Of a stretch of DNA of 64,000 nucleotides, positions 1-64,000 are shown one piece after another. Where the stretch lies: NCBI GenBank assembly GCA_015709205.1, contig JACCQO010000013.1:27719-91718 (forward strand), written 5' to 3'. The notes under the pieces were generated by a model, which saw nothing but the letters and a program-made list of their open reading frames with translations, was not told the origin of the DNA and did not search any database. How positions within the stretch are numbered: the stretch's first letter is position 1; each line of letters starts with the position of its first letter. The position numbers and the translations under genes were made by a program. The stretch is from Desulfovibrionaceae bacterium. Lineage in GTDB: Bacteria > Desulfobacterota > Desulfovibrionia > Desulfovibrionales > Desulfovibrionaceae.

Positions 1-600
1 GGCGAATCCGGCCGGCGCGTGGCCCGCATCGTGGCCTCCATGCTCGGTTTCAGCCGGGGGCGCGCCGGGACCGCCTCCCCCTGCAGGCTCGACGAACTTC
101 TGGAACACGCCCTGAGCCTGGCCTCCTTCGACATCGACCTGGCCCGCGACTACGGCTTCCGGCGTATCGATATCCGACGGGAGTTCGAGGCGAACCTGCC
201 GCCCGTGCCCTGCGTGCCCGGCGACATCGAGCAGGTGCTCCTGAACCTGCTCAAGAACGCGGCCCAGGCCATGCACGGCATCGAGGCGCCGCGCATCCTC
301 CTGCGGACCTTCGCCGAGGGGGCGTGGGCCTGCGCCGAGGTCCGCGACTGTGGCCCGGGCGTGCCCGCCCACGTGCTCGCGCGCATCTTCGAACCCTTCT
401 TCACCACCAAGGCCGTGGGCGTGGGCACGGGACTGGGCCTGTCGGTTTCGGCCATCATCGCGCGCAACCACGGCGGCGAACTGTTCGTGCACAAGGTCCG
501 GGGTTGGGGCGCGTGTTTCGTCCTGCGCCTGCCCCTGCACCGCGAAACCGGGGACATTCTCTCGCCCGGGGCGGCCGCCCCGCAGACGGCCGCGGGCTAG
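1..600 (+). CDS. Sensor histidine kinase, C-terminal part (5' truncated by window edge)
   Basis: The reading frame is open to the first base of the window, so only the last ~199 codons of a histidine kinase are present. The ATP-binding (HATPase_c) domain is complete: N box DIEQVLLNLLKNAAQAM, G1 box DCGPGVP, F box FEPFFTTK and G2 box GTGLGLSVS. The segment before it (GESGRRVARIVASMLGFSR) looks like the end of the dimerisation helix pair, so the phospho-accepting His lies outside the window. This is the NtrB-like class with FEPFFTTK. The partner regulator cannot be seen. It converges on the chemotaxis operon that follows. The kinase family is certain; the signal is unknown. Confidence 0.93.
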   Translation, partial: GESGRRVARIVASMLGFSRGRAGTASPCRLDELLEHALSLASFDIDLARDYGFRRIDIRREFEANLPPVPCVPGDIEQVLLNLLKNAAQAMHGIEAPRILLRTFAEGAWACAEVRDCGPGVPAHVLARIFEPFFTTKAVGVGTGLGLSVSAIIARNHGGELFVHKVRGWGACFVLRLPLHRETGDILSPGAAAPQTAAG

Positions 601-624
601 CTGCAGCCCGCGGCCTTTGCGCAA

Positions 625-677
625 GGGCCCGGGCGTGGGCGTGCGAGGGGGGGGCGCCCTCGCGCAAACCCGGGCCC
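625..677. terminator. Hairpin between convergent genes
   Basis: Arms GGGCCCGGG (625-633) and CCCGGGCCC (669-677) enclose a second inner GC stem (GCGAGGG/CCCTCGC). It lies between the stop of the kinase and the stop of the MCP gene. There is no clear T-run, so Rho-independent function is inferred from position and stem strength. Confidence 0.45.
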
Positions 678-689
678 CGGTGCAACCTG

Positions 690-3014
690 TTATTGCATGT
701 CGTTGATGATCCCCTGCAGTTCCGTGGCCATGCGCGCCAGGTCGGAAACGGCCTGGGCGGACTGGTTCATGGCCGAAGCCGTCTCCGAGGCCACGAGGTT
801 GATCTCGTCCGTGGAGTGCGTGATCTGCTCCGAGGCCGCGGACTGCTCTTCGGCCGCGGCCGCGATGGATTGGACCATGTCCGCCGTGGCCGTGGAAACC
901 TCCACGATCTCCTTGAGGGCCTCGCCCGCGCGCTTGGACAGCTCCGCGCTGGCCTCCACGCTTTCCTCGGACTTCTCCATGAAGCCGATGGTCGTGTGCG
1001 TGCCTTCCTGGATGGCCCGGATGGCCTGGCCCACGTCCTTGGTGGCGGTCATGGTCTTTTCCGCCAGCTTGCGCACCTCGTCCGCGACCACGGCGAAGCC
1101 GCGGCCCGCGTCGCCCGCGCGCGCGGCCTCGATGGCCGCGTTGAGCGCCAGCAGGTTGGTCTGGTCCGCGATGTCCGTGATCATGCCGATGATCGTGCCG
1201 ATGCCCTCGGCCTGGACGCCCAGTTCGCTGAGGCTGTTCTTCATCTCCAAGGCGGTGGCGCGCATGGCGTCCGCGGCCCGGATGGAATCGAGCACGATGT
1301 TCGAGCCCTCGCGCGCCTTGGTGCGCGCGGCCTCGGCGTTGCTGGCCGCGTTGCCGGCGTTGCGCGCCACCTCCAGGATGGAGGCGTTCATCTGTTCCAG
1401 GGCCGTGGCCGTCTCGGCGATGCGCGTCTGCTGGTTCTCCGTACCCCGGCTGGATTCCTCCACCTGGGCGGCCAGCTCCTCGGACGCGGCCGAGAGGCGG
1501 TTGGAGACGTCCGTGGCCTCGTGGGCCGCGTGGGCGATCTTCTCGTTCTGCTCCTCGATCCTGTGCTGTTGGGCGCGGATCTCGGTCAGGTCGAACCAGA
1601 TGGCCATGGCGCCGATGGCCTGGCCGTCCATGTCGTGCAGGGGCGTGGAGGTCACGTCGAAGCGTTTCGTTGTGCCGCCGCGGGTGACGTAGTCCGTCTC
1701 CTGGTTGAACGTCTGGCCGGACTTGATGGCCTTGGCCGAGGCGGTCTCGTGGGAGGCGTCGTCGAAGAGCAGCAGACCCGCGTTCTCGCCCAGGTGCTGC
1801 TGCGGGTCGCCGGGTTTGTCGATGGCCTCCAGCAGGGCCTTGTTCACGAAGCGCACGGTGTGCTCCGGCGTGATGATCACGCAGGGCAGGGTGAAGCCCT
1901 TGAGCACGCCCTGGGCAAAGCCCAGCTCGGCCTTGATGCGCTCCTTCATGGCGCGCACGTGCTTGGCGAGCTCGCCGAGCTCGCAGGGATAGGAGCCCGT
2001 GAGCGCGGTGGAGAAGTCGCCGCTCGCGATTTCCTCGGCGAACTGTTTGACGCGCAGCACCGGGCCGACGACGAAGCGGCGGATGGTCAGGGCCAGGATG
2101 GCGACCAGCAACAGGCAGGAGGCGGCCCCGGTGAGCATGATGTGCTGGCGGACGGTCGTGGCCGCGACCATCACCTCGCTTTCCAGCACGTTGGCCACCG
2201 TGATCCAGCCCGTTGTCTCGGAGCAGCGCAGCAGCGCAACCTTGCGTTCGCCGTTGAACTCGTATTCCACCACGCCGTTCTTCTGCTCGAACATGCGCGC
2301 GACGGAGGGATTCTTGCCGATTGTGTTCGTGCCCAGCAACGAGGGGTCGGCGCCGTGGGTGGCGACGGTGCCCGTGGCGTCCATGGTGAAGATGTAGCCC
2401 GTCTTGCCGATGACCACGTCGTTGAGCCGCCGGGCCGCGAAAGCGCTCAGGTCCATGACCGCGAGAATGCCGCCGAGCGCCTCGCCCGCCGCCCCGCGCA
2501 CCTGCACGGCCACGGTGTAGGCGACCTCGCCGGAGGCCAGCCTGGATACGGTCTTGGACACGGCCGATTCCTCGCCGCCGAGCACGGCCCGGACCGCTTC
2601 CTCCTTGGCCAGGGAGGCGCCGCGGGTATCCCTGCCCCGGGCGTCCACGCCGAACAGGACCCGGCCCGTGGCGTCGAACACGCTGCACCCCTTGATGCGC
2701 GTGATGCTCTTCTGCAGGTCCGCGAGTTCGTCGATGGCCGCCGAGTGGTCCGCCGCGGGAGCATGCAGGGCCTCGACCACGTCGCGACGCGAGCCCACGC
2801 TGCGGACCAGCAGGAGCGCCTGGCGCACGTCCTCGTCCGTGCTCTCCGAGGCCAGGCGGACGATCTGCTGCATGGACGTGACCTGGTCCTGGCGCGACAT
2901 TTTGTAGCTTGTGGAGCTGACCAGCCAGACCAGGCCGGAGAAGGTCAGCGCCAGGAGCAGTGCCAGCAGCAGCACGATGCGGGCGTTGAGGCTTTTCATC
3001 TGTAGGAACGACAT
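690..3014 (-). CDS. Methyl-accepting chemotaxis protein with Cache, HAMP, PAS and MCP signalling domains
   Basis: A 774-residue transmembrane chemoreceptor. An N-terminal membrane helix (about 11-32) is followed by a ~270-residue periplasmic Cache-type sensor region, a second membrane helix ([18 protein letters not shown]), a HAMP domain, a PAS-like domain (about 370-480) and a long cytoplasmic coiled coil. The signalling tip carries the near-invariant [18 protein letters not shown] and [16 protein letters not shown] motifs that contact CheA/CheW. The start ATG at 3014 is chosen for AAAGGGGGATCCC just upstream; an in-frame ATG five codons later is possible. It is the last gene of an apparent operon HD-GYP, cheW, mcp. 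The ligand is not predictable. The extra PAS suggests redox or cofactor input as well as periplasmic sensing. Confidence 0.95.
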
Positions 3015-3033
3015 GGGATCCCCCTTTGAGGCG

Positions 3034-3513
3034 TCAGGCCCGGGCGATCAGCCCCCCGGCCGGCAACATGGTTTCAAGGTCAAGCAGGATGAGCAGTCCC
3101 TCCGCCAGGCGGCCCACGCCGCGCACCGCGCTTTTCGTCCCGTCCTGGGTCACGGGCGGAGGAGGTTCGATGATCGAGGACGGGACGGACAGCACCTTGG
3201 CCACGGCATCGACCACGAAGCCGACCACGGTGCCGGAAAGTTCGGCGACCACGATGCGCGTGTCCGCATCGTGCTCGCGCCGTCCGATGCTCATGCGGGT
3301 GCGCAGGTCCACCACGGGCACGACCCGGCCGCGCAGGTTGACGACGCCCTCCTGCCCGGCGGCGGCGTTGGGCAGCCGCGTGCACTCCATGGGCCGGATG
3401 ATCTCCCGGACCACGTGGATATCCACGCCGTAGCGCTCGCCGCCGAGCACGAAGGTGACGAGTTGGAGCGCCTCTCCGGAGTCGCGTCCGGCGTGTGCGA
3501 TCGGTTCAGGCAT
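3034..3513 (-). CDS. cheW: Chemotaxis adaptor protein CheW
   Basis: A 159-residue CheW-domain protein that couples chemoreceptors to the CheA kinase. The core reads [21 protein letters not shown], then [18 protein letters not shown], as in canonical CheW, and ends with a second SH3-like barrel segment ([18 protein letters not shown]). Its start overlaps the stop of the upstream HD-GYP gene by 8 bases, and the mcp gene begins 19 bases after its stop. That indicates translational coupling in one transcript. A dedicated CheW beside a single MCP and an HD-GYP protein suggests a separate signalling module rather than the main flagellar chemotaxis cluster; no cheA, cheR or cheB is visible here. Confidence 0.95.
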
Positions 3514-4600
3514 GGAAGCTCACCTCGTGGGTTGTGGCGAAGGGCTGGCCCAGGGCGCCTTCTTCCAGCCGCAGGAAGGCGTCCGTGCAAAGCGGGCAGA
3601 AGTGTCTGCCGGACTGCGCGCGGACGTAGTGCATGGCCTCCGCGTGGCTCAGGGCCCGGCGGTAGGGCCGGTCCGAGGTCATGGCCTCGTACACGTCCGC
3701 CAGGGACAGGATGCGCGCGTGCAGGTGGATGTCCTCGCCGGCCTTCTGATGCGGATACCCGGTGCCGTCGAACCGCTCGTGGTGTTCCCACACCGCCCGG
3801 CCCACGCTGCCCGGCAGGGGCAGATGACGCACGATGGCGTAGCTGTCCTGCGGGTGCTTGAGCACGAGCTGGAATTCGGCGGGATTGAGCGGGCCCGGTT
3901 TGTTGAGCACGGAGATGGGCAAGGTGATCTTGCCGATGTCGTGCAGGCAACCGGCCTGGAACAGGGCGTCCTGCTCCGGTGCGCCCAGGCCGAGCGCCGC
4001 GCCCAGGCGCCGCGCGATGCGGCCCACGCGGCTGCTGTGCGTGGCGGTGTAGGGATCGCGCTGGCTCACGAGCACGCACAGGGCGGAAACGATGCCGTCC
4101 AGGGCGGCCTCGAGCCGCTGGGCGCTGGCGAAGAGCTCGGCGTCGTACTCGAGGCGCGCATGCTCCAGCACACCCAGGCAGTGGTTGCGCTCCTCGCAGT
4201 GCCCGCGCAGTTCCACGGCCCTGTCCACGGCCCGGACCACGGTCCAGGGGTCGCCCCGCAGCGGGCAGACGGCGTCGAAGCGGCCGTCCTGGGCCAGACG
4301 CAGGGCCTCGGTCCAGTCCGTCTCGTCGGCCAGCAGCACCAGGGGCGCGTCCGGCCGCTCCAGGGCGCTGGCCTCGAAGCGCAGCAGATCGACCAGGGGT
4401 CGGCCCTCGGCGTCCGTGGCCCCGGCCCGCAGGACCATGGCCCCGGTATCGCGCTCGCGGAAAATTTCCACGGCCCGGGATGCGGATTCGATCTCCAGCA
4501 CCTTGTAGCCGCGCTGTCCCAGTTGTTCGGCACAACGCCGCAGGTGCTCGGCACCGGCAGCCGAATCAATGACAACGGCAAGTCGAATGTACGTATCCAC
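3506..4600 (-). CDS. HD-GYP domain protein with degenerate receiver-like N-terminus (predicted c-di-GMP phosphodiesterase)
   Basis: A 364-residue protein. Residues about 1-130 resemble a response-regulator receiver fold (RLAVVIDSAAGAEHLRR...) but lack the acidic pair and a clear phospho-acceptor Asp, so it may be a pseudo-receiver. Residues about 165-350 form an HD-GYP domain with HSSRVGRIARRLG, the metal-binding HDIGK, HHERFDGTGYP and LADVYEAMTSDRPYR. HD-GYP enzymes degrade cyclic di-GMP. The C-terminus has a CPLC pair (RHFCPLCTDAFL) that might bind metal. It is first in the operon with cheW and mcp, linking a chemoreceptor to c-di-GMP turnover. A candidate sigma-54 promoter lies about 25 bases upstream of the start. 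Confidence 0.92.
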   Translation of the reverse strand: MDTYIRLAVVIDSAAGAEHLRRCAEQLGQRGYKVLEIESASRAVEIFRERDTGAMVLRAGATDAEGRPLVDLLRFEASALERPDAPLVLLADETDWTEALRLAQDGRFDAVCPLRGDPWTVVRAVDRAVELRGHCEERNHCLGVLEHARLEYDAELFASAQRLEAALDGIVSALCVLVSQRDPYTATHSSRVGRIARRLGAALGLGAPEQDALFQAGCLHDIGKITLPISVLNKPGPLNPAEFQLVLKHPQDSYAIVRHLPLPGSVGRAVWEHHERFDGTGYPHQKAGEDIHLHARILSLADVYEAMTSDRPYRRALSHAEAMHYVRAQSGRHFCPLCTDAFLRLEEGALGQPFATTHEVSFHA

Positions 4601-4622
4601 TTGGCCCCCTTGCCGTTTCTAT

Positions 4623-4638
4623 CTCAAGGATTGTGCCA
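4623..4638 (-). promoter_or_regulatory. Candidate sigma-54 promoter of the HD-GYP-cheW-mcp operon
   Basis: On the minus strand the sequence reads TGGCAC-AATCC-TTGAG. The -24 half is a perfect TGGCAC. The -12 half is TTGAG instead of TTGCA/T, so the usually invariant C is missing. Spacing between the two elements is correct, and the predicted start would be about 10 bases before the HD-GYP ATG. The call is strengthened by the adjacent sigma-54 activator gene and the direct repeats at 4719 and 4799. Confidence 0.4.
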
Positions 4639-4718
4639 AGGCATGAAATTATGAAAAAAGTAATAAAAACAACAAGAAAGCGATATTGCGTCGCCTCATG
4701 CCACGCGCGCGACACGAG

Positions 4719-4738
4719 GCGGAATCAAGAAAAGTTGA
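4719..4738. repeat. 20-bp direct repeat, copy 1 (candidate activator binding site)
   Basis: GCGGAATCAAGAAAAGTTGA occurs here and again at 4799-4818, identical over 20 bases and 80 bases apart. Each copy contains the inverted arms TCAA and TTGA around six bases. Both copies lie about 110 and 190 bases upstream of the predicted HD-GYP operon start, the usual distance of sigma-54 activator sites. Confidence 0.7.
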
Positions 4739-4798
4739 GACGGAGACGAAAGGAGAACGGTGACGTGCGGCGTTGGGCCAGGTAGGGCGTGGGCTACC

Positions 4799-4818
4799 GC
4801 GGAATCAAGAAAAGTTGA
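4799..4818. repeat. 20-bp direct repeat, copy 2 (candidate activator binding site)
   Basis: Identical to 4719-4738. It lies between the stop of the sigma-54 response regulator gene (4858) and the operon promoter, so it is intergenic and free to act as an upstream activator sequence. The repeat is seen directly; its role is inferred. Confidence 0.7.
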
Positions 4819-4857
4819 TCGATGGTAAAAGGATTTCCTTACTTGCTTTTTTGGGCG

Positions 4858-6246
4858 TCATGCGTCGCGGCGGCGCAGGCGGCTGTTCAGGGCCTGGGGC
4901 GTGATGCCCAGCAGGCGCGCCGCGGCGTTTTGCTTGCCGCCGCTGCGGGCCAGGGCTTCCTGCACCAGCTCCTCGGTGGCTTGCCTGATGGTCGGCAGGG
5001 GGGTGGCGTCGACGAAGTATCGGGAGGAGCGCCGGGCCTGGGGCGGCTCGCGCCTGAGGATCGTGTCGAAGACCGAGAGCGAGAGTCGGCCGGGTTCGCT
5101 GCGCACCACGGCGTCGAAGATCGTGCCGCGCAGCTCGCGGACGTTGCCCGGGAAGGGGTGGGCGGCCAGCTGGCCGAGGATATCGGGGGGGCAGGGGCCG
5201 ACCCGTTTCCGGAAGCAGGCCTCGGCCTGGTCCAGGAAGTGGCGGACCAGGGGGGGGATGTCCTCGGGCCGTTCGCGCAGGGGCGGAATGGCCAGGGAGT
5301 GGGTCGCCAGGCGGTAGTAGAAGTCGTTGCGGAAGCGTTCCTCCCGCAACAGCTTTCCCGGCGCGATGTTTGTGGCGGCGAGCACGCGGGCGGTCATGGG
5401 CCGGGGCCGGTCCGCGCCCAGGGGATGGTATTCGCGCTCCTGCAGCACGCGCAGCAGGCGGATCTGCGCCACCTGCGGCAGGTCCCCGATCTCGTCCAGG
5501 AACAGGGTGCCCCGGGCGGCCTGCTCGATCATGCCCTCGCGGCCGCCGGTGGCGCCGGTGAAGGCGCCCTTGGTGTGCCCGAAGAGCGTGTCGGAAAAGG
5601 CGTGCTCGTCCAGCCCGGCCACGTTGACGGCCACAAAGGGGCCGGGCAGGCCGCTGACGCGGTGGATGGCCCGGGCGAGGATCTCCTTGCCCACGCCGGT
5701 TTCGCCGGTGATGAGCACGGGCTCGGACCCGGCGGCCACGGCTTCGCAGTAGGCGAAGATGCGCAGGATGCGGGGGCAGACCGTTACGAACGCGTCGAAG
5801 GCCTCGGGATGGCGGGGGCCTTCGGAGAGAAAGCCGCGGGCCAGGGAGCGGTGCTCGCGGCGCATGTCCTGCACGTCCAGGGCCCGGCGCAGGGCCAGGT
5901 CCAGCAAGGCGGAGTCCTGCAGGGGCTTGGTCAGGAAGTCGCTGGCCCCGTGGCGCAGGGCGCGGATCACGTCCTGCATGTCGCCCGCGCCGGAGATGAT
6001 CAGCACCGGCGTGTCCGGGGACCGCTCCTTGACGGCCGCCAGGACCTGGTGGCCGTCGATGTCCTTCATGCGCAGGTCCACGAGCACGGCGTCGGGCCGC
6101 TCGCGGGCGAAGATGTCGAGCCCCTCCGCGCCGCCGCGGGCCTCCAGCACGTTGTAGCCGAAGTCGCGCAGGCAGTCGCCCATGGTCACGCAGGCGAATT
6201 GGTCGTCGTCGATGAGCAGCACGGTGGGGGTGGGTGTTACGGACAT
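4858..6246 (-). CDS. Sigma-54-dependent response regulator (receiver, AAA+, Fis-type HTH)
   Basis: A 462-residue NtrC-family activator. The receiver domain (1-125) has the acidic pair in LLIDDDQF, the phospho-acceptor Asp in AVLVDLRMKDIDG and the Lys in LTKP. The AAA+ domain (about 150-380) has Walker A GETGVGKE, the sigma-54 contact loop GAFTGA and Walker B LFLDEIGD. A C-terminal Fis-type helix-turn-helix (GKQNAAARLLGITPQALNSRLRRR) binds DNA. No partner kinase is adjacent; the hybrid kinase divergently encoded at 6708 is a candidate. The genes that follow on the same strand (HD-GYP, cheW, mcp) are a likely target because a TGGCAC element and repeated sites lie between them. Confidence 0.95.
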   Translation of the reverse strand: MSVTPTPTVLLIDDDQFACVTMGDCLRDFGYNVLEARGGAEGLDIFARERPDAVLVDLRMKDIDGHQVLAAVKERSPDTPVLIISGAGDMQDVIRALRHGASDFLTKPLQDSALLDLALRRALDVQDMRREHRSLARGFLSEGPRHPEAFDAFVTVCPRILRIFAYCEAVAAGSEPVLITGETGVGKEILARAIHRVSGLPGPFVAVNVAGLDEHAFSDTLFGHTKGAFTGATGGREGMIEQAARGTLFLDEIGDLPQVAQIRLLRVLQEREYHPLGADRPRPMTARVLAATNIAPGKLLREERFRNDFYYRLATHSLAIPPLRERPEDIPPLVRHFLDQAEACFRKRVGPCPPDILGQLAAHPFPGNVRELRGTIFDAVVRSEPGRLSLSVFDTILRREPPQARRSSRYFVDATPLPTIRQATEELVQEALARSGGKQNAAARLLGITPQALNSRLRRRDA

Positions 6247-6707
6247 ATCTTCTCTGACTCAAGGCCCGGCGCGGACGGGAGCCTTCGTTGCGGACCCGGC
6301 CCGTGGCACGGCAACTACCGCGTTCCGAGGAGGCCGGGTGCCCCTTCCGCGGGAACTCTTCCGTCGGGTGCGGGACCCCTTCGGGGCTTTTGTGTACAAC
6401 TGTTGAAGGAATTTTAGGTTATCAATGGGAAAGAGGGAAGTGGCAAGAGGGCTTTTTTTTGCCGGAGCGGGTGGTTATCTTGTTTTTCCAGTCGGGTGCC
6501 ACGCGGCACGGCCTGTTGGGCGGTGGCGTGCCGGCTCTGTTTTCCGGCTGTTCGTTCGGCCTTCTCCCGGATGCTGCGGATATTTTTTCATCCCGAAGCG
6601 CCGAAAGGCGGGTCTTCACTTGAAAGGACGCGCGGCGCAGGGTATTCCGATAGACTGGGCCGAGAAGCGCGTTCAGGTGCAGTTCACGGCGAAAGCGGGC
6701 GGAGGCC
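6247..6707. other. Intergenic region between divergent regulator and hybrid kinase
   Basis: About 460 bases with no supportable gene. It must hold the promoters of both flanking genes. The right end has the GGAGG ribosome binding site of the hybrid kinase. I see no clear sigma-70 or sigma-54 element or operator. Confidence 0.5.
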
Positions 6708-8996
6708 ATGCTGGAATACAGGAACATACAAACCCAGCTCAACTCGGTTGCGCGCGTGGTCGCCTGCGAGTTGGAACGGGTCGAGGATTCGCTGTGTTAC
6801 CTTGAATCGCTCACGAAAAAGCTGCTCCACGAGGCCGAACCCGACGCCGGGTCTATCGACGCCTGGCTCCGCGACCAGGGCTTCGCCGTGGGGGAGGACG
6901 GCTTTTTCCTGAGCATTCCCCAGCTGCGGCAATTCCGGGAAGGCCGGCTGGCGGAGGAGACCGTCAGCTACTCCTGGCCTTCGGACAGAACGGACGACCC
7001 GGACGCCAGGCTCCGCCTCTACCGCCACCGCAACATCGCGTGCATCCTGCGCACGCTGCACGCCAGGCTGCCCGGGGCGGCCTGGATCTACTACCAGGAC
7101 GTCACCAACACGGCGCTGCAGTATCCGTACATCGATCAGATAACGGCCATTCCCCCCGATTTCGACTGGTCCGCCTACCACACGTATCTTTCCGTCGCCC
7201 CCGACGCGAATCCGGCCAGGGAGATCCGCTGGTCCGCGCCGCACGCCGATTACGCCGGCCAGGGGCTCATCGTAGCCGCGTCGATACCCGTGTACGTCCG
7301 GGACGTCTTCACTGGCTTGTGGAGCATCGACGTCAAGGTCGACAGCATGGTCCGTAGCGAGGTCCTGGCCTCGAGCTACAAGACGCAATACACCTGCATC
7401 GTCGAAAAGGGCGGCAGGCTGATATCCGGCAGCGATGGCATGACGACGAGGCCCCTGGCCAGAGGTGAAGTGGCCCTCGTGGACTTCCGCGATGCCCATC
7501 CGGCCTTTAGCGCCGTCGATCTCGAGGCCGGCTTCAGGGCCGGCCATGGCTACCGCACCGTGGAGGCCAAGGGCGAGAGCTTCCAGGTCCATTGGTCGAA
7601 GATCGGAACCACGGACTGGATGTGCGTCGCGGCCATAGCGGCCGGCGACCTTACGAGCACCGCGAAAAGGGTCTTGCAGAACGCCTTCAAGCGTCTCGGC
7701 AAGGGGTTCGACGACCTGCTGATAGAGGTCGACGATTTTCCCGAAGAGATGCTCGAGCTCGCCAGGGCGTACAACGACACGGCCGTGAAGCTGAAAAGGG
7801 CGCACACCAGGCTGCTGCGCAAGAACGCGGAGCTGGAGCGGGAAAAGCGCAGGGCCGAGGCGGCGAACAGGGCGAAATCCATCTTCCTGGCCAACATGAG
7901 CCATGAGCTGCGCACGCCCCTCAACGGCATCATGGGCATGCACCAGTTGCTCAAGACCACGCCGCTGGACAGGGAGCAGGAGGAGTACATCGATCTCGCG
8001 ATGGAGTCGGCCCGGCGGCTGACCGGGCTGCTCGGCGACATCCTGGACCTGACCAGGATCGAGGCCGGCAAATTCAACATCGTGCGCAAGCGGTTCGAAG
8101 TGGCGGAACTGATGCGCTCCGTTGAACAGCTTTTCGGCCTGCCGTGCCGGCAAAAGGGGCTGGACCTCGAACTGAACGTGGACAGCGGCGTTCCGCGCGT
8201 GCTCGTCGGCGATGCCCTGCGGCTGAGCCAGGTCATCCACAACCTGGTGGGCAACGCCGTCAAGTTCACCGACCGCGGCGGGATCCGGCTGGAGGTCTCC
8301 GCGCTGCCGAGCGATTCCCCGGATGTGGCCTGGGTGCTCTTCTCCGTGACCGACACGGGCATCGGCATCGCGCGGGACAAGGTGCGGGAGCTCTTCGAGG
8401 CCTTCACGCAGGGGGACGAGGGGTTGAGCCGCTCCCACCAGGGCGCCGGGCTCGGCCTGGCCATCGTGCGCCGGCTCGTCGATCTCATGGGCGGGGAAAT
8501 GGAGATCGAAAGCGAACCGGGCCTGGGCGCGTCGTTTCGGTTTCGCCTGCCGTTCGGGCGTCGCGGCGACGGCGCCGACGAGCCTGTCGCCGCTTCGCCC
8601 CGGCCTTCCCCTGCGCCCGGACCGCGCGCCGTCCTCCTGGTCGAGGACGATGCGGTCAACAGGATGGCCGTCAGGACGCTTCTCGAAAAGGCCGGGTACC
8701 GCGCGGTGGCGGCGGCCAACGGCGAGGAGGCGCTGCGTGAACTCGGCAGCGGGTACTACGATCTGATCCTGATGGACATCCAGATGCCGGTCATGGACGG
8801 CGTGGAGGCGACCAGGGCGATCCGGGCCGGGCGGGCCGGAGCCGACAAGCGGGCGATTCCCATCATCGCGCTGACGGCCTACGCCATGGCCGGCGACAGG
8901 GAGGCCTTCATTGCGGCCGGGATCGACGACTATCTCGCCAAGCCCGTGGAAGCCGACCGCCTGATGGCCGTGATCGACGAATTGTTGGCGCGGTGA
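6708..8996 (+). CDS. Hybrid sensor histidine kinase with C-terminal receiver domain
   Basis: A 762-residue hybrid kinase. The first ~330 residues are a sensor region with the layout of a double Cache domain but without a convincing membrane helix, so the protein may be cytoplasmic or peripherally held. A helical linker (about 350-390) leads to HisKA with [16 protein letters not shown] (phospho-acceptor His), then HATPase_c with [19 protein letters not shown] and GAGLGLAIV. The receiver at the end has LLVEDDAVN, the Asp in [13 protein letters not shown] and the Lys in YLAKP. ATG at 6708 follows GCGGAGGCC. A GC-rich hairpin follows the stop. There is no HPt domain, so a separate phosphotransfer protein or the regulator at 4858 must receive the signal. 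Confidence 0.94.
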
Positions 8997-9015
8997 ACCG
9001 GACGGCGGGCGCGAG

Positions 9016-9043
9016 AAGGGCCCCGGAGCGATCCGGGGCCCTT
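9016..9043 (+). terminator. Rho-independent type hairpin after the hybrid kinase
   Basis: A perfect 12-bp stem AAGGGCCCCGGA / TCCGGGGCCCTT with loop GCGA, starting 20 bases after the stop and followed by a short T-containing tail. It lies before the convergent small gene at 9094 and may serve both strands. Confidence 0.7.
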
Positions 9044-9093
9044 TGGGACGGCCGCCGCCCTTGCGCCACCCGTTCGGGCGTCGCGCCGGCGGG

Positions 9094-9369
9094 TCAGCGT
9101 TCGGCGTGCTTGAGGTCGTTGGCGAGGTAGAAGATGTCCTCGCCCACGCGCAGGCACCCCGAAACGCCCAGGGAATAGATGAAGTCCGGGCCGGGCATGT
9201 TCACGTAGATGTCCAGGTCCTGCAGGAAGCGCAGGGCCTTGGGGCCGTGCGGGCCCTCCTCGCCGGCGTGTTCGGCCGCGGCCGCCTCGATGCGGCGGCG
9301 CAGCGCGGTGCGCTCGTTCTCGCGCAGCCGGTCCGTCAGCCTGTCCAGCAGCGTCGTACATTCTTGCAT
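9094..9369 (-). CDS. Small conserved-looking hypothetical protein
   Basis: A 91-residue soluble acidic protein beginning MQECTTLLDRLTDRL. ATG at 9369 is preferred over the upstream GTG at 9381 because GGAG sits six bases before it. The N-terminal half is a charged helix; the second half (LDIYVNMPGPDFIYSLGVSG, then DIFYLANDLKHAER) reads like a compact alpha/beta fold. I do not recognise the family. It shares strand and close spacing with the small membrane protein and exporter gene upstream (9454-11091), so it may be the third gene of that transcript. Confidence 0.6.
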   Translation of the reverse strand: MQECTTLLDRLTDRLRENERTALRRRIEAAAAEHAGEEGPHGPKALRFLQDLDIYVNMPGPDFIYSLGVSGCLRVGEDIFYLANDLKHAER

Positions 9370-9453
9370 GCAATTCTCCACGTATCCTGCTCCGCCTTGG
9401 TTTCCCGGGCCGGGGAACGGACATTCCCCGGCCCGGGGGCGGCGATCCCGCGA

Positions 9454-9624
9454 CTAGACGCCGTGGGCGGCAGGGAAGAAGGTCGAGCTGATCCAGTAGA
9501 GCAGGACCAGGGAGACGACCCCGATGGTGATGCTCCAGCGGATGAGCTTCAGTTCGATGGGCAGAAGCGGCTCGTACTCCATCTTTTGCATTTCTTCCGC
9601 AATCTTGTTTTCATCCAACTGCAT
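9454..9624 (-). CDS. 56-residue single-span membrane protein
   Basis: A short gene with a strong ribosome binding site (AAAGGAG, seven bases before ATG at 9624). The product starts MQLDENKIAEEMQKMEYEPL as an acidic amphipathic stretch, followed by one hydrophobic span (WSITIGVVSLVLLYWI) and a short tail. It starts 30 bases after the stop of the YeiH-type exporter gene on the same strand, which suggests a small accessory subunit or regulator of that transporter. No homologous family is recognised. The codon pattern and Shine-Dalgarno support a real gene. Confidence 0.75.
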   Translation of the reverse strand: MQLDENKIAEEMQKMEYEPLLPIELKLIRWSITIGVVSLVLLYWISSTFFPAAHGV

Positions 9625-9654
9625 GGTGGGACTCCTTTGGGAATGCGTCCGGGG

Positions 9655-11091
9655 CTAGGCCACGGGCGGCGTGACGCCGTGGAAGAACAGCCAGGAGATG
9701 AACAGGCCGATCCAGATGATGAAGCCGAAGAGGCAGACGATGTACACCGCGGCCAGCTTGCCGATGCCTTCGGCCCAGAGCTTCTTGAAGTTGGCGATCA
9801 CGCCGATGGTGAAGAAGGTCAGCACGAAGAAGATGCCGCGGAAGATGCCCGTGCCGGAGATGGCGGCCTTGCCGACCTTGACCAGGTCCGGATGCAGGGC
9901 GCAGACGATGAGCATGATGATGAACGTGAGCACGTAGCCGAGCACGAAGCGCGGGAAGCGGTCCAGGATCTCGCCCATGCGCATGCGCTGGCCGGGCTTG
10001 GAATCGATGAACGTGCACCACACGGCCGCGAGCACGAAGGCCCAGATGCCGATGAACACGTCGATGAAGATCTTGATCGTGGTCGCGGCCATGGTGATCC
10101 AGCCGCTCTGGTACTGGATGCCGGTCTCGGCCACGGTCTTGGCCCGGATCAGCGCGTCCGTGATCGCGCCGGAGGCGATGGCGCCGCCGTCGCTCTTGAC
10201 CGCCAGGCCCATCCAGGCGCCGGCGACCATGGGTTCCTTCCACAGGCCCCACTGCGCGCCGAAGGGCAGGATGAGCATCTCGATGCAGGTGAACACGACC
10301 ACCAGCGAGGAGACCATGATCGGCACGATGGGCCGGGAGCGGATCGCGCCGCCCGTGGCGATGGCCGCGGACACGCCGCAGATGGAGATGCCCGAGGCCA
10401 GGGGCGCGGACCATTCGCGGCTGAACTTGAAGTACTTGCGGGCCACGTAATAGACCAGGGCCCAGTAGATCAGGTAGGCCTCGACGATGGCGCACAGCCC
10501 CCGGAAGATGACCGAGGAGGCCAGGCCCAGGGCGTCCACGGCCTTGACGCCGAGCTCGGCGCCCAGGATGACGATGGCGATCTTGATGTACAGCTCGGGG
10601 CGCAGGGCCTCCTTCATCTCCTCGGCCAGGCCGGGCATGAAGTTGCCGATGAAGATGCCCGCGAGCAGGGCCACGATGAAGCCCGCCTCGCCCGTGAGCC
10701 CCATGGCCCAGGTCAGGTGGAACTTCTCCAGCTGGTTGGGGGTGGCGGCGATGGTCGCGTAGTGGCCGGCCGCCCAGCAGAGCATGCTGATGAAGAACAC
10801 GATGGCGAAGGACTTGATGAACCTGGGCACGTCGGTGCTCAGGTACTTCAGGCCCAGGGACAGGAACGCCGTGATGAACACGAAGGTCAGCAACAGGGAC
10901 GCGATGCCCGGCAATCCGGCGTATTTTTCCGAGACCGGGGCGAAGATGCTGCCCGCGCTGGTCCAGACCTTGGTCGCCACGGCCCAGCCCAGGACGTCCG
11001 TCCCGGCGAAGTTGAACATTCCGAGAATGAACAGGAACAGCCCGAGAATCAGGGCGAGCTTGTCCTCTGTCAGCCACCTCTTTTCTGCCAT
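9655..11091 (-). CDS. YeiH/UPF0324-family putative sulfate (anion) export transporter
   Basis: A 478-residue inner-membrane protein with about 12 hydrophobic segments. It has the family signature regions GEAGFIVALLAGIFIGN, IAIVILGAELGVKAVDALG and SGISICGVSAAIATGGAI. The family is annotated as putative sulfate exporter; experimental substrate evidence is thin. At 478 residues it is longer than the ~350-residue E. coli YeiH. The ATG at 11091 follows GGAGGAGGCTCAA. A near-consensus sigma-54 promoter lies ~140 bases upstream, and the divergent gene pair encodes a kinase and sigma-54 regulator, so this is probably their target. A 56-residue membrane protein follows directly. A link to sulfur oxyanion balance fits the likely host. 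Confidence 0.85.
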   Translation of the reverse strand: MAEKRWLTEDKLALILGLFLFILGMFNFAGTDVLGWAVATKVWTSAGSIFAPVSEKYAGLPGIASLLLTFVFITAFLSLGLKYLSTDVPRFIKSFAIVFFISMLCWAAGHYATIAATPNQLEKFHLTWAMGLTGEAGFIVALLAGIFIGNFMPGLAEEMKEALRPELYIKIAIVILGAELGVKAVDALGLASSVIFRGLCAIVEAYLIYWALVYYVARKYFKFSREWSAPLASGISICGVSAAIATGGAIRSRPIVPIMVSSLVVVFTCIEMLILPFGAQWGLWKEPMVAGAWMGLAVKSDGGAIASGAITDALIRAKTVAETGIQYQSGWITMAATTIKIFIDVFIGIWAFVLAAVWCTFIDSKPGQRMRMGEILDRFPRFVLGYVLTFIIMLIVCALHPDLVKVGKAAISGTGIFRGIFFVLTFFTIGVIANFKKLWAEGIGKLAAVYIVCLFGFIIWIGLFISWLFFHGVTPPVA

Positions 11092-11463
11092 TTGAGCCTC
11101 CTCCTTACCACTTGTTCCGGGGCGACGGGATGTTGCGGCGGCCGCCCCCGGCGCGCCTCGCCCCTCCGTCCGAACCGCGCGGGCGCAGCCGCCCGCCATC
11201 CCGGAGCTTCCCGCCGGGACTGAAGGGCGATAGCAAGGAGGATGCCACTTGAATGTTGTCTGTAACATACTGAAATAGCGAATAAAATGTATGCCGTCCC
11301 GGCCTGCTCCTGCTAACTCGAGTTTGCATGCCGCATCCTGTCGAACGCAGGGGGTGCATCCGGCCGTTGCCACCCCGGGGCGGCGGATGTATGCTGCCGC
11401 GGAACGCCGGGATGCCGGGCCTGCGGGCCGGGAATCCCGGGACCCCGGAACAAGGGAGGCCTC
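11092..11463. other. Divergent promoter region of exporter and heme-sensor kinase
   Basis: About 370 bases without a gene. It holds the sigma-54 element at 11232-11247 (minus strand), an imperfect inverted repeat ATGTT-N6-AACAT at 11253-11268, and the GGGAGG ribosome binding site for the kinase GTG start at the right end. Confidence 0.6.
11232..11247 (-). promoter_or_regulatory. Sigma-54 (-24/-12) promoter of the exporter gene
   Basis: The minus strand reads TGGCAT-CCTCC-TTGCT, matching the consensus TGGCAC-N5-TTGCW at all but one position with exact GG-N10-GC spacing. It predicts a start near 11221 and a leader of ~130 bases to the exporter ATG. The sigma-54 regulator at 14056 is encoded on the divergent transcript. 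Confidence 0.7.
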
Positions 11464-14055
11464 GTGCGTCGATTGCTGCCCCATTCCCTGCAGGGCAAGT
11501 TCCTCTGCGGGCTGGTCCTGCTCATGGTCGGCCTGGTGGTGTTCTTCGGCGTGGCCCTGCACATGCACCTGGAACGCCTCATGGAGGGCGCGGCGCGCGA
11601 AAAGGCCGCCCTGGTCCTGGCCCAGGTGGAGGCCATGCAGCACTACGTGCGCGAGACGCTGCGGCCGACCATGTACCACGTCCTGCCCGACGACCAGTTC
11701 GTGCTCGAGGCCATGAGCACCTCCTACGTGACGCGGGCGGTGATGAGCGACCCGAACCTGGACCACGAGGGGTTCGTGTACCGCCGCGTGGCCGAGGGCG
11801 CGCGCAACGAGCGCTCCGAGGCCAACGCCATGGAGCGCGACTTCATCCGCTACTTCCGGGAGCATCCCGAGCGCGAGCACCTGGAGCGCATCGCCGAGGT
11901 GGACGGCGAGCGCAACTTCCTCGCCGTGTACGCGCAGCGCTTCGACGAGACCTGCATGCACTGCCACGGCGACCCGGCCGCCGCGCCGCGCGAGCTCATC
12001 GCCCGCTACGGGGCCGAGCGCGGCTTCGGCCACGTGGTCGGCGGCCTGGCGGGCATCGACGTGGTCCGGCTGACGATCCAGCCCAACCTGGGCAGCGTGC
12101 GCGACGCGACCTTTTCCTTTGCCCTGTTCTTCGCCGCGGGCGTGCTGGTGCTCTTTCTCTTCATCCAGGGCTTTTTCCAGCGGCTGGTGGTGCACAGCCT
12201 GCGCCGCGTCACCGGGGTCATGCAGCGGCTCTTTCCGGACGAGGCCCCGGGCGAGGCCGATGCGGCCGTGAGCCACGACGACGACGAGATCGAGGGCATC
12301 CTGCACGGCTTCGAGGTCTTTGCCGAGCATTTGCGGCAGGCCCGCCAGGACCTCCGGGACTACGCCGCGACCCTGGAGGAGAAGGTGGCCGGGCGCACGG
12401 TGGAGCTGACCCGGCTGGCCGACGAGCGGCGCGCGGACGTGGCCCTGTTCGTCTCCCTGCTCAACAGCCTCAACGAAAGCCAGGGCAAGCGGGAGCTGCT
12501 GCGCGCGGCCCTGCGGCTCATCGCCACGCGCTTCGGCGCGACGCGCGCGGTGTACATCTGCCTGCTGGCGGCCTCGGACTACGCGGTCTGGCCCGACCCG
12601 GCCGACGCGCCGGAGCTGCCCCGGGACTGGCACGAACTGGTGGCCGCCGGGGAGCCGCGCCTGACCTCGCGCGCCTGGTACGTTCCGGTGCAGACCACGG
12701 GCACGGGCCGGGGGCTGCTCTGCCTCCATTGGGACGCGGAGCAGCGGAGCACCGGGCGCATGACCGATCTGGCCCGGGCCATCGGCCAGCAGCTGGGCAT
12801 CGCCATGGAGAACCTGGAGGCCCTGGACGGGCTGTTGCGCCAGAACGCCATGCTTTCCTCCATCTTCGAGGGCATCGCGGATCCGCTGCTGCTGCTGGAC
12901 GCGGGCGGGGCCGTGCTCCTGGCCAACACCCCGGCGCGCGAACTGGCCGCGGGTCTGGCCGCGAGCCTGACTGCGGGCCCGACTGGGGGCCCGACTGCGG
13001 GCCCGACTGCGGGCCCGACTGCGGGCCCGACTGCGGGACGGTCCCGGGGGCCGGACGCCGGTCCGGAGGCCGCTGGCTTCGACCCGCTGCTGGCGCGCAT
13101 GAGCGCCGCGGCCGGGAGCGGGGACTGCGGCGAGTTCGAGCTGGACGACGGGCGCGTCTTCGCGGTCAACTTCTATGCCCTCGGGGACTCCGGCGACCGG
13201 CGGCGCGTGGCCGGGCTGCGCGACATCACCATCGAGCGGCGCATGGAGGGCCAGATGCTGCGCAACGAGCGGCTGGTGGCCGTGGGCCAGCTGGCCGCCG
13301 GGCTGGCGCACGAGATCAACAACCCCCTGGGCGTGATCCAGTGCTACGCCGAACTGCTGCAGCAGGCCCAGCCGGACGGGCAGGCCCAGGACGACCTGGG
13401 CGTGATCCTGCGCCACGTGGTCCAGGCCCGGCGCGTGGTCCGCGACCTGCTCGACTTCGCCCGGCCCCGGCCCGCGACCTCCGGCCCCAGCGACCTGGGC
13501 GCGGTGGTCGCGGCCACGGTGGAGATCCTCCAGGCCCGGGCCCGGGCGGCCAGGGCGGCGCTGACGCTGCGCGTGGCCCCGGGCGTGCCCCGGGTGCGCG
13601 CCGGGGCCGACGTGCTGGAGCACATCCTCACCAATCTGGTGATGAACGCCCTGGACGCCGTGGACCGCCAGGAGGGCGCGGGCGGCCGGGCCGGAGAGGT
13701 GCGCGTGGAGGTGGGCCTGGCCGGTGGCGGCGGGGGCGGTGCGTACGCGCTGCTGACCGTGGCCGACAACGGCCCGGGCATCCTGCCCGAGCACCTCAAT
13801 CGCGTCTTCGACCCCTTCTTCACCACCAAGGAGGTGGGCAAGGGCACGGGGCTGGGGCTCTCGGTGATCTACGGGCTGACCCGGGAGCTGGGCGGCGGCA
13901 TCGAGGTGGAGAACCTGCCGGACGGCGGCGCGGCGTTCCGCGTGCGGTTGCCCCTGGCCGACGTGACCGGGGCCGAAACCGGGGCCGAAACCGGGGCCGA
14001 AACCGGGGCCGAAACGGAGGCCGAAACCGGGCCCGAAACCGGGCTGGGAGGATAG
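11464..14055 (+). CDS. Membrane histidine kinase with c-type heme-binding DUF3365 (Tll0287-like) sensor domain
   Basis: An 863-residue sensor kinase starting at GTG (GGGAGG four bases upstream). Membrane helix 1 (about 10-32) and helix 2 (about 217-238) flank a periplasmic domain that ends in CMHCHGDP (Cys164, Cys167, His168), a covalent heme c site as in the DUF3365 family. After the membrane come a HAMP-like linker, a GAF-like region (430-590), a PAS-like segment, HisKA (AGLAHEINNPLGVIQCY) and HATPase_c (FDPFFTTKEVGKGTGLGLS). Two Thr/Gly-rich tracts are built from 12-base repeats: about residues 503-526 (TAGP units) and the C-terminus (TGAE units). The regulator gene starts at the base after the stop. 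Heme suggests a redox or gas signal. Confidence 0.93.
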   Translation: MRRLLPHSLQGKFLCGLVLLMVGLVVFFGVALHMHLERLMEGAAREKAALVLAQVEAMQHYVRETLRPTMYHVLPDDQFVLEAMSTSYVTRAVMSDPNLDHEGFVYRRVAEGARNERSEANAMERDFIRYFREHPEREHLERIAEVDGERNFLAVYAQRFDETCMHCHGDPAAAPRELIARYGAERGFGHVVGGLAGIDVVRLTIQPNLGSVRDATFSFALFFAAGVLVLFLFIQGFFQRLVVHSLRRVTGVMQRLFPDEAPGEADAAVSHDDDEIEGILHGFEVFAEHLRQARQDLRDYAATLEEKVAGRTVELTRLADERRADVALFVSLLNSLNESQGKRELLRAALRLIATRFGATRAVYICLLAASDYAVWPDPADAPELPRDWHELVAAGEPRLTSRAWYVPVQTTGTGRGLLCLHWDAEQRSTGRMTDLARAIGQQLGIAMENLEALDGLLRQNAMLSSIFEGIADPLLLLDAGGAVLLANTPARELAAGLAASLTAGPTGGPTAGPTAGPTAGPTAGRSRGPDAGPEAAGFDPLLARMSAAAGSGDCGEFELDDGRVFAVNFYALGDSGDRRRVAGLRDITIERRMEGQMLRNERLVAVGQLAAGLAHEINNPLGVIQCYAELLQQAQPDGQAQDDLGVILRHVVQARRVVRDLLDFARPRPATSGPSDLGAVVAATVEILQARARAARAALTLRVAPGVPRVRAGADVLEHILTNLVMNALDAVDRQEGAGGRAGEVRVEVGLAGGGGGGAYALLTVADNGPGILPEHLNRVFDPFFTTKEVGKGTGLGLSVIYGLTRELGGGIEVENLPDGGAAFRVRLPLADVTGAETGAETGAETGAETEAETGPETGLGG
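12970..13041 (+). repeat. 12-bp tandem repeat within kinase gene (TAGP units)
   Basis: Six consecutive copies of ACTGCGGGCCCG, the second with one change and the last degenerate. Each unit encodes Thr-Ala-Gly-Pro, giving a flexible linker inside the PAS-like region. Copy-number change would keep the frame and alter linker length by four residues per unit. Confidence 0.9.
13966..14037 (+). repeat. 12-bp tandem repeat at kinase C-terminus (TGAE units)
   Basis: Six copies of ACCGGGGCCGAA, the first four identical and the last two diverged, encoding Thr-Gly-Ala-Glu units just before the stop codon. The unit sequence is unrelated to the other 12-bp array in the same gene. Confidence 0.9.
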
Positions 14056-15483
<1,428 letters not shown>

Positions 15484-15518
15484 GGGGCTGGGGCACGCCG
15501 CAAGCCGGGGAGGACATC

Positions 15519-16211
15519 ATGCAGGACGCCGGGTTCCAACGACTTCTCGAAACGCTGCGCCAGGACGCCAACCTGCGCCGCGCCTCCGACGCCGCGCTGG
15601 CCGAGCTGGCGCGCAGCGCCGAGCGGCTGGAGTTCGAGGCCGGGGAATACGTCTTCGAGACGGGCCAGGCCGCGAGCCGCTACCATCTCGTGGAGAGCGG
15701 ACGCGTGGTGCTCGCGCGCCAGACGCCCTCGGGCAAGGTCTTCACCTACCGCATCGCCGTGCGCGGCACGCCGCTGAACGCCGTGGCCTGCTTTCGCGAG
15801 CGCGAGCGCTTCTTCTCCGCGCGCGTGGCGGAAAGGGCCGTGGTCGTCGCCATCCCCTGCCGGGTGTTCCGGGACTGGGTGTCGGCCAATCCGGAGGTGG
15901 CCATCGGCATCCTCAACACCATGGGCGACCTGCTCGACGGGGCCTACACGCGGATCCTGGACCTCATCGACGAGAGCGTGGAGACGCGCATCCTCAACGC
16001 CCTGAGCATGCTCTCCTCGCGCATCGGCCCGGACCTGCCCCTGACCAACGCGGACGTGGCCGAACTCGTGGGCGCGTCGCGCGAGACCGCGGCGCGCGTC
16101 GTCTCCCGCCTGCAGGAGCGCGGGCTCGTGGGCAAATCGCGCGGGGCCATCCGCATCCTGGACAAGGACCGGCTCGACGCATCGGCCACCAGCCCCTTCT
16201 TCATTCTCTGA
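15519..16211 (+). CDS. Crp/Fnr-family transcriptional regulator
   Basis: A 230-residue regulator. The N-terminal cyclic-nucleotide-binding-like beta barrel (about 20-135) includes FEAGEYVFETGQAASRYHLVESGRV. A dimerisation helix follows, then a winged helix with TNADVAELVGASRETAARVVSRLQERGLV, the typical Crp recognition helix. No N-terminal Cys cluster is present, so it is not an oxygen-sensing Fnr with an Fe-S cluster. The cAMP-contact residues are not evident, so the effector is open (heme, NO, cyclic nucleotide or other). ATG at 15519 follows GGGGAGGACATC. It lies 35 bases after the two-component regulator and may be co-transcribed with it. Confidence 0.9.
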   Translation: MQDAGFQRLLETLRQDANLRRASDAALAELARSAERLEFEAGEYVFETGQAASRYHLVESGRVVLARQTPSGKVFTYRIAVRGTPLNAVACFRERERFFSARVAERAVVVAIPCRVFRDWVSANPEVAIGILNTMGDLLDGAYTRILDLIDESVETRILNALSMLSSRIGPDLPLTNADVAELVGASRETAARVVSRLQERGLVGKSRGAIRILDKDRLDASATSPFFIL

Positions 16212-16355
16212 GCGGCAGCCGCGCTCCTGCGGCGGAACGGGCCGACGTGGCCGCTCAGTGACGCGGATCATTGTTCCCGTCCGGCTTCCCGGATACACAT
16301 GCCGTCGGGTGCCGCGCGCGGCGCGCCCGCAATCGTCACGGCAGCCAAGGAGTTC

Positions 16356-16676
16356 ATGGTGCAGGGATATCTCGTCACCTTCTTCACCCAGCAGAACCGC
16401 ACGCACGAGGACATGCCCCTGGCGCGCTGGATCATCGAGGCGGCCAGGCGGCTCGGCGTGCGCGGGGCCACGCTTTTTTCCGGCCGGGAGGGGTTCGGCC
16501 ACGACGGGCGCTTTCATTCCGAGAACTATTTCGATCTCGGGGACGCCCCGGTGCAGGTCGCCATGGCCCTCACGGCCGAGGAGTGCGACGCGCTGCTGGC
16601 CCGCCTTGCGCAGCAAGGGCTGCGCGTCTTCTACACCAAGTCCGCGATCGAATTCGGCTTCACCACGGAACGCTGA
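16356..16676 (+). CDS. DUF190 (PII-like) family protein
   Basis: A 106-residue protein with the DUF190 pattern VTFFTQQNRTHEDMPLARWI, GVRGATLFSGREGFGHDGRFHSENYF and VFYTKSAIEFG. DUF190 proteins have a ferredoxin-like fold resembling PII signalling proteins and often lie beside ion channels such as CrcB; the function is unproven. I chose ATG 16356 (GGAG upstream) because the product then has the usual family length and starts at the first beta strand. The upstream in-frame ATG at 16299 would add 19 atypical residues. I saw no fluoride riboswitch motif upstream. The next gene is a DUF554 membrane protein. Confidence 0.88.
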   Translation: MVQGYLVTFFTQQNRTHEDMPLARWIIEAARRLGVRGATLFSGREGFGHDGRFHSENYFDLGDAPVQVAMALTAEECDALLARLAQQGLRVFYTKSAIEFGFTTER

Positions 16677-16807
16677 CCCGGACGTGCTCCGGTGGGCGGG
16701 GTTCGGCGGCGCGCGGCCGCCGGCCCGTCTCGTCGCGCGTCCCCGCGTCCGGCGCGCAGGGCCCGCGGCCCGCGCGAAAACCACCATCAAGCAATGAAGG
16801 AAGAAGT

Positions 16808-17521
16808 ATGATAGGCCCTTATGTCAACGGGGCGGCGCTGCTCGCGGGCACCCTGGCGGGCGTGCTCATCGGCCCGCGCCTGGGCGCCAACGTGCGCCAG
16901 CGCATGCCCATGGTCTTCGGCTGTTCGTCCATGGGCCTCGGCGTGGTCATGATCGTCAAGGTCAAGTTTCTCGCGCCCGTGGTCCTGGCCCTGGTGCTGG
17001 GCACGCTGCTCGGGGAACTGGTCCGGCTGGAGTCGTTGATCCAGAAGGCGGCGGGCAGGGCCCGCCGCTGGGTGGAGAAGCTCACGCGCCCGGCCGCCGC
17101 CATGGACCAGGAGGAGTTCCTGGACAAGTTCGTGGCCCTGCTGGTGCTCTTCTGCATGAGCGGCACGGGCGTCTACGGCTCCATGAGCGAGGGCATGACC
17201 GGCGATCCCACGCTGCTGGTGGTCAAGGCGATCCTGGATTTCTTCACCGCGCCCATCTTCGCTTCGACCATGGGCCTGACCATCGGCCTTCTGGTGGTGC
17301 CCCAGTTCGCGGTCCAGGCCCTGCTCTTTCTCGCGGCCGCGCTGATCCTGCCCCTGACGACCCCGGACATGCTCGCGGACTTCTCGGCCTGCGGCGGCCT
17401 GATCATGCTCGCCACGGGCTTTCGCATCTGCGGCATCAAGCCGTTCCCGGTCGCGAGCATGATTCCGGCCCTGCTCCTGGTCATGCCCCTGTCCTGGCTC
17501 TGGGCGGCCTTCCTGGGCTGA
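16808..17521 (+). CDS. DUF554 family membrane protein (YqgA/YdfK-like)
   Basis: A 237-residue integral membrane protein with about seven hydrophobic segments. It shows the DUF554 hallmarks: GPYVNGAALLAGTLAGVLIG at the N-terminus, ALVLGTLLGELVRLE, FVALLVLFCMSGTGVYGSM and GGLIMLATGFRICGIK. It starts at ATG 16808 after AAGGAAGAAG. The family is widespread and uncharacterised, possibly a transporter. It lies 131 bases after the DUF190 gene on the same strand and is followed by a very strong hairpin, so it is probably the last gene of its transcript. Confidence 0.9.
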   Translation: MIGPYVNGAALLAGTLAGVLIGPRLGANVRQRMPMVFGCSSMGLGVVMIVKVKFLAPVVLALVLGTLLGELVRLESLIQKAAGRARRWVEKLTRPAAAMDQEEFLDKFVALLVLFCMSGTGVYGSMSEGMTGDPTLLVVKAILDFFTAPIFASTMGLTIGLLVVPQFAVQALLFLAAALILPLTTPDMLADFSACGGLIMLATGFRICGIKPFPVASMIPALLLVMPLSWLWAAFLG

Positions 17522-17576
17522 GCCGGGCTCCGGGCGCCCCTCGGCACGGGGCCCGGGGCGGCGCCATGGAGTTCGT

Positions 17577-17622
17577 CGCATGAAGAGGCCCCTGGACGCA
17601 GGTCCAGGGGCCTCTTCATGCG
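17577..17622. terminator. 21-bp perfect hairpin after the DUF554 gene
   Basis: A 21-base stem (17577-17597 with 17602-17622) with a 4-base GCAG loop and a core of GAGGCCCCTGGAC. No T-run follows, so a strong transcription stop or transcript 3' end is inferred from the length of the stem and its position ~55 bases after the stop codon. Confidence 0.65.
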
Positions 17623-17715
17623 GGCCGTCGCCGTGGAGCCGCCTGCATTGCCTTGCCCGGCGTTCCTGCAGATTCCGCCCCGCGCGGCCGGATCAGGCCC
17701 GCGTCCCCCCTCCGC

Positions 17716-17725
17716 TGATATATCA
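17716..17725. promoter_or_regulatory. Palindrome TGATATATCA, copy 1
   Basis: A perfect 10-base palindrome ~365 bases upstream of the MFS gene. The same 10 bases occur at 25784-25793 upstream of a GntR-family gene. Both lie in non-coding DNA of the same catabolic region, so a shared regulator is possible but unproven. Confidence 0.3.
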
Positions 17726-18090
17726 CATGGCAGCCCTGTCCCGGTACTTGGCTGATTCTGCGCGCTATTGCGGCGAAAGCTCCCTGCAATATCAATCAAC
17801 TCGCCGTGATGTTATAGTTTTTTTGTTGACCCGCCATACGAAACATGGTCGAGACGAACACTGACAGCAAAATGTGGGTGTCTCGACGATGCTGCGCTCC
17901 GCATGCAGCCGTCCGGCTCGCTCCAACGTCCTTTTCAGCGGAAAAGCGCGCCAACCTGGCTGCTTTTTTTGCGTCACGACGCAAGAACACAAGGAACTGC
18001 CGATCCTTGGGCGGATATTTCGTAGACGAATGCCCGCGCACTGCGCGTGCAGGAATCGATACGCAACAAGTAATGGAAAGGTGTGTAAAA

Positions 18091-19383
18091 ATGAGTACCG
18101 GGAAAAGCTTTTGGGGGACGGTGGAAAAGTACAGATGGGTCGTTTGGCTGATCCTTGTGGCATCCTACATGGTCAGCTTCTTTCACAGGGTTTCCGTGTC
18201 GGTCGTGAAGGAAACCATCATGGGCGGGTTCGGGCTGACGGCCACCGAGTTCGGGCTGATGGCCTCCATGTATTTCTACGCCTATTGCATCGCCCAGATC
18301 CCCGTGGGCCTGCTCGCGGATTCCGTGGGCGTGCGCGTCACCGCCAGCGCGGCGCTGCTGATCGCTTCGGCCGGCACCTTTCTGTTCGGCGTGGCGGACT
18401 CGCCGCTCATGCTCTTCGTGGGCCGGTTCATCGTGGGCCTCGGCGTGGCCGCCAGCTTCGTCTGCGTCATGAAGATCCAGTCCCAGTGGTTCAAGGAGCG
18501 GGAGTTCAGCACCCTGTCCGGCACCTGCCTGTTCCTGGGCAACGTCGGCAGCCTTTCGGCGCAGACGCCCTTCGCCCTGCTGGTCGCCTGGCTTTCCTTC
18601 CGGGGCGCGTTCTATTCCATCAGCCTCGCCACCTTCCTGCTGGCGATCCTGTGCTTCTGGCTGGTGCGCAACAAGCCGCAGGACAAGGGCTTCGCGCCCG
18701 TCGCGCCGGTTCCGTCCGCACAGGAACCGGCCGTGGGCCTGAAGCAGTCCCTGCTCACGGCCGTGACCACGAAGCAACTTATGATCCTGAACGTTTTCTA
18801 CTTCTTCGCGGTGCCGCAGCTTTTGAGCTTCAGCGGGGCCTGGAGCATCGCCTACGTCCGCGACATCTACGGGCTCAGCCTCACGGCCTCGTCCAACCTG
18901 GCTTCCTGCCAGCTCGTGGGCTTCATGCTCGGCAGCATCGTGATCGGCTACTATTCCGATAGATTGGGCAAGCGCAAGCCGTTCCTGATCTACCCCGGCA
19001 TCGTCGTGGCCCTGCTCTGGTGTTTCCTGGCCGTGGCCGGGGGCCCGGCGTTGCCGCCGTACGCCTACGCGGCCTGCCTGGCGGGCATCGGCTTTTGCTC
19101 CGGCCAGTTCGGTGTGATGATGACCACCTGCAAGGAATCCGGCCCCAGCGAATGCACGGGCACGGCCATTGCCGTGCTCAATACCTTCGGATTCCTGGGC
19201 ATCGCCCTGGCCACGCCCCTCTACGGGCGCATCCTCGACGCCTTCATCGACGCGGCGCCCGCGGTGCAGCACCACTACGCCACCATCTTCATGGCGGCCA
19301 TCACGGTCGTGTCCGTGCTGCTGAGTCTGGGCATCAAGGAGACGGACGGAAGGAACATCTTCCAGGCGAAGACCGCACGCTGA
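18091..19383 (+). CDS. Major facilitator superfamily transporter
   Basis: A 430-residue permease with 12 predicted membrane spans and a hydrophilic middle loop (about 200-225). The loop after span 2 reads GLLADSVGVRVT and that after span 8 GYYSDRLGKRKP, both matching the MFS motif G-x3-D-x2-G-x-R/K. The start at ATG 18091 (GGAAAGG upstream) gives a short cytoplasmic N-terminus; upstream in-frame ATGs add a non-membrane extension. It resembles anion:cation symporters for organic acids or sugar acids. A sugar-acid-type dehydratase and a TRAP transporter lie just beyond the convergent GntR gene, so a related substrate is plausible but inferred from location only. Confidence 0.88.
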   Translation: MSTGKSFWGTVEKYRWVVWLILVASYMVSFFHRVSVSVVKETIMGGFGLTATEFGLMASMYFYAYCIAQIPVGLLADSVGVRVTASAALLIASAGTFLFGVADSPLMLFVGRFIVGLGVAASFVCVMKIQSQWFKEREFSTLSGTCLFLGNVGSLSAQTPFALLVAWLSFRGAFYSISLATFLLAILCFWLVRNKPQDKGFAPVAPVPSAQEPAVGLKQSLLTAVTTKQLMILNVFYFFAVPQLLSFSGAWSIAYVRDIYGLSLTASSNLASCQLVGFMLGSIVIGYYSDRLGKRKPFLIYPGIVVALLWCFLAVAGGPALPPYAYAACLAGIGFCSGQFGVMMTTCKESGPSECTGTAIAVLNTFGFLGIALATPLYGRILDAFIDAAPAVQHHYATIFMAAITVVSVLLSLGIKETDGRNIFQAKTAR

Positions 19384-19392
19384 CTTCAAATT

Positions 19393-19453
19393 CTCGGCCG
19401 GCCGCTCTTGCCTCGATTCCCTCCCCAATCGAGCGCAAGGGTGGCCGGCCGAG
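19393..19453. terminator. Long segmented hairpin between convergent genes
   Basis: Outer arms CTCGGCCGGCC and GGCCGGCCGAG enclose further matching segments CTTGC/GCAAG and CTCGATT/AATCGAG around an 8-base loop. It sits between the MFS stop and the GntR stop and likely ends both transcripts. Confidence 0.65.
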
Positions 19454-19484
19454 CTCCTTTTCGGCCCCAAAAGGGCGCGGGGCG

Positions 19485-20147
19485 CTATTCCTGGATCGAA
19501 TTGAGATGGGCCAGGAAGTCTTCGTTGAACGTGCCGAAAATGTGCTTTTTCAGGCGCTGACAGGCGCTGTCGATGTCGTCGGCCATGATGTATTCCAGCA
19601 TCTTGGCGTGGCTGGCGATGGAGTGGGTGATGAAGTCGGGCGTCAGGGTGAGATAGGCCCGCAGGACGTTGATGCGGTCGAAGATGAGCGAGTGCGCCTG
19701 CTGCAGGTAGACGTTTCCGGCCAGGGAAAAGAAGATGTCGTGAAAGAGCCTGTCCAGCCGGAGATACTTTGAAACCGCCTCGCTGGGGATGAGCTGCTGC
19801 TGCTCCTTGACGCCTTGCGACAGCTCGTTGATCAGCTTGATGTTGTTGTCCCTGAACGCCTTGCGCAGGGCCCCCTCCTCGAAGATCAGGCGCGCTTCGC
19901 ACAGCGCCATCAGATCCTCTTCCGAAAACTTGAACACGAACGTGCCGCTGCGCGGGACGATGTCGATCAGCCCCTCGCCCTTGAGCTTGAGCAGGGCTTC
20001 GCGGATCGGCGTCTTGGACACCTTGAACTCGTCGGCGAACTCCACGTCGGTGATCTTTTGTCCCAGGCGCAGCTTGCCGCTGACGATCCGGCTCTTGATT
20101 TTCTGATACACGACGTCGGCAATCGAGTTGGGCATGATGATCTGCAT
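19485..20147 (-). CDS. GntR-family transcriptional regulator with FCD ligand domain
   Basis: A 220-residue FadR-subfamily regulator. The N-terminal winged helix has SRIVSGKLRLGQKITDVEFADEFKVSKTPIREALLKLKGEGL, the GntR signature. The C-terminal all-helical FCD domain (about 80-210) has the metal/ligand His pattern in RLDRLFHDIFF and ITHSIASHAKMLEYI. Such regulators usually respond to carboxylic or sugar acids and repress nearby uptake and breakdown genes. It lies between the MFS gene and the dehydratase-TRAP operon. A second FCD regulator is at 25982, so the locus is bracketed by two paralogous repressors. Confidence 0.93.
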   Translation of the reverse strand: MQIIMPNSIADVVYQKIKSRIVSGKLRLGQKITDVEFADEFKVSKTPIREALLKLKGEGLIDIVPRSGTFVFKFSEEDLMALCEARLIFEEGALRKAFRDNNIKLINELSQGVKEQQQLIPSEAVSKYLRLDRLFHDIFFSLAGNVYLQQAHSLIFDRINVLRAYLTLTPDFITHSIASHAKMLEYIMADDIDSACQRLKKHIFGTFNEDFLAHLNSIQE

Positions 20148-20369
20148 GGATTGCGCGTCTCCGTTGTTGCAAGGATTGTCGGTGTCCGCCCCGTCGGCGG
20201 TCGCACCGGAGAAGGATCACGGCCCTGTCTGGCTGCGGCGCATCTGCATCGCCCAGGTCCGCGGCGGGATCGGCGGGCCCGTTTCCCGAGGGTGGGTGCG
20301 GCGGCGGCGCATCCGGTTCCCCGGTCGTCGTCGGAGTGGCCGAGTGCGGGCCGGGCGCCCCGTTCGCAC

Positions 20370-20400
20370 GTTGTTTACAACATTTTCGTCAGATTGACAA
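20370..20400 (-). promoter_or_regulatory. Candidate promoter with GTTGTnnACAAC operator for the GntR gene
   Basis: On the minus strand a -35 TTGTCA (20395-20400) is followed after 17 bases by a weak -10 TAAACA lying inside the inverted repeat GTTGT-AA-ACAAC (20370-20381). GT/AC-containing palindromes are typical of GntR-family operators, so autorepression is plausible. The gene start is ~220 bases downstream, an unusually long leader. Confidence 0.4.
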
Positions 20401-20810
20401 AATTCCTTGCCCTGCGGAGGCTGCTTGCCGGGTTCCGGGGCGGGCGGCGATGCGGTTGCCGGCGGGCGCGCGGGCGGCCGGGGCCGTCCAAGAGGCGGCA
20501 GGGCCGTTCCGTGTCGCCACCGGCGGCGGCGTCCCGGGCAGGCCGCCCTGCACGGCGTCGGACGCGGCACGCACCGACGCCGCGCCGTGCGCCGACGATG
20601 GCCCGCTTTTCTGGAAGCAGCCTAATGCAACTGCACGGCGTTCACAAGACCAGCCAGGTCAGCTTGTTCTCCTTTTTTTTCAATAAATTGGAATTCCGAC
20701 AGCCGAACCGGCCAGACAGTTCGCGGCCGGTCCGGAGCGGGGCCTGTGCGTTGGCGCCGGACGTTCTTTTTTGCTATTGCGTCCGCAGGCGCGGTGCGCA
20801 AGGACAGGAC

Positions 20811-20847
20811 AAAAAAGCGGGCCACTCTCTTGCCCAGAGTGGCCCGC
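20811..20847 (-). terminator. Rho-independent terminator of the TRAP-dehydratase operon
   Basis: A perfect 12-bp stem GCGGGCCACTCT / AGAGTGGCCCGC with a 7-base loop, followed on the minus strand by TTTTTT. It begins 22 bases after the dehydratase stop codon. Confidence 0.9.
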
Positions 20848-20869
20848 GGAAGGTGCCTATGGCTGGTGC

Positions 20870-22066
20870 TTACTCGATCGTGTAGGCCAGGTAGTCCTTG
20901 CACACCGCGTCGTTCAGTTCCTGCCCCAGGCCGGGGAGTTCGGGAGCGACGAATTCGCCGTTTTCGGGCTGGTAGTCGTACTTGCACAGCTCGCGGATGC
21001 ATTCCTTGAGCGCGTACGTGTGGTGCTCGTGGATGACGAAGTTGGGGATGACCGTCTCGATGTGCAGGGACGCGGCCGTGGAGACCGGGCCGCCGCACAC
21101 GTGCACCTGGACGGTGGCATCGTAGATGTTGGCGTAGTCGCAGATCTTCTTGGTCTCGGTGATGCCGCCGACCAGGCAGGCGTCGGGCTGGATCACGGCC
21201 AGGGCCTGCTTCTCGAAGAACGGACGGTAGCCCCAGCGGGTGTAGATGCGCTCGCCGGAGGCCACGGGCATCCGGACCTTGTCGGCCACGAAGGCCATGG
21301 AATCCTGGTTCATGGGGGCCACGGGCTCTTCGTAGTAGAAGATGTTCAGCTTCAGGTCGTCCACGGCCTTGCCGAACTGCACGGCGGAGTTGGCGCCCAG
21401 GTAGGAGTGGATCTCGATGATGATGTCACCCTCGGGGCCCAGGGCGTCGCGCATGGCCACCAGACGGTCCAGGCCCATCTTCATGTCCTCGTACTGCAGG
21501 ATGCCGAGGTAGCGCTGCTTGGGGTTGCGCACCGCGTGCGAGTCGATCATCAGCGGATCGACCTTGATGCAGGTGTAGCCCTCGCTCTTGGCCTTGCGGG
21601 TGGCCTCGGCGTACTGCTCGGGCGTGGCCAGGTTCTTGTGCTTCAGGGCCCAGTCGAACTGCAGCTGGCTGGCGTAGGTCCTCAGCGAGGCGTTGGTCTT
21701 GCCGCCGAGCATCTGGTAGATGGGCATGTTGCAGGCCTTGCCGCGGATGTCCCAGCAGGCGATGTCCATGGCGCTGATGCCGCCGTAGATCACCGGGCCG
21801 CCGCCCATGCCCCAGAAGGTGTCGCGGTAGAGCATCTCCCAGATGGCTTCCACGTTCATGGGGTTCTTGCCGATCAGGCGCTTGCCGAAATCGCGCAGGA
21901 TGCCGACGGCGGCCTTGGAGGCGCTGCCGTAGGCCAGCCCGACCTCGCCGATGCCGCTCAGCCCTTCGTCCGTGTGCAGGCGCACCAGCACGGGGTTGAA
22001 CGCGGCCATGGTGGGGTCTTTGCGGTTGACTTCGCAGTCGAAGACTTCAACCTTGGTTATTTTCAT
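20870..22066 (-). CDS. Mandelate racemase/muconate lactonizing enzyme family (enolase superfamily) sugar-acid dehydratase
   Basis: A 398-residue enolase-superfamily enzyme with an N-terminal capping domain and a TIM barrel. Visible catalytic features are KVD in the second strand region (YTCIKVDPL), a metal ligand Glu with His in IIEIHSYLG, metal ligands in YYEEPV and ASGERIY, and a His in VQVHVCGGPVS. The E-x-H arrangement resembles D-galactonate dehydratase (D-x-H) more than mandelate racemase, so acid-sugar dehydration is the best guess. ATG 22066 gives the normal N-terminus MKITKVEVF; the longer frame upstream lacks family similarity. It is the last gene of the dctP-dctQ-dctM operon, which presumably imports its substrate. 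Confidence 0.9.
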   Translation of the reverse strand: MKITKVEVFDCEVNRKDPTMAAFNPVLVRLHTDEGLSGIGEVGLAYGSASKAAVGILRDFGKRLIGKNPMNVEAIWEMLYRDTFWGMGGGPVIYGGISAMDIACWDIRGKACNMPIYQMLGGKTNASLRTYASQLQFDWALKHKNLATPEQYAEATRKAKSEGYTCIKVDPLMIDSHAVRNPKQRYLGILQYEDMKMGLDRLVAMRDALGPEGDIIIEIHSYLGANSAVQFGKAVDDLKLNIFYYEEPVAPMNQDSMAFVADKVRMPVASGERIYTRWGYRPFFEKQALAVIQPDACLVGGITETKKICDYANIYDATVQVHVCGGPVSTAASLHIETVIPNFVIHEHHTYALKECIRELCKYDYQPENGEFVAPELPGLGQELNDAVCKDYLAYTIE

Positions 22067-22158
22067 GAAAAACCTCCATCTGTGATGCTGCGCCGAACGT
22101 GTGGTCGGAGCGCAGGTTGCAAGGTTGCAAACGACAGGAGACGGACCACGTATCCTTG

Positions 22159-23442
22159 CTATCCGCGGCAAAGCTGCAGCGGGAAGAGGCTGATCTGCGG
22201 GAACAGGGTGACCAGGGCCAGGGCGATGAGCATGGCCACGATGAACGGGAACGACTCCTTCACGATCTTGCCGATGGGCACCCCTGTGAGCGTCGAGGTG
22301 AGGAAGAGGTTCGTGGCCATGGGCGGCGTGACGAAGCCCAGCGCCAGGTTGATGGTGACCACGACGCCGAAGTGCACCGGATCCACGCCCAGGGGCTGCA
22401 CGATGGCCAGCAGCAGCGGCGAGAAGATCAGGTTCGCGGACATGGTGTCCATGATCATGCCCAGGCAGAGCAGGAAGATGTTGATGATGAACAGGATCAC
22501 GTACTTGTTGCTGGTGATGCCGTAGAGCACGTCGCTGATGCGGCTGGGCAGGTCCGTGGCCGAGACCAGGAAGGAGAGCGAGTTCGCCGTGCCGAAGAGC
22601 AGGAAGATCGTGCCGACCAGGGCCGCGTTGGTGGAGAACATCTTCAGGAGCTGGTTGAGCTTCAGTTCCTTGTAGATGAACATGCTCACGGCAAAGGCGT
22701 AGACCACGCCGACGATGGAGGCCTCGGTGGGCGTGAATATGCCGCCGTAGATGCCGCCCAGGATCAGGACCGGGACGAACAGGGCGTACTTGGCCTCCCA
22801 GGCGGCCGTGGCGAACTCGCGGGCGTTGAAGGGCTCGCCCGTGCCGCTGTAGCCGCGCTTCTTGCCGATGAGCCGCGCCGGGATCATGAGCGCCAGGCCG
22901 ATGAGGATGCCCGGGCCGATGCCCGCGAGGAAGAGGTCGCCGATGGAGGTCGTCGTGCAGATGCCGTAGATGACCAGCGGGATGCTCGGGGGGATGATGA
23001 TGCCCAGGCCGCCCGAGGTGGCGATGAGGCCCGCGCCGAATTCGCGGGAATAGCCGTGCTTGACCATCTGCGGGACCATGATGCTGCCGATGGCGGCCAC
23101 GGTGGCCGGAGCCGAACCCGAGATGGCGCCGAAGAACATGCAGGCCACGATGGTGACCATGGCCAGGCCCGAGGTGGCGCTGCCGACCAGCCGGTTGGCC
23201 ACGCGCACCAGGCGTTGCGATAGCCCGCCCACCTCCATGATCGTGCCGGTGAGCATGAAGAACGGCACGGCCATGAGCGGGAACGAGTTGAGCGCCGAGT
23301 ACATGTTCTGGGCGACGAAGCTCAGGTTGCCCATGGGATAGACCAGCGTGAAGCAGATCACGGCGCAGCCGATGGCCACGGCGACCGGGAGCGAGGAAAA
23401 GACAAAGACCAGGAACAGGGAAACGAGCAATGCTATATCCAT
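22159..23442 (-). CDS. dctM: TRAP transporter large permease subunit (DctM family)
   Basis: A 427-residue protein with about 11-12 membrane segments that forms the Na+-coupled translocation channel of a TRAP transporter. It matches DctM throughout, including FFMLTGTIMEVGGLSQRLV, GAISGSAPATVAAIGSIM, GGLGIIIPPSIPLVIYG and GFVTPPMATNLFL. Length is normal for the family. It starts nine bases after the dctQ stop and ends 92 bases before the dehydratase start. TRAP systems import carboxylates, sugar acids and sulfonates; the operon partner suggests a sugar acid here. Confidence 0.95.
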   Translation of the reverse strand: MDIALLVSLFLVFVFSSLPVAVAIGCAVICFTLVYPMGNLSFVAQNMYSALNSFPLMAVPFFMLTGTIMEVGGLSQRLVRVANRLVGSATSGLAMVTIVACMFFGAISGSAPATVAAIGSIMVPQMVKHGYSREFGAGLIATSGGLGIIIPPSIPLVIYGICTTTSIGDLFLAGIGPGILIGLALMIPARLIGKKRGYSGTGEPFNAREFATAAWEAKYALFVPVLILGGIYGGIFTPTEASIVGVVYAFAVSMFIYKELKLNQLLKMFSTNAALVGTIFLLFGTANSLSFLVSATDLPSRISDVLYGITSNKYVILFIINIFLLCLGMIMDTMSANLIFSPLLLAIVQPLGVDPVHFGVVVTINLALGFVTPPMATNLFLTSTLTGVPIGKIVKESFPFIVAMLIALALVTLFPQISLFPLQLCRG

Positions 23443-23451
23443 GGTGATCTC

Positions 23452-23955
23452 CTACTCCACGTCGCCGTCTTTCTTGGGCTGGCAGAACATTTCACGGTAT
23501 TCGCGAACATGTTTCACCGTGTCCTGAATGAGGCGAAGGACGATCAGGACAAACGCGAAGACAATGCCGATGATCGGTACCCAGCGGGGCAGGCCGGACG
23601 CGGCCGCCTGCTGATGTGTCCTCATGGCGATCTTGAACATGCTCCAGATGCCTGTGGTGACGAACGAGATGAAGATCATGAACGCGATGTTGCAGGCGAT
23701 ATCAAGGATCTTTCTCACCTTGTCAGGAAGGAAGTCGCTCAAGATCGTGATCCTGATGTGCCGCCGTTGCACGACTGCGATGGCAGCGCCAAAATACGTT
23801 ATCCACATGAGCCCAAAAATGGACAGCTCTTCGGTCCACGTAATGGAAAAGTTGAAAACATATCGCGAAAGGATCTGCAGGAAGAGCGCGATGGTCATGA
23901 ATGCGGTGAGCACGCTCACCAGGAGGTTTTCAAAGTTGTCTTTCAGCCAGTGCAT
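23452..23955 (-). CDS. dctQ: TRAP transporter small permease subunit (DctQ family)
   Basis: A 167-residue protein with four membrane segments and the DctQ pattern TWTEELSIFGLMWITYFGAAIAVVQRRHIRI, which marks the family. I start it at ATG 23955 (MHWLKDNF) because AGGAGG lies eight bases upstream; the longer frame to 23982 adds nine residues without support. DctQ bridges the binding protein and DctM at the membrane. It stands between dctP and dctM in one operon. Confidence 0.93.
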   Translation of the reverse strand: MHWLKDNFENLLVSVLTAFMTIALFLQILSRYVFNFSITWTEELSIFGLMWITYFGAAIAVVQRRHIRITILSDFLPDKVRKILDIACNIAFMIFISFVTTGIWSMFKIAMRTHQQAAASGLPRWVPIIGIVFAFVLIVLRLIQDTVKHVREYREMFCQPKKDGDVE

Positions 23956-24017
23956 GGGGGATCCTCCTGCAGCCCGCGGCAAGGCGCACCTTGCCGCGGA
24001 CTGCGAAACGATGGGCG

Positions 24018-25091
24018 TTACTTGTGCGTGGCGAGGTACTCGTCGACGGTCTTGTCGATGATGTCCATGACCTTCTTGGTGTACTCCTCGCCGGCGGCTT
24101 CGGCGGCGATGCTGCGGGAGGCCTTGGTGGCCGCGCGGAACTTGGCCAGTTCCTCGGGCGGCAGCTGGTAGATCTCCATCTTCGTCTTCAGGAAGTCGAA
24201 GTCCTTCTTCTCGGAGATGTCGAACAGCCGGCGGTACTCCTTGGTGGCGGCGACCATGGACTCGTCCCAGGCCTGCTGCACGTCCTTGGGCAGGCTCTGG
24301 TACCAGTCCTCGCTGGTGAAGAAGCAGACGAACTCATAGGCGTGGCCGGTGAGGGTCATGTGCTTCTGCACTTCGTACAGGCGGGCGTCGATGATGTTCC
24401 GGTAGGGGTTCTCGGCGCCGTCGACCACGCCCTGCTGCAGCGCGGTGAACAGCTCGGACCAGGAGATCGGCGTGGGGTTCGCGCCCAGTTCCTTGAAGGC
24501 CTCCAGGTGCACCGGGTTGGGCTGCACGCGGATCTTCATGCCCTTGAGGTCGTCCAGCGAATGGATGGGCTGGCTGATGCTCGTCAGGTTGCGGAAGCCG
24601 ATGTCCCAGAAGGCGCAGATGCGCAGGCCGGTTTCCTTCTTGACGCGCTCGACGAACATCTTGCCCACTTCGCCGTCGATGATCTGGTGCGCCAGCTCGC
24701 GGTGGGGGTAGGGGATCAGGAAGAGGTTGGTGAAGGGCACGCAGGCGCGCGAGTACTCGCTGAGCGTGGACATGGGGATCTGGGTGAACTCGATCAGGCC
24801 GTTCTGCACGCCGTTGATGGCGGCCTCGTATTTCTTGGCCAGCTGGTTCTCCCAATAGATGCGCACGTGCACCCTGTCGCCGAGGCGGCGCTCGAGTTCC
24901 TGTTTCAGGAACAGGGGCGTCTGCACCAGCGGAGAGTCCGCCTTGGACTTGGGGTTGTACGAGACGCTGAACTTGATTTCGATGGGGTCTTCCGCCTTGG
25001 CCGTGACCGGCAGTAGCGCCATCGTGACAAGGAAGGCCAGCAACCCGGCCATGAGCATGCCCTTTTGTGCGGATCGACGTGAGAAAACCAT
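24018..25091 (-). CDS. dctP: TRAP transporter periplasmic substrate-binding protein (DctP family)
   Basis: A 357-residue secreted protein. A signal peptide (MVFSRRSAQKGMLMAGLLAF... with cleavage near TAKAEDP) precedes the mature domain. The DctP signature is present: LKGMKIRVQPNPVHLEAFKELGANPTPISWSEL and QQGVVDGAENP, where the Arg of KIRV normally binds the substrate carboxylate. ATG 25091 is used because GGAGGAGCT precedes it and it yields a proper signal peptide; the upstream extension is not secretory in character. It is the first gene of the operon, so regulation acts in the AT-rich region beyond 25092. Confidence 0.95.
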   Translation of the reverse strand: MVFSRRSAQKGMLMAGLLAFLVTMALLPVTAKAEDPIEIKFSVSYNPKSKADSPLVQTPLFLKQELERRLGDRVHVRIYWENQLAKKYEAAINGVQNGLIEFTQIPMSTLSEYSRACVPFTNLFLIPYPHRELAHQIIDGEVGKMFVERVKKETGLRICAFWDIGFRNLTSISQPIHSLDDLKGMKIRVQPNPVHLEAFKELGANPTPISWSELFTALQQGVVDGAENPYRNIIDARLYEVQKHMTLTGHAYEFVCFFTSEDWYQSLPKDVQQAWDESMVAATKEYRRLFDISEKKDFDFLKTKMEIYQLPPEELAKFRAATKASRSIAAEAAGEEYTKKVMDIIDKTVDEYLATHK

Positions 25092-25981
25092 AGCTCCTCC
25101 TGTTGTATACGGTTGAGAACCAACTGTTGCCGTACGGACCATCGTCATTTCCCGGAATGCCTTCCTCGGATGAAGGTGGGGCCGCACCGCCTTGGGCGAT
25201 GTGGAAAGGCGGCTCCAGACGCTTTCCTCGCCACAACCAATGCTACGCGTTCTTGAAGGACACCATCAAAGCAGTGAAAAATGTACAAAGTTATGATTGT
25301 TCCTTGCCACTAAAAAACTTTTCTGCTCATGCAACTTTTGACTGTTTCCGTATTGAAACGTCGAATTATTGGATATTTAATTTTACATATTATTATAGCC
25401 ATAAAACAAATATGAAATAGTAAACATCCTTCAATTTGTCCGAGCGACTTGGGATAGCAAAATAGAAAATAAAAATTATCGAATATAAATAATTTAAAGC
25501 ATGATCATGCCGCATGAAAAGATGTGCACGTACCGCCGACAAAAATTGATTTGCTCTTGCCGCAATGCTTCGCATCGTTGCATTTATGCTGCGAATGTTC
25601 AGTAGTTCATCTGTGCAGCCACATTTTGGTGTATTGTCTATTGAATTATTCTTTTTGCGTCAATGAAGAAGTCGAAAGTGTCTAATATACCAGGGGGTTT
25701 TCCCCGGCGCCGCGCCGTGCGCGCAGCGTCATTTACTGCAAAAACGCAAGGTTGCGGTTGGCGGGGGCGTTTGCCTTATTATCTGATATATCAAAAAAAG
25801 TTTGCCGATCAGGCCTGCGGGGCCCCGGGCGTGTCCCGGGCGCGCCGGGTCATGTTCCGGCGCCGGCCCGGCCCTGATGGTCATGCTTTTTTTTGCCGTT
25901 CGTTTTTGTTAGGGGCTATCTGAACCACCTCGCGGGCTGGGGGAAACCGCGTAGCGATGTCCTGCCAATGGAGGCCCGAGC
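25092..25981. other. AT-rich divergent regulatory region between dctP and GntR genes
   Basis: About 890 bases without a supportable gene. The stretch 25260-25680 is markedly AT-rich in an otherwise GC-rich window. It contains a perfect 12-base palindrome GCATGATCATGC (25499-25510) and many A/T tracts. The right part has the TGATATATCA palindrome at 25784 and the GGAGG ribosome binding site for the GntR gene. Confidence 0.55.
25784..25793. promoter_or_regulatory. Palindrome TGATATATCA, copy 2
   Basis: Identical to the palindrome at 17716-17725. It lies ~190 bases upstream of the FCD-GntR gene and just after a TATTAT motif that could be a -10 box, so it could be an operator for autoregulation. 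Confidence 0.35.
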
Positions 25982-26656
25982 ATGTCGATCGTGATCGCCG
26001 GTTCGCTGACCGAACTCGTCAAGACCAAGCTCCGCGAAATGATCATTCATGGCGAACTGGCCTTTGGCCAGCAATTGACCGAAAGCAAGCTGTCCACGCA
26101 GTTCGGCGTGAGCAAGACGCCCATCCGGGAAGCCCTGGCGCAATTGAAGGAGGAGGGGTTGGTCGCGGTTCGGGCGCGCTGCGGCACCTTCGTCTACGGC
26201 CCGGACGCTGCGGACCTGCAGCTGATCACCGAGATCCGGTGCAATCTCGAGGTCGGCGCGCTGCGGTTGGCCTACGAGAAGAACAACGTGCCCCTGGTCC
26301 AGGCCCTGGGCAGGATCGTCAAGCAGATGGCCAAGGGCTACGACCAGTCGTCCTACCATTCCTATCTCGAGCTGGACACGGAATTCCACAAGACGATCAT
26401 CGAGTACGCCGACAACAAGTACTATTCGGCCGCCTACAACATCATCGCCACCAAGGTGCAGGCCCTGCGGCACCGGATCGAATACGACAATTGCTTCCTG
26501 GCCCGTTCGACCAGGGGGCATATCTCCATCTACGAAGGCATCCGCGACGACCGCATCGAGGAGACCTGCGGCCTGCTCCACGGCCATATCTCGCGCGTCT
26601 TCCAGCAGGGGCGGTCCAGGTTCATCGACCTGATCCCCGGCTCCAGCCCGGGCTGA
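25982..26656 (+). CDS. GntR-family transcriptional regulator with FCD ligand domain (second copy)
   Basis: A 224-residue FadR-subfamily regulator related to but distinct from the one at 19485. The winged helix reads LREMIIHGELAFGQQLTESKLSTQFGVSKTPIREALAQLKEEGLV. The FCD domain shows YLELDTEFHKTIIEYADNKYY and RGHISIYEGIRDDR, with conserved Asp/His ligand positions. ATG 25982 follows GGAGGCCCGAGC. It is divergent from the dctPQM-dehydratase operon across the AT-rich region and is the best candidate for its repressor. A strong terminator follows at 26891. Confidence 0.93.
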   Translation: MSIVIAGSLTELVKTKLREMIIHGELAFGQQLTESKLSTQFGVSKTPIREALAQLKEEGLVAVRARCGTFVYGPDAADLQLITEIRCNLEVGALRLAYEKNNVPLVQALGRIVKQMAKGYDQSSYHSYLELDTEFHKTIIEYADNKYYSAAYNIIATKVQALRHRIEYDNCFLARSTRGHISIYEGIRDDRIEETCGLLHGHISRVFQQGRSRFIDLIPGSSPG

Positions 26657-27148
26657 GGCGCGGATGGGGCCGGGCGCGCGCGGTCGCTCGGGCGCGGGGT
26701 GCGGAACGGAGTCGGGAGAACGCCTGCGGTCGGCGGGGGCAGGGTACAGGGAAAAAGCCCGGGAACCGGCGTGCCGGGGGGCGTCCCCGTGGGCGCACGG
26801 GGCCGGGGGCCGGAGAAGCGCGATGGCCCCGGCCCGCCGCGTGACGCGTGTTCGGCACAGGCGATATGGGCCCGGTCGCGGATTTTCACGCCCAAAAGAC
26901 AGGGCCTTGGGAGAAATCCCAAGGCCCTGTCTTTTGGGGCGGAGGCGGCGGGTGAATTCGGTGGCCTCTCCGTCCCCCCGGGGGCTCTTCGAGTGATCCG
27001 CCGGCAACGGACGTATCCCGGAGCTGACTGGTGAACACGGTTTGTGTTTGCCCGATAGCCCCGGAGCTCGCTTGCCGAGCGTTTCGCGCATGGGCGCACC
27101 CATCGCCCGCACAGGAGAAAGCGGGCGCCTTGTCGCTTCGCGAGCCGG
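26657..27148. other. Intergenic region between convergent GntR and DsrE genes
   Basis: About 490 bases without a supportable gene. It contains only the 22-bp hairpin at 26891-26938; the remainder is GC-rich with shadow frames. Confidence 0.5.
26891..26938. terminator. 22-bp hairpin related to the tRNA-Asp terminator
   Basis: A perfect 22-base stem with a GAAA loop. The left arm contains AAAAGACAGGGCCTTGGGA. Its central 24 bases (26903-26926) are the exact reverse complement of the hairpin downstream of tRNA-Asp at 55966-55989. It probably ends the transcripts of both convergent genes. Confidence 0.8.
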
Positions 27149-27490
27149 TTATGGCTTCACATATGAGAACCCTTTTTTCTGCAACTCCACTATCTCCACT
27201 ATCCCGGCCGGGACGACGGAGCACTCCGGGCAGAGTTGTTCGGGATCGATCTCAAAGTGATGCAGCGCGTTGTTGCAGACCTTGATCGCGGCGCCAAGCC
27301 CGGCGATTTCCCGGAGCTGGTCGGCGTACTTTCCGGCCTTGTCCAGGAGCTTCACGCCTGGTCCATTGACGACCAGTGCCACCGACGGCTTGTTGTTGTC
27401 GAAAAAAGCCATATAATTCTTGATGTTGCTAAAAGAGATTTCCAGGGCCTGGGGATCATGGTCAAAGTGAAAGACGACATCGTGGTTCAT
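27149..27490 (-). CDS. DsrE family protein
   Basis: A 113-residue single-domain DsrE-like protein. It shows the family pattern VALVVNGPGVKLL, IKVCNNALHHFEIDPEQL and VPAGIVEIVELQKKGFSYVKP. The Cys in KVCNNAL is the usual active-site position for sulfur carriage; an extra CPEC pair lies at about 91-94. DsrE-type proteins take part in sulfur trafficking or tRNA thiolation, and stand-alone members like this are common in sulfate reducers with no defined partner. ATG 27490 follows GAGGAGTCACC. No operon partner is visible. Confidence 0.85.
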   Translation of the reverse strand: MNHDVVFHFDHDPQALEISFSNIKNYMAFFDNNKPSVALVVNGPGVKLLDKAGKYADQLREIAGLGAAIKVCNNALHHFEIDPEQLCPECSVVPAGIVEIVELQKKGFSYVKP

Positions 27491-27817
27491 GGTGACTCCT
27501 CATGCAGGCCGCGCCCGCATAACGTTTTTTCGTCTTGGCTATGACAGCCTCCTTGGGTTTGTTTACGTGCCCCATGACCAGCGGTCCAGTTCCCCGAGGC
27601 CACTTCCTTTTCCCCCTTGTCGTGGAGGCCTCAGCGAAGCGAGAGGGATTGGGCGCCTCATCGGCGGCTCCCCTTCCTGCTTGCGGGGGGCGACTCGCGA
27701 CACCGTCTCTGGGTTCTTCGATGGAGAATTGCTCATGAATGTCAACGAGGTGCTCGGCGGGAATTGGCGTGAAGACCGCGTACCGGGGCAGCTAAAAAGA
27801 GCTGGCGGACCCAAAGA

Positions 27818-27868
27818 AAGGGCCTTGGGAGTTCTCCCGGGCCCTTGTCCTTTCTGGCGGAGCCGACG
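27818..27868. repeat. tRNA-Asp 3'-end scar with terminator hairpin, copy 1
   Basis: A hairpin (AAGGGCCTTGGGAG ... CTCCCGGGCCCTT) is followed by CCTTTC and TGGCGGAGCCGACG (27855-27868). The last 14 bases equal the 3' end of the intact tRNA-Asp at 56000-56013 in the same orientation, and the preceding bases parallel its terminator. After base 27868 similarity stops. This looks like a displaced tRNA 3' end left by site-specific integration. Confidence 0.65.
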
Positions 27869-28085
27869 CTATGGCCCATTCGCGGAGTCGGTCGGCGCCT
27901 GTCGCCTACGGCCAGGGGCGCATCACGGCATTGGGAAGAGCAGCGGTGCGGGCATCGCCGGGGCCCGCGTGCGCCGCGTCGGCGCGGCCGTGGGGCCTTC
28001 CCTCGGGCAGCAGGCGGCCCGTAAATTACAATTTTAGCATATTCGCCTCCATGGAAGGCTGCTCCGGAGGAGGGCATTTCCATTC

Positions 28086-28114
28086 TTGACATTTCTTGTA
28101 CTATTGGGTTATTC
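28086..28114 (+). promoter_or_regulatory. Sigma-70 promoter of the flavoprotein-TctBAC operon
   Basis: Perfect -35 TTGACA (28086-28091), 17-base spacer, and a -10 TTATTC (28109-28114). The predicted start is ~30 bases before the ATG at 28154. The -10 lies inside a 22-base operator. Confidence 0.6.
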
Positions 28115-28125
28115 CAATAACCCAA
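28104..28125. promoter_or_regulatory. Palindromic operator over the -10 region
   Basis: Two perfect 10-base arms, TTGGGTTATT and AATAACCCAA, flank CC. The site covers the -10 hexamer, so a bound repressor would block transcription. The UTRA-type GntR regulator encoded at the end of the same cluster (33920) is the obvious candidate. Confidence 0.7.
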
Positions 28126-28153
28126 CGAGGCGTTCCCGCCACAAGGAGTCATA

Positions 28154-29827
28154 ATGAATATACGTCGCATGGAAACGGACATCCTGATCATCGGCGGCGG
28201 CAGCGCGGGCTGCATGGCCGCCATCCGGGCCAAGGAGCTCGCACCGGGCACCGGCGTGTGCATCTGGGAAAAGGGCGATTTCAAATACTGCGGATCCATT
28301 GCCCGGGGCATGGACGCCTTGAACATTGTCTGCATTCCCGACCTGTCGGACCCCGATATGTACCTCGAAGCCGTGCAGGCGGGCTGCAAGGGCGTCGTGG
28401 ACGCCAGGCCGAGCTACGTCATGGCCCAGCGGTCCTACGAGCTGCTCAAGAAACTCGAACGCTGGGGCGTGCGCTTCATCCGCGACAAGGCGGGCAACTA
28501 CCGCACCCTGCAGTACCACGTGAAGGGCCGGTTCCAGACGGCCATGGACGAGCCGAATCTCAAGCTCATCCTGGACCGGAAGGTGGAAGAGGGCAACGTG
28601 GCCATCGTCAACAGGGTCATGGCCCTGTCCCTGCTCAAGGACGGCGACCGCATCGCCGGGGCCATCGGCATGAACACGCGCACCGGCGAACTTATCGTCA
28701 CCAGGGCCAAGGCCGTGCTCGTCTGCGCCGGGGGCCAGGCGCGGTTCAACCTGCCCGCCAGCGGCTACATGCACGGCACCTTCGACTTCCCCGGCAACTC
28801 CGGCGACGGCTACATCATGGCCCTCGACGCCGGCGCCGCCTTGACGGGCATGGAATTCTGCTCCCGCACCAACCTGATCAAGGACGCGAGCATCCCGCTG
28901 CTGGCCATCACGGTCACCAGGGGCGGCCGGGTCGTGGACTGTTTCGACCAGGTGCTCATGGAAAACGCCGTCAACCGCACCGACAAGATGAACAAGGCGG
29001 TGGACGAGCAGCGCGGCCCGCTGCGCATCAAGCTGCAGCACCTGCCCGAAGAGATGGTCAAGGAGATCGAAGACATCCTTTTCACTTGCGAGCGTCCGGT
29101 CCAGCAGCGGTTCTTCAGGAACCGGGGCGTGGACTTTCGGACCCACGACATCGAGCTCTGGCCGACGGAGGTGCAGCTCTGCGGCGGCCACGGCATGTCC
29201 GGCGTGCGCGTCGATGCGAACGCCTGGAGCGGCATTCCCGGGCTCTACGCCGCCGGCGACGTGGCCTGCGTGCCCAAGCAGCACCTCAGCGGCGCCTTCG
29301 TGTTCGGCGAGGTGGCGGCGGAGAACGCCGTGGAGTACTGCGGGACCGCGCCCGATCCGGCCATCGACGACGCAGCCGTCAAGGCCGTGGCCGACCGGCA
29401 CGCGGCCCTGGCCGACAGCGGCGACAGGGACATCGACGTCCGCGAGTTCGAATACAAGGTCCGCAGGATCATCGGCGACTACGTCCCTTCGCCCAAGAAC
29501 GCGTACAAGCTGAACCGTTGGCTGGAATGGTCGAAGGTCTTCAAGGTCGAGCTGGAAAACGGCGTCAGGATCGAGGACGGGCACGACTTGGCCCGGCTCT
29601 ACGAGGTGCAGCACATCATCCGCTGCGCCGACTGCTCGGCCATGGCCGCCTTGGCCCGCGAGGAGAGCCGCTGGGGCGATGCGCACCACCGCGTCGATTT
29701 TCCGGAAACCGACGACGCCAACTGGCTGAAGCACGTCATCGTCCGCACGGGCGATCAGCGCGAACATCTCAACGTCTCCACCGCGCCCATACTCGGCCTG
29801 AATGAGGATCCGTACAATGCGAATTGA
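28154..29827 (+). CDS. FAD-dependent fumarate reductase/AprA-like flavoprotein subunit
   Basis: A 557-residue flavoprotein. The N-terminal Rossmann motif ILIIGGGSAGCMAAIRAKE binds FAD. The middle resembles the fumarate reductase/adenylylsulfate reductase alpha family (KAVLVCAGGQARF, GNSGDGYIMALDAGAALTGMEF), and the end has GIPGLYAAGDVACVPKQHLSGAFVFGEVAAENA, the second FAD contact. AAGGAG lies five bases before the ATG. Its stop overlaps the next gene, an Fe-S protein that probably carries its electrons. With the tripartite carboxylate transporter downstream, it likely oxidises or reduces an imported organic acid, as TcuA does with tricarballylate. The substrate is inferred only. It lacks the aprB partner, so it is not AprA itself. 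Confidence 0.85.
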   Translation: MNIRRMETDILIIGGGSAGCMAAIRAKELAPGTGVCIWEKGDFKYCGSIARGMDALNIVCIPDLSDPDMYLEAVQAGCKGVVDARPSYVMAQRSYELLKKLERWGVRFIRDKAGNYRTLQYHVKGRFQTAMDEPNLKLILDRKVEEGNVAIVNRVMALSLLKDGDRIAGAIGMNTRTGELIVTRAKAVLVCAGGQARFNLPASGYMHGTFDFPGNSGDGYIMALDAGAALTGMEFCSRTNLIKDASIPLLAITVTRGGRVVDCFDQVLMENAVNRTDKMNKAVDEQRGPLRIKLQHLPEEMVKEIEDILFTCERPVQQRFFRNRGVDFRTHDIELWPTEVQLCGGHGMSGVRVDANAWSGIPGLYAAGDVACVPKQHLSGAFVFGEVAAENAVEYCGTAPDPAIDDAAVKAVADRHAALADSGDRDIDVREFEYKVRRIIGDYVPSPKNAYKLNRWLEWSKVFKVELENGVRIEDGHDLARLYEVQHIIRCADCSAMAALAREESRWGDAHHRVDFPETDDANWLKHVIVRTGDQREHLNVSTAPILGLNEDPYNAN

Positions 29828-30845
29828 CGACAACAGCATCAAGGTCAATCGTACCACGTGCATCGCCTGCGGCATCTGCGTGGATCGGTGCATCATGGAC
29901 AACCTGCGTCTTTCCGTGGCGCCCTGTCGGCAGGCGTGCCCCCTGGACATGAACTGCCAGGGCTACATCCGGCTCCTGGCCCTGGGCAAGGAAGAGCAGG
30001 CCCTGGAACAGGTCCGGGAGTTCGGCCCGCTGCTGGGCGTCATCGCCCGGGAATGCGAGGCCCCCTGCGAAAGCGCCTGCACCCGGCGCAGGCGGGACGG
30101 CGCGGTGCACATCCTCAAGCTGAAGCAGTACCTCGCGCAGGCCTACGCCGGGCAACTGCGCGCCATCGCCGTGCCCGGCACGCCGTCGGGCCGCAACGTG
30201 GCCGTGCTCGGCGCGGACATCGCCGCGATGGCCTGCGCCCTGCGGGCCCTGCAGGCCGGGCACACCGTGACCGTCTTCACCGACCAGGAGGGCAGGCACG
30301 AAGACGTGGCCGACGCCCTCGAGGCCGCCGGAGCCGTATTCCGGGCCGAGGCCGATCTCGATCCCGCGGCCCACGACGCCGTTGTCCTGGCCGGTCCGGG
30401 GCATGGTTCGCGGCTGGGTCTCGACGTTGCGCCCGGCGCGGTGGACGCCGTGTCCCACCAGGTGGAGGACAAGGTCTTCTGCGCGGACTCGGGGCGCGCC
30501 CGCAAGGGCGTGGCCTACGCCATTGCGGAGGCCTTCGAAACCATGTGCTCCGTGGACCGTTTCTTCGACGGCGTGCCCTTTGCCTGGGGCCGCGACCGGT
30601 ACGCCCAGGGCGGCCGGGTCAAGGAATGCCGGGTGGACGAGCGGGTGGGCAGCAACGAGCCGCGCAGCCCGGACACCGACCCCGGCTCCGTGTTCGACGC
30701 CGCCACGGCCCGCAGGCAGGCGTCCCGCTGTTTCGGCTGCGGCCGGGCGTTCGAGCGGAACAAGACCTGCTGGTACTGTCTGCCCTGCGAGCTGGAATGC
30801 CCGCAGCAGGCCCTGGAAGTCAGAATCCCCTACCTGGTGCGGTAG
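29817..30845 (+). CDS. Fe-S protein with GltD-type cluster domain, electron partner of the flavoprotein
   Basis: A 342-residue protein. The first ~25 residues hold CIACGICVDRCIMD. A GltD/DPYD-type helical cluster domain follows (CRQACPLDMNCQGYIRLL ... ARECEAPCESACTRRR). Residues about 120-240 resemble a Rossmann fold but the glycine motif is degraded to VLGADIAAMA, so NAD(P)/FAD binding is doubtful. The C-terminus has CFGCGRAF and CWYCLPCELECPQQAL, enough for another cluster. ATG 29817 is chosen (GAGG upstream); it overlaps the flavoprotein stop by 11 bases, indicating coupling. A role as electron conduit between flavoprotein and ferredoxin or quinone pool is inferred. Confidence 0.8.
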   Translation: MRIDDNSIKVNRTTCIACGICVDRCIMDNLRLSVAPCRQACPLDMNCQGYIRLLALGKEEQALEQVREFGPLLGVIARECEAPCESACTRRRRDGAVHILKLKQYLAQAYAGQLRAIAVPGTPSGRNVAVLGADIAAMACALRALQAGHTVTVFTDQEGRHEDVADALEAAGAVFRAEADLDPAAHDAVVLAGPGHGSRLGLDVAPGAVDAVSHQVEDKVFCADSGRARKGVAYAIAEAFETMCSVDRFFDGVPFAWGRDRYAQGGRVKECRVDERVGSNEPRSPDTDPGSVFDAATARRQASRCFGCGRAFERNKTCWYCLPCELECPQQALEVRIPYLVR

Positions 30846-30851
30846 ACGGCC

Positions 30852-31268
30852 ATGGCGAAGACGACACGACGCCAGGTTGTCGGTGCGGCCATCGTCCTGA
30901 TGGCGGCGGCGGCCTTCCTCGTGACGCCGTTCCAGACGGAGTCCTCGGGGAGCGCCGCCTTTCCGCGCGCCGTCAGCGTGTTCCTGGCCGCCTTCGGCCT
31001 GCTCATCGTCCTGCTGCCCGGGAAAGGCCGGGAAAAGGACCCCGTCAGGCTGCTGGATCCCCAGCTGCTGCTCTACATGGCCCTGGTGCTCGGCGCGGTG
31101 GTCATGATCCAGGTGGTGGGTTTCTATGCCGTCATCCCCGTGGCCGTCGCGCTGTGCCTGCTCATCTTCGGCGAACGCAACCTCAAGGCGATCATACCCT
31201 TTGCCCTGATCGTCACGGCCGCCATCTACCTCGTCATCGACTGCCTGCTCGGGAGCCCGCTGCCGTGA
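30852..31268 (+). CDS. tctB: Tripartite tricarboxylate transporter small membrane subunit TctB
   Basis: A 138-residue protein with four hydrophobic segments in the TctB layout (AAIVLMAAAAFLVTPFQTES, FLAAFGLLIVLLPG, then two C-terminal spans). It begins six bases after the Fe-S gene and its TGA shares one base with the tctA ATG. TctB supports TctA in secondary transport of citrate-like carboxylates with a periplasmic TctC binding protein. Confidence 0.85.
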   Translation: MAKTTRRQVVGAAIVLMAAAAFLVTPFQTESSGSAAFPRAVSVFLAAFGLLIVLLPGKGREKDPVRLLDPQLLLYMALVLGAVVMIQVVGFYAVIPVAVALCLLIFGERNLKAIIPFALIVTAAIYLVIDCLLGSPLP

Positions 31269-32773
31269 TGGAACTGCTGCACAACATCCTGACCGGCATG
31301 GACATGCTCCTGCAATGGCAGGTGCTTTTCTCGGCCGCGGGAGGCGTCCTGGCCGGCGTCGTCATGGGCGCCATCCCCGGCCTGTCCGACATCATCGCCA
31401 TCTGCCTGATGGTGCCGTTCACCTACTACCTCAACCCCGTGGCCGGCCTGGCCATGCTCATGGGCCTGTCCAAGGGCGCCAACTTCGGCGGAGCCATCCC
31501 GTCCATCCTGCTGAACATCCCCGGCACGCCGCAGGCCGTGATCACGGCCTTCGACGGTTTTCCGCTGACCCGGCAGGGCAAGGCGGGCAAGGCGCTGAAG
31601 GCCGCCTTGTACGCTTCGTGCCTGGCCGACACCCTGAGCGACTGCCTGCTGTTCTTCTTTGCCGCTCCGGTGGCCCTGGCGGCCATCATGGTCGGCCCGG
31701 TGGAGAACGTGGCCATCGTGGTCTTCGCCCTGACGCTGGTCGCCGTCACCTCTCAGGCGGGTCCCCTGGTGGGCATCGCCAGCATGCTCTTCGGCCTGCT
31801 CCTGCGCTGCGTGGGGGCCGATCCCCTGACCGGGGCCCCGCGGCTGGCCTTCGGCTCGTACGAACTCAGCGCGGGGATGGATACCGTGCCCATGGCGCTG
31901 GGCTTCTTCGTCATCTCCGAAATCATCTGGCAATTCTGCGAGGGGAAAAAGGCCGCGAACCAGGGTGCCGGTCCCGACGTCCTGGACGAGGAGTGCGATG
32001 AGGATCACGGCTTCTCGTGGGCCGAGTTCAAGCAGTGCCTGCCCGCCATCGGCAGGGGCACCGCCATCGGCTCCCTCATCGGCGCCCTGCCGGGCATCGG
32101 CACGACCGTGGGGTCGTATCTCTCCTACGTGGCGACCAAAAAGGCCGCCAAGGACCCCAGCCGGTTCGGCAAGGGCGCCATCGAGGGCATTGCGGCCTCC
32201 GAGGCCGGGAACAACGCCTGCAACGGCCCCAACCTCATCCCCCTGATCACCCTGGGCATTCCCGGCAACCTCGCGGCCGCGCTGATCCTGGGGGCCTTCA
32301 CCATGCAGGGGCTCACGCCGGGCCCCATGTTCATGGAGCAGCAGGCCCCCATGCTCTACGCCCTGTTCATCGTCCTGTTCTTCAGCAACTTCTTCACGCT
32401 GGGGTTCGGGCTGCTGGCCACGTCGTATGTCCGCAAGATCGTCAACTTCCCCCGCAACTATATTTATGCGGCCGTGCTCGCCTTCGCCCTGGTCGGCACG
32501 TACATCGTGCACAGCAACACCTTCGACCTCTACTACGCCTTCGCCTTCAGCATCATCGGCCTGGCCTGCAGAAAGGCGAACATCCCCATGATTCCCCTGC
32601 TCATCGCCTACATCCTGGGAGCCTCGCTGGAGCTCAAGATCAGGCAGACGCTGAACCTGTACCCCGAAGGCCTGCAAATCTTCTTCACCAAGCCCATCTC
32701 GGTGGTCTTTCTCGCAGCCTCGTTCGCCGCCATCGGATACACGGTCTATCGCCAGTATAGGCTCAGGAAGTGA
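31268..32773 (+). CDS. tctA: Tripartite tricarboxylate transporter large permease TctA
   Basis: A 501-residue permease with about 11-12 membrane spans. TctA signatures are clear: GVVMGAIPGLSDIIAICLMVPFTYYL, GANFGGAIPSILLNIPGTPQAVITAFDGFPL and EAGNNACNGPNLIPLITLGIPGNLAAALILGAF. The length is typical. It is between tctB (overlap of one base) and tctC (33 bases). The order B-A-C differs from the common C-B-A. Confidence 0.95.
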   Translation: MELLHNILTGMDMLLQWQVLFSAAGGVLAGVVMGAIPGLSDIIAICLMVPFTYYLNPVAGLAMLMGLSKGANFGGAIPSILLNIPGTPQAVITAFDGFPLTRQGKAGKALKAALYASCLADTLSDCLLFFFAAPVALAAIMVGPVENVAIVVFALTLVAVTSQAGPLVGIASMLFGLLLRCVGADPLTGAPRLAFGSYELSAGMDTVPMALGFFVISEIIWQFCEGKKAANQGAGPDVLDEECDEDHGFSWAEFKQCLPAIGRGTAIGSLIGALPGIGTTVGSYLSYVATKKAAKDPSRFGKGAIEGIAASEAGNNACNGPNLIPLITLGIPGNLAAALILGAFTMQGLTPGPMFMEQQAPMLYALFIVLFFSNFFTLGFGLLATSYVRKIVNFPRNYIYAAVLAFALVGTYIVHSNTFDLYYAFAFSIIGLACRKANIPMIPLLIAYILGASLELKIRQTLNLYPEGLQIFFTKPISVVFLAASFAAIGYTVYRQYRLRK

Positions 32774-32806
32774 TTCAACCACCCGGTTACCAAAGGAGCT
32801 TCGTCG

Positions 32807-33745
32807 ATGAAAAAACTGCTTCTCGCCCTCTGCCTGGTGCTCGGCCTTTCCGCCAGCGCCCAGGCCTTTCCGGACCGTCCCCTGAACCTGATCGTTCCCT
32901 TCAACGCCGGCGGCTCCCTGGACAGCATGTGCCGCATCATCGCGGAGTTCATGGCCCAGGACCTGGGCAAGCCGGTCATGGTCGTCAACCGTCCCGGGGC
33001 CTCCGGCACCATCGGATTCGCCGCGTTCCTGAAGATGCCCAACGACGGCTACAACGTGCTGGCCCTGCCCACCAGCACGATCATCTCCCCGGTCTTCCAG
33101 GACCGTCCGCCCCTGGATCCGAGCAAGATCAAGGCCCTGGGCGGCTTCCTCGAAAGCGGGCGCATCCTGTTCTCCAGGGCCGACGCGCCGTTCAAGACCT
33201 TTGAGGAATTCCTCGCCTATGCCGGGAAGAACCCCGGCAAGCTGAAATTCGGCAGCGGCGGCGACACGCCCACGGCCTACGTCTTCCGGCACATCCTCGC
33301 CAAGGAAAAGCTCGACGTGAACGTCACGCTCTTCAATGGCGGCGCCCCGGCCGCGGCCGCCATCATGGGCGGCCACGTGGACCTCGTGGAGGGCGGCATC
33401 GGCAGCCCCGCCGACGTGGCCGCCACGGCGGGCAAGCTGAACCGGCTCTGCCTGCTCACCGGCAACAACCTGGCCAATCTTCCCGAGCTGAAGACGCCCC
33501 TGCAGATGGGCTACGACTACGCCACATCCGTCATCTTCAGCCTGTTCCTGCACGCCGACGCCCCGGACGAGGTGCAAAATATCCTCACCGATTCGCTCAA
33601 GCGCGTGCTCGCCAACAAGGACCTGTTGAAGAAGTTCGCCTCCCGGAACCTTTCCCCCCGCTACTACGGCAACGAGGAAATCACGCATTCCTTTGCCGCG
33701 GGCGGGCATGTGGGCGAACTTTACAATATCCTGGGCAAACTGTAG
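32807..33745 (+). CDS. tctC: Tripartite tricarboxylate transporter substrate-binding protein TctC (Bug family)
   Basis: A 312-residue periplasmic protein with a signal peptide (MKKLLLALCLVLGLSASAQA) and a Bug-family fold: FPDRPLNLIVPFNAGGSLDSMCR, MVVNRPGASGTIGF and GGDTPTAYVFRHIL. Bug proteins bind carboxylates through the PF-AGG loop. AAAGGAGCTTCGTCG precedes the start. A hairpin at 33820 follows, so it ends the main transcript before the regulator gene. Confidence 0.93.
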   Translation: MKKLLLALCLVLGLSASAQAFPDRPLNLIVPFNAGGSLDSMCRIIAEFMAQDLGKPVMVVNRPGASGTIGFAAFLKMPNDGYNVLALPTSTIISPVFQDRPPLDPSKIKALGGFLESGRILFSRADAPFKTFEEFLAYAGKNPGKLKFGSGGDTPTAYVFRHILAKEKLDVNVTLFNGGAPAAAAIMGGHVDLVEGGIGSPADVAATAGKLNRLCLLTGNNLANLPELKTPLQMGYDYATSVIFSLFLHADAPDEVQNILTDSLKRVLANKDLLKKFASRNLSPRYYGNEEITHSFAAGGHVGELYNILGKL

Positions 33746-33819
33746 CTTGTCCAAGTGCGCGACGTCGATCCGCGGCGCTGCCCCTCGCCCGGGCCGTGCC
33801 GCCGTACGCCGACCGAAAC

Positions 33820-33867
33820 GGGAACCGAGACGCGATTTGTCCGCGCGGACAGAGAGTCTCGGTTCCC
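33820..33867 (+). terminator. Terminator after tctC
   Basis: Outer arms GGGAACCGAGAC and GTCTCGGTTCCC enclose an inner palindrome GTCCGC/GCGGAC. A pyrimidine-rich tail (TTCCTTTCC) follows. It lies between tctC and the regulator gene. Confidence 0.7.
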
Positions 33868-33919
33868 TTCCTTTCCGTCTTCCGCGTGCGACCCGCGTCC
33901 AATCCCTGAACGCATCTCA

Positions 33920-34711
33920 ATGACGGGTCCTTCGATGCTCAAGAACTATCGCTTCCCTCCGGTGGACCGCGACGGCTTCAAGCCCATCTACGTCCAGGTT
34001 GCGGAAATGATCGCCGAGTACGCCCGGCATCTCGGGCTGCGGCCGGGCGACGCCCTGCCATCGGAAAACCAGCTGCTGGCCATGCTGGACGTCAGCAGGA
34101 ATTCCATCCGCCAGGCCGTGGACCGGCTGGTGCAGATGAATTTCGCGGTCAAGCGGCAGGGCCAGGGCACATTCCTCAAGCAGAGCGAACAGAGCATCCA
34201 GCAGGATCTCGACCATGGCTTCGAGATGACGCTCCGGGAACTCGGCATCACCATCACGAACAAGCTGCTCACCCGGGAACGGGTCGTCCGGCCACCGGAC
34301 TGGACGCACTACTTTCAGCCCATCAACGACTCCGACACGATCCTCATCCAGCGGGCGAAGATCGCCCGGGGCGAGTTCCTTTCCCTGGAGGAGCGGATCC
34401 TGCCCGGCTCCGTCGTGGCCCGGTATTCGGAAGAGGAGCTGAACAGCGAGAACATCTGCCCGACGCTGATGGACCGCTATCCCGATACCGCCGTCGTCCG
34501 GATCAAGTACCGCTTCTCGACCAAGCCCCTGCCCGACGAATTGGCCGGGGAGTTCGGCCAGGAGCGGGGCGCGCTCTTCCTGGCCCGCAGCGGCGAATAC
34601 TACAACCAGGCCCAGGAGTGCATCATGCACGGCCGGCACATCTTCATCTCCAAACTCTTCAGCGTAAGCTACATGTTCAGCCGTGGGGAGCACTCCTGGA
34701 GCGTGGGCTGA
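33920..34711 (+). CDS. GntR-family regulator with UTRA ligand domain (HutC subfamily)
   Basis: A 263-residue repressor-type protein. The winged helix is PIYVQVAEMIAEYARHLGLRPGDALPSENQLLAMLDVSRNSIRQAVDRL, followed by the wing AVKRQGQGTFL. Residues about 95-255 are a UTRA effector domain (ILIQRAKIARGEFLSLEERILPG). The start at 33920 follows the terminator hairpin; an ATG at 33935 is equally possible because neither has a strong ribosome binding site. It most likely controls the flavoprotein-TctBAC operon through the operator at 28104. Confidence 0.88.
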   Translation: MTGPSMLKNYRFPPVDRDGFKPIYVQVAEMIAEYARHLGLRPGDALPSENQLLAMLDVSRNSIRQAVDRLVQMNFAVKRQGQGTFLKQSEQSIQQDLDHGFEMTLRELGITITNKLLTRERVVRPPDWTHYFQPINDSDTILIQRAKIARGEFLSLEERILPGSVVARYSEEELNSENICPTLMDRYPDTAVVRIKYRFSTKPLPDELAGEFGQERGALFLARSGEYYNQAQECIMHGRHIFISKLFSVSYMFSRGEHSWSVG

Positions 34712-34817
34712 CGCTTCCGCACGGGATGTCCGGCCTTCGGGCCGCGCGTTGCGTGGAGCCTTGACACGCCCGGCGTTCCTCCATAAGCATCCGCAGAGAA
34801 TTCACCAAGGAGTCTGG

Positions 34818-34880
34818 ATGCTTCGTCAGTTCATGGATCTTGTGCCCGCAAGCTGGAAAAAGGGCGCTCCGCAGGTCTAG
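34818..34880 (+). CDS. Possible 20-residue peptide gene
   Basis: A short frame MLRQFMDLVPASWKKGAPQV starts five bases after a good AAGGAG site. The length is too short for coding statistics. It could be a leader peptide, a remnant of a truncated gene, or chance. It lies in the gap between the UTRA regulator and rsgA. Confidence 0.25.
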   Translation: MLRQFMDLVPASWKKGAPQV

Positions 34881-35075
34881 GCCGCTTTCTCGCCGCGCCG
34901 TTGCGCGGCCCCCATCCGGTTGTGCCTGGCCTTCCGAAGAGTGTTTCCTTCGGAACAGGTCTTTTGGCGCGCCCTTTTTCCTTTCCCCATCGTAGGCCGG
35001 TCTGCCGCCGGATTCCGTGCGGCCGTGATACTCCCTTGCCGATCTCCTTCGGCAAAAATGAAATGGGGCAAGACC

Positions 35076-36164
35076 ATGACGTCACACATAGCTTCCGGAT
35101 CACTTCGCCGATTTGGCTGGAACGATGCTTTCGAACGGCTGGCGACGGGCCAGGCGATCGACCTGGACCGGGTCGCCCGCGTGCTCAGCGCACAACGCGA
35201 CCAATTCCTTGTCACCGATGGGCAGTCTGAACGGCTCTGCACGCCCTCGGGAAAACTGCGCCACCACAGGCACCTGGACTACCCCGTCACCGGGGATTGG
35301 GTGCTCGTGGACGAGAGCGTCGTGCAGCGCGTCATCCCGCGGAAAAACACCCTGTGCCGCGGCGAAGCCGGGTCGCGGGGCAAACAGGCCGGCGAGGTGC
35401 AACGCGAACAACCCATTGCCGCGAACATCGACACGGCGTTCATCGTCAGCGGGCTCGATCGCGATTACAACCTGCGGCGGATCGAACGATTCCTGACGCT
35501 TGTCTACAATTGCGGGATAGCGCCGGTGGTCGTCCTGACCAAGGCGGACCTGCACGAGTCCCCGGGCGCATTCCTCCATGAGGTCGAACGGATAGCATTC
35601 GGCGTCCCCATCGTGCTGACCTCGACAAAAGACGGCAGGGGCCTCGACGAACTGCGCATCCATCTGGACGTGGGACAGACCGTCGCCATGCTCGGCTCTT
35701 CGGGGGCGGGCAAGTCGTCGCTGGCGAACATGCTCTACGGCAGCGACATCCGGGCGACAGCCGCGGTGAGCGAAAGCGTCGGCAAGGGACGCCATACGAC
35801 GACGTCCCGCGAGCTCATCGCCATGCCCCAGGGTGGTATTCTCATGGACAACCCCGGCATCCGGGAAATCGCTTTCTCGAAAGGTGGAGAGGGCTTGGCG
35901 GCGACCTTTTCCGACATTCGGGAATTGGCCGAGTCCTGCCGCTTCGCGGATTGCTCCCATCGACACGAACCCGGCTGCGCGGTGCTCCGTGCCGCCGCTA
36001 CCGGCGAGCTGCTGCCGGAGCGCCTGGAAAACTATCGCAAGATGCAGCGCGAGATGGAATACGTCCAGGCCCGCAGTGAAAAGAGTGCGGACTGCGTTGA
36101 AAAAGAGCGATGGAGGGATGTGGCGCTGGAGATAAGGCGCATGAACAAGCGCAAGAAATACTGA
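35076..36164 (+). CDS. rsgA: Ribosome small-subunit-dependent GTPase A
   Basis: A 362-residue circularly permuted GTPase that helps late 30S subunit maturation. An OB-fold (about 50-95) precedes the G domain whose motifs appear in permuted order: VVLTKADL (G4), GSSGAGKSSLANML (G1) and MDNPGIREI (G3). A zinc-binding end CRFADCSHRHEPGC is followed by a basic helical tail (MNKRKKY). ATG 35076 is chosen because GGGG lies upstream and the product length fits RsgA; an ATG at 35058 would add six residues. It is the only housekeeping-type gene between two integration scars. Confidence 0.93.
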   Translation: MTSHIASGSLRRFGWNDAFERLATGQAIDLDRVARVLSAQRDQFLVTDGQSERLCTPSGKLRHHRHLDYPVTGDWVLVDESVVQRVIPRKNTLCRGEAGSRGKQAGEVQREQPIAANIDTAFIVSGLDRDYNLRRIERFLTLVYNCGIAPVVVLTKADLHESPGAFLHEVERIAFGVPIVLTSTKDGRGLDELRIHLDVGQTVAMLGSSGAGKSSLANMLYGSDIRATAAVSESVGKGRHTTTSRELIAMPQGGILMDNPGIREIAFSKGGEGLAATFSDIRELAESCRFADCSHRHEPGCAVLRAAATGELLPERLENYRKMQREMEYVQARSEKSADCVEKERWRDVALEIRRMNKRKKY

Positions 36165-36274
36165 CGACGGGACGCCGCGCGCCAATGGAGTGTCGGTGGA
36201 CTGGCGCGAAGGCGCTCCACCCATAAAGGCTTCCGCTGTGGAGAATGGCGCGGGGAAAAGCAAGGCAAAGAAAA

Positions 36275-36346
36275 GGGGCTCGGGAAATTCATCCCGAGTC
36301 CCTGATTTCTCTGACGGAGCCGACGATCTGAACTGCGGCCTCCGGC
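36275..36346. repeat. tRNA-Asp 3'-end scar with terminator hairpin, copy 2 (left flank of cassette)
   Basis: A hairpin (GGGGCTCGGGA / TCCCGAGTCCC, 36275-36302) is followed by TGACGGAGCCGACGA at 36312 and, after a small gap, GCGGCCTCCGGC to 36346. This aligns with ~38 bases of the 3' half of tRNA-Asp (56000-56037), with one substitution and a few indels, in the same orientation. It lies just left of the low-GC cassette. Confidence 0.75.
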
Positions 36347-36439
36347 TGGGCTAGGCATGGCGGCGTGCGCACAGGCATGGGCTGGAGCGAAAGTTCCGGC
36401 CCTTTCCTTTTCGTCTCTTGGCTTTTTATAGACGGGGGA

Positions 36440-36464
36440 GTATGTTAACAGCAAATGAACATAC
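36440..36464. promoter_or_regulatory. Inverted repeat across the mrr start codon
   Basis: GTATGTT (36440-36446) and AACATAC (36458-36464) form perfect 7-base arms around 11 bases. The ATG of mrr (36455) lies within the loop/right arm, 14 bases after GGGGGAG. Either an RNA hairpin hiding the start or a protein operator could result. Confidence 0.5.
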
Positions 36465-37296
36465 CTCAATACCACGAAATGATGATTCCCACGATCAAGG
36501 TCATAGATGAGCTTGGGGGATCAGGAACCATCCAAGAAATTGCCGAAGGAGTACAACTGCTTCTCAACCTTCCAGAAGATGCGACTTCCCGCCCTCACAA
36601 CCCCGAGAAGTCCAGCCGGACCGAAGTTGAGTATCGTCTTGCTTGGGCCAGAACCTACCTCAAAAAGGTTGGGCTGATTGAGAACTCCGAACGAGGAGTC
36701 TGGTCATTTACCGACAGGTACCGGCGTGGGATGAAACTCGACGCTGAAGAGATCGTTCGAACGGTTCGGGGGCTGACCAAGCACTCGAAGAAGAAGGCGA
36801 TATCGACGATGCTCCTGAAGCCATCCCTGAAACGGGTGACTGGCGAGGGGGCATTCACCAGACAGTTCTAGCCCTTGATCCGGGTGCGTTTGAACGCCTG
36901 ACAAAGCGCATCCTCCGTGAGATCGGCTTCGCTCAAGTTGAAGCCACCGGACAATCCGGTGATGGTGGTACTGGCGGAAAGGGAATCGTGAAGATTCAGG
37001 ATGTCCTGAGCTACCATGTTGTCTTCCAGTGCAAACGCTACAAAGGTTCAGTAGGGCCGGGAGCAATCCGAGATTTCAGAGGTGCCATGGTCGGCAGAGC
37101 AGACAAAGGATTGTTCATCACCACGGGGACCTTTACACGCGAAGCGACCAAAGAGGCTACACGAGATGGCGCCTCACCGATTGACTTGATTGATGGTGAT
37201 GATCTCGTTGAAACGCTTAAGAAGCTTCGGCTCGGTGTGAATGTTCGGCTGGCCGAAGATGTTGAAATCGATGGCCAGTGGTTTGAGAATATTTAG
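36455..37296 (+). pseudogene. mrr: Mrr-type restriction endonuclease, interrupted by a frameshift
   Basis: Two adjoining frames together make one Mrr protein of ~280 residues. The first (from ATG 36455) encodes the N-terminal winged-helix domain (YHEMMIPTIKVIDELGGSGTIQEI). The second (in frame to 37296) encodes the PD-(D/E)XK nuclease: ALDPGAFERLTKRILREIGF, the catalytic SGDGG, and VFQCKRYKG with the Q-x-K pair, ending GLFITTGTFTREA. Frames switch by -1 somewhere between the stop at 36745 of the second frame and the stop at 36871 of the first; a five-G run at about 36769-36773 is a likely slip site. The catalytic half is intact. It may be a pseudogene, a phase-variable gene or a sequencing error. 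Mrr enzymes cut modified DNA. Confidence 0.85.
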
Positions 37297-37316
37297 TCAA
37301 GATTGGGAGGATTGTT

Positions 37317-38174
37317 TTGAACTGCTTTGAAATTGCCAAAAAAGTCCTTGACCGCTCCTTTGCAAAAATTGAAGGGAGTCAAGAAGAAAAGGTTAAATTG
37401 ATTAACAAAAGAATCAGTGAGCTACAAACTGCTTACGGAAATCTCGACCAAAAAGACGGGGTAGACTACTCAGACCCGATTACGCAGTTCGCATACATCT
37501 ACAAGTACACCACTGCCCATGCCAGCTATGTTTGCACCTTGATGGAAAAGGCAGACAGAAAAGACGCGTTACCTACTGAGGGCAAAATTAAATTAGCCAG
37601 CATTGGTGGCGGTCCTGGAAGCGATTTCCTGGGGTTCCTGAAGTTTTATAACTCCTCATGTTATTCAGGCATCTCGGCAATATCAAATAGCTTCGACAAA
37701 GATAGCGACTGGAGTTATTGCTGGTCAAAAGTCTTTGAAGAAGCACGAGAGTGCACTGAAGGAGAGGAGGCTTGCTCAAGTCTCTCAACAAATTTCCATA
37801 TCCTTGATGTCTGTGATCCGAAGTCGACCCAACGAATCGATGACTACACTGACTCTGATATTTTCACGATGATCTATTTCATGTCTGAAGTGTATCAATT
37901 CAGAGACAAGGTCGCCCCGTTCTTTACATATCTCTTTTCGAACATTAGAAAAGGTGCAACGGTCCTCTTTATTGACAACAAAACAGATCGATATCGAGAA
38001 TGGTTTGATTTCTTCGTTGGTGCTAATGGTTATGAAGTCTTGATTTCTGGTGAAGATAGATGGGTTCCTTCATTTGACGAGCAAAAAGCCGTTTTGGGAG
38101 AATATCTCACACTCCTTAAGCAAAACCCGAAATTGCAAGGTGATATTGCATACCGCGTAGTAAGAAAGATGTGA
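37317..38174 (+). CDS. Class I SAM-dependent methyltransferase-fold protein
   Basis: A 285-residue protein starting at TTG, with GGGAGG eight bases upstream. A helical N-terminal domain (1-85) precedes the SAM-binding motif I, KLASIGGGPGSDFLGF (residues about 92-107). An acidic strand end FHILDVCDP and a DIFTMIYFMSEVY strand fit a Rossmann-like methyltransferase. No DNA-methylase catalytic motif (D/N-PP-Y) is visible, so DNA methylation is not supported. It begins 20 bases after mrr and overlaps the DUF1848 gene start by at most 4 bases, so all three are probably one transcript. Base composition is far more AT-rich than the surroundings. I do not recognise the specific family. Confidence 0.75.
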   Translation: MNCFEIAKKVLDRSFAKIEGSQEEKVKLINKRISELQTAYGNLDQKDGVDYSDPITQFAYIYKYTTAHASYVCTLMEKADRKDALPTEGKIKLASIGGGPGSDFLGFLKFYNSSCYSGISAISNSFDKDSDWSYCWSKVFEEARECTEGEEACSSLSTNFHILDVCDPKSTQRIDDYTDSDIFTMIYFMSEVYQFRDKVAPFFTYLFSNIRKGATVLFIDNKTDRYREWFDFFVGANGYEVLISGEDRWVPSFDEQKAVLGEYLTLLKQNPKLQGDIAYRVVRKM

Positions 38175-38176
38175 CC

Positions 38177-39181
38177 ATGAAATGGAAATCTGCATTGATC
38201 GACTCCGCCAATGGGATGGTTGAAGGAATTGCCCCAGAAATTATCTCAGCAAGCCGGTCAACCGACATTCCCGCCTTTTACTCTGAGTGGTTTTTCAATC
38301 GCCTTGAGGCCGGCTATTCGAAATGGATCAATCCTTTTAATCAAAGAGCGCAGTTCATCTCGTTCGGAAATACACGAGTCGTGATATTTTGGAGTAAAAA
38401 CCCAAAGCCGTTACTGCCTTACCTCCATATTCTCGACGAAAAACGAATCGGGTACTACGTCCAATTCACCGTGAATGATTACGAGGAGGAGGGCTTGGAG
38501 CCCAGCGTCCCTCCGTTGGCTTCAAGAATTGAAACATTTAGAACTCTATCTGACCAGCTAGGACCGGACAGAGTTATATGGCGATTTGACCCGTTAATTC
38601 TTACCGATTCAATCACTCCGGAAAAGCTCCTGAACAAGGTCAAAAAAGTCGGGAGCCTCTTGTCAGGGCATACGTCAAAACTCGTTTTCAGTTTTGCAGA
38701 TGTTTGCAACTATAAAAAAGTCCAAAACAATTTAAGACGGAAAAACATCACCCATAGAGATTTCACATTGCCAGAGATTGAGTTTCTCTCATCAGAAATC
38801 TCTAATTTCTGCTTTGGATGGGGAATACAAGTATTTACTTGTGGTGAGAGTGTCGATCTTTCCGAATTTGGAATTCATCACAACAAGTGCATTGATGACA
38901 AGCTTATCTTGAAGATCACCAGCAACCATCCTGACATCCTTAGACTGTTCGGCATTGATTCCACTGCCCAGCTGAGCTTATTGGAGTCTAAGGAGAAGAA
39001 AATTAGCTTGAAAGACACCGGGCAAAGAGATGAGTGCGGTTGTGTGATTAGCAAGGATGTCGGACAATACAACACATGCCCACACAGATGCGTATATTGC
39101 TATGCAAACACATCAGACTACATTGTAACTAAAAACGTCAAAGCTTTTACTCCGGACGGTGAATCCATCATTCCTGGCTAA
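38177..39181 (+). CDS. DUF1848 family protein with CX3CX2C (radical-SAM-like) cluster motif
   Basis: A 334-residue protein of the DUF1848 family: ISASRSTDIPAFYSEWFFNRLEAGY near the N-terminus, VIFWSKNPKPLLPYL, and the C-terminal TCPHRCVYCYAN in which Cys301, Cys305 and Cys308 form CX3CX2C as in radical-SAM enzymes. DUF1848 is uncharacterised; its cluster sits at the C-terminus, opposite to normal radical-SAM proteins. I use ATG 38177; a GTG at 38171 overlapping the previous stop is also possible. It pairs with the methyltransferase-fold gene in the cassette, suggesting a joint modification activity. That role is inferred. Confidence 0.85.
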   Translation: MKWKSALIDSANGMVEGIAPEIISASRSTDIPAFYSEWFFNRLEAGYSKWINPFNQRAQFISFGNTRVVIFWSKNPKPLLPYLHILDEKRIGYYVQFTVNDYEEEGLEPSVPPLASRIETFRTLSDQLGPDRVIWRFDPLILTDSITPEKLLNKVKKVGSLLSGHTSKLVFSFADVCNYKKVQNNLRRKNITHRDFTLPEIEFLSSEISNFCFGWGIQVFTCGESVDLSEFGIHHNKCIDDKLILKITSNHPDILRLFGIDSTAQLSLLESKEKKISLKDTGQRDECGCVISKDVGQYNTCPHRCVYCYANTSDYIVTKNVKAFTPDGESIIPG

Positions 39182-40024
39182 AATCCGACCCATCCCACTT
39201 CCCAAGCCAACCCAGGCGGTAAGCACATGGCTGGAAGCCGTGGCAAAAATGGGCTTTCCAACCCTGTGCGATTGCTACCTGAAAATAAGCCTGTGTCCGA
39301 GGGGTGTGTCCTGCGGTCTACGAACGTTGAAAATGAATAAGGGTCTTAACCTAACAGGCTAAGACCCTTGTTCTTTCCGGCGGAGCGAAGCGACTCGAAC
39401 TCGCGGCCTTCGGCGTGTCAGGTAACAGATAAGAAAAGAAGGTGCCGTAGTGTGAGTTAAAAAAAAGATTTATTTGGCACATAATCTATTCATGAGACTG
39501 CATTTTGAGACATTCCAATATGGGAAATGGTTCTGTTGTGGTTCTTTCCGATAGGCGTGAGGCGGCGAGCATGTTCGATGGCGTTCGCATTGCCTTCGTC
39601 TATGACGACACGCTGCAGGCGGCAGCCGATTTTCATGTGGTCAAAGCAAAAAATGCCCCGGTTTTTCGAGGACACAGACAGGCCATGGGCGCATCACCCG
39701 GATATCAGGAGGGGACGCGGGAAGGAGTTGGCCCCTCAACAGGGTTAATCGTCCATGCTTTCGGACGGAATTCCGTGATGGCGGTATCGCCGTTCGTGTG
39801 CATGGCCGGAGGGTAAAAAAGGCAATCTGCCTTTCTTCGCCGCCATCTTGCCTGCGGGACGCGGCCCGGAAGACACGCCGCGGCACCAGTCGCGCATGCC
39901 CGCGCCCCGAGGCGCTCCTGCGCGCGGACAGCGAGGACGCCGCGCAGGACGCCGCCCGCCCCGGTTTTGCCGAAGCGGGCGGCGCGTGCGAAGACGCCGG
40001 CGTCCCGTTCGAGGGGCAATGGCG
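39182..40024. other. Intergenic region with right-flank tRNA-Asp scar
   Basis: About 840 bases without a supportable gene. It contains the hairpin and tRNA-Asp-like copy at 39339-39422 and an AT-rich patch at 39425-39500. A frame of 103 codons at 39505-39816 has no recognisable similarity and no ribosome binding site. Confidence 0.5.
39339..39422. repeat. tRNA-Asp 3'-half scar with terminator hairpin, copy 3 (right flank of cassette)
   Basis: A hairpin AAGGGTCTTA / TAAGACCCTT (39339-39369) is followed by GTTCTTTC and then ~47 bases resembling tRNA-Asp from its 3' end to the anticodon loop. CGACTCGAACTCGCGGCCTT is nearly identical to the T-arm and variable region, followed by CGGCGTGTCAGG. 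It has the same orientation as the copies at 27855 and 36312 and the intact gene at 56000. Similarity stops at 39422. Confidence 0.8.
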
Positions 40025-40296
40025 TCAGTGGCGTTCGATGGTCCGTTGCCAAGAGGCGAACGTGGCGTTCATGATGGCCTCGATGTCGCCCGGCTTGGCG
40101 ATGGCGTCTGCCACCTTGAGTTGCTCGGAAACGGCGGATTGCGTCTCCATCGTCTTCCGCGTCTCGCGCAGGATTTCCCCGCCCCGCGCCCGGGACGCCA
40201 CGGCCACGCCGTTGCCGATGACGAGGAAGTCGCCCGGATCGACGGCCATTCCGGCGCACGGGATGGGGACGGCGCACCTGCCACGATCCGCTCCCG
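40025..40296 (-). pseudogene. RraA-family protein remnant (C-terminal part only)
   Basis: Directly after the stop of the UxaA-type gene, a frame encodes ~85 residues with the RraA/4-carboxymuconolactone-aldolase-like C-terminal pattern PIPCAGMAVDPGDFLVIGNGVAVASRARGGEIL and a helical tail ending SWQRTIERH. The N-terminal half of the family, including the catalytic Arg-Asp region, is missing and there is no good start codon or ribosome binding site. It reads as an N-terminally deleted gene, formerly part of the same operon. An RraA-type aldolase or decarboxylase would fit sugar-acid or hydroxy-acid breakdown. Confidence 0.6.
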
Positions 40297-41457
40297 TCAG
40301 ATGACCGGGCCGATCATGTAGATGTCCATGGCCCGGGTGTAGCCCGAGAGTTCGGCCTTGGTGCCCTTGCCGTTGGCGACCCGCAGCATCTCGTCGAAGA
40401 TGCGCTGGCCCGCCTGCGGCAGGGTTTCGGTGCCGTCGATGACGCCGGACACGCTCAGGTCGATGTGGTCGCGCAGCCGCTCCTGGGTGCGCTCGTTGCC
40501 GGTGATCTTGATGACCGGGACGAAGGGGAACCCCTGGGGCGCCCCAAGGCCGGTGGTGAAGCAGATGACGTTGCATCCGGCCGAGGCCAGACCGGTCAGG
40601 AGTTCGGGTTCGCGGCCCGGGGAATCCATGACCACCAGCCCCTTGACGGTGGGCTGCTCGCCATACTCGTACACGGCCTGGATGGGCGCGGTGCCCGCCT
40701 TGGCGATGGCGCCCAGGGATTTTTCCTCGATGGTCGTCAGGCCGCCCTTGATGTTGCCGCCGGTGGGCTGGCCGCCGCGGATGTCGCAGCCCGCGGACAT
40801 GGCCCGCGCCTCCATCCGCGCCACCAGGTCCACGATCTTCTGGCCCATGGCCTCGTCCTTGGCGTGACGGGCCAGGATGTGCTCCGCCCCGATGAATTCC
40901 GTCACCTCGCCCAGGACCACGCTGCCGCCGTGCCCGACCGTGAGGTCGGTGGCGAAGCCCAGCGCCGGGTTGGGCCCCAATCCCGAGGTGGTGTCCGAGC
41001 TGCCGCACTTGAGCCCCAGCACCAGGTCGGCGGCGGTGCAGGGCGTGCGCTGGACCTGGGACGCCTCCATGACCATGTCCTGCACGAGAAGCGCGCCTTC
41101 GGCCACGGTGCGGAAGTACCCGCCCGTGGGCTGGACGACGATGGTCTCCACCCGTTTGCCCGAGGCGCGGATCTCCTCGGCCACCCGGGCCACGTTCGTG
41201 CTCTCGCAGCCCAGGCTGACCAGCAGCACGGCGGCAAGGTTCGGATTGCGTCCGAGGCCGATGAGCGTGTTGGTGACCCGATCCACGTCCACCGGCGTCT
41301 GGCAACAGCCCTGCTGGTGCGTGAAGGACACGGCCCCGTCGACCTTGTCCGCGATGGACGCGGCGGTCTCGTTGGCGCAGACCACCGTGGCGAGCACCCC
41401 CACGTAGTTGCGGGTGCCCACGCTGCCGTTACTCCGCCTGTATCCCATGAATTCCAT
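40297..41457 (-). CDS. UxaA/SuyB-family lyase, large subunit
   Basis: A 386-residue protein of the altronate dehydratase C-terminal (UxaA/GarD) superfamily. Signatures are MGYRRSNGSVGTRNYVGVLATVVCANETA, HQQGCCQTPVDVDRV, LVSLGCE, LKCGSSDTTSGLGPNPALG and GGLTTIEEKSLGAIAKAG. AAGGAGATACGCT precedes the ATG. The N-terminal SAF domain of UxaA is a separate gene just upstream. Split pairs of this kind include altronate/galactarate-type dehydratases and (2R)-sulfolactate sulfo-lyase (SuyAB). The latter would release sulfite and suit a sulfite-reducing host, but I cannot decide from sequence alone. An RraA-family remnant follows. Confidence 0.88.
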   Translation of the reverse strand: MEFMGYRRSNGSVGTRNYVGVLATVVCANETAASIADKVDGAVSFTHQQGCCQTPVDVDRVTNTLIGLGRNPNLAAVLLVSLGCESTNVARVAEEIRASGKRVETIVVQPTGGYFRTVAEGALLVQDMVMEASQVQRTPCTAADLVLGLKCGSSDTTSGLGPNPALGFATDLTVGHGGSVVLGEVTEFIGAEHILARHAKDEAMGQKIVDLVARMEARAMSAGCDIRGGQPTGGNIKGGLTTIEEKSLGAIAKAGTAPIQAVYEYGEQPTVKGLVVMDSPGREPELLTGLASAGCNVICFTTGLGAPQGFPFVPVIKITGNERTQERLRDHIDLSVSGVIDGTETLPQAGQRIFDEMLRVANGKGTKAELSGYTRAMDIYMIGPVI

Positions 41458-41481
41458 AGCGTATCTCCTTCTTCCGGCCCG

Positions 41482-41778
41482 CTAGGCGACCTTCCGGTCT
41501 CCCCGGCCCCGCAGGCTCTCGATATTGTGCACATGGGCGTGGGTCCCCGTCGGAATGGCGGCGGTCGCCCGGCCGATCACCTCGCCGTACTTCAGGACGT
41601 CCTCGCCCTGGGCGATGTCCCGCACGGCGAATTTGTGCCCGTAGTTCACGGTCTGGCCCATCGTCACTTCGCGGCAGTCCTCCATGACCCCGACGACGGC
41701 TACGCTGCCCTCCTCCAGGTCCCGCAGGGCCGTGGCCACATTGTCCTCCGGCCGCAACATAATGGCGTCGCGCTTCAT
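41482..41778 (-). CDS. SAF-domain small subunit of UxaA/SuyA-type lyase
   Basis: A 98-residue protein made of one SAF domain: AIMLRPEDNVATALRDLEEG at the start, YGHKFAVRDIAQGEDVLKYGEVIGRATAAI and THAHVHNIESLRG at the end. The ATG at 41778 follows AAGGAGGAACA. It precedes the large-subunit gene by 24 bases on the same strand, and the two would form one enzyme (N-terminal and C-terminal halves of single-chain UxaA). The SuyA versus dehydratase assignment is open. Confidence 0.88.
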   Translation of the reverse strand: MKRDAIMLRPEDNVATALRDLEEGSVAVVGVMEDCREVTMGQTVNYGHKFAVRDIAQGEDVLKYGEVIGRATAAIPTGTHAHVHNIESLRGRGDRKVA

Positions 41779-47096
<5,318 letters not shown>

Positions 47097-47147
47097 TCCG
47101 AGCAGAGTCCGCAATGGTTTACGGTTCACACCGAGTGACACGGCGCA

Positions 47148-47175
47148 GCGGCATGCGGGACGTCCCGCATGCCGC
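47148..47175. repeat. 28-base perfect palindrome after por
   Basis: Two uninterrupted 14-base arms, GCGGCATGCGGGAC and GTCCCGCATGCCGC, with no loop, 52 bases after the por stop. It could be a hairpin at the transcript end or a dimeric protein site. No T-run follows. Confidence 0.7.
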
Positions 47176-47644
47176 CCCGCAGCCGCCCCGTGGCGCCGGA
47201 AACGACGTCGCGGGCCGCTGCGGAGGTGCTCGGCCCTGCGTGCCCCGAGCGCTACGCCGACTGCCCTTCCTGCGGTTCCCGACCGAACCTGCCTCCGGCG
47301 CCTGCTCCCGCCCGGTCCTGGACCGGGCGGAGCCGGCCTCCCGCTCGACGCGTGGTCCCGGGCCGAATGATCCGCTACGCGGACCGTCGCCCCGAAACGG
47401 ACGCCACGCGCATCCTCACCCCCTCAGGGAACGGACACATCGTTCCCCCCTGCTTCACGCGACGCCTTCGCAGGGACGTGACCATGCGCTCGGCAGCTTC
47501 CTGCCACGGCATCCCCTCGTCCGGTCCGCCGGGACTCCCCGCGCAACCGGCCCGCGTCTCCCCAAAGGCAGCGACGGGCATCCAACATACCGCACCGGTG
47601 GTGTATATATAACAACGAGTTCGCAACACGAGAAATAAGGAAAA

Positions 47645-47660
47645 CGGCACGCAATCCGCT
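47645..47660 (+). promoter_or_regulatory. Candidate sigma-54 promoter of lctP
   Basis: CGGCACGCAATCCGCT keeps GG-N10-GC spacing with GGCAC in the -24 element; the -12 element is weak (CCGCT). The predicted start is ~35 bases before the lctP ATG. It would allow lctP to be expressed separately from por. Confidence 0.35.
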
Positions 47661-47707
47661 TTCAGTTGATGCACTTCAACGGGACATCAACGCAAAAGGA
47701 GCCCGCC

Positions 47708-49417
47708 ATGTCGTTAGAAGCTTTGGCACTTGTGGCCGCCCTTCCCATTCTCTTGGCGTTGGTACTGATGGCCGGTCTTCGGTGGCCGGCGACCCGTGCC
47801 ATGCCGCTTTCCTGGCTGGTCTGCGCCTTGGGCGCCATGTTCGCATGGGGTCTGCCCACCAGCTATGTGGTCGCGCTTTCCGTCCAGGGAGTCGTCACGG
47901 CCGTCGGCATCCTGATCATCGTCTTCGGCGCCCTCCTCATCCTCTACACACTCCAGTATTCGGGGGGCATGGAAACCATTCAATACGGCATGCAAAACAT
48001 TAGCCGCGACATGCGCGTGCAGGCGATCATCATCGGTTACCTGTTCGCCGCCTTCATCGAAGGTTCGGCGGGCTTCGGCACTCCTGCCGCCCTGGCCGCG
48101 CCCTTGCTGCTCTCCCTGGGCTTCCCGCCCATGGCCGCGGCAGTCATCTGCCTGGTGTTCAATTCCTTCCCGGTGACCTACGGCGCCGTGGGCACGCCTG
48201 TCCTCATGGGCCTCAAGATGATGCGCGGCCTGGTCGAGCAGACCATCGCCGCCGCCCCCGCCGGACTGGACTTCTTCAGCTTCGACCAGTTCAACTACCT
48301 CATCGGCAAGTGGTCCATCCTGATGCACATCTTCATGGTCTTCATCCTGCCGGTGTTCATGCTCGGGTTCATCACCCGGTTCTTCGGACCGGAACGCAAG
48401 TGGTCCAACGGATTCAAGGCCTGGAAGTTCTGCATGTTCGCCGCCTGCGCCTTCGGCATCCCCTACTTCCTGCTCGGCTGGTTCCTGGGTCCCGAATTCC
48501 CCTCGATCATCGGTTCCCTCATCGGCCTGGCCGTGGTCATCTACGGCGCCAAGCGGCACTTTTGCGTGCCCAAGGAAATCTGGACCTTCGGCGACAGCAA
48601 CAAGTGGGATCCGGAATGGACCGGCACCATCAAGCATGAGACCAAGGAACTGAAGGCGCACATGAGCCAGGCCATGGCGTGGCTGCCCTACGTGCTCATC
48701 GGCCTCATCCTGATCCTCTCCCGCCTGCCCATGCTGCCCTTCAAGGGCTTCCTGGCGAGCTTCTCGATCCCCTTCAACCACATCATGGGCTTCAGCTCGG
48801 TGAACGGCTCCATCCAGTACCTCTACCTGCCCGGCACCATTCCCTTCATGCTGGTGGCCATCCTCACCATCTGGCTGCACCATATGAAGAGCAGCGCCGT
48901 GTCGCAGGCGTGGACAAAGGCCTTCGTCACCATGAAGAACCCCACCATCGCCCTGTGCTTCTCCGTGGCGCTGGTCTCCATCTTCCGGGGTTCCGGCATC
49001 GCCGATGTGGCCTTGAACCCGCACGCGTATCCTTCCATGCCGCTGGCCATGGCCAAGACCGTGGCGGCGGTCGTGGGCAACGCCTACCCGTTCTTCTGTG
49101 CCTATGTGGGCGGCCTCGGCGCCTTCATCACCGGTTCGAACACGGTGTCCAACCTGCTGTTCGGTGAATTCCAGTGGGGTGTGGCGGCCAACCTCGGCCT
49201 GCCCCGCCAGGTGCTGGTCGCCGCGCAGGCCCTGGGCGGCGCGGCCGGCAACATGATCTGCATCCACAACATCGTGGCCGCGTGCGCCGTGGTCGGCCTC
49301 TCCGGCAAGGAGGGCTACATCCTGCGGCGGACCTTCTGGCCCTTCCTCCTCTACGGGCTCGTGGGGGCCATTGTGACGTGTCTGCTGTGCTTCGTGTTCA
49401 TCCCCCACGCGTTCTAG
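47708..49417 (+). CDS. lctP: L-lactate permease family transporter
   Basis: A 569-residue lactate permease with about 13-14 membrane spans. Family signatures are [47 protein letters not shown] and [26 protein letters not shown] near the C-terminus. ATG 47708 follows AAAAGGAGCCCGCC. It supplies lactate, or related 2-hydroxy acids, to the dehydrogenase pair that follows; pyruvate then goes to PFOR upstream. The stop is followed by two GC hairpins before the dehydrogenase genes. Confidence 0.96.
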
Positions 49418-49435
49418 GGGGAGACGGAACGATTC

Positions 49436-49464
49436 GGCCCGGGGCGGACGCGCCGCCCCGGGCC
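49436..49464 (+). other. Intercistronic hairpin 1 after lctP
   Basis: A 12-bp stem GGCCCGGGGCGG / CCGCCCCGGGCC with a 5-base loop, 18 bases after the lctP stop. No T-run follows and the next gene is on the same strand, so it may be a partial terminator, attenuator or RNA-stabilising element. Confidence 0.55.
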
Positions 49465-49480
49465 CTGCGAACAAAAAGAC

Positions 49481-49528
49481 GCCGGGAGAGCGGCCGACCG
49501 CGTTGCGTGAAGCCGCTCCCCTCCCGGC
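49481..49528 (+). other. Intercistronic hairpin 2 before the lactate dehydrogenase genes
   Basis: Arms GCCGGGAGAGCGGC and GCCGCT-CCC-CTCCCGGC pair with a small bulge. It is the second hairpin in a 160-base gap and lies ~50 bases before the dehydrogenase ATG. Confidence 0.45.
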
Positions 49529-49579
49529 TCCCGATACGGATCAAACAGGCGGGGCATGGCCTGGCCAGGAGACAGCACG

Positions 49580-50971
49580 ATGAGCATGAGCGCTTCTCTT
49601 CTAAAAGAATTCGAAGCCGTTGTGGGCGCAGAGAACGTGATGACCAGCGAGGTGGACCGACAAACGTATGCCTATGACGGGGCGGTGCTGGAGCCCGTGG
49701 AGCCCGCCGTGGCGCTGCGGCCCGTGACCTCGGAGGCCCTGGGCGCATGCGTCAGGCTCTGCAACGAAAACGGTCTTCCCGTGACCGCGCGCGGCGCGGG
49801 CACCAACCTTTCCGGCGGCACCATCCCGAAACCCGGCGGCGTCGTCATCCTCACGAACAGCCTGAACAAGATCCTCGAGATCAACGAGGAGGACCTCTAC
49901 GCCGTGGTGCAGCCCGGCGTGGTCACCGCCACGTTCGCGGCGGAGGTGCTCAAGCACGGCCTGTTCTACCCGCCGGACCCGGGCAGCATGGCCGTGTCCA
50001 CCCTGGGCGGCAACGTGGCCGAAAACGCGGGCGGCCTGCGCGGCCTCAAGTACGGCGTGACCAAGGACTACGTCATGGGCGTGGACTTCTTCGACGTCGA
50101 GGGCGGCCTGGTCAAGACCGGCTCGCGCACGGTCAAGTGCGTCACCGGCTACAACCTGTCGGGGCTCATGATCGCCTCCGAAGGCACCCTGGGCGTGTTC
50201 AACGAAATCACGCTCAAGCTCGTTCCGCCGCCGGCCGCGCAAAAGGCCATGATGGCCGTCTACGACAGCATGGACAAGGCGGCCGCCAGCGTGGCCGCCA
50301 TCATCGCGGCCAAGATCCTGCCCTGTACCTTGGAATTCCTGGACAAGCCCACCATCCAGTACGTGGAGGACTTCTGCAAGGCGGGCATGCCCACGGATGC
50401 GGACGCCATCCTGCTCATCGAGGTGGACGGCCACCCCGCCCAGGTGGAGGACGACGCCCAGAAGGTGGTGGACATCTGCAAGAAGGTCGGCGCCCTGTCC
50501 GTGGACATGGCCCAGAACGCGGCGCAACGCGACTCCCTGTGGACGGCCCGCCGCGCCGCGCTCCCGGCCCTCGCCCGCGCCAGGCCGACCATCGTGCTCG
50601 AAGACGCCACGGTGCCCCGCTCCAAGTTCCCGGCCATGGTCAGGGACATCTGCGACATCGCGGCCAAGTACAAGGTGGACGTGGCCACCTTCGGCCACGC
50701 CGGCGACGGCAACCTGCACCCCTCCCTCCTGTGCGACCGCCGGGACAAGGAGGAGATGCACCGGATCGAACTGGCCGTGGACGAGATCTTCGACAGGGCC
50801 CTGTCCTACCACGGCACCCTGTCCGGCGAGCACGGCATCGGCATGTCCAAGTCCAAATGGATGGAAAAGGAGACCTCCAGGGCCACCATCGAGTATTCGT
50901 TGCGCATGAAGAAGGCCATCGACCCGAAGAACATCCTCAACCCCACCAAGATCATCGAGGGAAGGGGGTAG
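49580..50971 (+). CDS. glcD: FAD-binding D-lactate/glycolate dehydrogenase subunit (GlcD family)
   Basis: A 463-residue flavoprotein of the GlcD/VAO family that oxidises D-lactate (or glycolate) to pyruvate. The FAD-binding PP-loop region reads PVTARGAGTNLSGGTIPKPGGVVI, then GGNVAENAGGLRGLKYGVTKDYV. The C-terminal cap ends with FGHAGDGNLHPSLL and GEHGIGMSKSKWM, the metal/FAD contacts of the family. ATG 49580 follows AGGAGA. The Fe-S partner gene begins three bases after its stop, so they are coupled. Position after lctP and por matches the Desulfovibrio lactate operon. Confidence 0.94.
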   Translation: MSMSASLLKEFEAVVGAENVMTSEVDRQTYAYDGAVLEPVEPAVALRPVTSEALGACVRLCNENGLPVTARGAGTNLSGGTIPKPGGVVILTNSLNKILEINEEDLYAVVQPGVVTATFAAEVLKHGLFYPPDPGSMAVSTLGGNVAENAGGLRGLKYGVTKDYVMGVDFFDVEGGLVKTGSRTVKCVTGYNLSGLMIASEGTLGVFNEITLKLVPPPAAQKAMMAVYDSMDKAAASVAAIIAAKILPCTLEFLDKPTIQYVEDFCKAGMPTDADAILLIEVDGHPAQVEDDAQKVVDICKKVGALSVDMAQNAAQRDSLWTARRAALPALARARPTIVLEDATVPRSKFPAMVRDICDIAAKYKVDVATFGHAGDGNLHPSLLCDRRDKEEMHRIELAVDEIFDRALSYHGTLSGEHGIGMSKSKWMEKETSRATIEYSLRMKKAIDPKNILNPTKIIEGRG

Positions 50972-50974
50972 GTC

Positions 50975-52267
50975 ATGGCCGAGGTGAAGGAACTCGCTCG
51001 GATGCTCATGGAACTGGACGACCAGATGGCCACCTGCATGAAGTGCGGGATGTGCCAGGCGGTCTGCCCGGTGTTCGCCGAAACCCTGCGCGAGGCGGAC
51101 GTGACCCGCGGCAAGATCGCCCTCCTGGAGAATCTGGCCCATGAAATGGTCAAGGACCCCAAAGGGGTCCAGGAAAAACTGAACAAATGCCTGTTGTGCG
51201 GCTCGTGCGCGGCCGGTTGTCCCAGCGGCGTGAAGATCATGGACATCTTCCTCAATGCCCGGATGATCATCAACGGCTACATGGGCCTGTCGCCCGCCAA
51301 GCGTTTCGTCCTGCACAGCATGCTGGCCAAGCCCAAGCTGTTCAACGCGCTCATGGGCATGGCCGGCAAATTCCAGGGGCTGGTCACCAGACCGGCCAAC
51401 GCCGCCATGGGCACCTCGTGCGCCCCGGTGTTCTCCTCCATGATCGGCGACCGCCACTTCACGCCCCTGGCCAAGACCTCGCTGCACAGCGCCGTCGGAA
51501 CCGTGAACACCGCGGCGGGGCAGTCGGGAATCAAGGTCGCCTTCTTTCCCGGCTGCATGGCGGATAAGATGTACACGCAGGTGGGCCACGCGGCCCTCAA
51601 GGTCTTCGCCCACCATGGGGTGGGGGTCTATCTGCCCGACGCGCAGGCCTGTTGCGGCATTCCCTCCCTGGCCTCGGGCGACAAGGAGTCCTACGAGGCC
51701 CTGGTCCGCTACAACGCGGACATCCTCTCCAGGGAAAACTACGACTACCTCGTGACCCCCTGCGGCACCTGCACGGAGACCATCAGGAACATCTGGCCGT
51801 TGCTGATGGACGGCTATCCGGACGACCTCAAGGAAAGGATCCGCTCGATCTCCGGGCGCACCATGGACATCAACGCCTTCCTGGTGGACGTGATCGGCGT
51901 CAAGGCGGTGGAGAGCGCGTCCGACGCCCACACCGTCACGATCCACGACTCCTGCCACCTGAAGAAGTCCCTGGGCGTCTCCGCGCAACTGCGGACCCTG
52001 GTCCGGGCCAACCCGCACTACAAGGTGGTGGAGATGAACGAGGCGGATCGCTGTTGCGGCTGCGGCGGCAGCTTCACCCTGTACCACTACGACCTGTCCA
52101 AGCGGATCGGCCGCCGCAAGCGCGACAACATCGCGGCCAGCGGCGCGGAGATGGTCGCCACGGGCTGCCCGGCCTGCATGATGCAGATCTACGACATGCT
52201 GTCCCAGGCGGGAGATCGCAATCCCGTCAAGCACCCCATCGAAATCTACGCCGAAACCCTTCCATAA
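50975..52267 (+). CDS. glcF: Fe-S oxidoreductase partner of lactate dehydrogenase (GlcF/CCG-domain family)
   Basis: A 430-residue protein. Two [4Fe-4S] motifs (CMKCGMCQAVCPVF and CLLCGSCAAGCPSG) lie in the first 90 residues. Two CCG domains follow: FFPGCMAD with ACCGIP, and HDSCHLKKS with RCCGCGGSF, which bind a further cluster in GlcF and heterodisulfide reductase. It passes electrons from the flavoprotein to the membrane quinone pool or another carrier. No membrane helix is seen. It is the last gene of the lactate block here; pta and ackA, which follow in D. vulgaris, are absent at this place. Confidence 0.94.
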   Translation: MAEVKELARMLMELDDQMATCMKCGMCQAVCPVFAETLREADVTRGKIALLENLAHEMVKDPKGVQEKLNKCLLCGSCAAGCPSGVKIMDIFLNARMIINGYMGLSPAKRFVLHSMLAKPKLFNALMGMAGKFQGLVTRPANAAMGTSCAPVFSSMIGDRHFTPLAKTSLHSAVGTVNTAAGQSGIKVAFFPGCMADKMYTQVGHAALKVFAHHGVGVYLPDAQACCGIPSLASGDKESYEALVRYNADILSRENYDYLVTPCGTCTETIRNIWPLLMDGYPDDLKERIRSISGRTMDINAFLVDVIGVKAVESASDAHTVTIHDSCHLKKSLGVSAQLRTLVRANPHYKVVEMNEADRCCGCGGSFTLYHYDLSKRIGRRKRDNIAASGAEMVATGCPACMMQIYDMLSQAGDRNPVKHPIEIYAETLP

Positions 52268-52368
52268 ACCTGTGCAACGGGCCGGACGGGACCTCCCGCC
52301 CGGCTCGCCACGGGACGGCCGTCCCCATTTGCAGACGCTTTCGCGAGAAACGGAGTACAAACAGGGTG

Positions 52369-52659
52369 CTAGGAACTTTGCTTGGCCTCCGCATCCCACC
52401 TGGCCTCTTCTTCCTTCTTGTACTTCAGGGCCACGTCGATCATGTCTCGTAAATCGACAAGCCGTTCGTCGGTCAGGTGGAGTGAAATTGGAGGTTCGGC
52501 TCCTTCAACCCCACCAATGTCCATGATGCTCGAGGCGATAGACCTCCCCACATAAAGCGTGAAGTTGTGGCCGAACCGACAGGGCTGATAGGTGGCGACC
52601 AACCGGCTGTCCCCATTCAGCGCCCTGGTAATTGCTGGTGAATCTTTATGCCCGAACAT
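52369..52659 (-). CDS. Hypothetical 96-residue protein
   Basis: A small soluble protein beginning MFGHKDSPAITRALNGDSRL, with GGAGAGGCGGC just before the ATG. The middle (ATYQPCRFGHNFTLYVGR) looks like beta strands and the end is a charged helix (DMIDVALKYKKEEEARWDAEAK). I do not recognise a family. It lies between the lactate genes and the SUMF1-domain pair, in the accessory zone, and may be part of that accessory set. Confidence 0.65.
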   Translation of the reverse strand: MFGHKDSPAITRALNGDSRLVATYQPCRFGHNFTLYVGRSIASSIMDIGGVEGAEPPISLHLTDERLVDLRDMIDVALKYKKEEEARWDAEAKQSS

Positions 52660-52949
52660 GCCGCCTCTCCGTTTTGGGTTTCAATTGGATTGGGTGTGCT
52701 CTTTTATCTAGTTCAAAGGCGCTGCGGCCCCCCATCCCTGTAACATTCCACTCCGTTGGGAGGATGTGGGCTTTGCCGGGGAACGGGCCTGCGTCGGCAC
52801 CAGAAATTGTCGGGACGGTTCCCTTGTGTATGACTGGATTTCCATGGCCAGGGAGCTGCGGGAGATCGGGTGAACTGTAGTCGAGAGGCCTAGCCTCACG
52901 CGTTGGGAGGCCAAGGCGTAGCCTTCTCTGGCCACGCAAGGGAAGCGAC

Positions 52950-53786
52950 TCAATGCCGCCTGCGCTCCGGCTCGTCCGCCTCGCGCACAAGGCGGAAGCC
53001 CGTCGTGTCGTAAATATCGTCCGATGCGACATAACGGCTCGCTAAGCTGAACCATCTATCGGCCATCCTCCAGCTCCCGCCGCGAACAACCCATCCGTCA
53101 TCACTGTCAAAGGAGAAGTTTACGGGATTATGGCGCGCATGATGTAGATACGCCATTGCGTGGAAAGCATCCTCACACCATTCGTGAACATTGCCGACCA
53201 TATCATAAAGTCCGAATTGATTCGGCTTGAAGGATCCCACGGGAGCCGTCGTGGAATACTCATCCTTGCACGGGAAGGGAATCACCGCATAGCGGATCAC
53301 TTTTTTCTTCGATGCATCAAGAATGTTGGCATATTCGCAAATCGAATCGATGTCGTCCCCCCAGTAGAACCGCGTTGTCGTCCCGGCCCTGGCCGCATAC
53401 TCCCATTCGGCTTCCGTGGGCAGGCGCATCCGATAGTCGTTCTTCGCGTTGAGCGCCTCCAGGAAATCCTCCACCCGTCCTCGGGACACGCTGTCCACGG
53501 GCCGAAGGTCTCCCCTGTTTTCGGAGGGGTTGCGCCACATCAGCGCGCTCCACTCCTTTTGCGTCACCTCGTACCTGCCCATCCAGAAGCCATCCACGCA
53601 GACCTCGTGAACATGCTCATGGAACCGGACCGTTCCGCTCCCCATCATGAAACAGCCGCCGGGAATGTAGACGAACTCCATGCCGGTAACGGGCTCGCGC
53701 CAGATGTCGCCGGGGCCGGCGGCGAGAGCGCCGCAGGGAAGCGAAAGGATCAGAAGCGGCAGGAGCAACATGATCGACGAAGGCAT
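52950..53786 (-). CDS. Secreted SUMF1/FGE-fold protein, downstream tandem copy
   Basis: A 278-residue protein with a signal peptide (MPSSIMLLLPLLILSLPCGALA) and one formylglycine-generating-enzyme-like (SUMF1) domain: GMEFVYIPGGCFMMGS, FWMGRYEVTQKEWSALMW, RLPTEAEWEYAARAGT, FGLYDMVGNVHEWCED and WVVRGGSW. The pair of catalytic cysteines used by true FGE is not in its expected C-terminal place, so it is probably a binding protein of this fold. It is a near copy of the upstream gene, 14 bases away. Long stretches are identical in DNA, and differences cluster at the signal peptide and the region 200-250. Confidence 0.88.
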   Translation of the reverse strand: MPSSIMLLLPLLILSLPCGALAAGPGDIWREPVTGMEFVYIPGGCFMMGSGTVRFHEHVHEVCVDGFWMGRYEVTQKEWSALMWRNPSENRGDLRPVDSVSRGRVEDFLEALNAKNDYRMRLPTEAEWEYAARAGTTTRFYWGDDIDSICEYANILDASKKKVIRYAVIPFPCKDEYSTTAPVGSFKPNQFGLYDMVGNVHEWCEDAFHAMAYLHHARHNPVNFSFDSDDGWVVRGGSWRMADRWFSLASRYVASDDIYDTTGFRLVREADEPERRRH

Positions 53787-53800
53787 GCGGTGAAAAGGAA

Positions 53801-54643
53801 TCAATGTCGCCTGCGCTCCGGCTCGTCCGCCTCGCGCACAAGGCGGAAGCCCGTCGTGTCGTAAATATCGTCCGATGCGGCATTGCGACTCGCAATGCTG
53901 AATCGTCCCTCCGTCATTACCCAACTTCCGCCGCGCACAACCCACCCATCATATTCCCCCGGGGTATAATTGACGGGATTTTTAACGGCATGGAGCTTAT
54001 AGGCATCTTCATTGTAGACGTCTTCACACCACTCATCAACATTCCCTATCATGTCGTAGAGGCCGAATTGATTCGGCTTGAAGGAGCCCACGGGAGCCGT
54101 CGTGGAATATTCATCCTTGCACGGGAAGGGAATTGCCGCATAGCGGATTACCTTTTTTTTCGATGCATCAAGAATGTTTGCATATTCGCAAATCGCATCG
54201 GTGCCGTCCCCCCAGTAGAACCGCGTTGTCGTTCCGGCCCTGGCCGCATACTCCCATTCCGCCTCCGTGGGCAGGCGCATCCGATAGTCGTTCTTCGCGT
54301 TGAGCGCCTCCAGGAAATCCTCCACCCGTCCTCGGGACACGCTGTCCACGGGCCGAAGGTCTCCCCTGTTTTCGGAGGGGTTGCGCCACATCAGCGCGCT
54401 CCACTCCTTTTGCGTCACCTCGTACCTGCCCATCCAGAAGCTATCCACGCAGACCTCGTGAACGGGTTGCAGGAAGCGGGTCGCATTGCTCCCCATCATG
54501 AAACAGCCACCGGGAATGTAGACGAACTCCATGCCGGTAACGGGCTCGCGCCAGATGTCACCGGGGCCGGCGGCGAAGCCCGCAGCCGGGGCGAACCATG
54601 TCGCCCCGATCAAGAAGACAATCAGTATGCTGATTCGCTTCAT
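53801..54643 (-). CDS. Secreted SUMF1/FGE-fold protein, upstream tandem copy
   Basis: A 280-residue protein with signal peptide MKRISILIVFLIGATWFAPAAGFA followed by the same SUMF1-type domain as its neighbour (GMEFVYIPGGCFMMGS, LPTEAEWEYAARAG, GLYDMIGNVDEWCED, WVVRGGSW, ending TGFRLVREADEPERRRH as in the copy). The repeat offset between the two genes is about 851 bases. It begins 138 bases after the stop of a toxin-like gene on the same strand, so one or both could be its periplasmic immunity or partner protein. That is inference from position. Confidence 0.88.
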   Translation of the reverse strand: MKRISILIVFLIGATWFAPAAGFAAGPGDIWREPVTGMEFVYIPGGCFMMGSNATRFLQPVHEVCVDSFWMGRYEVTQKEWSALMWRNPSENRGDLRPVDSVSRGRVEDFLEALNAKNDYRMRLPTEAEWEYAARAGTTTRFYWGDGTDAICEYANILDASKKKVIRYAAIPFPCKDEYSTTAPVGSFKPNQFGLYDMIGNVDEWCEDVYNEDAYKLHAVKNPVNYTPGEYDGWVVRGGSWVMTEGRFSIASRNAASDDIYDTTGFRLVREADEPERRRH

Positions 54644-54781
54644 TTTTTGGCTCTTCCCTCCCCACCCGCCTCGATCCGATGCGCTACCTTATATGCAGGG
54701 AGATGGGGCATCAAGTCTCCCTGGCGTCCTTCCGCTCCAACAATGAAACGGCGGGGCCGTCATCCGTCGTCCGTTGTTGCA

Positions 54782-55627
54782 TCACCAACCGCCCCGGTCG
54801 TAACCCTTCCGAATGTTCCTGTTGTCCTTGGGATCATCAAAGTATGTATCCCAATAGGAGATATTGGATGTCCCCTGTTTGATCTGGTATGCACCTGCGG
54901 CCGCTTCGGCAAATGTTATGTTGACTCCCATTTCTTTGATCATTAACCCATAGTTGTAGTTTCCGAATGCTTCATATAGTCCTCTTGTATCTTGATAGTG
55001 TCTGCTTTTATAATCATATTTTGCTGCAGATTTGAAATTTTTGTATATCCAGAAGCACTTCATTAAAAATATCCAGTTAATTTTTTGCAAATTACGAACA
55101 GCAACATTTCCAAATGACAAGAATACGATAATTTTTTCAATTTTCTCTCCATATTCCTCACACGCTTTTTTTGCATTTCGAAAGTCTTCAATGTTGTCGG
55201 CAATGTCAACGTCCGACGGCACGATAATGTCGATGCGGCCATGTAATATATAGCCTTTGTATTCCTTGAGTTCGCACTTGCAGTTCGGATGGGGGCGGTC
55301 TGGTTTTTTTTCGAAATATATCCCCTCGAGAGCTTGGCATTTCTTGCAGGCTCCCTGCTTGGGATGAAACATCCAAAACGTTGCCCCTGAATCCGTTGCC
55401 TGCCCGGAGCCCGGGTCTTCCGCCCACGTGAAGAACTCCTTGATGGTCTCGATCAGGGATCCCATTCCTTGGCGCTGTCGCGGGGCCTCCCCGCTTGCCG
55501 GGTTCCCCTGCCGAGTGCCTTGGGTCCGCGGCTTTGCCGACAACGCGACCTCGGCATACATCCGTTTGGGCAGGCCGTGAATGAGCTGGTCATCACCGAT
55601 GTGTTGAACAAAACGTTTTGCAGGCAT
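54782..55627 (-). CDS. Polymorphic toxin type 44-like protein with CxxC/HPNCKC insert
   Basis: A 281-residue protein. The first ~60 residues are basic and unlike the rest. Residues about 85-125 carry FHPKQGACKKCQALEGIYFE ... PHPNCKCELKEY, the Cys/His pattern found in phage head-morphogenesis (minor capsid) proteins and some toxins. The last ~70 residues (EAFGNYNYGLMIKEMGV, AAGAYQIKQGTSNISYWDTYFDDPKDNRNIRKGYDRGG) resemble the polymorphic toxin type 44 domain. The middle is AT-rich and Lys-rich, unlike nearby genes. ATG 55627 follows AAAGGAGAAGCCC. No N-terminal delivery domain is recognised. The toxin assignment is by pattern recall and needs a profile search. Confidence 0.65.
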   Translation of the reverse strand: MPAKRFVQHIGDDQLIHGLPKRMYAEVALSAKPRTQGTRQGNPASGEAPRQRQGMGSLIETIKEFFTWAEDPGSGQATDSGATFWMFHPKQGACKKCQALEGIYFEKKPDRPHPNCKCELKEYKGYILHGRIDIIVPSDVDIADNIEDFRNAKKACEEYGEKIEKIIVFLSFGNVAVRNLQKINWIFLMKCFWIYKNFKSAAKYDYKSRHYQDTRGLYEAFGNYNYGLMIKEMGVNITFAEAAAGAYQIKQGTSNISYWDTYFDDPKDNRNIRKGYDRGGW

Positions 55628-55956
55628 GGGCTTCTCCTTTGTGGTGTGCGGTGCGAGGGGGGGGCTGGTGCTGCCCACGGGCCACAGGGCATGATGGTCC
55701 AGCGGCCAGGGCCGGGTGACTTCGCAAAAGAGCGAGGAAAGAAGAGGGGGCAGGGCGGGACAACACGAAAGAGCGCCGGGCATTCCGTCCGTGGCAGGAG
55801 GGAAGCGCTGAAGCGCTTGAGGGTTAGGAAGAGCGTTGGGGCGAACGGCGTCGGACGACACCAAAGGAGGATAGCAGGCAGATCGCTATTTCTTGATAAT
55901 ATTTACATATAACTGCCCGTTTTGTCAACTGAAAGAAACAGGGCCGGGTCTGCCCC
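55628..55956. other. Leader and promoter region of the toxin-like gene
   Basis: About 330 bases without a supportable gene, between the toxin-like gene and the tRNA-Asp terminator. It has an AT-rich patch at 55890-55930 containing the candidate promoter at 55900-55928. Confidence 0.5.
55900..55928 (-). promoter_or_regulatory. Candidate sigma-70 promoter of the toxin-like gene
   Basis: On the minus strand a perfect -35 TTGACA (55923-55928) is followed after 17 bases by TAAATA (55900-55905). It would give a leader of ~270 bases before the ATG at 55627. It lies immediately downstream of the tRNA-Asp terminator. Confidence 0.4.
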
Positions 55957-55991
55957 AAAGAAAAAGGCCTTGGGATTTCTCCCAAGGCCTT
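55957..55991 (-). terminator. Terminator of the tRNA-Val/tRNA-Asp transcript
   Basis: A perfect 12-bp stem AAGGCCTTGGGA / TCCCAAGGCCTT with GAAA loop (minus strand), then TTTCTTT. It begins eight bases after the tRNA-Asp CCA. Its core is shared with the hairpin at 26891 and, less well, with that at 27818. Confidence 0.9.
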
Positions 55992-55999
55992 GTTCTTTC

Positions 56000-56076
<77 letters not shown>

Positions 56077-56085
56077 GCGCTTATA

Positions 56086-56161
56086 TGGTGGGCGGTGCAG
56101 GGCTCGAACCTGCGACCCTCGGCTTGTAAGGCCGATGCTCTCCCAGCTGAGCTAACCGCCC
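56086..56161 (-). tRNA. tRNA-Val (anticodon TAC)
   Basis: A complete 76-base tRNA with encoded CCA. The acceptor stem is GGGCGGT / ACCGCCC with discriminator A, the D-arm is GCTCAGCTGGGAGAGC, the anticodon loop is CTTACAA (anticodon TAC) and the T-arm contains GGTTCGAGCC. It is nine bases upstream of tRNA-Asp and shares its promoter and terminator. Confidence 0.98.
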
Positions 56162-56891
56162 GAAGACGGACCTTCTAAACAGACTGGGCAAGCGTGTCAA
56201 TACGATTCGAGCTGATGGGTGGTCAAGCACCCGCCCTTTGGTCCCCGCCGTAGCGGGAAGCACTGTCTAAAACGATCGCCGATCTTTTTCAACTCTTTTC
56301 TTGCCTGGCGGCAAAAAATTTTTCTAATGCTTCAATCATTTGAATTTGGTAGCTATTCTCCGCCTGTTTTGACCTCTTGGGGAAAAATCGTCTCCGTGCC
56401 GCTAATGCTTCGCCCGGGCGCGTCGATACGCTTGTTGTCGGCGCGCAAGACCACCCCGCAGCATCGGCCGCAACAAGCCGGAACCAGAGGGGAGACAGGG
56501 CGGCGCTGCCCAGCAGCGGTCCGCCGCCGACACCGCCACCGCACACCCGGGGCGGCCTCGCTTGAGGGGGGAATCCTCAAAGCAGGTCGCCCTTTTTCAT
56601 TGGAAAAAAGCCGGCCCGGAGGCCGCCCGCCTTGGGGCATGACCGGGCCGCACGCCCCGGCACATCGTGCCGCACGATGCTGCATCGCTGCACCGTCGTC
56701 TTTTCACGGACGATGCGGGGCTCCCGGCACTCCCGTGCGGCCGATGCCGTTCTGCAACAGTAGCACAATCATCATCGAATCCCAAGAGAGGTTAATTTTC
56801 CCTAATTCCCCGGCGAATTAATAAAGCCGCCGCGACAAGGCGCCGAAGAGAGGGGTAACAGTCGCACAAAACCCTCACAGGAGGAGCAGTC
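56162..56891. other. Intergenic region between tRNA operon and acidic protein gene
   Basis: About 730 bases without a supportable gene. It contains the tRNA promoter at 56172-56200 and, at the right end, the strong AGGAGGAGCAGTC ribosome binding site of the next gene. An AT-rich patch lies at 56290-56400. I see nothing else. Confidence 0.5.
56172..56200 (-). promoter_or_regulatory. Sigma-70 promoter of the tRNA operon
   Basis: Minus strand: -35 TTGACA (56195-56200), 17-base spacer, -10 TAGAAG (56172-56177). The predicted start is just before the tRNA-Val 5' end. Confidence 0.75.
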
Positions 56892-57470
56892 ATGGATATG
56901 GAAATAAATTTCGCAGCGGGATTGGGCACCACGACCACCACGGATCAGCTCGAGCGCATTCGTGAGCAGATGGCCAAAAAGGGCCTGCAGGGGCTGGGCG
57001 AGGAGGACGAGAAGGACCAGGACGGCACGTCCGCGATTTCGAGCGATTCGGTCTCGTTTTCCGAGGAAGCGTTGGCCCTGGCCGCGCAGCTGGTGCAGAG
57101 CGGCGATTCGTCCGGCACCACCGAGGACTCCACCGCGGACACCACGAGCAGCGGCAAGGACAGCTCGACCACGACCACGTCCGGTTCGGGCACCAAGGTC
57201 ACTGTGGGCGGCGCCGGCGCCGCGGCGCAGGCGGCCTCCGGCAGCGGCGGCTCGGGCGGCAGCGAGGAGACCACTTCCTCCACCACCGAGGACCAGATCG
57301 ACGAGCTGGAGCAGGAGATCGACGAGCTGGAGGAGGAAATCTCCGAGCTGGAGGCCAAGGCCGCCACGGACGAGGATGCCAAGACCAAGCTCAACGCCAA
57401 GCGCGTGGAGCTTTCGACCAAGCAGGCCGAACTGTCCGAACTCGAGTCCCAGTCCTCGGACACCGAGTAG
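56892..57470 (+). CDS. Acidic Ser/Thr/Gly-rich protein with C-terminal coiled coil
   Basis: A 192-residue protein of unknown function. The N-terminus (MDMEINFAAGLGTTTTTDQLERIREQM) is followed by a low-complexity region rich in Ser, Thr, Gly and Asp (about 65-130) and a heptad-like coiled coil (IDELEQEIDELEEEISELEA, about 137-190) with no aromatic residues. There is no signal peptide, membrane span or Cys. The layout vaguely recalls FlxA-like or flagellar-associated coiled-coil proteins, but I cannot assign it. AGGAGGAGCAGTC precedes the ATG and a hairpin follows the stop, so it is probably a single-gene transcript. Confidence 0.75.
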   Translation: MDMEINFAAGLGTTTTTDQLERIREQMAKKGLQGLGEEDEKDQDGTSAISSDSVSFSEEALALAAQLVQSGDSSGTTEDSTADTTSSGKDSSTTTTSGSGTKVTVGGAGAAAQAASGSGGSGGSEETTSSTTEDQIDELEQEIDELEEEISELEAKAATDEDAKTKLNAKRVELSTKQAELSELESQSSDTE

Positions 57471-57471
57471 G

Positions 57472-57487
57472 GCAGCAACGCTGCTGC
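57472..57487 (+). terminator. Short hairpin after the acidic protein gene
   Basis: Stem GCAGCA / TGCTGC with ACGC loop, two bases after the stop, followed by ACCCTTTT. The stem is short but the T-run and position fit a terminator. Confidence 0.55.
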
Positions 57488-57849
57488 ACCCTTTTCGCGG
57501 TCGTCGCGTGCCGCGGGCGGGCCTGGGTTTTCCCCCCGCCCGCGCACGGCGACCGCGTCTTCACTTCCGGATTGTTGCAAGGTTTCCGGCCGTATTCGCC
57601 ATGCCGTGATCAGCTTCACCCCTGATGCAGGCCGGGCCATGCGGTAGCCTTTTCTCCCGTGGATTCTAAACCGCGTCTTCCCGTGTCCACTGTCCCCGAG
57701 CCTCAGGGCGCATCCGGCGCAACGCGGCGGCAGCCCGGCAAGCCCGCTCCGCTCTCCTCCGTTCCCGCTTCTCCCGCGCCCGCACCCGCCCGTTCGGCAT
57801 CCACGCGCTCTCGACAGTCACCCCCACCCGCCTCCCCCCAGCTCTTCGC
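57488..57849. other. Intergenic region between convergent genes
   Basis: About 360 bases, GC-rich. No supportable gene, tRNA or clear terminator for the minus-strand activator gene. Confidence 0.5.
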
Positions 57850-59289
57850 CTACCCCTCCCCCTCCACCACCAGGGTGCGCAGGTCGATGCCGTACTTGCG
57901 CATGCGGTTGATGACCGTGCCGCGGTGCACGCCGAGCAGGCGTGCGGCCTCGGACTGGTTGCCGCCCGCGCGCCGCAGGGCGGCAACCAGTTCGCGGCGT
58001 TCGGTTTCGGCGCGCGTTTCGCGGCCGCCAAAGGGGGCCGGGGAAGGGATGGGGGAGGGGGGTTGGGCGGGGGCCGGAGGCGAGGCCGGGAGCGGAGGGC
58101 AGGCGGAGGCGCCGATGGACGGGGGCAGGTGTTCGGGATGGATGCGGCCGGAATCCACGAGCACGAAGGCGTATTCCAGGGCGCTGCGCAGTTCGCGCAC
58201 GTTGCCGGGCCAGTCGTGGGCGCGCAGCAGGGCCAGGGCCTCGGGGGTGAATCCGGCCACGTCCTTGCCGCTCTTTTCGCGCAGGGCGGCCAGGAAATGG
58301 TCGCAGAGCAGGGCCACGTCCTCGCTGCGCTCGCGCAGGGGCGGCAGGTGGATGGGGATGACGTTGATGCGGAAGAGCAGGTCCTCGCGGAAGCGGCCTT
58401 CGCGCACCAGGCGCGCCAGGTCCTGGTTGGTGGCGGAGATGATGCGCACGTCCACGTGCACGGGCCGGTGGTCGCCGACGCGCTCCAGGGTCTTGGTCTC
58501 CAGCACGCGCAGCAGCTTGACCTGCAGCCCGAGGGGCACGTCGCCGATTTCGTCCAGGAAGATGTCGCCGTGGTGCGCGGCCTCGAAGCGGCCGGTGCGG
58601 TGGCGCACCGCGCCGGTGAACGCGCCGCGCACGTGGCCGAAGAGTTCGCTTTCCAGGAGCGATTCGTTGAGCGCGGCGCAGTTGAGCTGGATGAAGGGGC
58701 CGGCGCTGCGCGGGCCCAGGTCGTGGATGGCCTTGGCCGCGAGCTCCTTGCCGGTGCCGGATTCGCCGAGGATGAGCACGGGCGCGTCGCTGTCCGCGGC
58801 GCGTTCCAGCAGGCGGAAGACGCGGCGCATGGGCGGGCTGTCGCCGAGCAGGCCGTGGAAGCCGTGCCCGTTTTCCAGGCGGCGCGAGAGTTCGCGGATG
58901 GTGCGTTCGCGCTCGACCAGCTCGGAGAGGTCCGTGAGCGTCTCCACCGAGGCCACGGGCTCGCCGTCGGCCATGAGCAGGGAGGCGTTCTTGAGCACGG
59001 GCACGGCCGAGCCGTCCTTGCGGATCACGTGGCAGCGGCGGCGGTGCTCGGCGCGCTCGTCGAAGAGCTTGCACCAGTGCGCGCGGCCCTCGCGGCGCGA
59101 GCGCTCGCACACGTCGCAGTTGAGCACCGAGCACGGCTTGCCCACCAGCTCGTCGGCCGTGTAGCCGGTGAGGCGCTCCAGCGCCGGGTTGACCTCGCGG
59201 ATGCGCCCGTCGCGTCCGACCACGAGCAGCCCTTCGCTCATGGTCTCGAAGATGGCGTGCAGCCGGTCGGTATTCTTGAATTTGGCCAT
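57850..59289 (-). CDS. PAS-domain sigma-54-dependent activator with cysteine-rich PAS insert
   Basis: A 479-residue sigma-54 activator. In place of a receiver it has a PAS domain (about 8-130) with an insert carrying four cysteines: Cys53, Cys58, Cys61 and Cys73 (KPCSVLNCDVCERSR ... HWCKLF). The AAA+ domain has Walker A GESGTGKE, GAFTGA and IFLDEIGD. A Pro-rich linker leads to a Fis-type HTH (GGNQSEAARLLGVHRGTVINRM). It is divergent from the octaheme cytochrome operon, with a perfect palindrome and a -24/-12 element between them, so it probably activates that operon. The Cys cluster suggests direct sensing by a metal, Fe-S cluster or thiol switch rather than phosphorylation. Confidence 0.93.
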   Translation of the reverse strand: MAKFKNTDRLHAIFETMSEGLLVVGRDGRIREVNPALERLTGYTADELVGKPCSVLNCDVCERSRREGRAHWCKLFDERAEHRRRCHVIRKDGSAVPVLKNASLLMADGEPVASVETLTDLSELVERERTIRELSRRLENGHGFHGLLGDSPPMRRVFRLLERAADSDAPVLILGESGTGKELAAKAIHDLGPRSAGPFIQLNCAALNESLLESELFGHVRGAFTGAVRHRTGRFEAAHHGDIFLDEIGDVPLGLQVKLLRVLETKTLERVGDHRPVHVDVRIISATNQDLARLVREGRFREDLLFRINVIPIHLPPLRERSEDVALLCDHFLAALREKSGKDVAGFTPEALALLRAHDWPGNVRELRSALEYAFVLVDSGRIHPEHLPPSIGASACPPLPASPPAPAQPPSPIPSPAPFGGRETRAETERRELVAALRRAGGNQSEAARLLGVHRGTVINRMRKYGIDLRTLVVEGEG

Positions 59290-59387
59290 GCATTCCCCTC
59301 GTTGGCGGCCGCGTGGGTCGTCCCTGTCGAACGCAGCGTGTCGAAAATTCTGTTGAAATTTATGTTTAAAAATAGGGTGTATTTCGA

Positions 59388-59405
59388 CATATGTCTAGAC
59401 ATATG
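59388..59405. promoter_or_regulatory. 18-base perfect palindrome, likely activator site
   Basis: CATATGTCTAGACATATG is self-complementary over all 18 bases and lies in an A/T-rich part of the divergent region. Its centre is ~135 bases upstream of the predicted sigma-54 start of the cytochrome operon, a normal distance for an enhancer site. Confidence 0.7.
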
Positions 59406-59506
59406 CAACGCATTCGACGTCCCTGAAACGCCCGGAACCTGCTGTTGAAAAAAATAATGGCTGGCAAAGCAAGGTGTTGGCATATTGTGCGACAATCCCG
59501 TCTTTG

Positions 59507-59522
59507 CGGCATGGTTCCTGCT
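59507..59522 (+). promoter_or_regulatory. Candidate sigma-54 promoter of the octaheme cytochrome operon
   Basis: CGGCATGGTTCCTGCT has exact GG-N10-GC spacing (GG 59508-59509, GC 59520-59521) and matches GGCA...TGCT of the consensus. The predicted start lies ~14 bases before the ATG at 59547, leaving just room for the GAGGAG ribosome binding site. Confidence 0.5.
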
Positions 59523-59546
59523 TTTCCAAGGGATTGAGGAGTAACC

Positions 59547-60710
59547 ATGAGCAAGCATTACGACACCATCGACACGGCGCGCCGCGCCCGACCGGCGACG
59601 AAGTCCGGAAGCCCGGAGGCCGCGCCGTCGCGGCTCTCGCGGCGCGCGTTTCTCAAGGGCGCGACCCTGGCGGGCGCGGTGGCGGCTCTGACGGCCGGGC
59701 CCATTGTCGCCGGATCCGCTGCCGCGAGGGCCGCGGTGGCCGAACCCGCCGGATCGCCCGCCGCCATCCCCCCGGCTCCCGGCCAGGAGCTGGCCACCCT
59801 GCTGGACCTCTCCCGCTGCATCGGCTGCGGCGCGTGCGTGGAGGCCTGTCACGAGGCCAACGGCCACAAGTATCCCGAGCCCAAGAAGCCGTTTCCGAAG
59901 ATGCATCCGGCGCGCGTCAAGGTCGAGGACTGGTCCGAAAAGCGCGACGTGGACGACCGGCTCACGCCCTACAACTGGCTCTACATCCAGTCCGCCACCG
60001 TGACCTGGAACGGCGAGGAGCGCGAGGTGCACGTGCCCCGGCGCTGCCTGCACTGCGTGAATCCGCCCTGCGCGGACCTGTGCCCCTGGGGTGCGGCGCG
60101 CAAGGAGGGCAACGGCGTGGTGCGCATCGACGCGGACATCTGTCTGGGCGGGGCCAAGTGCCGCGCGGTCTGTCCGTGGCACATCCCCCAGCGCCAGACC
60201 GGCGTGGGGCTCTACCTGGATATCCTGCCGTCCCTGGCGGGCAACGGGGTGATGTACAAGTGCGACCGCTGCCACGACCGCCTGGCCCAGGGCGAGCTGC
60301 CCGCGTGCATCGAGGCCTGCCCCATGGAGGTGCAGTCCATCGGCCCGCGCGACGAGATGCTCGGCCGCGCCCTGGAGCTGGCCGCGTCCATGAACGGCTA
60401 CGTCTACGGGGCCGAGGAGAACGGCGGCACGAACACCTTCTACGTCTCGCCCGTGCCCTTCGAGCTGCTCGACGCGGCCGTGGAAAAGGGGCCGGGCAAG
60501 CCGCATCTGGCTCCGGTGGCGCACGCCCTGGCCACCGAGGAGGTTTTGGCCAAGGCCGTGTTCCTGGCTCCGGTGGCCGGGCTGGTGGCCGGGGTGCGCA
60601 AGGCGCTCAAGTCCCTGCGCGAGGACTCGGGCGGTGCGAAGCCCGCAAACAGCCAGGACGACGCGGCGAAGCCCGCGACCGGCGCGGACAAGGAGGAACG
60701 CCATGACTAG
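59547..60710 (+). CDS. Tat-exported four-cluster ferredoxin-like subunit
   Basis: A 387-residue periplasmic electron-transfer protein. A twin-arginine signal (SRRAFLKGATLAGAVAAL, preceded by a 30-residue n-region) exports it folded. Cysteine motifs for four [4Fe-4S] clusters follow in DMSO-reductase-B style: CIGCGACVEACHEAN, CLHCVNPPCADLCP, CLGGAKCRAVCP, and CDRCHDRLAQGELPACIEACP. A C-terminal hydrophobic helix (KAVFLAPVAGLVAGV) may anchor it in the membrane. It is the first gene of the operon, and its stop overlaps the next gene by 8 bases. It probably links the membrane subunits to the octaheme cytochrome. Confidence 0.93.
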   Translation: MSKHYDTIDTARRARPATKSGSPEAAPSRLSRRAFLKGATLAGAVAALTAGPIVAGSAAARAAVAEPAGSPAAIPPAPGQELATLLDLSRCIGCGACVEACHEANGHKYPEPKKPFPKMHPARVKVEDWSEKRDVDDRLTPYNWLYIQSATVTWNGEEREVHVPRRCLHCVNPPCADLCPWGAARKEGNGVVRIDADICLGGAKCRAVCPWHIPQRQTGVGLYLDILPSLAGNGVMYKCDRCHDRLAQGELPACIEACPMEVQSIGPRDEMLGRALELAASMNGYVYGAEENGGTNTFYVSPVPFELLDAAVEKGPGKPHLAPVAHALATEEVLAKAVFLAPVAGLVAGVRKALKSLREDSGGAKPANSQDDAAKPATGADKEERHD

Positions 60711-61188
60711 GCCCTCCGGCACCTCCGCGCGGGCGCGGCTCTACGTGGCCCTGGCGCTGTTCCTGGGGCTCACCGGGCTGGCGCAGATGCCCATCTTCAA
60801 GCGCTACTACGTGGCCGACCTGCCCGGGCTGGGCTGGCTGGCGGACTTCTATACGACCCTGGCCCTGCACTATGCGGCGGCCATCGTGTTCCTGGCCCTG
60901 TGCGGCTACTTCGCGGCGCGCTGGTACGTGGCCCGCCGCGTCGGCGCGGCCCCGGGGCTTTCGGGTTCGGGCGCGCTGCGCGCCGCGCTCGTGGCGGGCA
61001 TCGTGCTCACCGGGCTGGCCAGGGTGGCCAAGAACCTGCCCTCCTGGTCCTTCGACCCGACCACGACCATGCTGGTGGATTGGACGCACCTGGGATTCGC
61101 GGCGGCCTACGCGGCCGCGGCCCTGGGCGCGAGAATCACGGGCGCTGCGCGCTATCTCGCGGCGCGGCATGAGGAACCGGATCTCTAA
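60703..61188 (+). CDS. Small membrane subunit of the cytochrome complex
   Basis: A 161-residue integral membrane protein with four predicted spans (ALALFLGLTGLAQMPIF, HYAAAIVFLALCGYFAA, AALVAGIVLTGLARVAKN, THLGFAAAYAAAALGA). A few histidines (HYAA, THLG) could bind heme b. It overlaps the ferredoxin gene by 8 bases and precedes the octaheme gene by 70 bases. It resembles small cytochrome-b-like quinone-reactive subunits, but I cannot assign the family. GGAGGAACGCC precedes the ATG. Confidence 0.82.
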   Translation: MTRPSGTSARARLYVALALFLGLTGLAQMPIFKRYYVADLPGLGWLADFYTTLALHYAAAIVFLALCGYFAARWYVARRVGAAPGLSGSGALRAALVAGIVLTGLARVAKNLPSWSFDPTTTMLVDWTHLGFAAAYAAAALGARITGAARYLAARHEEPDL

Positions 61189-61258
61189 CAGGCGTTGCGC
61201 GCGGCGTGGCGGGTGCGGACGGCGGGCCGGGCGCGACGGGCGGAAAAAAGGAGGAGAC

Positions 61259-62950
61259 ATGCTGAACAAGAGGACGTTCGCCACGGACGTATCGCCGGGG
61301 CGGGTGCGGTTCGGGGCCGCGCTGGCGGCGCTGCTGCCGCTCCTGGTGCTTCTGGCGGCGGCGCCGGCGGCGGCCCTTGCGGCCGCGGGCGAAGAGGCGG
61401 AGGAAACCAAGACCTACGGCGCGGCCGAGGCCAAGAAGGTGGTCGCCGCGCCCAAGCGCTGGATCACGGCCGACCATTCCAAGTTCGAGGCTCTGAAGAA
61501 GGAGTTCAAGGCCCCGGAGGAAGTCACCGAGGCGTGCCTTTCCTGCCACAACGAGGCCGCCCTGCAGATCCACAAGACCATCCACTGGACCTGGAAGTGT
61601 CCGGCCGACCCCGAGGGCAAGATGGGCAAGTACGGCACCACGCTGAACAACTTCTGCGTGGCCGTGCCCTCCAACGAGCCGCGCTGCACCTCGTGCCACG
61701 CGGGCTACGGGTTCAAGGACAAGACGTTCGATTTCAGCCGCCAGGACAAGGTGGATTGCCTCGTGTGCCACGACACCACCGGCACCTACAAGAAGTTCCC
61801 GACCATGGCGGGCTATCCGGTCGGCGAGCCCACCAAGTTCGGCAAGGCCACGTTCTATCCGCCGGACTACAACCGCGTGGCCCAGGGCGTGGGGCGGCCG
61901 GACCGCAAGAACTGCGGCGAGTGCCATTTCTACGGAGGCGGCGGCGACGGGGTCAAGCACGGCGACCTGGACTCCTCGCTCCTGCAGCCCAGCCGCGACC
62001 TGGACGTGCACATGAACGCCGAGGGCGCGAACTTCGACTGCGTGCGCTGCCACACCACCGAGGCCCACGCCATCGCGGGCCGCTGCTACAAGAAGCCCGC
62101 GGCCACGGACCGCCGCTCCCTGATCCAGGACGACCGCATCAAGCGCATCACCTGCGAATCCTGCCACACGGCCGCGCCGCACGAGCCCGGGCACAAGGCC
62201 AACGACCACACGGACAAGGTCGCCTGCCAGTCCTGCCACATCCCGGCCTTCGCCCGGGTCAAGCCCACCAAGATGTATTGGGACTGGTCCCAGGCGGGCA
62301 GGAAGAAGGACGGCAAGCCCTATGTGGAGGAGGGGCCCTACGAGCGGCATTCCTACGACTCCAAGAAGGGCGCGTTCCGCTGGGAAAAGGACGTGACGCC
62401 CGAGTACTTCTGGTTCAACGGCACGATCCTCTACACCACGCTCGAGGACGCCGTGGACCCGTCGGCCCCGGTGCGGCTGAACCGGCCCATGGGCGCGCGC
62501 GCCGACGAGCATTCGCGCATCTATCCCTTCAAGGTGCACCGCGGCCGCCAGCCCTACGACAAGGTCAACAAGACCATGCTCGTGCCGCATCTCTTCGGCA
62601 AGGACGCCGCCGCCTACTGGAAGAATTACGAGTGGGGCCCGGCGCTCAAGGCCGGCATGGAGTACGTGGGGCTGCCCTACAGCGGCGAGTTCGGCTTTGT
62701 GGACACGGAATACCACTACCCGACCACGCACATGGTCGCGCCCAAGGACAAGGCCCTGGCCTGCGCCGAATGCCATTCGCACAGCGGCCGCATGGCCGCC
62801 CTGGCCGGGTTCTACATGCCCGGGCGCGATTCCAGCACCGGGCTGGACGCCTTCGGCTGGATCCTGGTCTTCGGATCCCTGGCCGGGGTGCTGGGACACG
62901 GACTGCTGCGGTTCTTCGTCCGCAGGAACGCCAATGGAGGCCGGTCATGA
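61259..62950 (+). CDS. Octaheme c-type cytochrome, tetrathionate reductase (Otr) family
   Basis: A 563-residue secreted multiheme protein. A signal peptide (about 15-42) is followed by eight CxxCH heme sites: CLSCH, CTSCH, CLVCH, CGECH, CVRCH, CESCH, CQSCH and CAECH. A C-terminal membrane anchor (FGWILVFGSLAGVLGHGLLRFF) is present. The layout, with a long N-terminal segment containing IHKTIHWTWKCP and late hemes, matches the octaheme tetrathionate reductase family. Enzymes of this type can reduce tetrathionate, nitrite and hydroxylamine; the in vivo substrate is uncertain. GGAGGAGAC precedes the ATG. Its stop overlaps the cytochrome b gene (ATGA). Confidence 0.93.
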   Translation: MLNKRTFATDVSPGRVRFGAALAALLPLLVLLAAAPAAALAAAGEEAEETKTYGAAEAKKVVAAPKRWITADHSKFEALKKEFKAPEEVTEACLSCHNEAALQIHKTIHWTWKCPADPEGKMGKYGTTLNNFCVAVPSNEPRCTSCHAGYGFKDKTFDFSRQDKVDCLVCHDTTGTYKKFPTMAGYPVGEPTKFGKATFYPPDYNRVAQGVGRPDRKNCGECHFYGGGGDGVKHGDLDSSLLQPSRDLDVHMNAEGANFDCVRCHTTEAHAIAGRCYKKPAATDRRSLIQDDRIKRITCESCHTAAPHEPGHKANDHTDKVACQSCHIPAFARVKPTKMYWDWSQAGRKKDGKPYVEEGPYERHSYDSKKGAFRWEKDVTPEYFWFNGTILYTTLEDAVDPSAPVRLNRPMGARADEHSRIYPFKVHRGRQPYDKVNKTMLVPHLFGKDAAAYWKNYEWGPALKAGMEYVGLPYSGEFGFVDTEYHYPTTHMVAPKDKALACAECHSHSGRMAALAGFYMPGRDSSTGLDAFGWILVFGSLAGVLGHGLLRFFVRRNANGGRS

Positions 62951-63627
62951 GCGCAAGCAACGGCGGCCTGCGCCGCATCTATCTGTACAGCCGCTTCGAG
63001 CGGTTCTGGCACTGGTTCCAGGGGGCGCTGATCATCCTTCTGCTCCTCACCGGGTTCGAGCTGCACGGCACCTACCACCTCTTCGGGTTCGAGGAGGCCT
63101 TCGCCATCCACAACGGCTGCGCCTGGACCTGGGGCATCCTCTACGTCTTCATCCTCTTCTGGATGGTGACCACCGGGGAGTGGAAGCAGTACACCCCGCG
63201 GCTGAAGAAGATCCTGGACGTGGTCCGCTACTACCTGGTGGGCATCTTCCGCGGCGAGCCGCACCCGGTGCCCAAGACCGAGCGGGCCAAGCACAACCCC
63301 CTGCAGCGCATGACCTACCTGGGCATCGTCACGGCGCTTTTGCCCTTCCAGATGGCCACGGGGTTCTTCTACTACACCTACAACCGCTGGCCCGAGTGGG
63401 GGCTGGACTGGGCCCTGGAGCCCGTGGCCCTGCTGCACACCCTGGGGGCCTTCCTGGTGCTCCAGTTCCTCGTCGTGCACGTGTACATGACCAGCACGGG
63501 CCATTCCGTGTTCGCCCACGTCGGGGCCATGATCTCCGGCTGGGAGGAGGTCCACGCCGGGGAGCCCGACAGCCACATTCCGGGCGAGATCCACGAGCCG
63601 CCCAAGGGCCGGGAGTCCTCCGTCTAG
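62947..63627 (+). CDS. Cytochrome b561-type membrane subunit
   Basis: A 226-residue membrane protein with four to five spans and histidines placed for two b hemes (FWHWFQGALIILLLLTGFELHG, AIHNGCAWTWG, LLHTLGAFLVLQFLVVHVYMTSTGH). It matches the formate dehydrogenase gamma/Ni-Fe hydrogenase b-type cytochrome family, which exchanges electrons with menaquinone. It overlaps the octaheme gene by four bases (ATGA) and ends the operon. With the ferredoxin-like and small membrane subunits it likely forms a quinol-to-periplasm electron pathway. Confidence 0.93.
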   Translation: MSASNGGLRRIYLYSRFERFWHWFQGALIILLLLTGFELHGTYHLFGFEEAFAIHNGCAWTWGILYVFILFWMVTTGEWKQYTPRLKKILDVVRYYLVGIFRGEPHPVPKTERAKHNPLQRMTYLGIVTALLPFQMATGFFYYTYNRWPEWGLDWALEPVALLHTLGAFLVLQFLVVHVYMTSTGHSVFAHVGAMISGWEEVHAGEPDSHIPGEIHEPPKGRESSV

Positions 63628-63659
63628 ATCCGGTTCCCTCCCGCCCATGCCCGAGGGCC

Positions 63660-63689
63660 GACGGCGGCGTCCCGCGCGACGCCGCCGTC
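63660..63689. terminator. GC hairpin after the cytochrome operon
   Basis: Stem GACGGCGGCGTC / GACGCCGCCGTC with a 6-base loop, ~33 bases after the cytochrome b stop. It is one of two successive hairpins and lacks a T-run. Confidence 0.5.
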
Positions 63690-63715
63690 ACCCCGGGGGA
63701 ATCCGCGCAACGAAA

Positions 63716-63749
63716 GACGGCGCGCCGGACGAAGGTCCGGCGCGCCGTC
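63716..63749. terminator. Hairpin between convergent cytochrome operon and following gene
   Basis: A perfect 15-bp stem GACGGCGCGCCGGAC / GTCCGGCGCGCCGTC with GAAG loop, ~30 bases from the stop of the minus-strand gene. It probably serves both directions. Confidence 0.65.
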
Positions 63750-63778
63750 GTGCGTTGCGATGGTCGGGGAGGCGGGGC

Positions 63779-64000
63779 CTAGTTGGCCCGGGCGGAAGCG
63801 CCGGACCCGTGCGCTGAGCGGCGGGTGCGGCGGCGGCGCGGCTTGTCCGGGCGGTCTCCGCCCGGCGTCTGGGGACGGCCGTTCCGGCCGCCGGTGCGGC
63901 TGTCGGTCCGGCTGTCCGCCGGACGGCGGGCGGGTTCGGCCGCGCGTTCGCGCGCGGGTGCTCCGTCGGTCGCCGGGCGCGGCCCGCGCCCGCCGCCCGC
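63779..64000 (-). CDS. C-terminal Arg-rich tail of a truncated protein (possible DEAD-box RNA helicase)
   Basis: The minus-strand frame is open from the window end to a TAG at 63779, giving 73 residues with a strongly basic low-complexity tail (PDKPRRRRTRRSAHGSGAS). Such Arg/Gly/Pro-rich tails are typical of DEAD-box RNA helicases or RNase E-type proteins, but no catalytic domain is in view, so the identity is a guess. Confidence 0.5.
   Translation of the reverse strand, partial: AGGGRGPRPATDGAPARERAAEPARRPADSRTDSRTGGRNGRPQTPGGDRPDKPRRRRTRRSAHGSGASARAN

Follow-up and report, generated by a model that had tools for sequence, protein, structure and literature searches.

Recurrent pairing of a methyltransferase-fold gene with a DUF1848 gene in distant bacteria and virus-type sequences

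Genes encoding a methyltransferase-fold protein and a DUF1848 protein recur as neighbours in distant bacteria and in virus-type sequences, and their settings include plasmids and phage-type contigs. The pair described here, P0001 and P0002, is found in a genome of the Desulfovibrionaceae, within a stretch of 64,000 nucleotides that we call the window. A dsrA match above its cut-off suggests that the host is a sulfate reducer of Desulfobacterota type. The best explanation as a whole, which we put forward tentatively, is that these two genes form a horizontally moved, nucleic-acid-modifying module in a phage-defence setting. An initial annotation of the window had joined them with an Mrr nuclease in a candidate defence module, and had proposed to abandon the idea if homologues of the two genes were not neighbours elsewhere. 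They are neighbours well beyond the window genome.

P0001 (37317..38174, plus strand) has a TTG start codon and encodes 285 amino acids, and it shares a 4-base overlap with P0002 (38171..39181, plus strand), which encodes 336. Upstream are two mrr pieces on the same strand. The Mrr_N piece (36455..36871; PF14338, E 2e-17) ends where its frame stops at 36871, and the Mrr_cat piece is carried by an open frame at 36748..37296 (PF04471, E 2e-19 on 36988-37293). Thus, the low-GC cassette of three genes proposed initially is co-directional throughout (36455-39181) and includes a tightly packed pair, but its mrr is not one intact gene, as the two domains are in separate frames and no single frame covers both. 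The split reflects either a sequencing indel or a pseudogene. The GC content is 0.42 for P0001, 0.44 for P0002 and 0.53 for the mrr pieces, and the kilobases of the window average 0.646. The pair therefore resembles neither the mrr pieces nor the window, which fits separate arrivals. The claim that this segment far exceeds the remainder of the window in AT content nearly holds, except that the GC content is also low at 25-26 kb (0.489) and at 53-56 kb (0.52-0.58).

The reported flanking copies of a degenerate tRNA-Asp 3' end, both on the minus strand, are borne out by local alignment to the 3' end, plus flank, of the intact tRNA-Asp (gtc) gene that is their source (56000..56076, minus strand; ARAGORN). 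The left copy (36297..36346) scores 50 versus 25 for the best of 300 shuffles, and the right copy (39366..39422) scores 84 versus 23 (n=300), with 58 columns at 90% identity by blastn. Both copies extend 12-15 bases beyond the tRNA 3' end into flanking DNA, and thus resemble attachment sites. There is no integrase among the four ORFs scanned between them. A third copy of 26 bp (27843-27868; score 47, best shuffle 25) is located near the AT-rich kilobase at 25-26 kb, and perhaps marks another old insertion of like kind.

P0002 is a full-length member of DUF1848, which Pfam names a domain of unknown function (PF08902, E 2e-90; 303.4 bits versus a cut-off of 30.5). As the initial annotation recognized, it carries a CX3CX2C motif, here near the C-terminus (C303, C307 and C310), and all three cysteines are invariant in a set of 25 sequences and in another of 14. 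This motif is shared with the radical SAM superfamily. The AF2 model (pLDDT 93.1) looks barrel-like, and one model comparison places four radical-SAM entries, including Elp3 and SkfB, at the top. However, the match to Pfam Radical_SAM (PF04055) is below the cut-off (15.9 versus 29.5 bits) and covers the motif only, there are no radical-SAM entries among the top 50 Foldseek rows, and the motif comes after the modelled barrel strands rather than before them as in radical-SAM enzymes. Two ncbifam radical-SAM models, which we take to be akin to spore photoproduct lyase, likewise match the cysteine motif only, far below their cut-offs. We suspect that DUF1848 is a circularly permuted radical-SAM barrel. 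This is unproven, because the Radical_SAM match of two homologues with reordered sequences never extended past the motif (E 0.29 and 1.2). P0002 is accordingly described here as a predicted radical-SAM-type iron-sulfur enzyme. Neither "DUF1848" nor "PF08902" is mentioned in the openly licensed PMC papers searched, although a description elsewhere is possible. PADLOC does include the domain in an accessory of DRT systems, RTasDUF1848, which P0002 matches with E 9e-42; the scans of neighbours made here name no reverse transcriptase.

The methyltransferase fold proposed for P0001 is weak by sequence (PF11312, E 7e-4, below the cut-off) and firm by model. The predicted structure has N-terminal helices followed by a SAM-methyltransferase domain, as in METTL17/Rsm22 proteins (PF09243; human METTL17 and yeast Rsm22), and its nearest relative by model is an rRNA-binding family. 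P0001 differs from these proteins in that it has no PF09243 match, shows no cysteine pattern of the form CX5-10CX3C, retains a GGGPG motif resembling a SAM site, and has DUF1848 as its partner, with tRNA repeats on either side of the two genes. This pattern, sought as a sign of the cluster cysteines, is present in five of 16 methyltransferase-fold proteins examined (L008, L099, L166, L087 and L173); the regular expression also matches a sixth, L009, but there it overlaps motif I. One homologue search gave 10 matches, eight of which are larger proteins, and all six of the latter that were scanned belong to PF09243. Bacterial Rsm22 genes (PF09243) occur at L023 and L026-L030 in genomes of the window genome's phylum, and some adjoin what reads as rsmI or rsuA/rluB.

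A search with P0001 alone matched 1 of 150 genomes, which is the window genome itself, and none of the 149 other relatives; elsewhere it found two relatives in plasmids, three in genome contigs and none in phages or viral contigs. A family alignment (A1) likewise had no match in viral contigs. Viral pairs were therefore reached only via DUF1848, whose scan of viral contigs gave 32 loci and added L166, L173, L174, L176 and L162/L163.

DUF1848 is present in 80 of 297 genomes from the window genome's phylum (76 above the cut-off). A methyltransferase-fold gene is located beside it in G352, G272 and G354, with gaps of 0, 16 and 3 nucleotides, respectively. In G087, from the same family as the window genome, genes for a methyltransferase-fold protein, a helicase, a 656-amino-acid protein and DUF1848 follow in that order on one strand. 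To count such associations, 99 loci with DUF1848 were reduced to 96 places by removing repeats (L129, L134 and L150) while keeping near-copies such as L162/L163, and methyltransferase-fold genes were called with four purpose-built profile groups at E up to 1e-4. Twenty of the 96 places have such a gene in the examined flank. This number includes the doubtful L160, where the match is an odd overlapping ORF close to the contig end and may be wrong, and L126 adds one more once its flank is widened (L188). The two genes immediately adjoin each other in 16 of the 20 places, and in three others with an identical four-gene order (L008, L107 and L166) they are separated by genes for a helicase and a protein of 656-807 amino acids. 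At the remaining 75 places, no such gene is visible in the available flank, although flank lengths are unequal and many are only 1.5 kb. DUF1848 is thus not tied to this partner. One clade of DUF1848 proteins has a divergent start of the INTGSRTD type (L127, L130-L133, L135-L149 and L151-L155) and no methyltransferase-fold gene in 1.5-kb flanks. Its hosts are mostly genomes of about 2 Mb from the cyanobacterial phylum, and we guess that they may be non-photosynthetic lineages.

The pairing is somewhat clustered on a tree of DUF1848. Of the ORFs from the 99 loci, 97 were within the length and E-value limits, and removal of seven repeats or near-copies left 90 rows. Paired rows occupy three distant parts of this tree, and their distribution takes 14 changes, with a minimum of 10. 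Shuffled labels need 17.6 changes on average, and 5 of 500 shuffles were as low as 14. Either the pair was put together repeatedly, or it has been lost on many occasions.

A second partner is found in the cyanobacterial phylum, where AlkB (PF13532) adjoins the same methyltransferase-fold family as DUF1848 does elsewhere. AlkB is a dealkylase whose fold and chemistry are unrelated to DUF1848, and it requires oxygen. Three Nostoc homologues of P0001 (37-38% identity) each have a divergent AlkB gene adjoining. DUF1848 was not found in these three genomes in a search in which no control genome was positive; for one of them, G440, a second search in which 33 other genomes gave matches was negative as well. 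A Planktothrix plasmid carries DUF1848, a P0001 relative and AlkB together. In all, 13 of 339 genomes from this phylum have P0001-family matches at 14 places, where AlkB adjoins 12, DUF1848 adjoins 3, and one has neither. Because the Nostoc homologues adjoin AlkB with no DUF1848 found, and because 75 of 96 DUF1848 places lack the methyltransferase-fold gene, the pairing is looser than was first thought.

In several genomes, the cassette copy is the only AlkB. This is the case in G527, G545 and G629, and among twelve further genomes of the phylum there is a single AlkB in seven, which is the cassette copy in six; G637 has two, both in cassettes, and the remaining four genomes have 4 to 16. A search for PF13532 found none in the window genome or in four further pair-bearing genomes from the phylum of the window genome, and its three controls were positive. 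G655 and G599 pair the methyltransferase-fold gene with DUF1848 and lack PF13532, and these count against a simple oxygen rule; the AlkB-bearing members of the cyanobacterial phylum are presumed to be oxygenic. At L054, also among the AlkB associations, a gene for a UvrD-like helicase of 1180 amino acids (5489-9031) directly follows the methyltransferase-fold and AlkB genes.

The initial annotation also proposed to score location in defence islands, and some loci touch defence genes. In L176, type I hsdM, hsdS and hsdR immediately precede the pair, genes for type I-like restriction and Orf5 proteins are upstream in L162, type I genes adjoin DUF1848 in L086, and in L098 DUF1848 has AbiL genes in its vicinity. 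Among the matches listed, other DUF1848 loci are surrounded by genes that read as housekeeping genes. Since the loci scanned were chosen by eye, we make no claim of enrichment. P0001 itself matches no PADLOC defence family at E up to 1. The small helicases of the cassettes match UvrD/Viral_helicase1 and GajB-type models. The 2CompART domain was found in L099 and L188 only; for the proteins of 656-807 amino acids (L008, L107 and L166), a profile comparison did not establish the domain (hhalign probability 1.9). Nothing relevant to 2CompART was present among the matches listed from the openly licensed PMC papers searched, and the Pfam name suggests that part of this gene set has already been noticed by others. 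Several partners have additional domains. The methyltransferase-fold protein of L166 (2375-4483) has an extra N-terminal NERD domain (E 1e-8), and that of L173 (6566-7993) has an RnlA_toxin-like N-terminal domain just below the cut-off (E 1e-5). In L009 (5413-9673), a gut phage-type record, DUF1848 accompanies a protein that reads by eye as trypsin-like and an 880-amino-acid fusion of a methyltransferase-like N-terminus with a UvrD-type helicase (PADLOC NERD+UvrD, E 2e-25).

On the neighbourhood evidence, we take the unit to be a methyltransferase-fold protein and a partner enzyme of oxidising or radical type. P0001 and P0002 would be two subunits, or consecutive enzymes, of one module. Its target would be a nucleic acid, because of the family ties, the likeness to Elp3 and the presence of AlkB, and RNA would be likelier than DNA because of the likeness to METTL17. 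Perhaps P0001 binds the target and then methylates or presents it, and P0002 acts on the target base or on the methyl group. In cyanobacteria, the Fe(II)/2-oxoglutarate oxygenase AlkB may perform the step of P0002, sometimes beside DUF1848, and the extra parts of some subsets, a helicase of UvrD type and 2CompART, could sense or execute the response. Mrr would be a decayed neighbour at the same integration spot. The analysis directly shows the adjacency, the exchange of partners, the predicted fold of P0001, the cysteine pattern and the flanking tRNA repeats, and catalysis, target, the swap according to oxygen and phage defence are inferred. Such a module might defend, repair or regulate, and we rank defence-type modification first. 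A similar general plan is known from TcmP/DUF5131 (Gp37/Gp68) pairs, which combine a methyltransferase-fold protein with a cysteine-motif enzyme. As a likeness, the initial comparison to these pairs is reasonable, but P0001 and P0002 both fail to match their families at E up to 1 in pfam or ncbifam, libraries that presumably contain the models, and the C-terminal position of CX3CX2C in DUF1848 is a further difference; "DUF5131" is not mentioned in the openly licensed PMC papers searched.

One alternative with an appreciable, though lesser, chance of being correct is a nucleic-acid repair cassette. Here AlkB and DUF1848 would each reverse damage (alkylation or photoproducts) with the methyltransferase-fold protein assisting as a binder of RNA or DNA, and the defence genes would simply share the island. 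The known dealkylase activity of AlkB, its single cassette copy in several genomes and the motif-only resemblance of P0002 to models akin to spore photoproduct lyase all point this way, whereas the spotty distribution of P0001 and the plasmid and phage-type settings, some with restriction genes or helicase and 2CompART partners, do not. A bolder form of the defence reading, which we consider unlikely, makes DUF1848 an oxygen-independent radical-SAM counterpart of AlkB that would edit bases or methyl groups of rRNA or other RNA together with the METTL17/Rsm22-like protein. This would be an undescribed anti-phage system with helicase and ADP-ribosyltransferase effectors and an exchangeable oxidising subunit (AlkB with oxygen, DUF1848 without, and both in some cyanobacteria).

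Still less probable is a toxin-antitoxin-like arrangement in which the methyltransferase-fold protein, or an ADP-ribosyltransferase, places a mark on host RNA that AlkB or DUF1848 removes until phage infection. Tight pairing with a type of enzyme able to reverse methylation, the exchange of partners and the sub-threshold RnlA_toxin-like stretch of one relative would suit this arrangement, but a distant P0001 homologue (L057 of G563) has neither enzyme in its flank and most DUF1848 places have no methyltransferase-fold gene. It is very unlikely that the pair matures a peptide or small molecule as in RiPP pathways, for although the SkfB and sactipeptide enzyme entries among the four radical-SAM rows are RiPP maturases, P0001 is nearest to an rRNA-binding family, and no recurrent precursor peptide or transporter was noticed among the matches listed, which omit short ORFs. 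Least probable of all is the original proposal of a single modification-restriction system, with the pair as DNA modifier and Mrr as DNA nuclease: despite the co-directional packing here and other restriction genes beside some related pairs, the mrr is split over frames, its GC content sets it apart from P0001 and P0002, and a comparison of its pieces with the ORFs of the other neighbourhoods scanned (a subset of all loci collected) gave no match, and we therefore reject it as a third member and consider it a bystander incidental to the pair.

The neighbourhoods show that DUF1848 has a partner that recurs and that AlkB is an obvious enzyme to compare it with, and its chemistry is therefore now testable. 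If the exchange of AlkB and DUF1848 is true, they would represent an oxygen-dependent and an oxygen-independent enzyme for a single nucleic-acid editing step, and the set would be a defence module with, at its core, a methyltransferase-fold protein (P0001) for which the PADLOC version used has no matching model.
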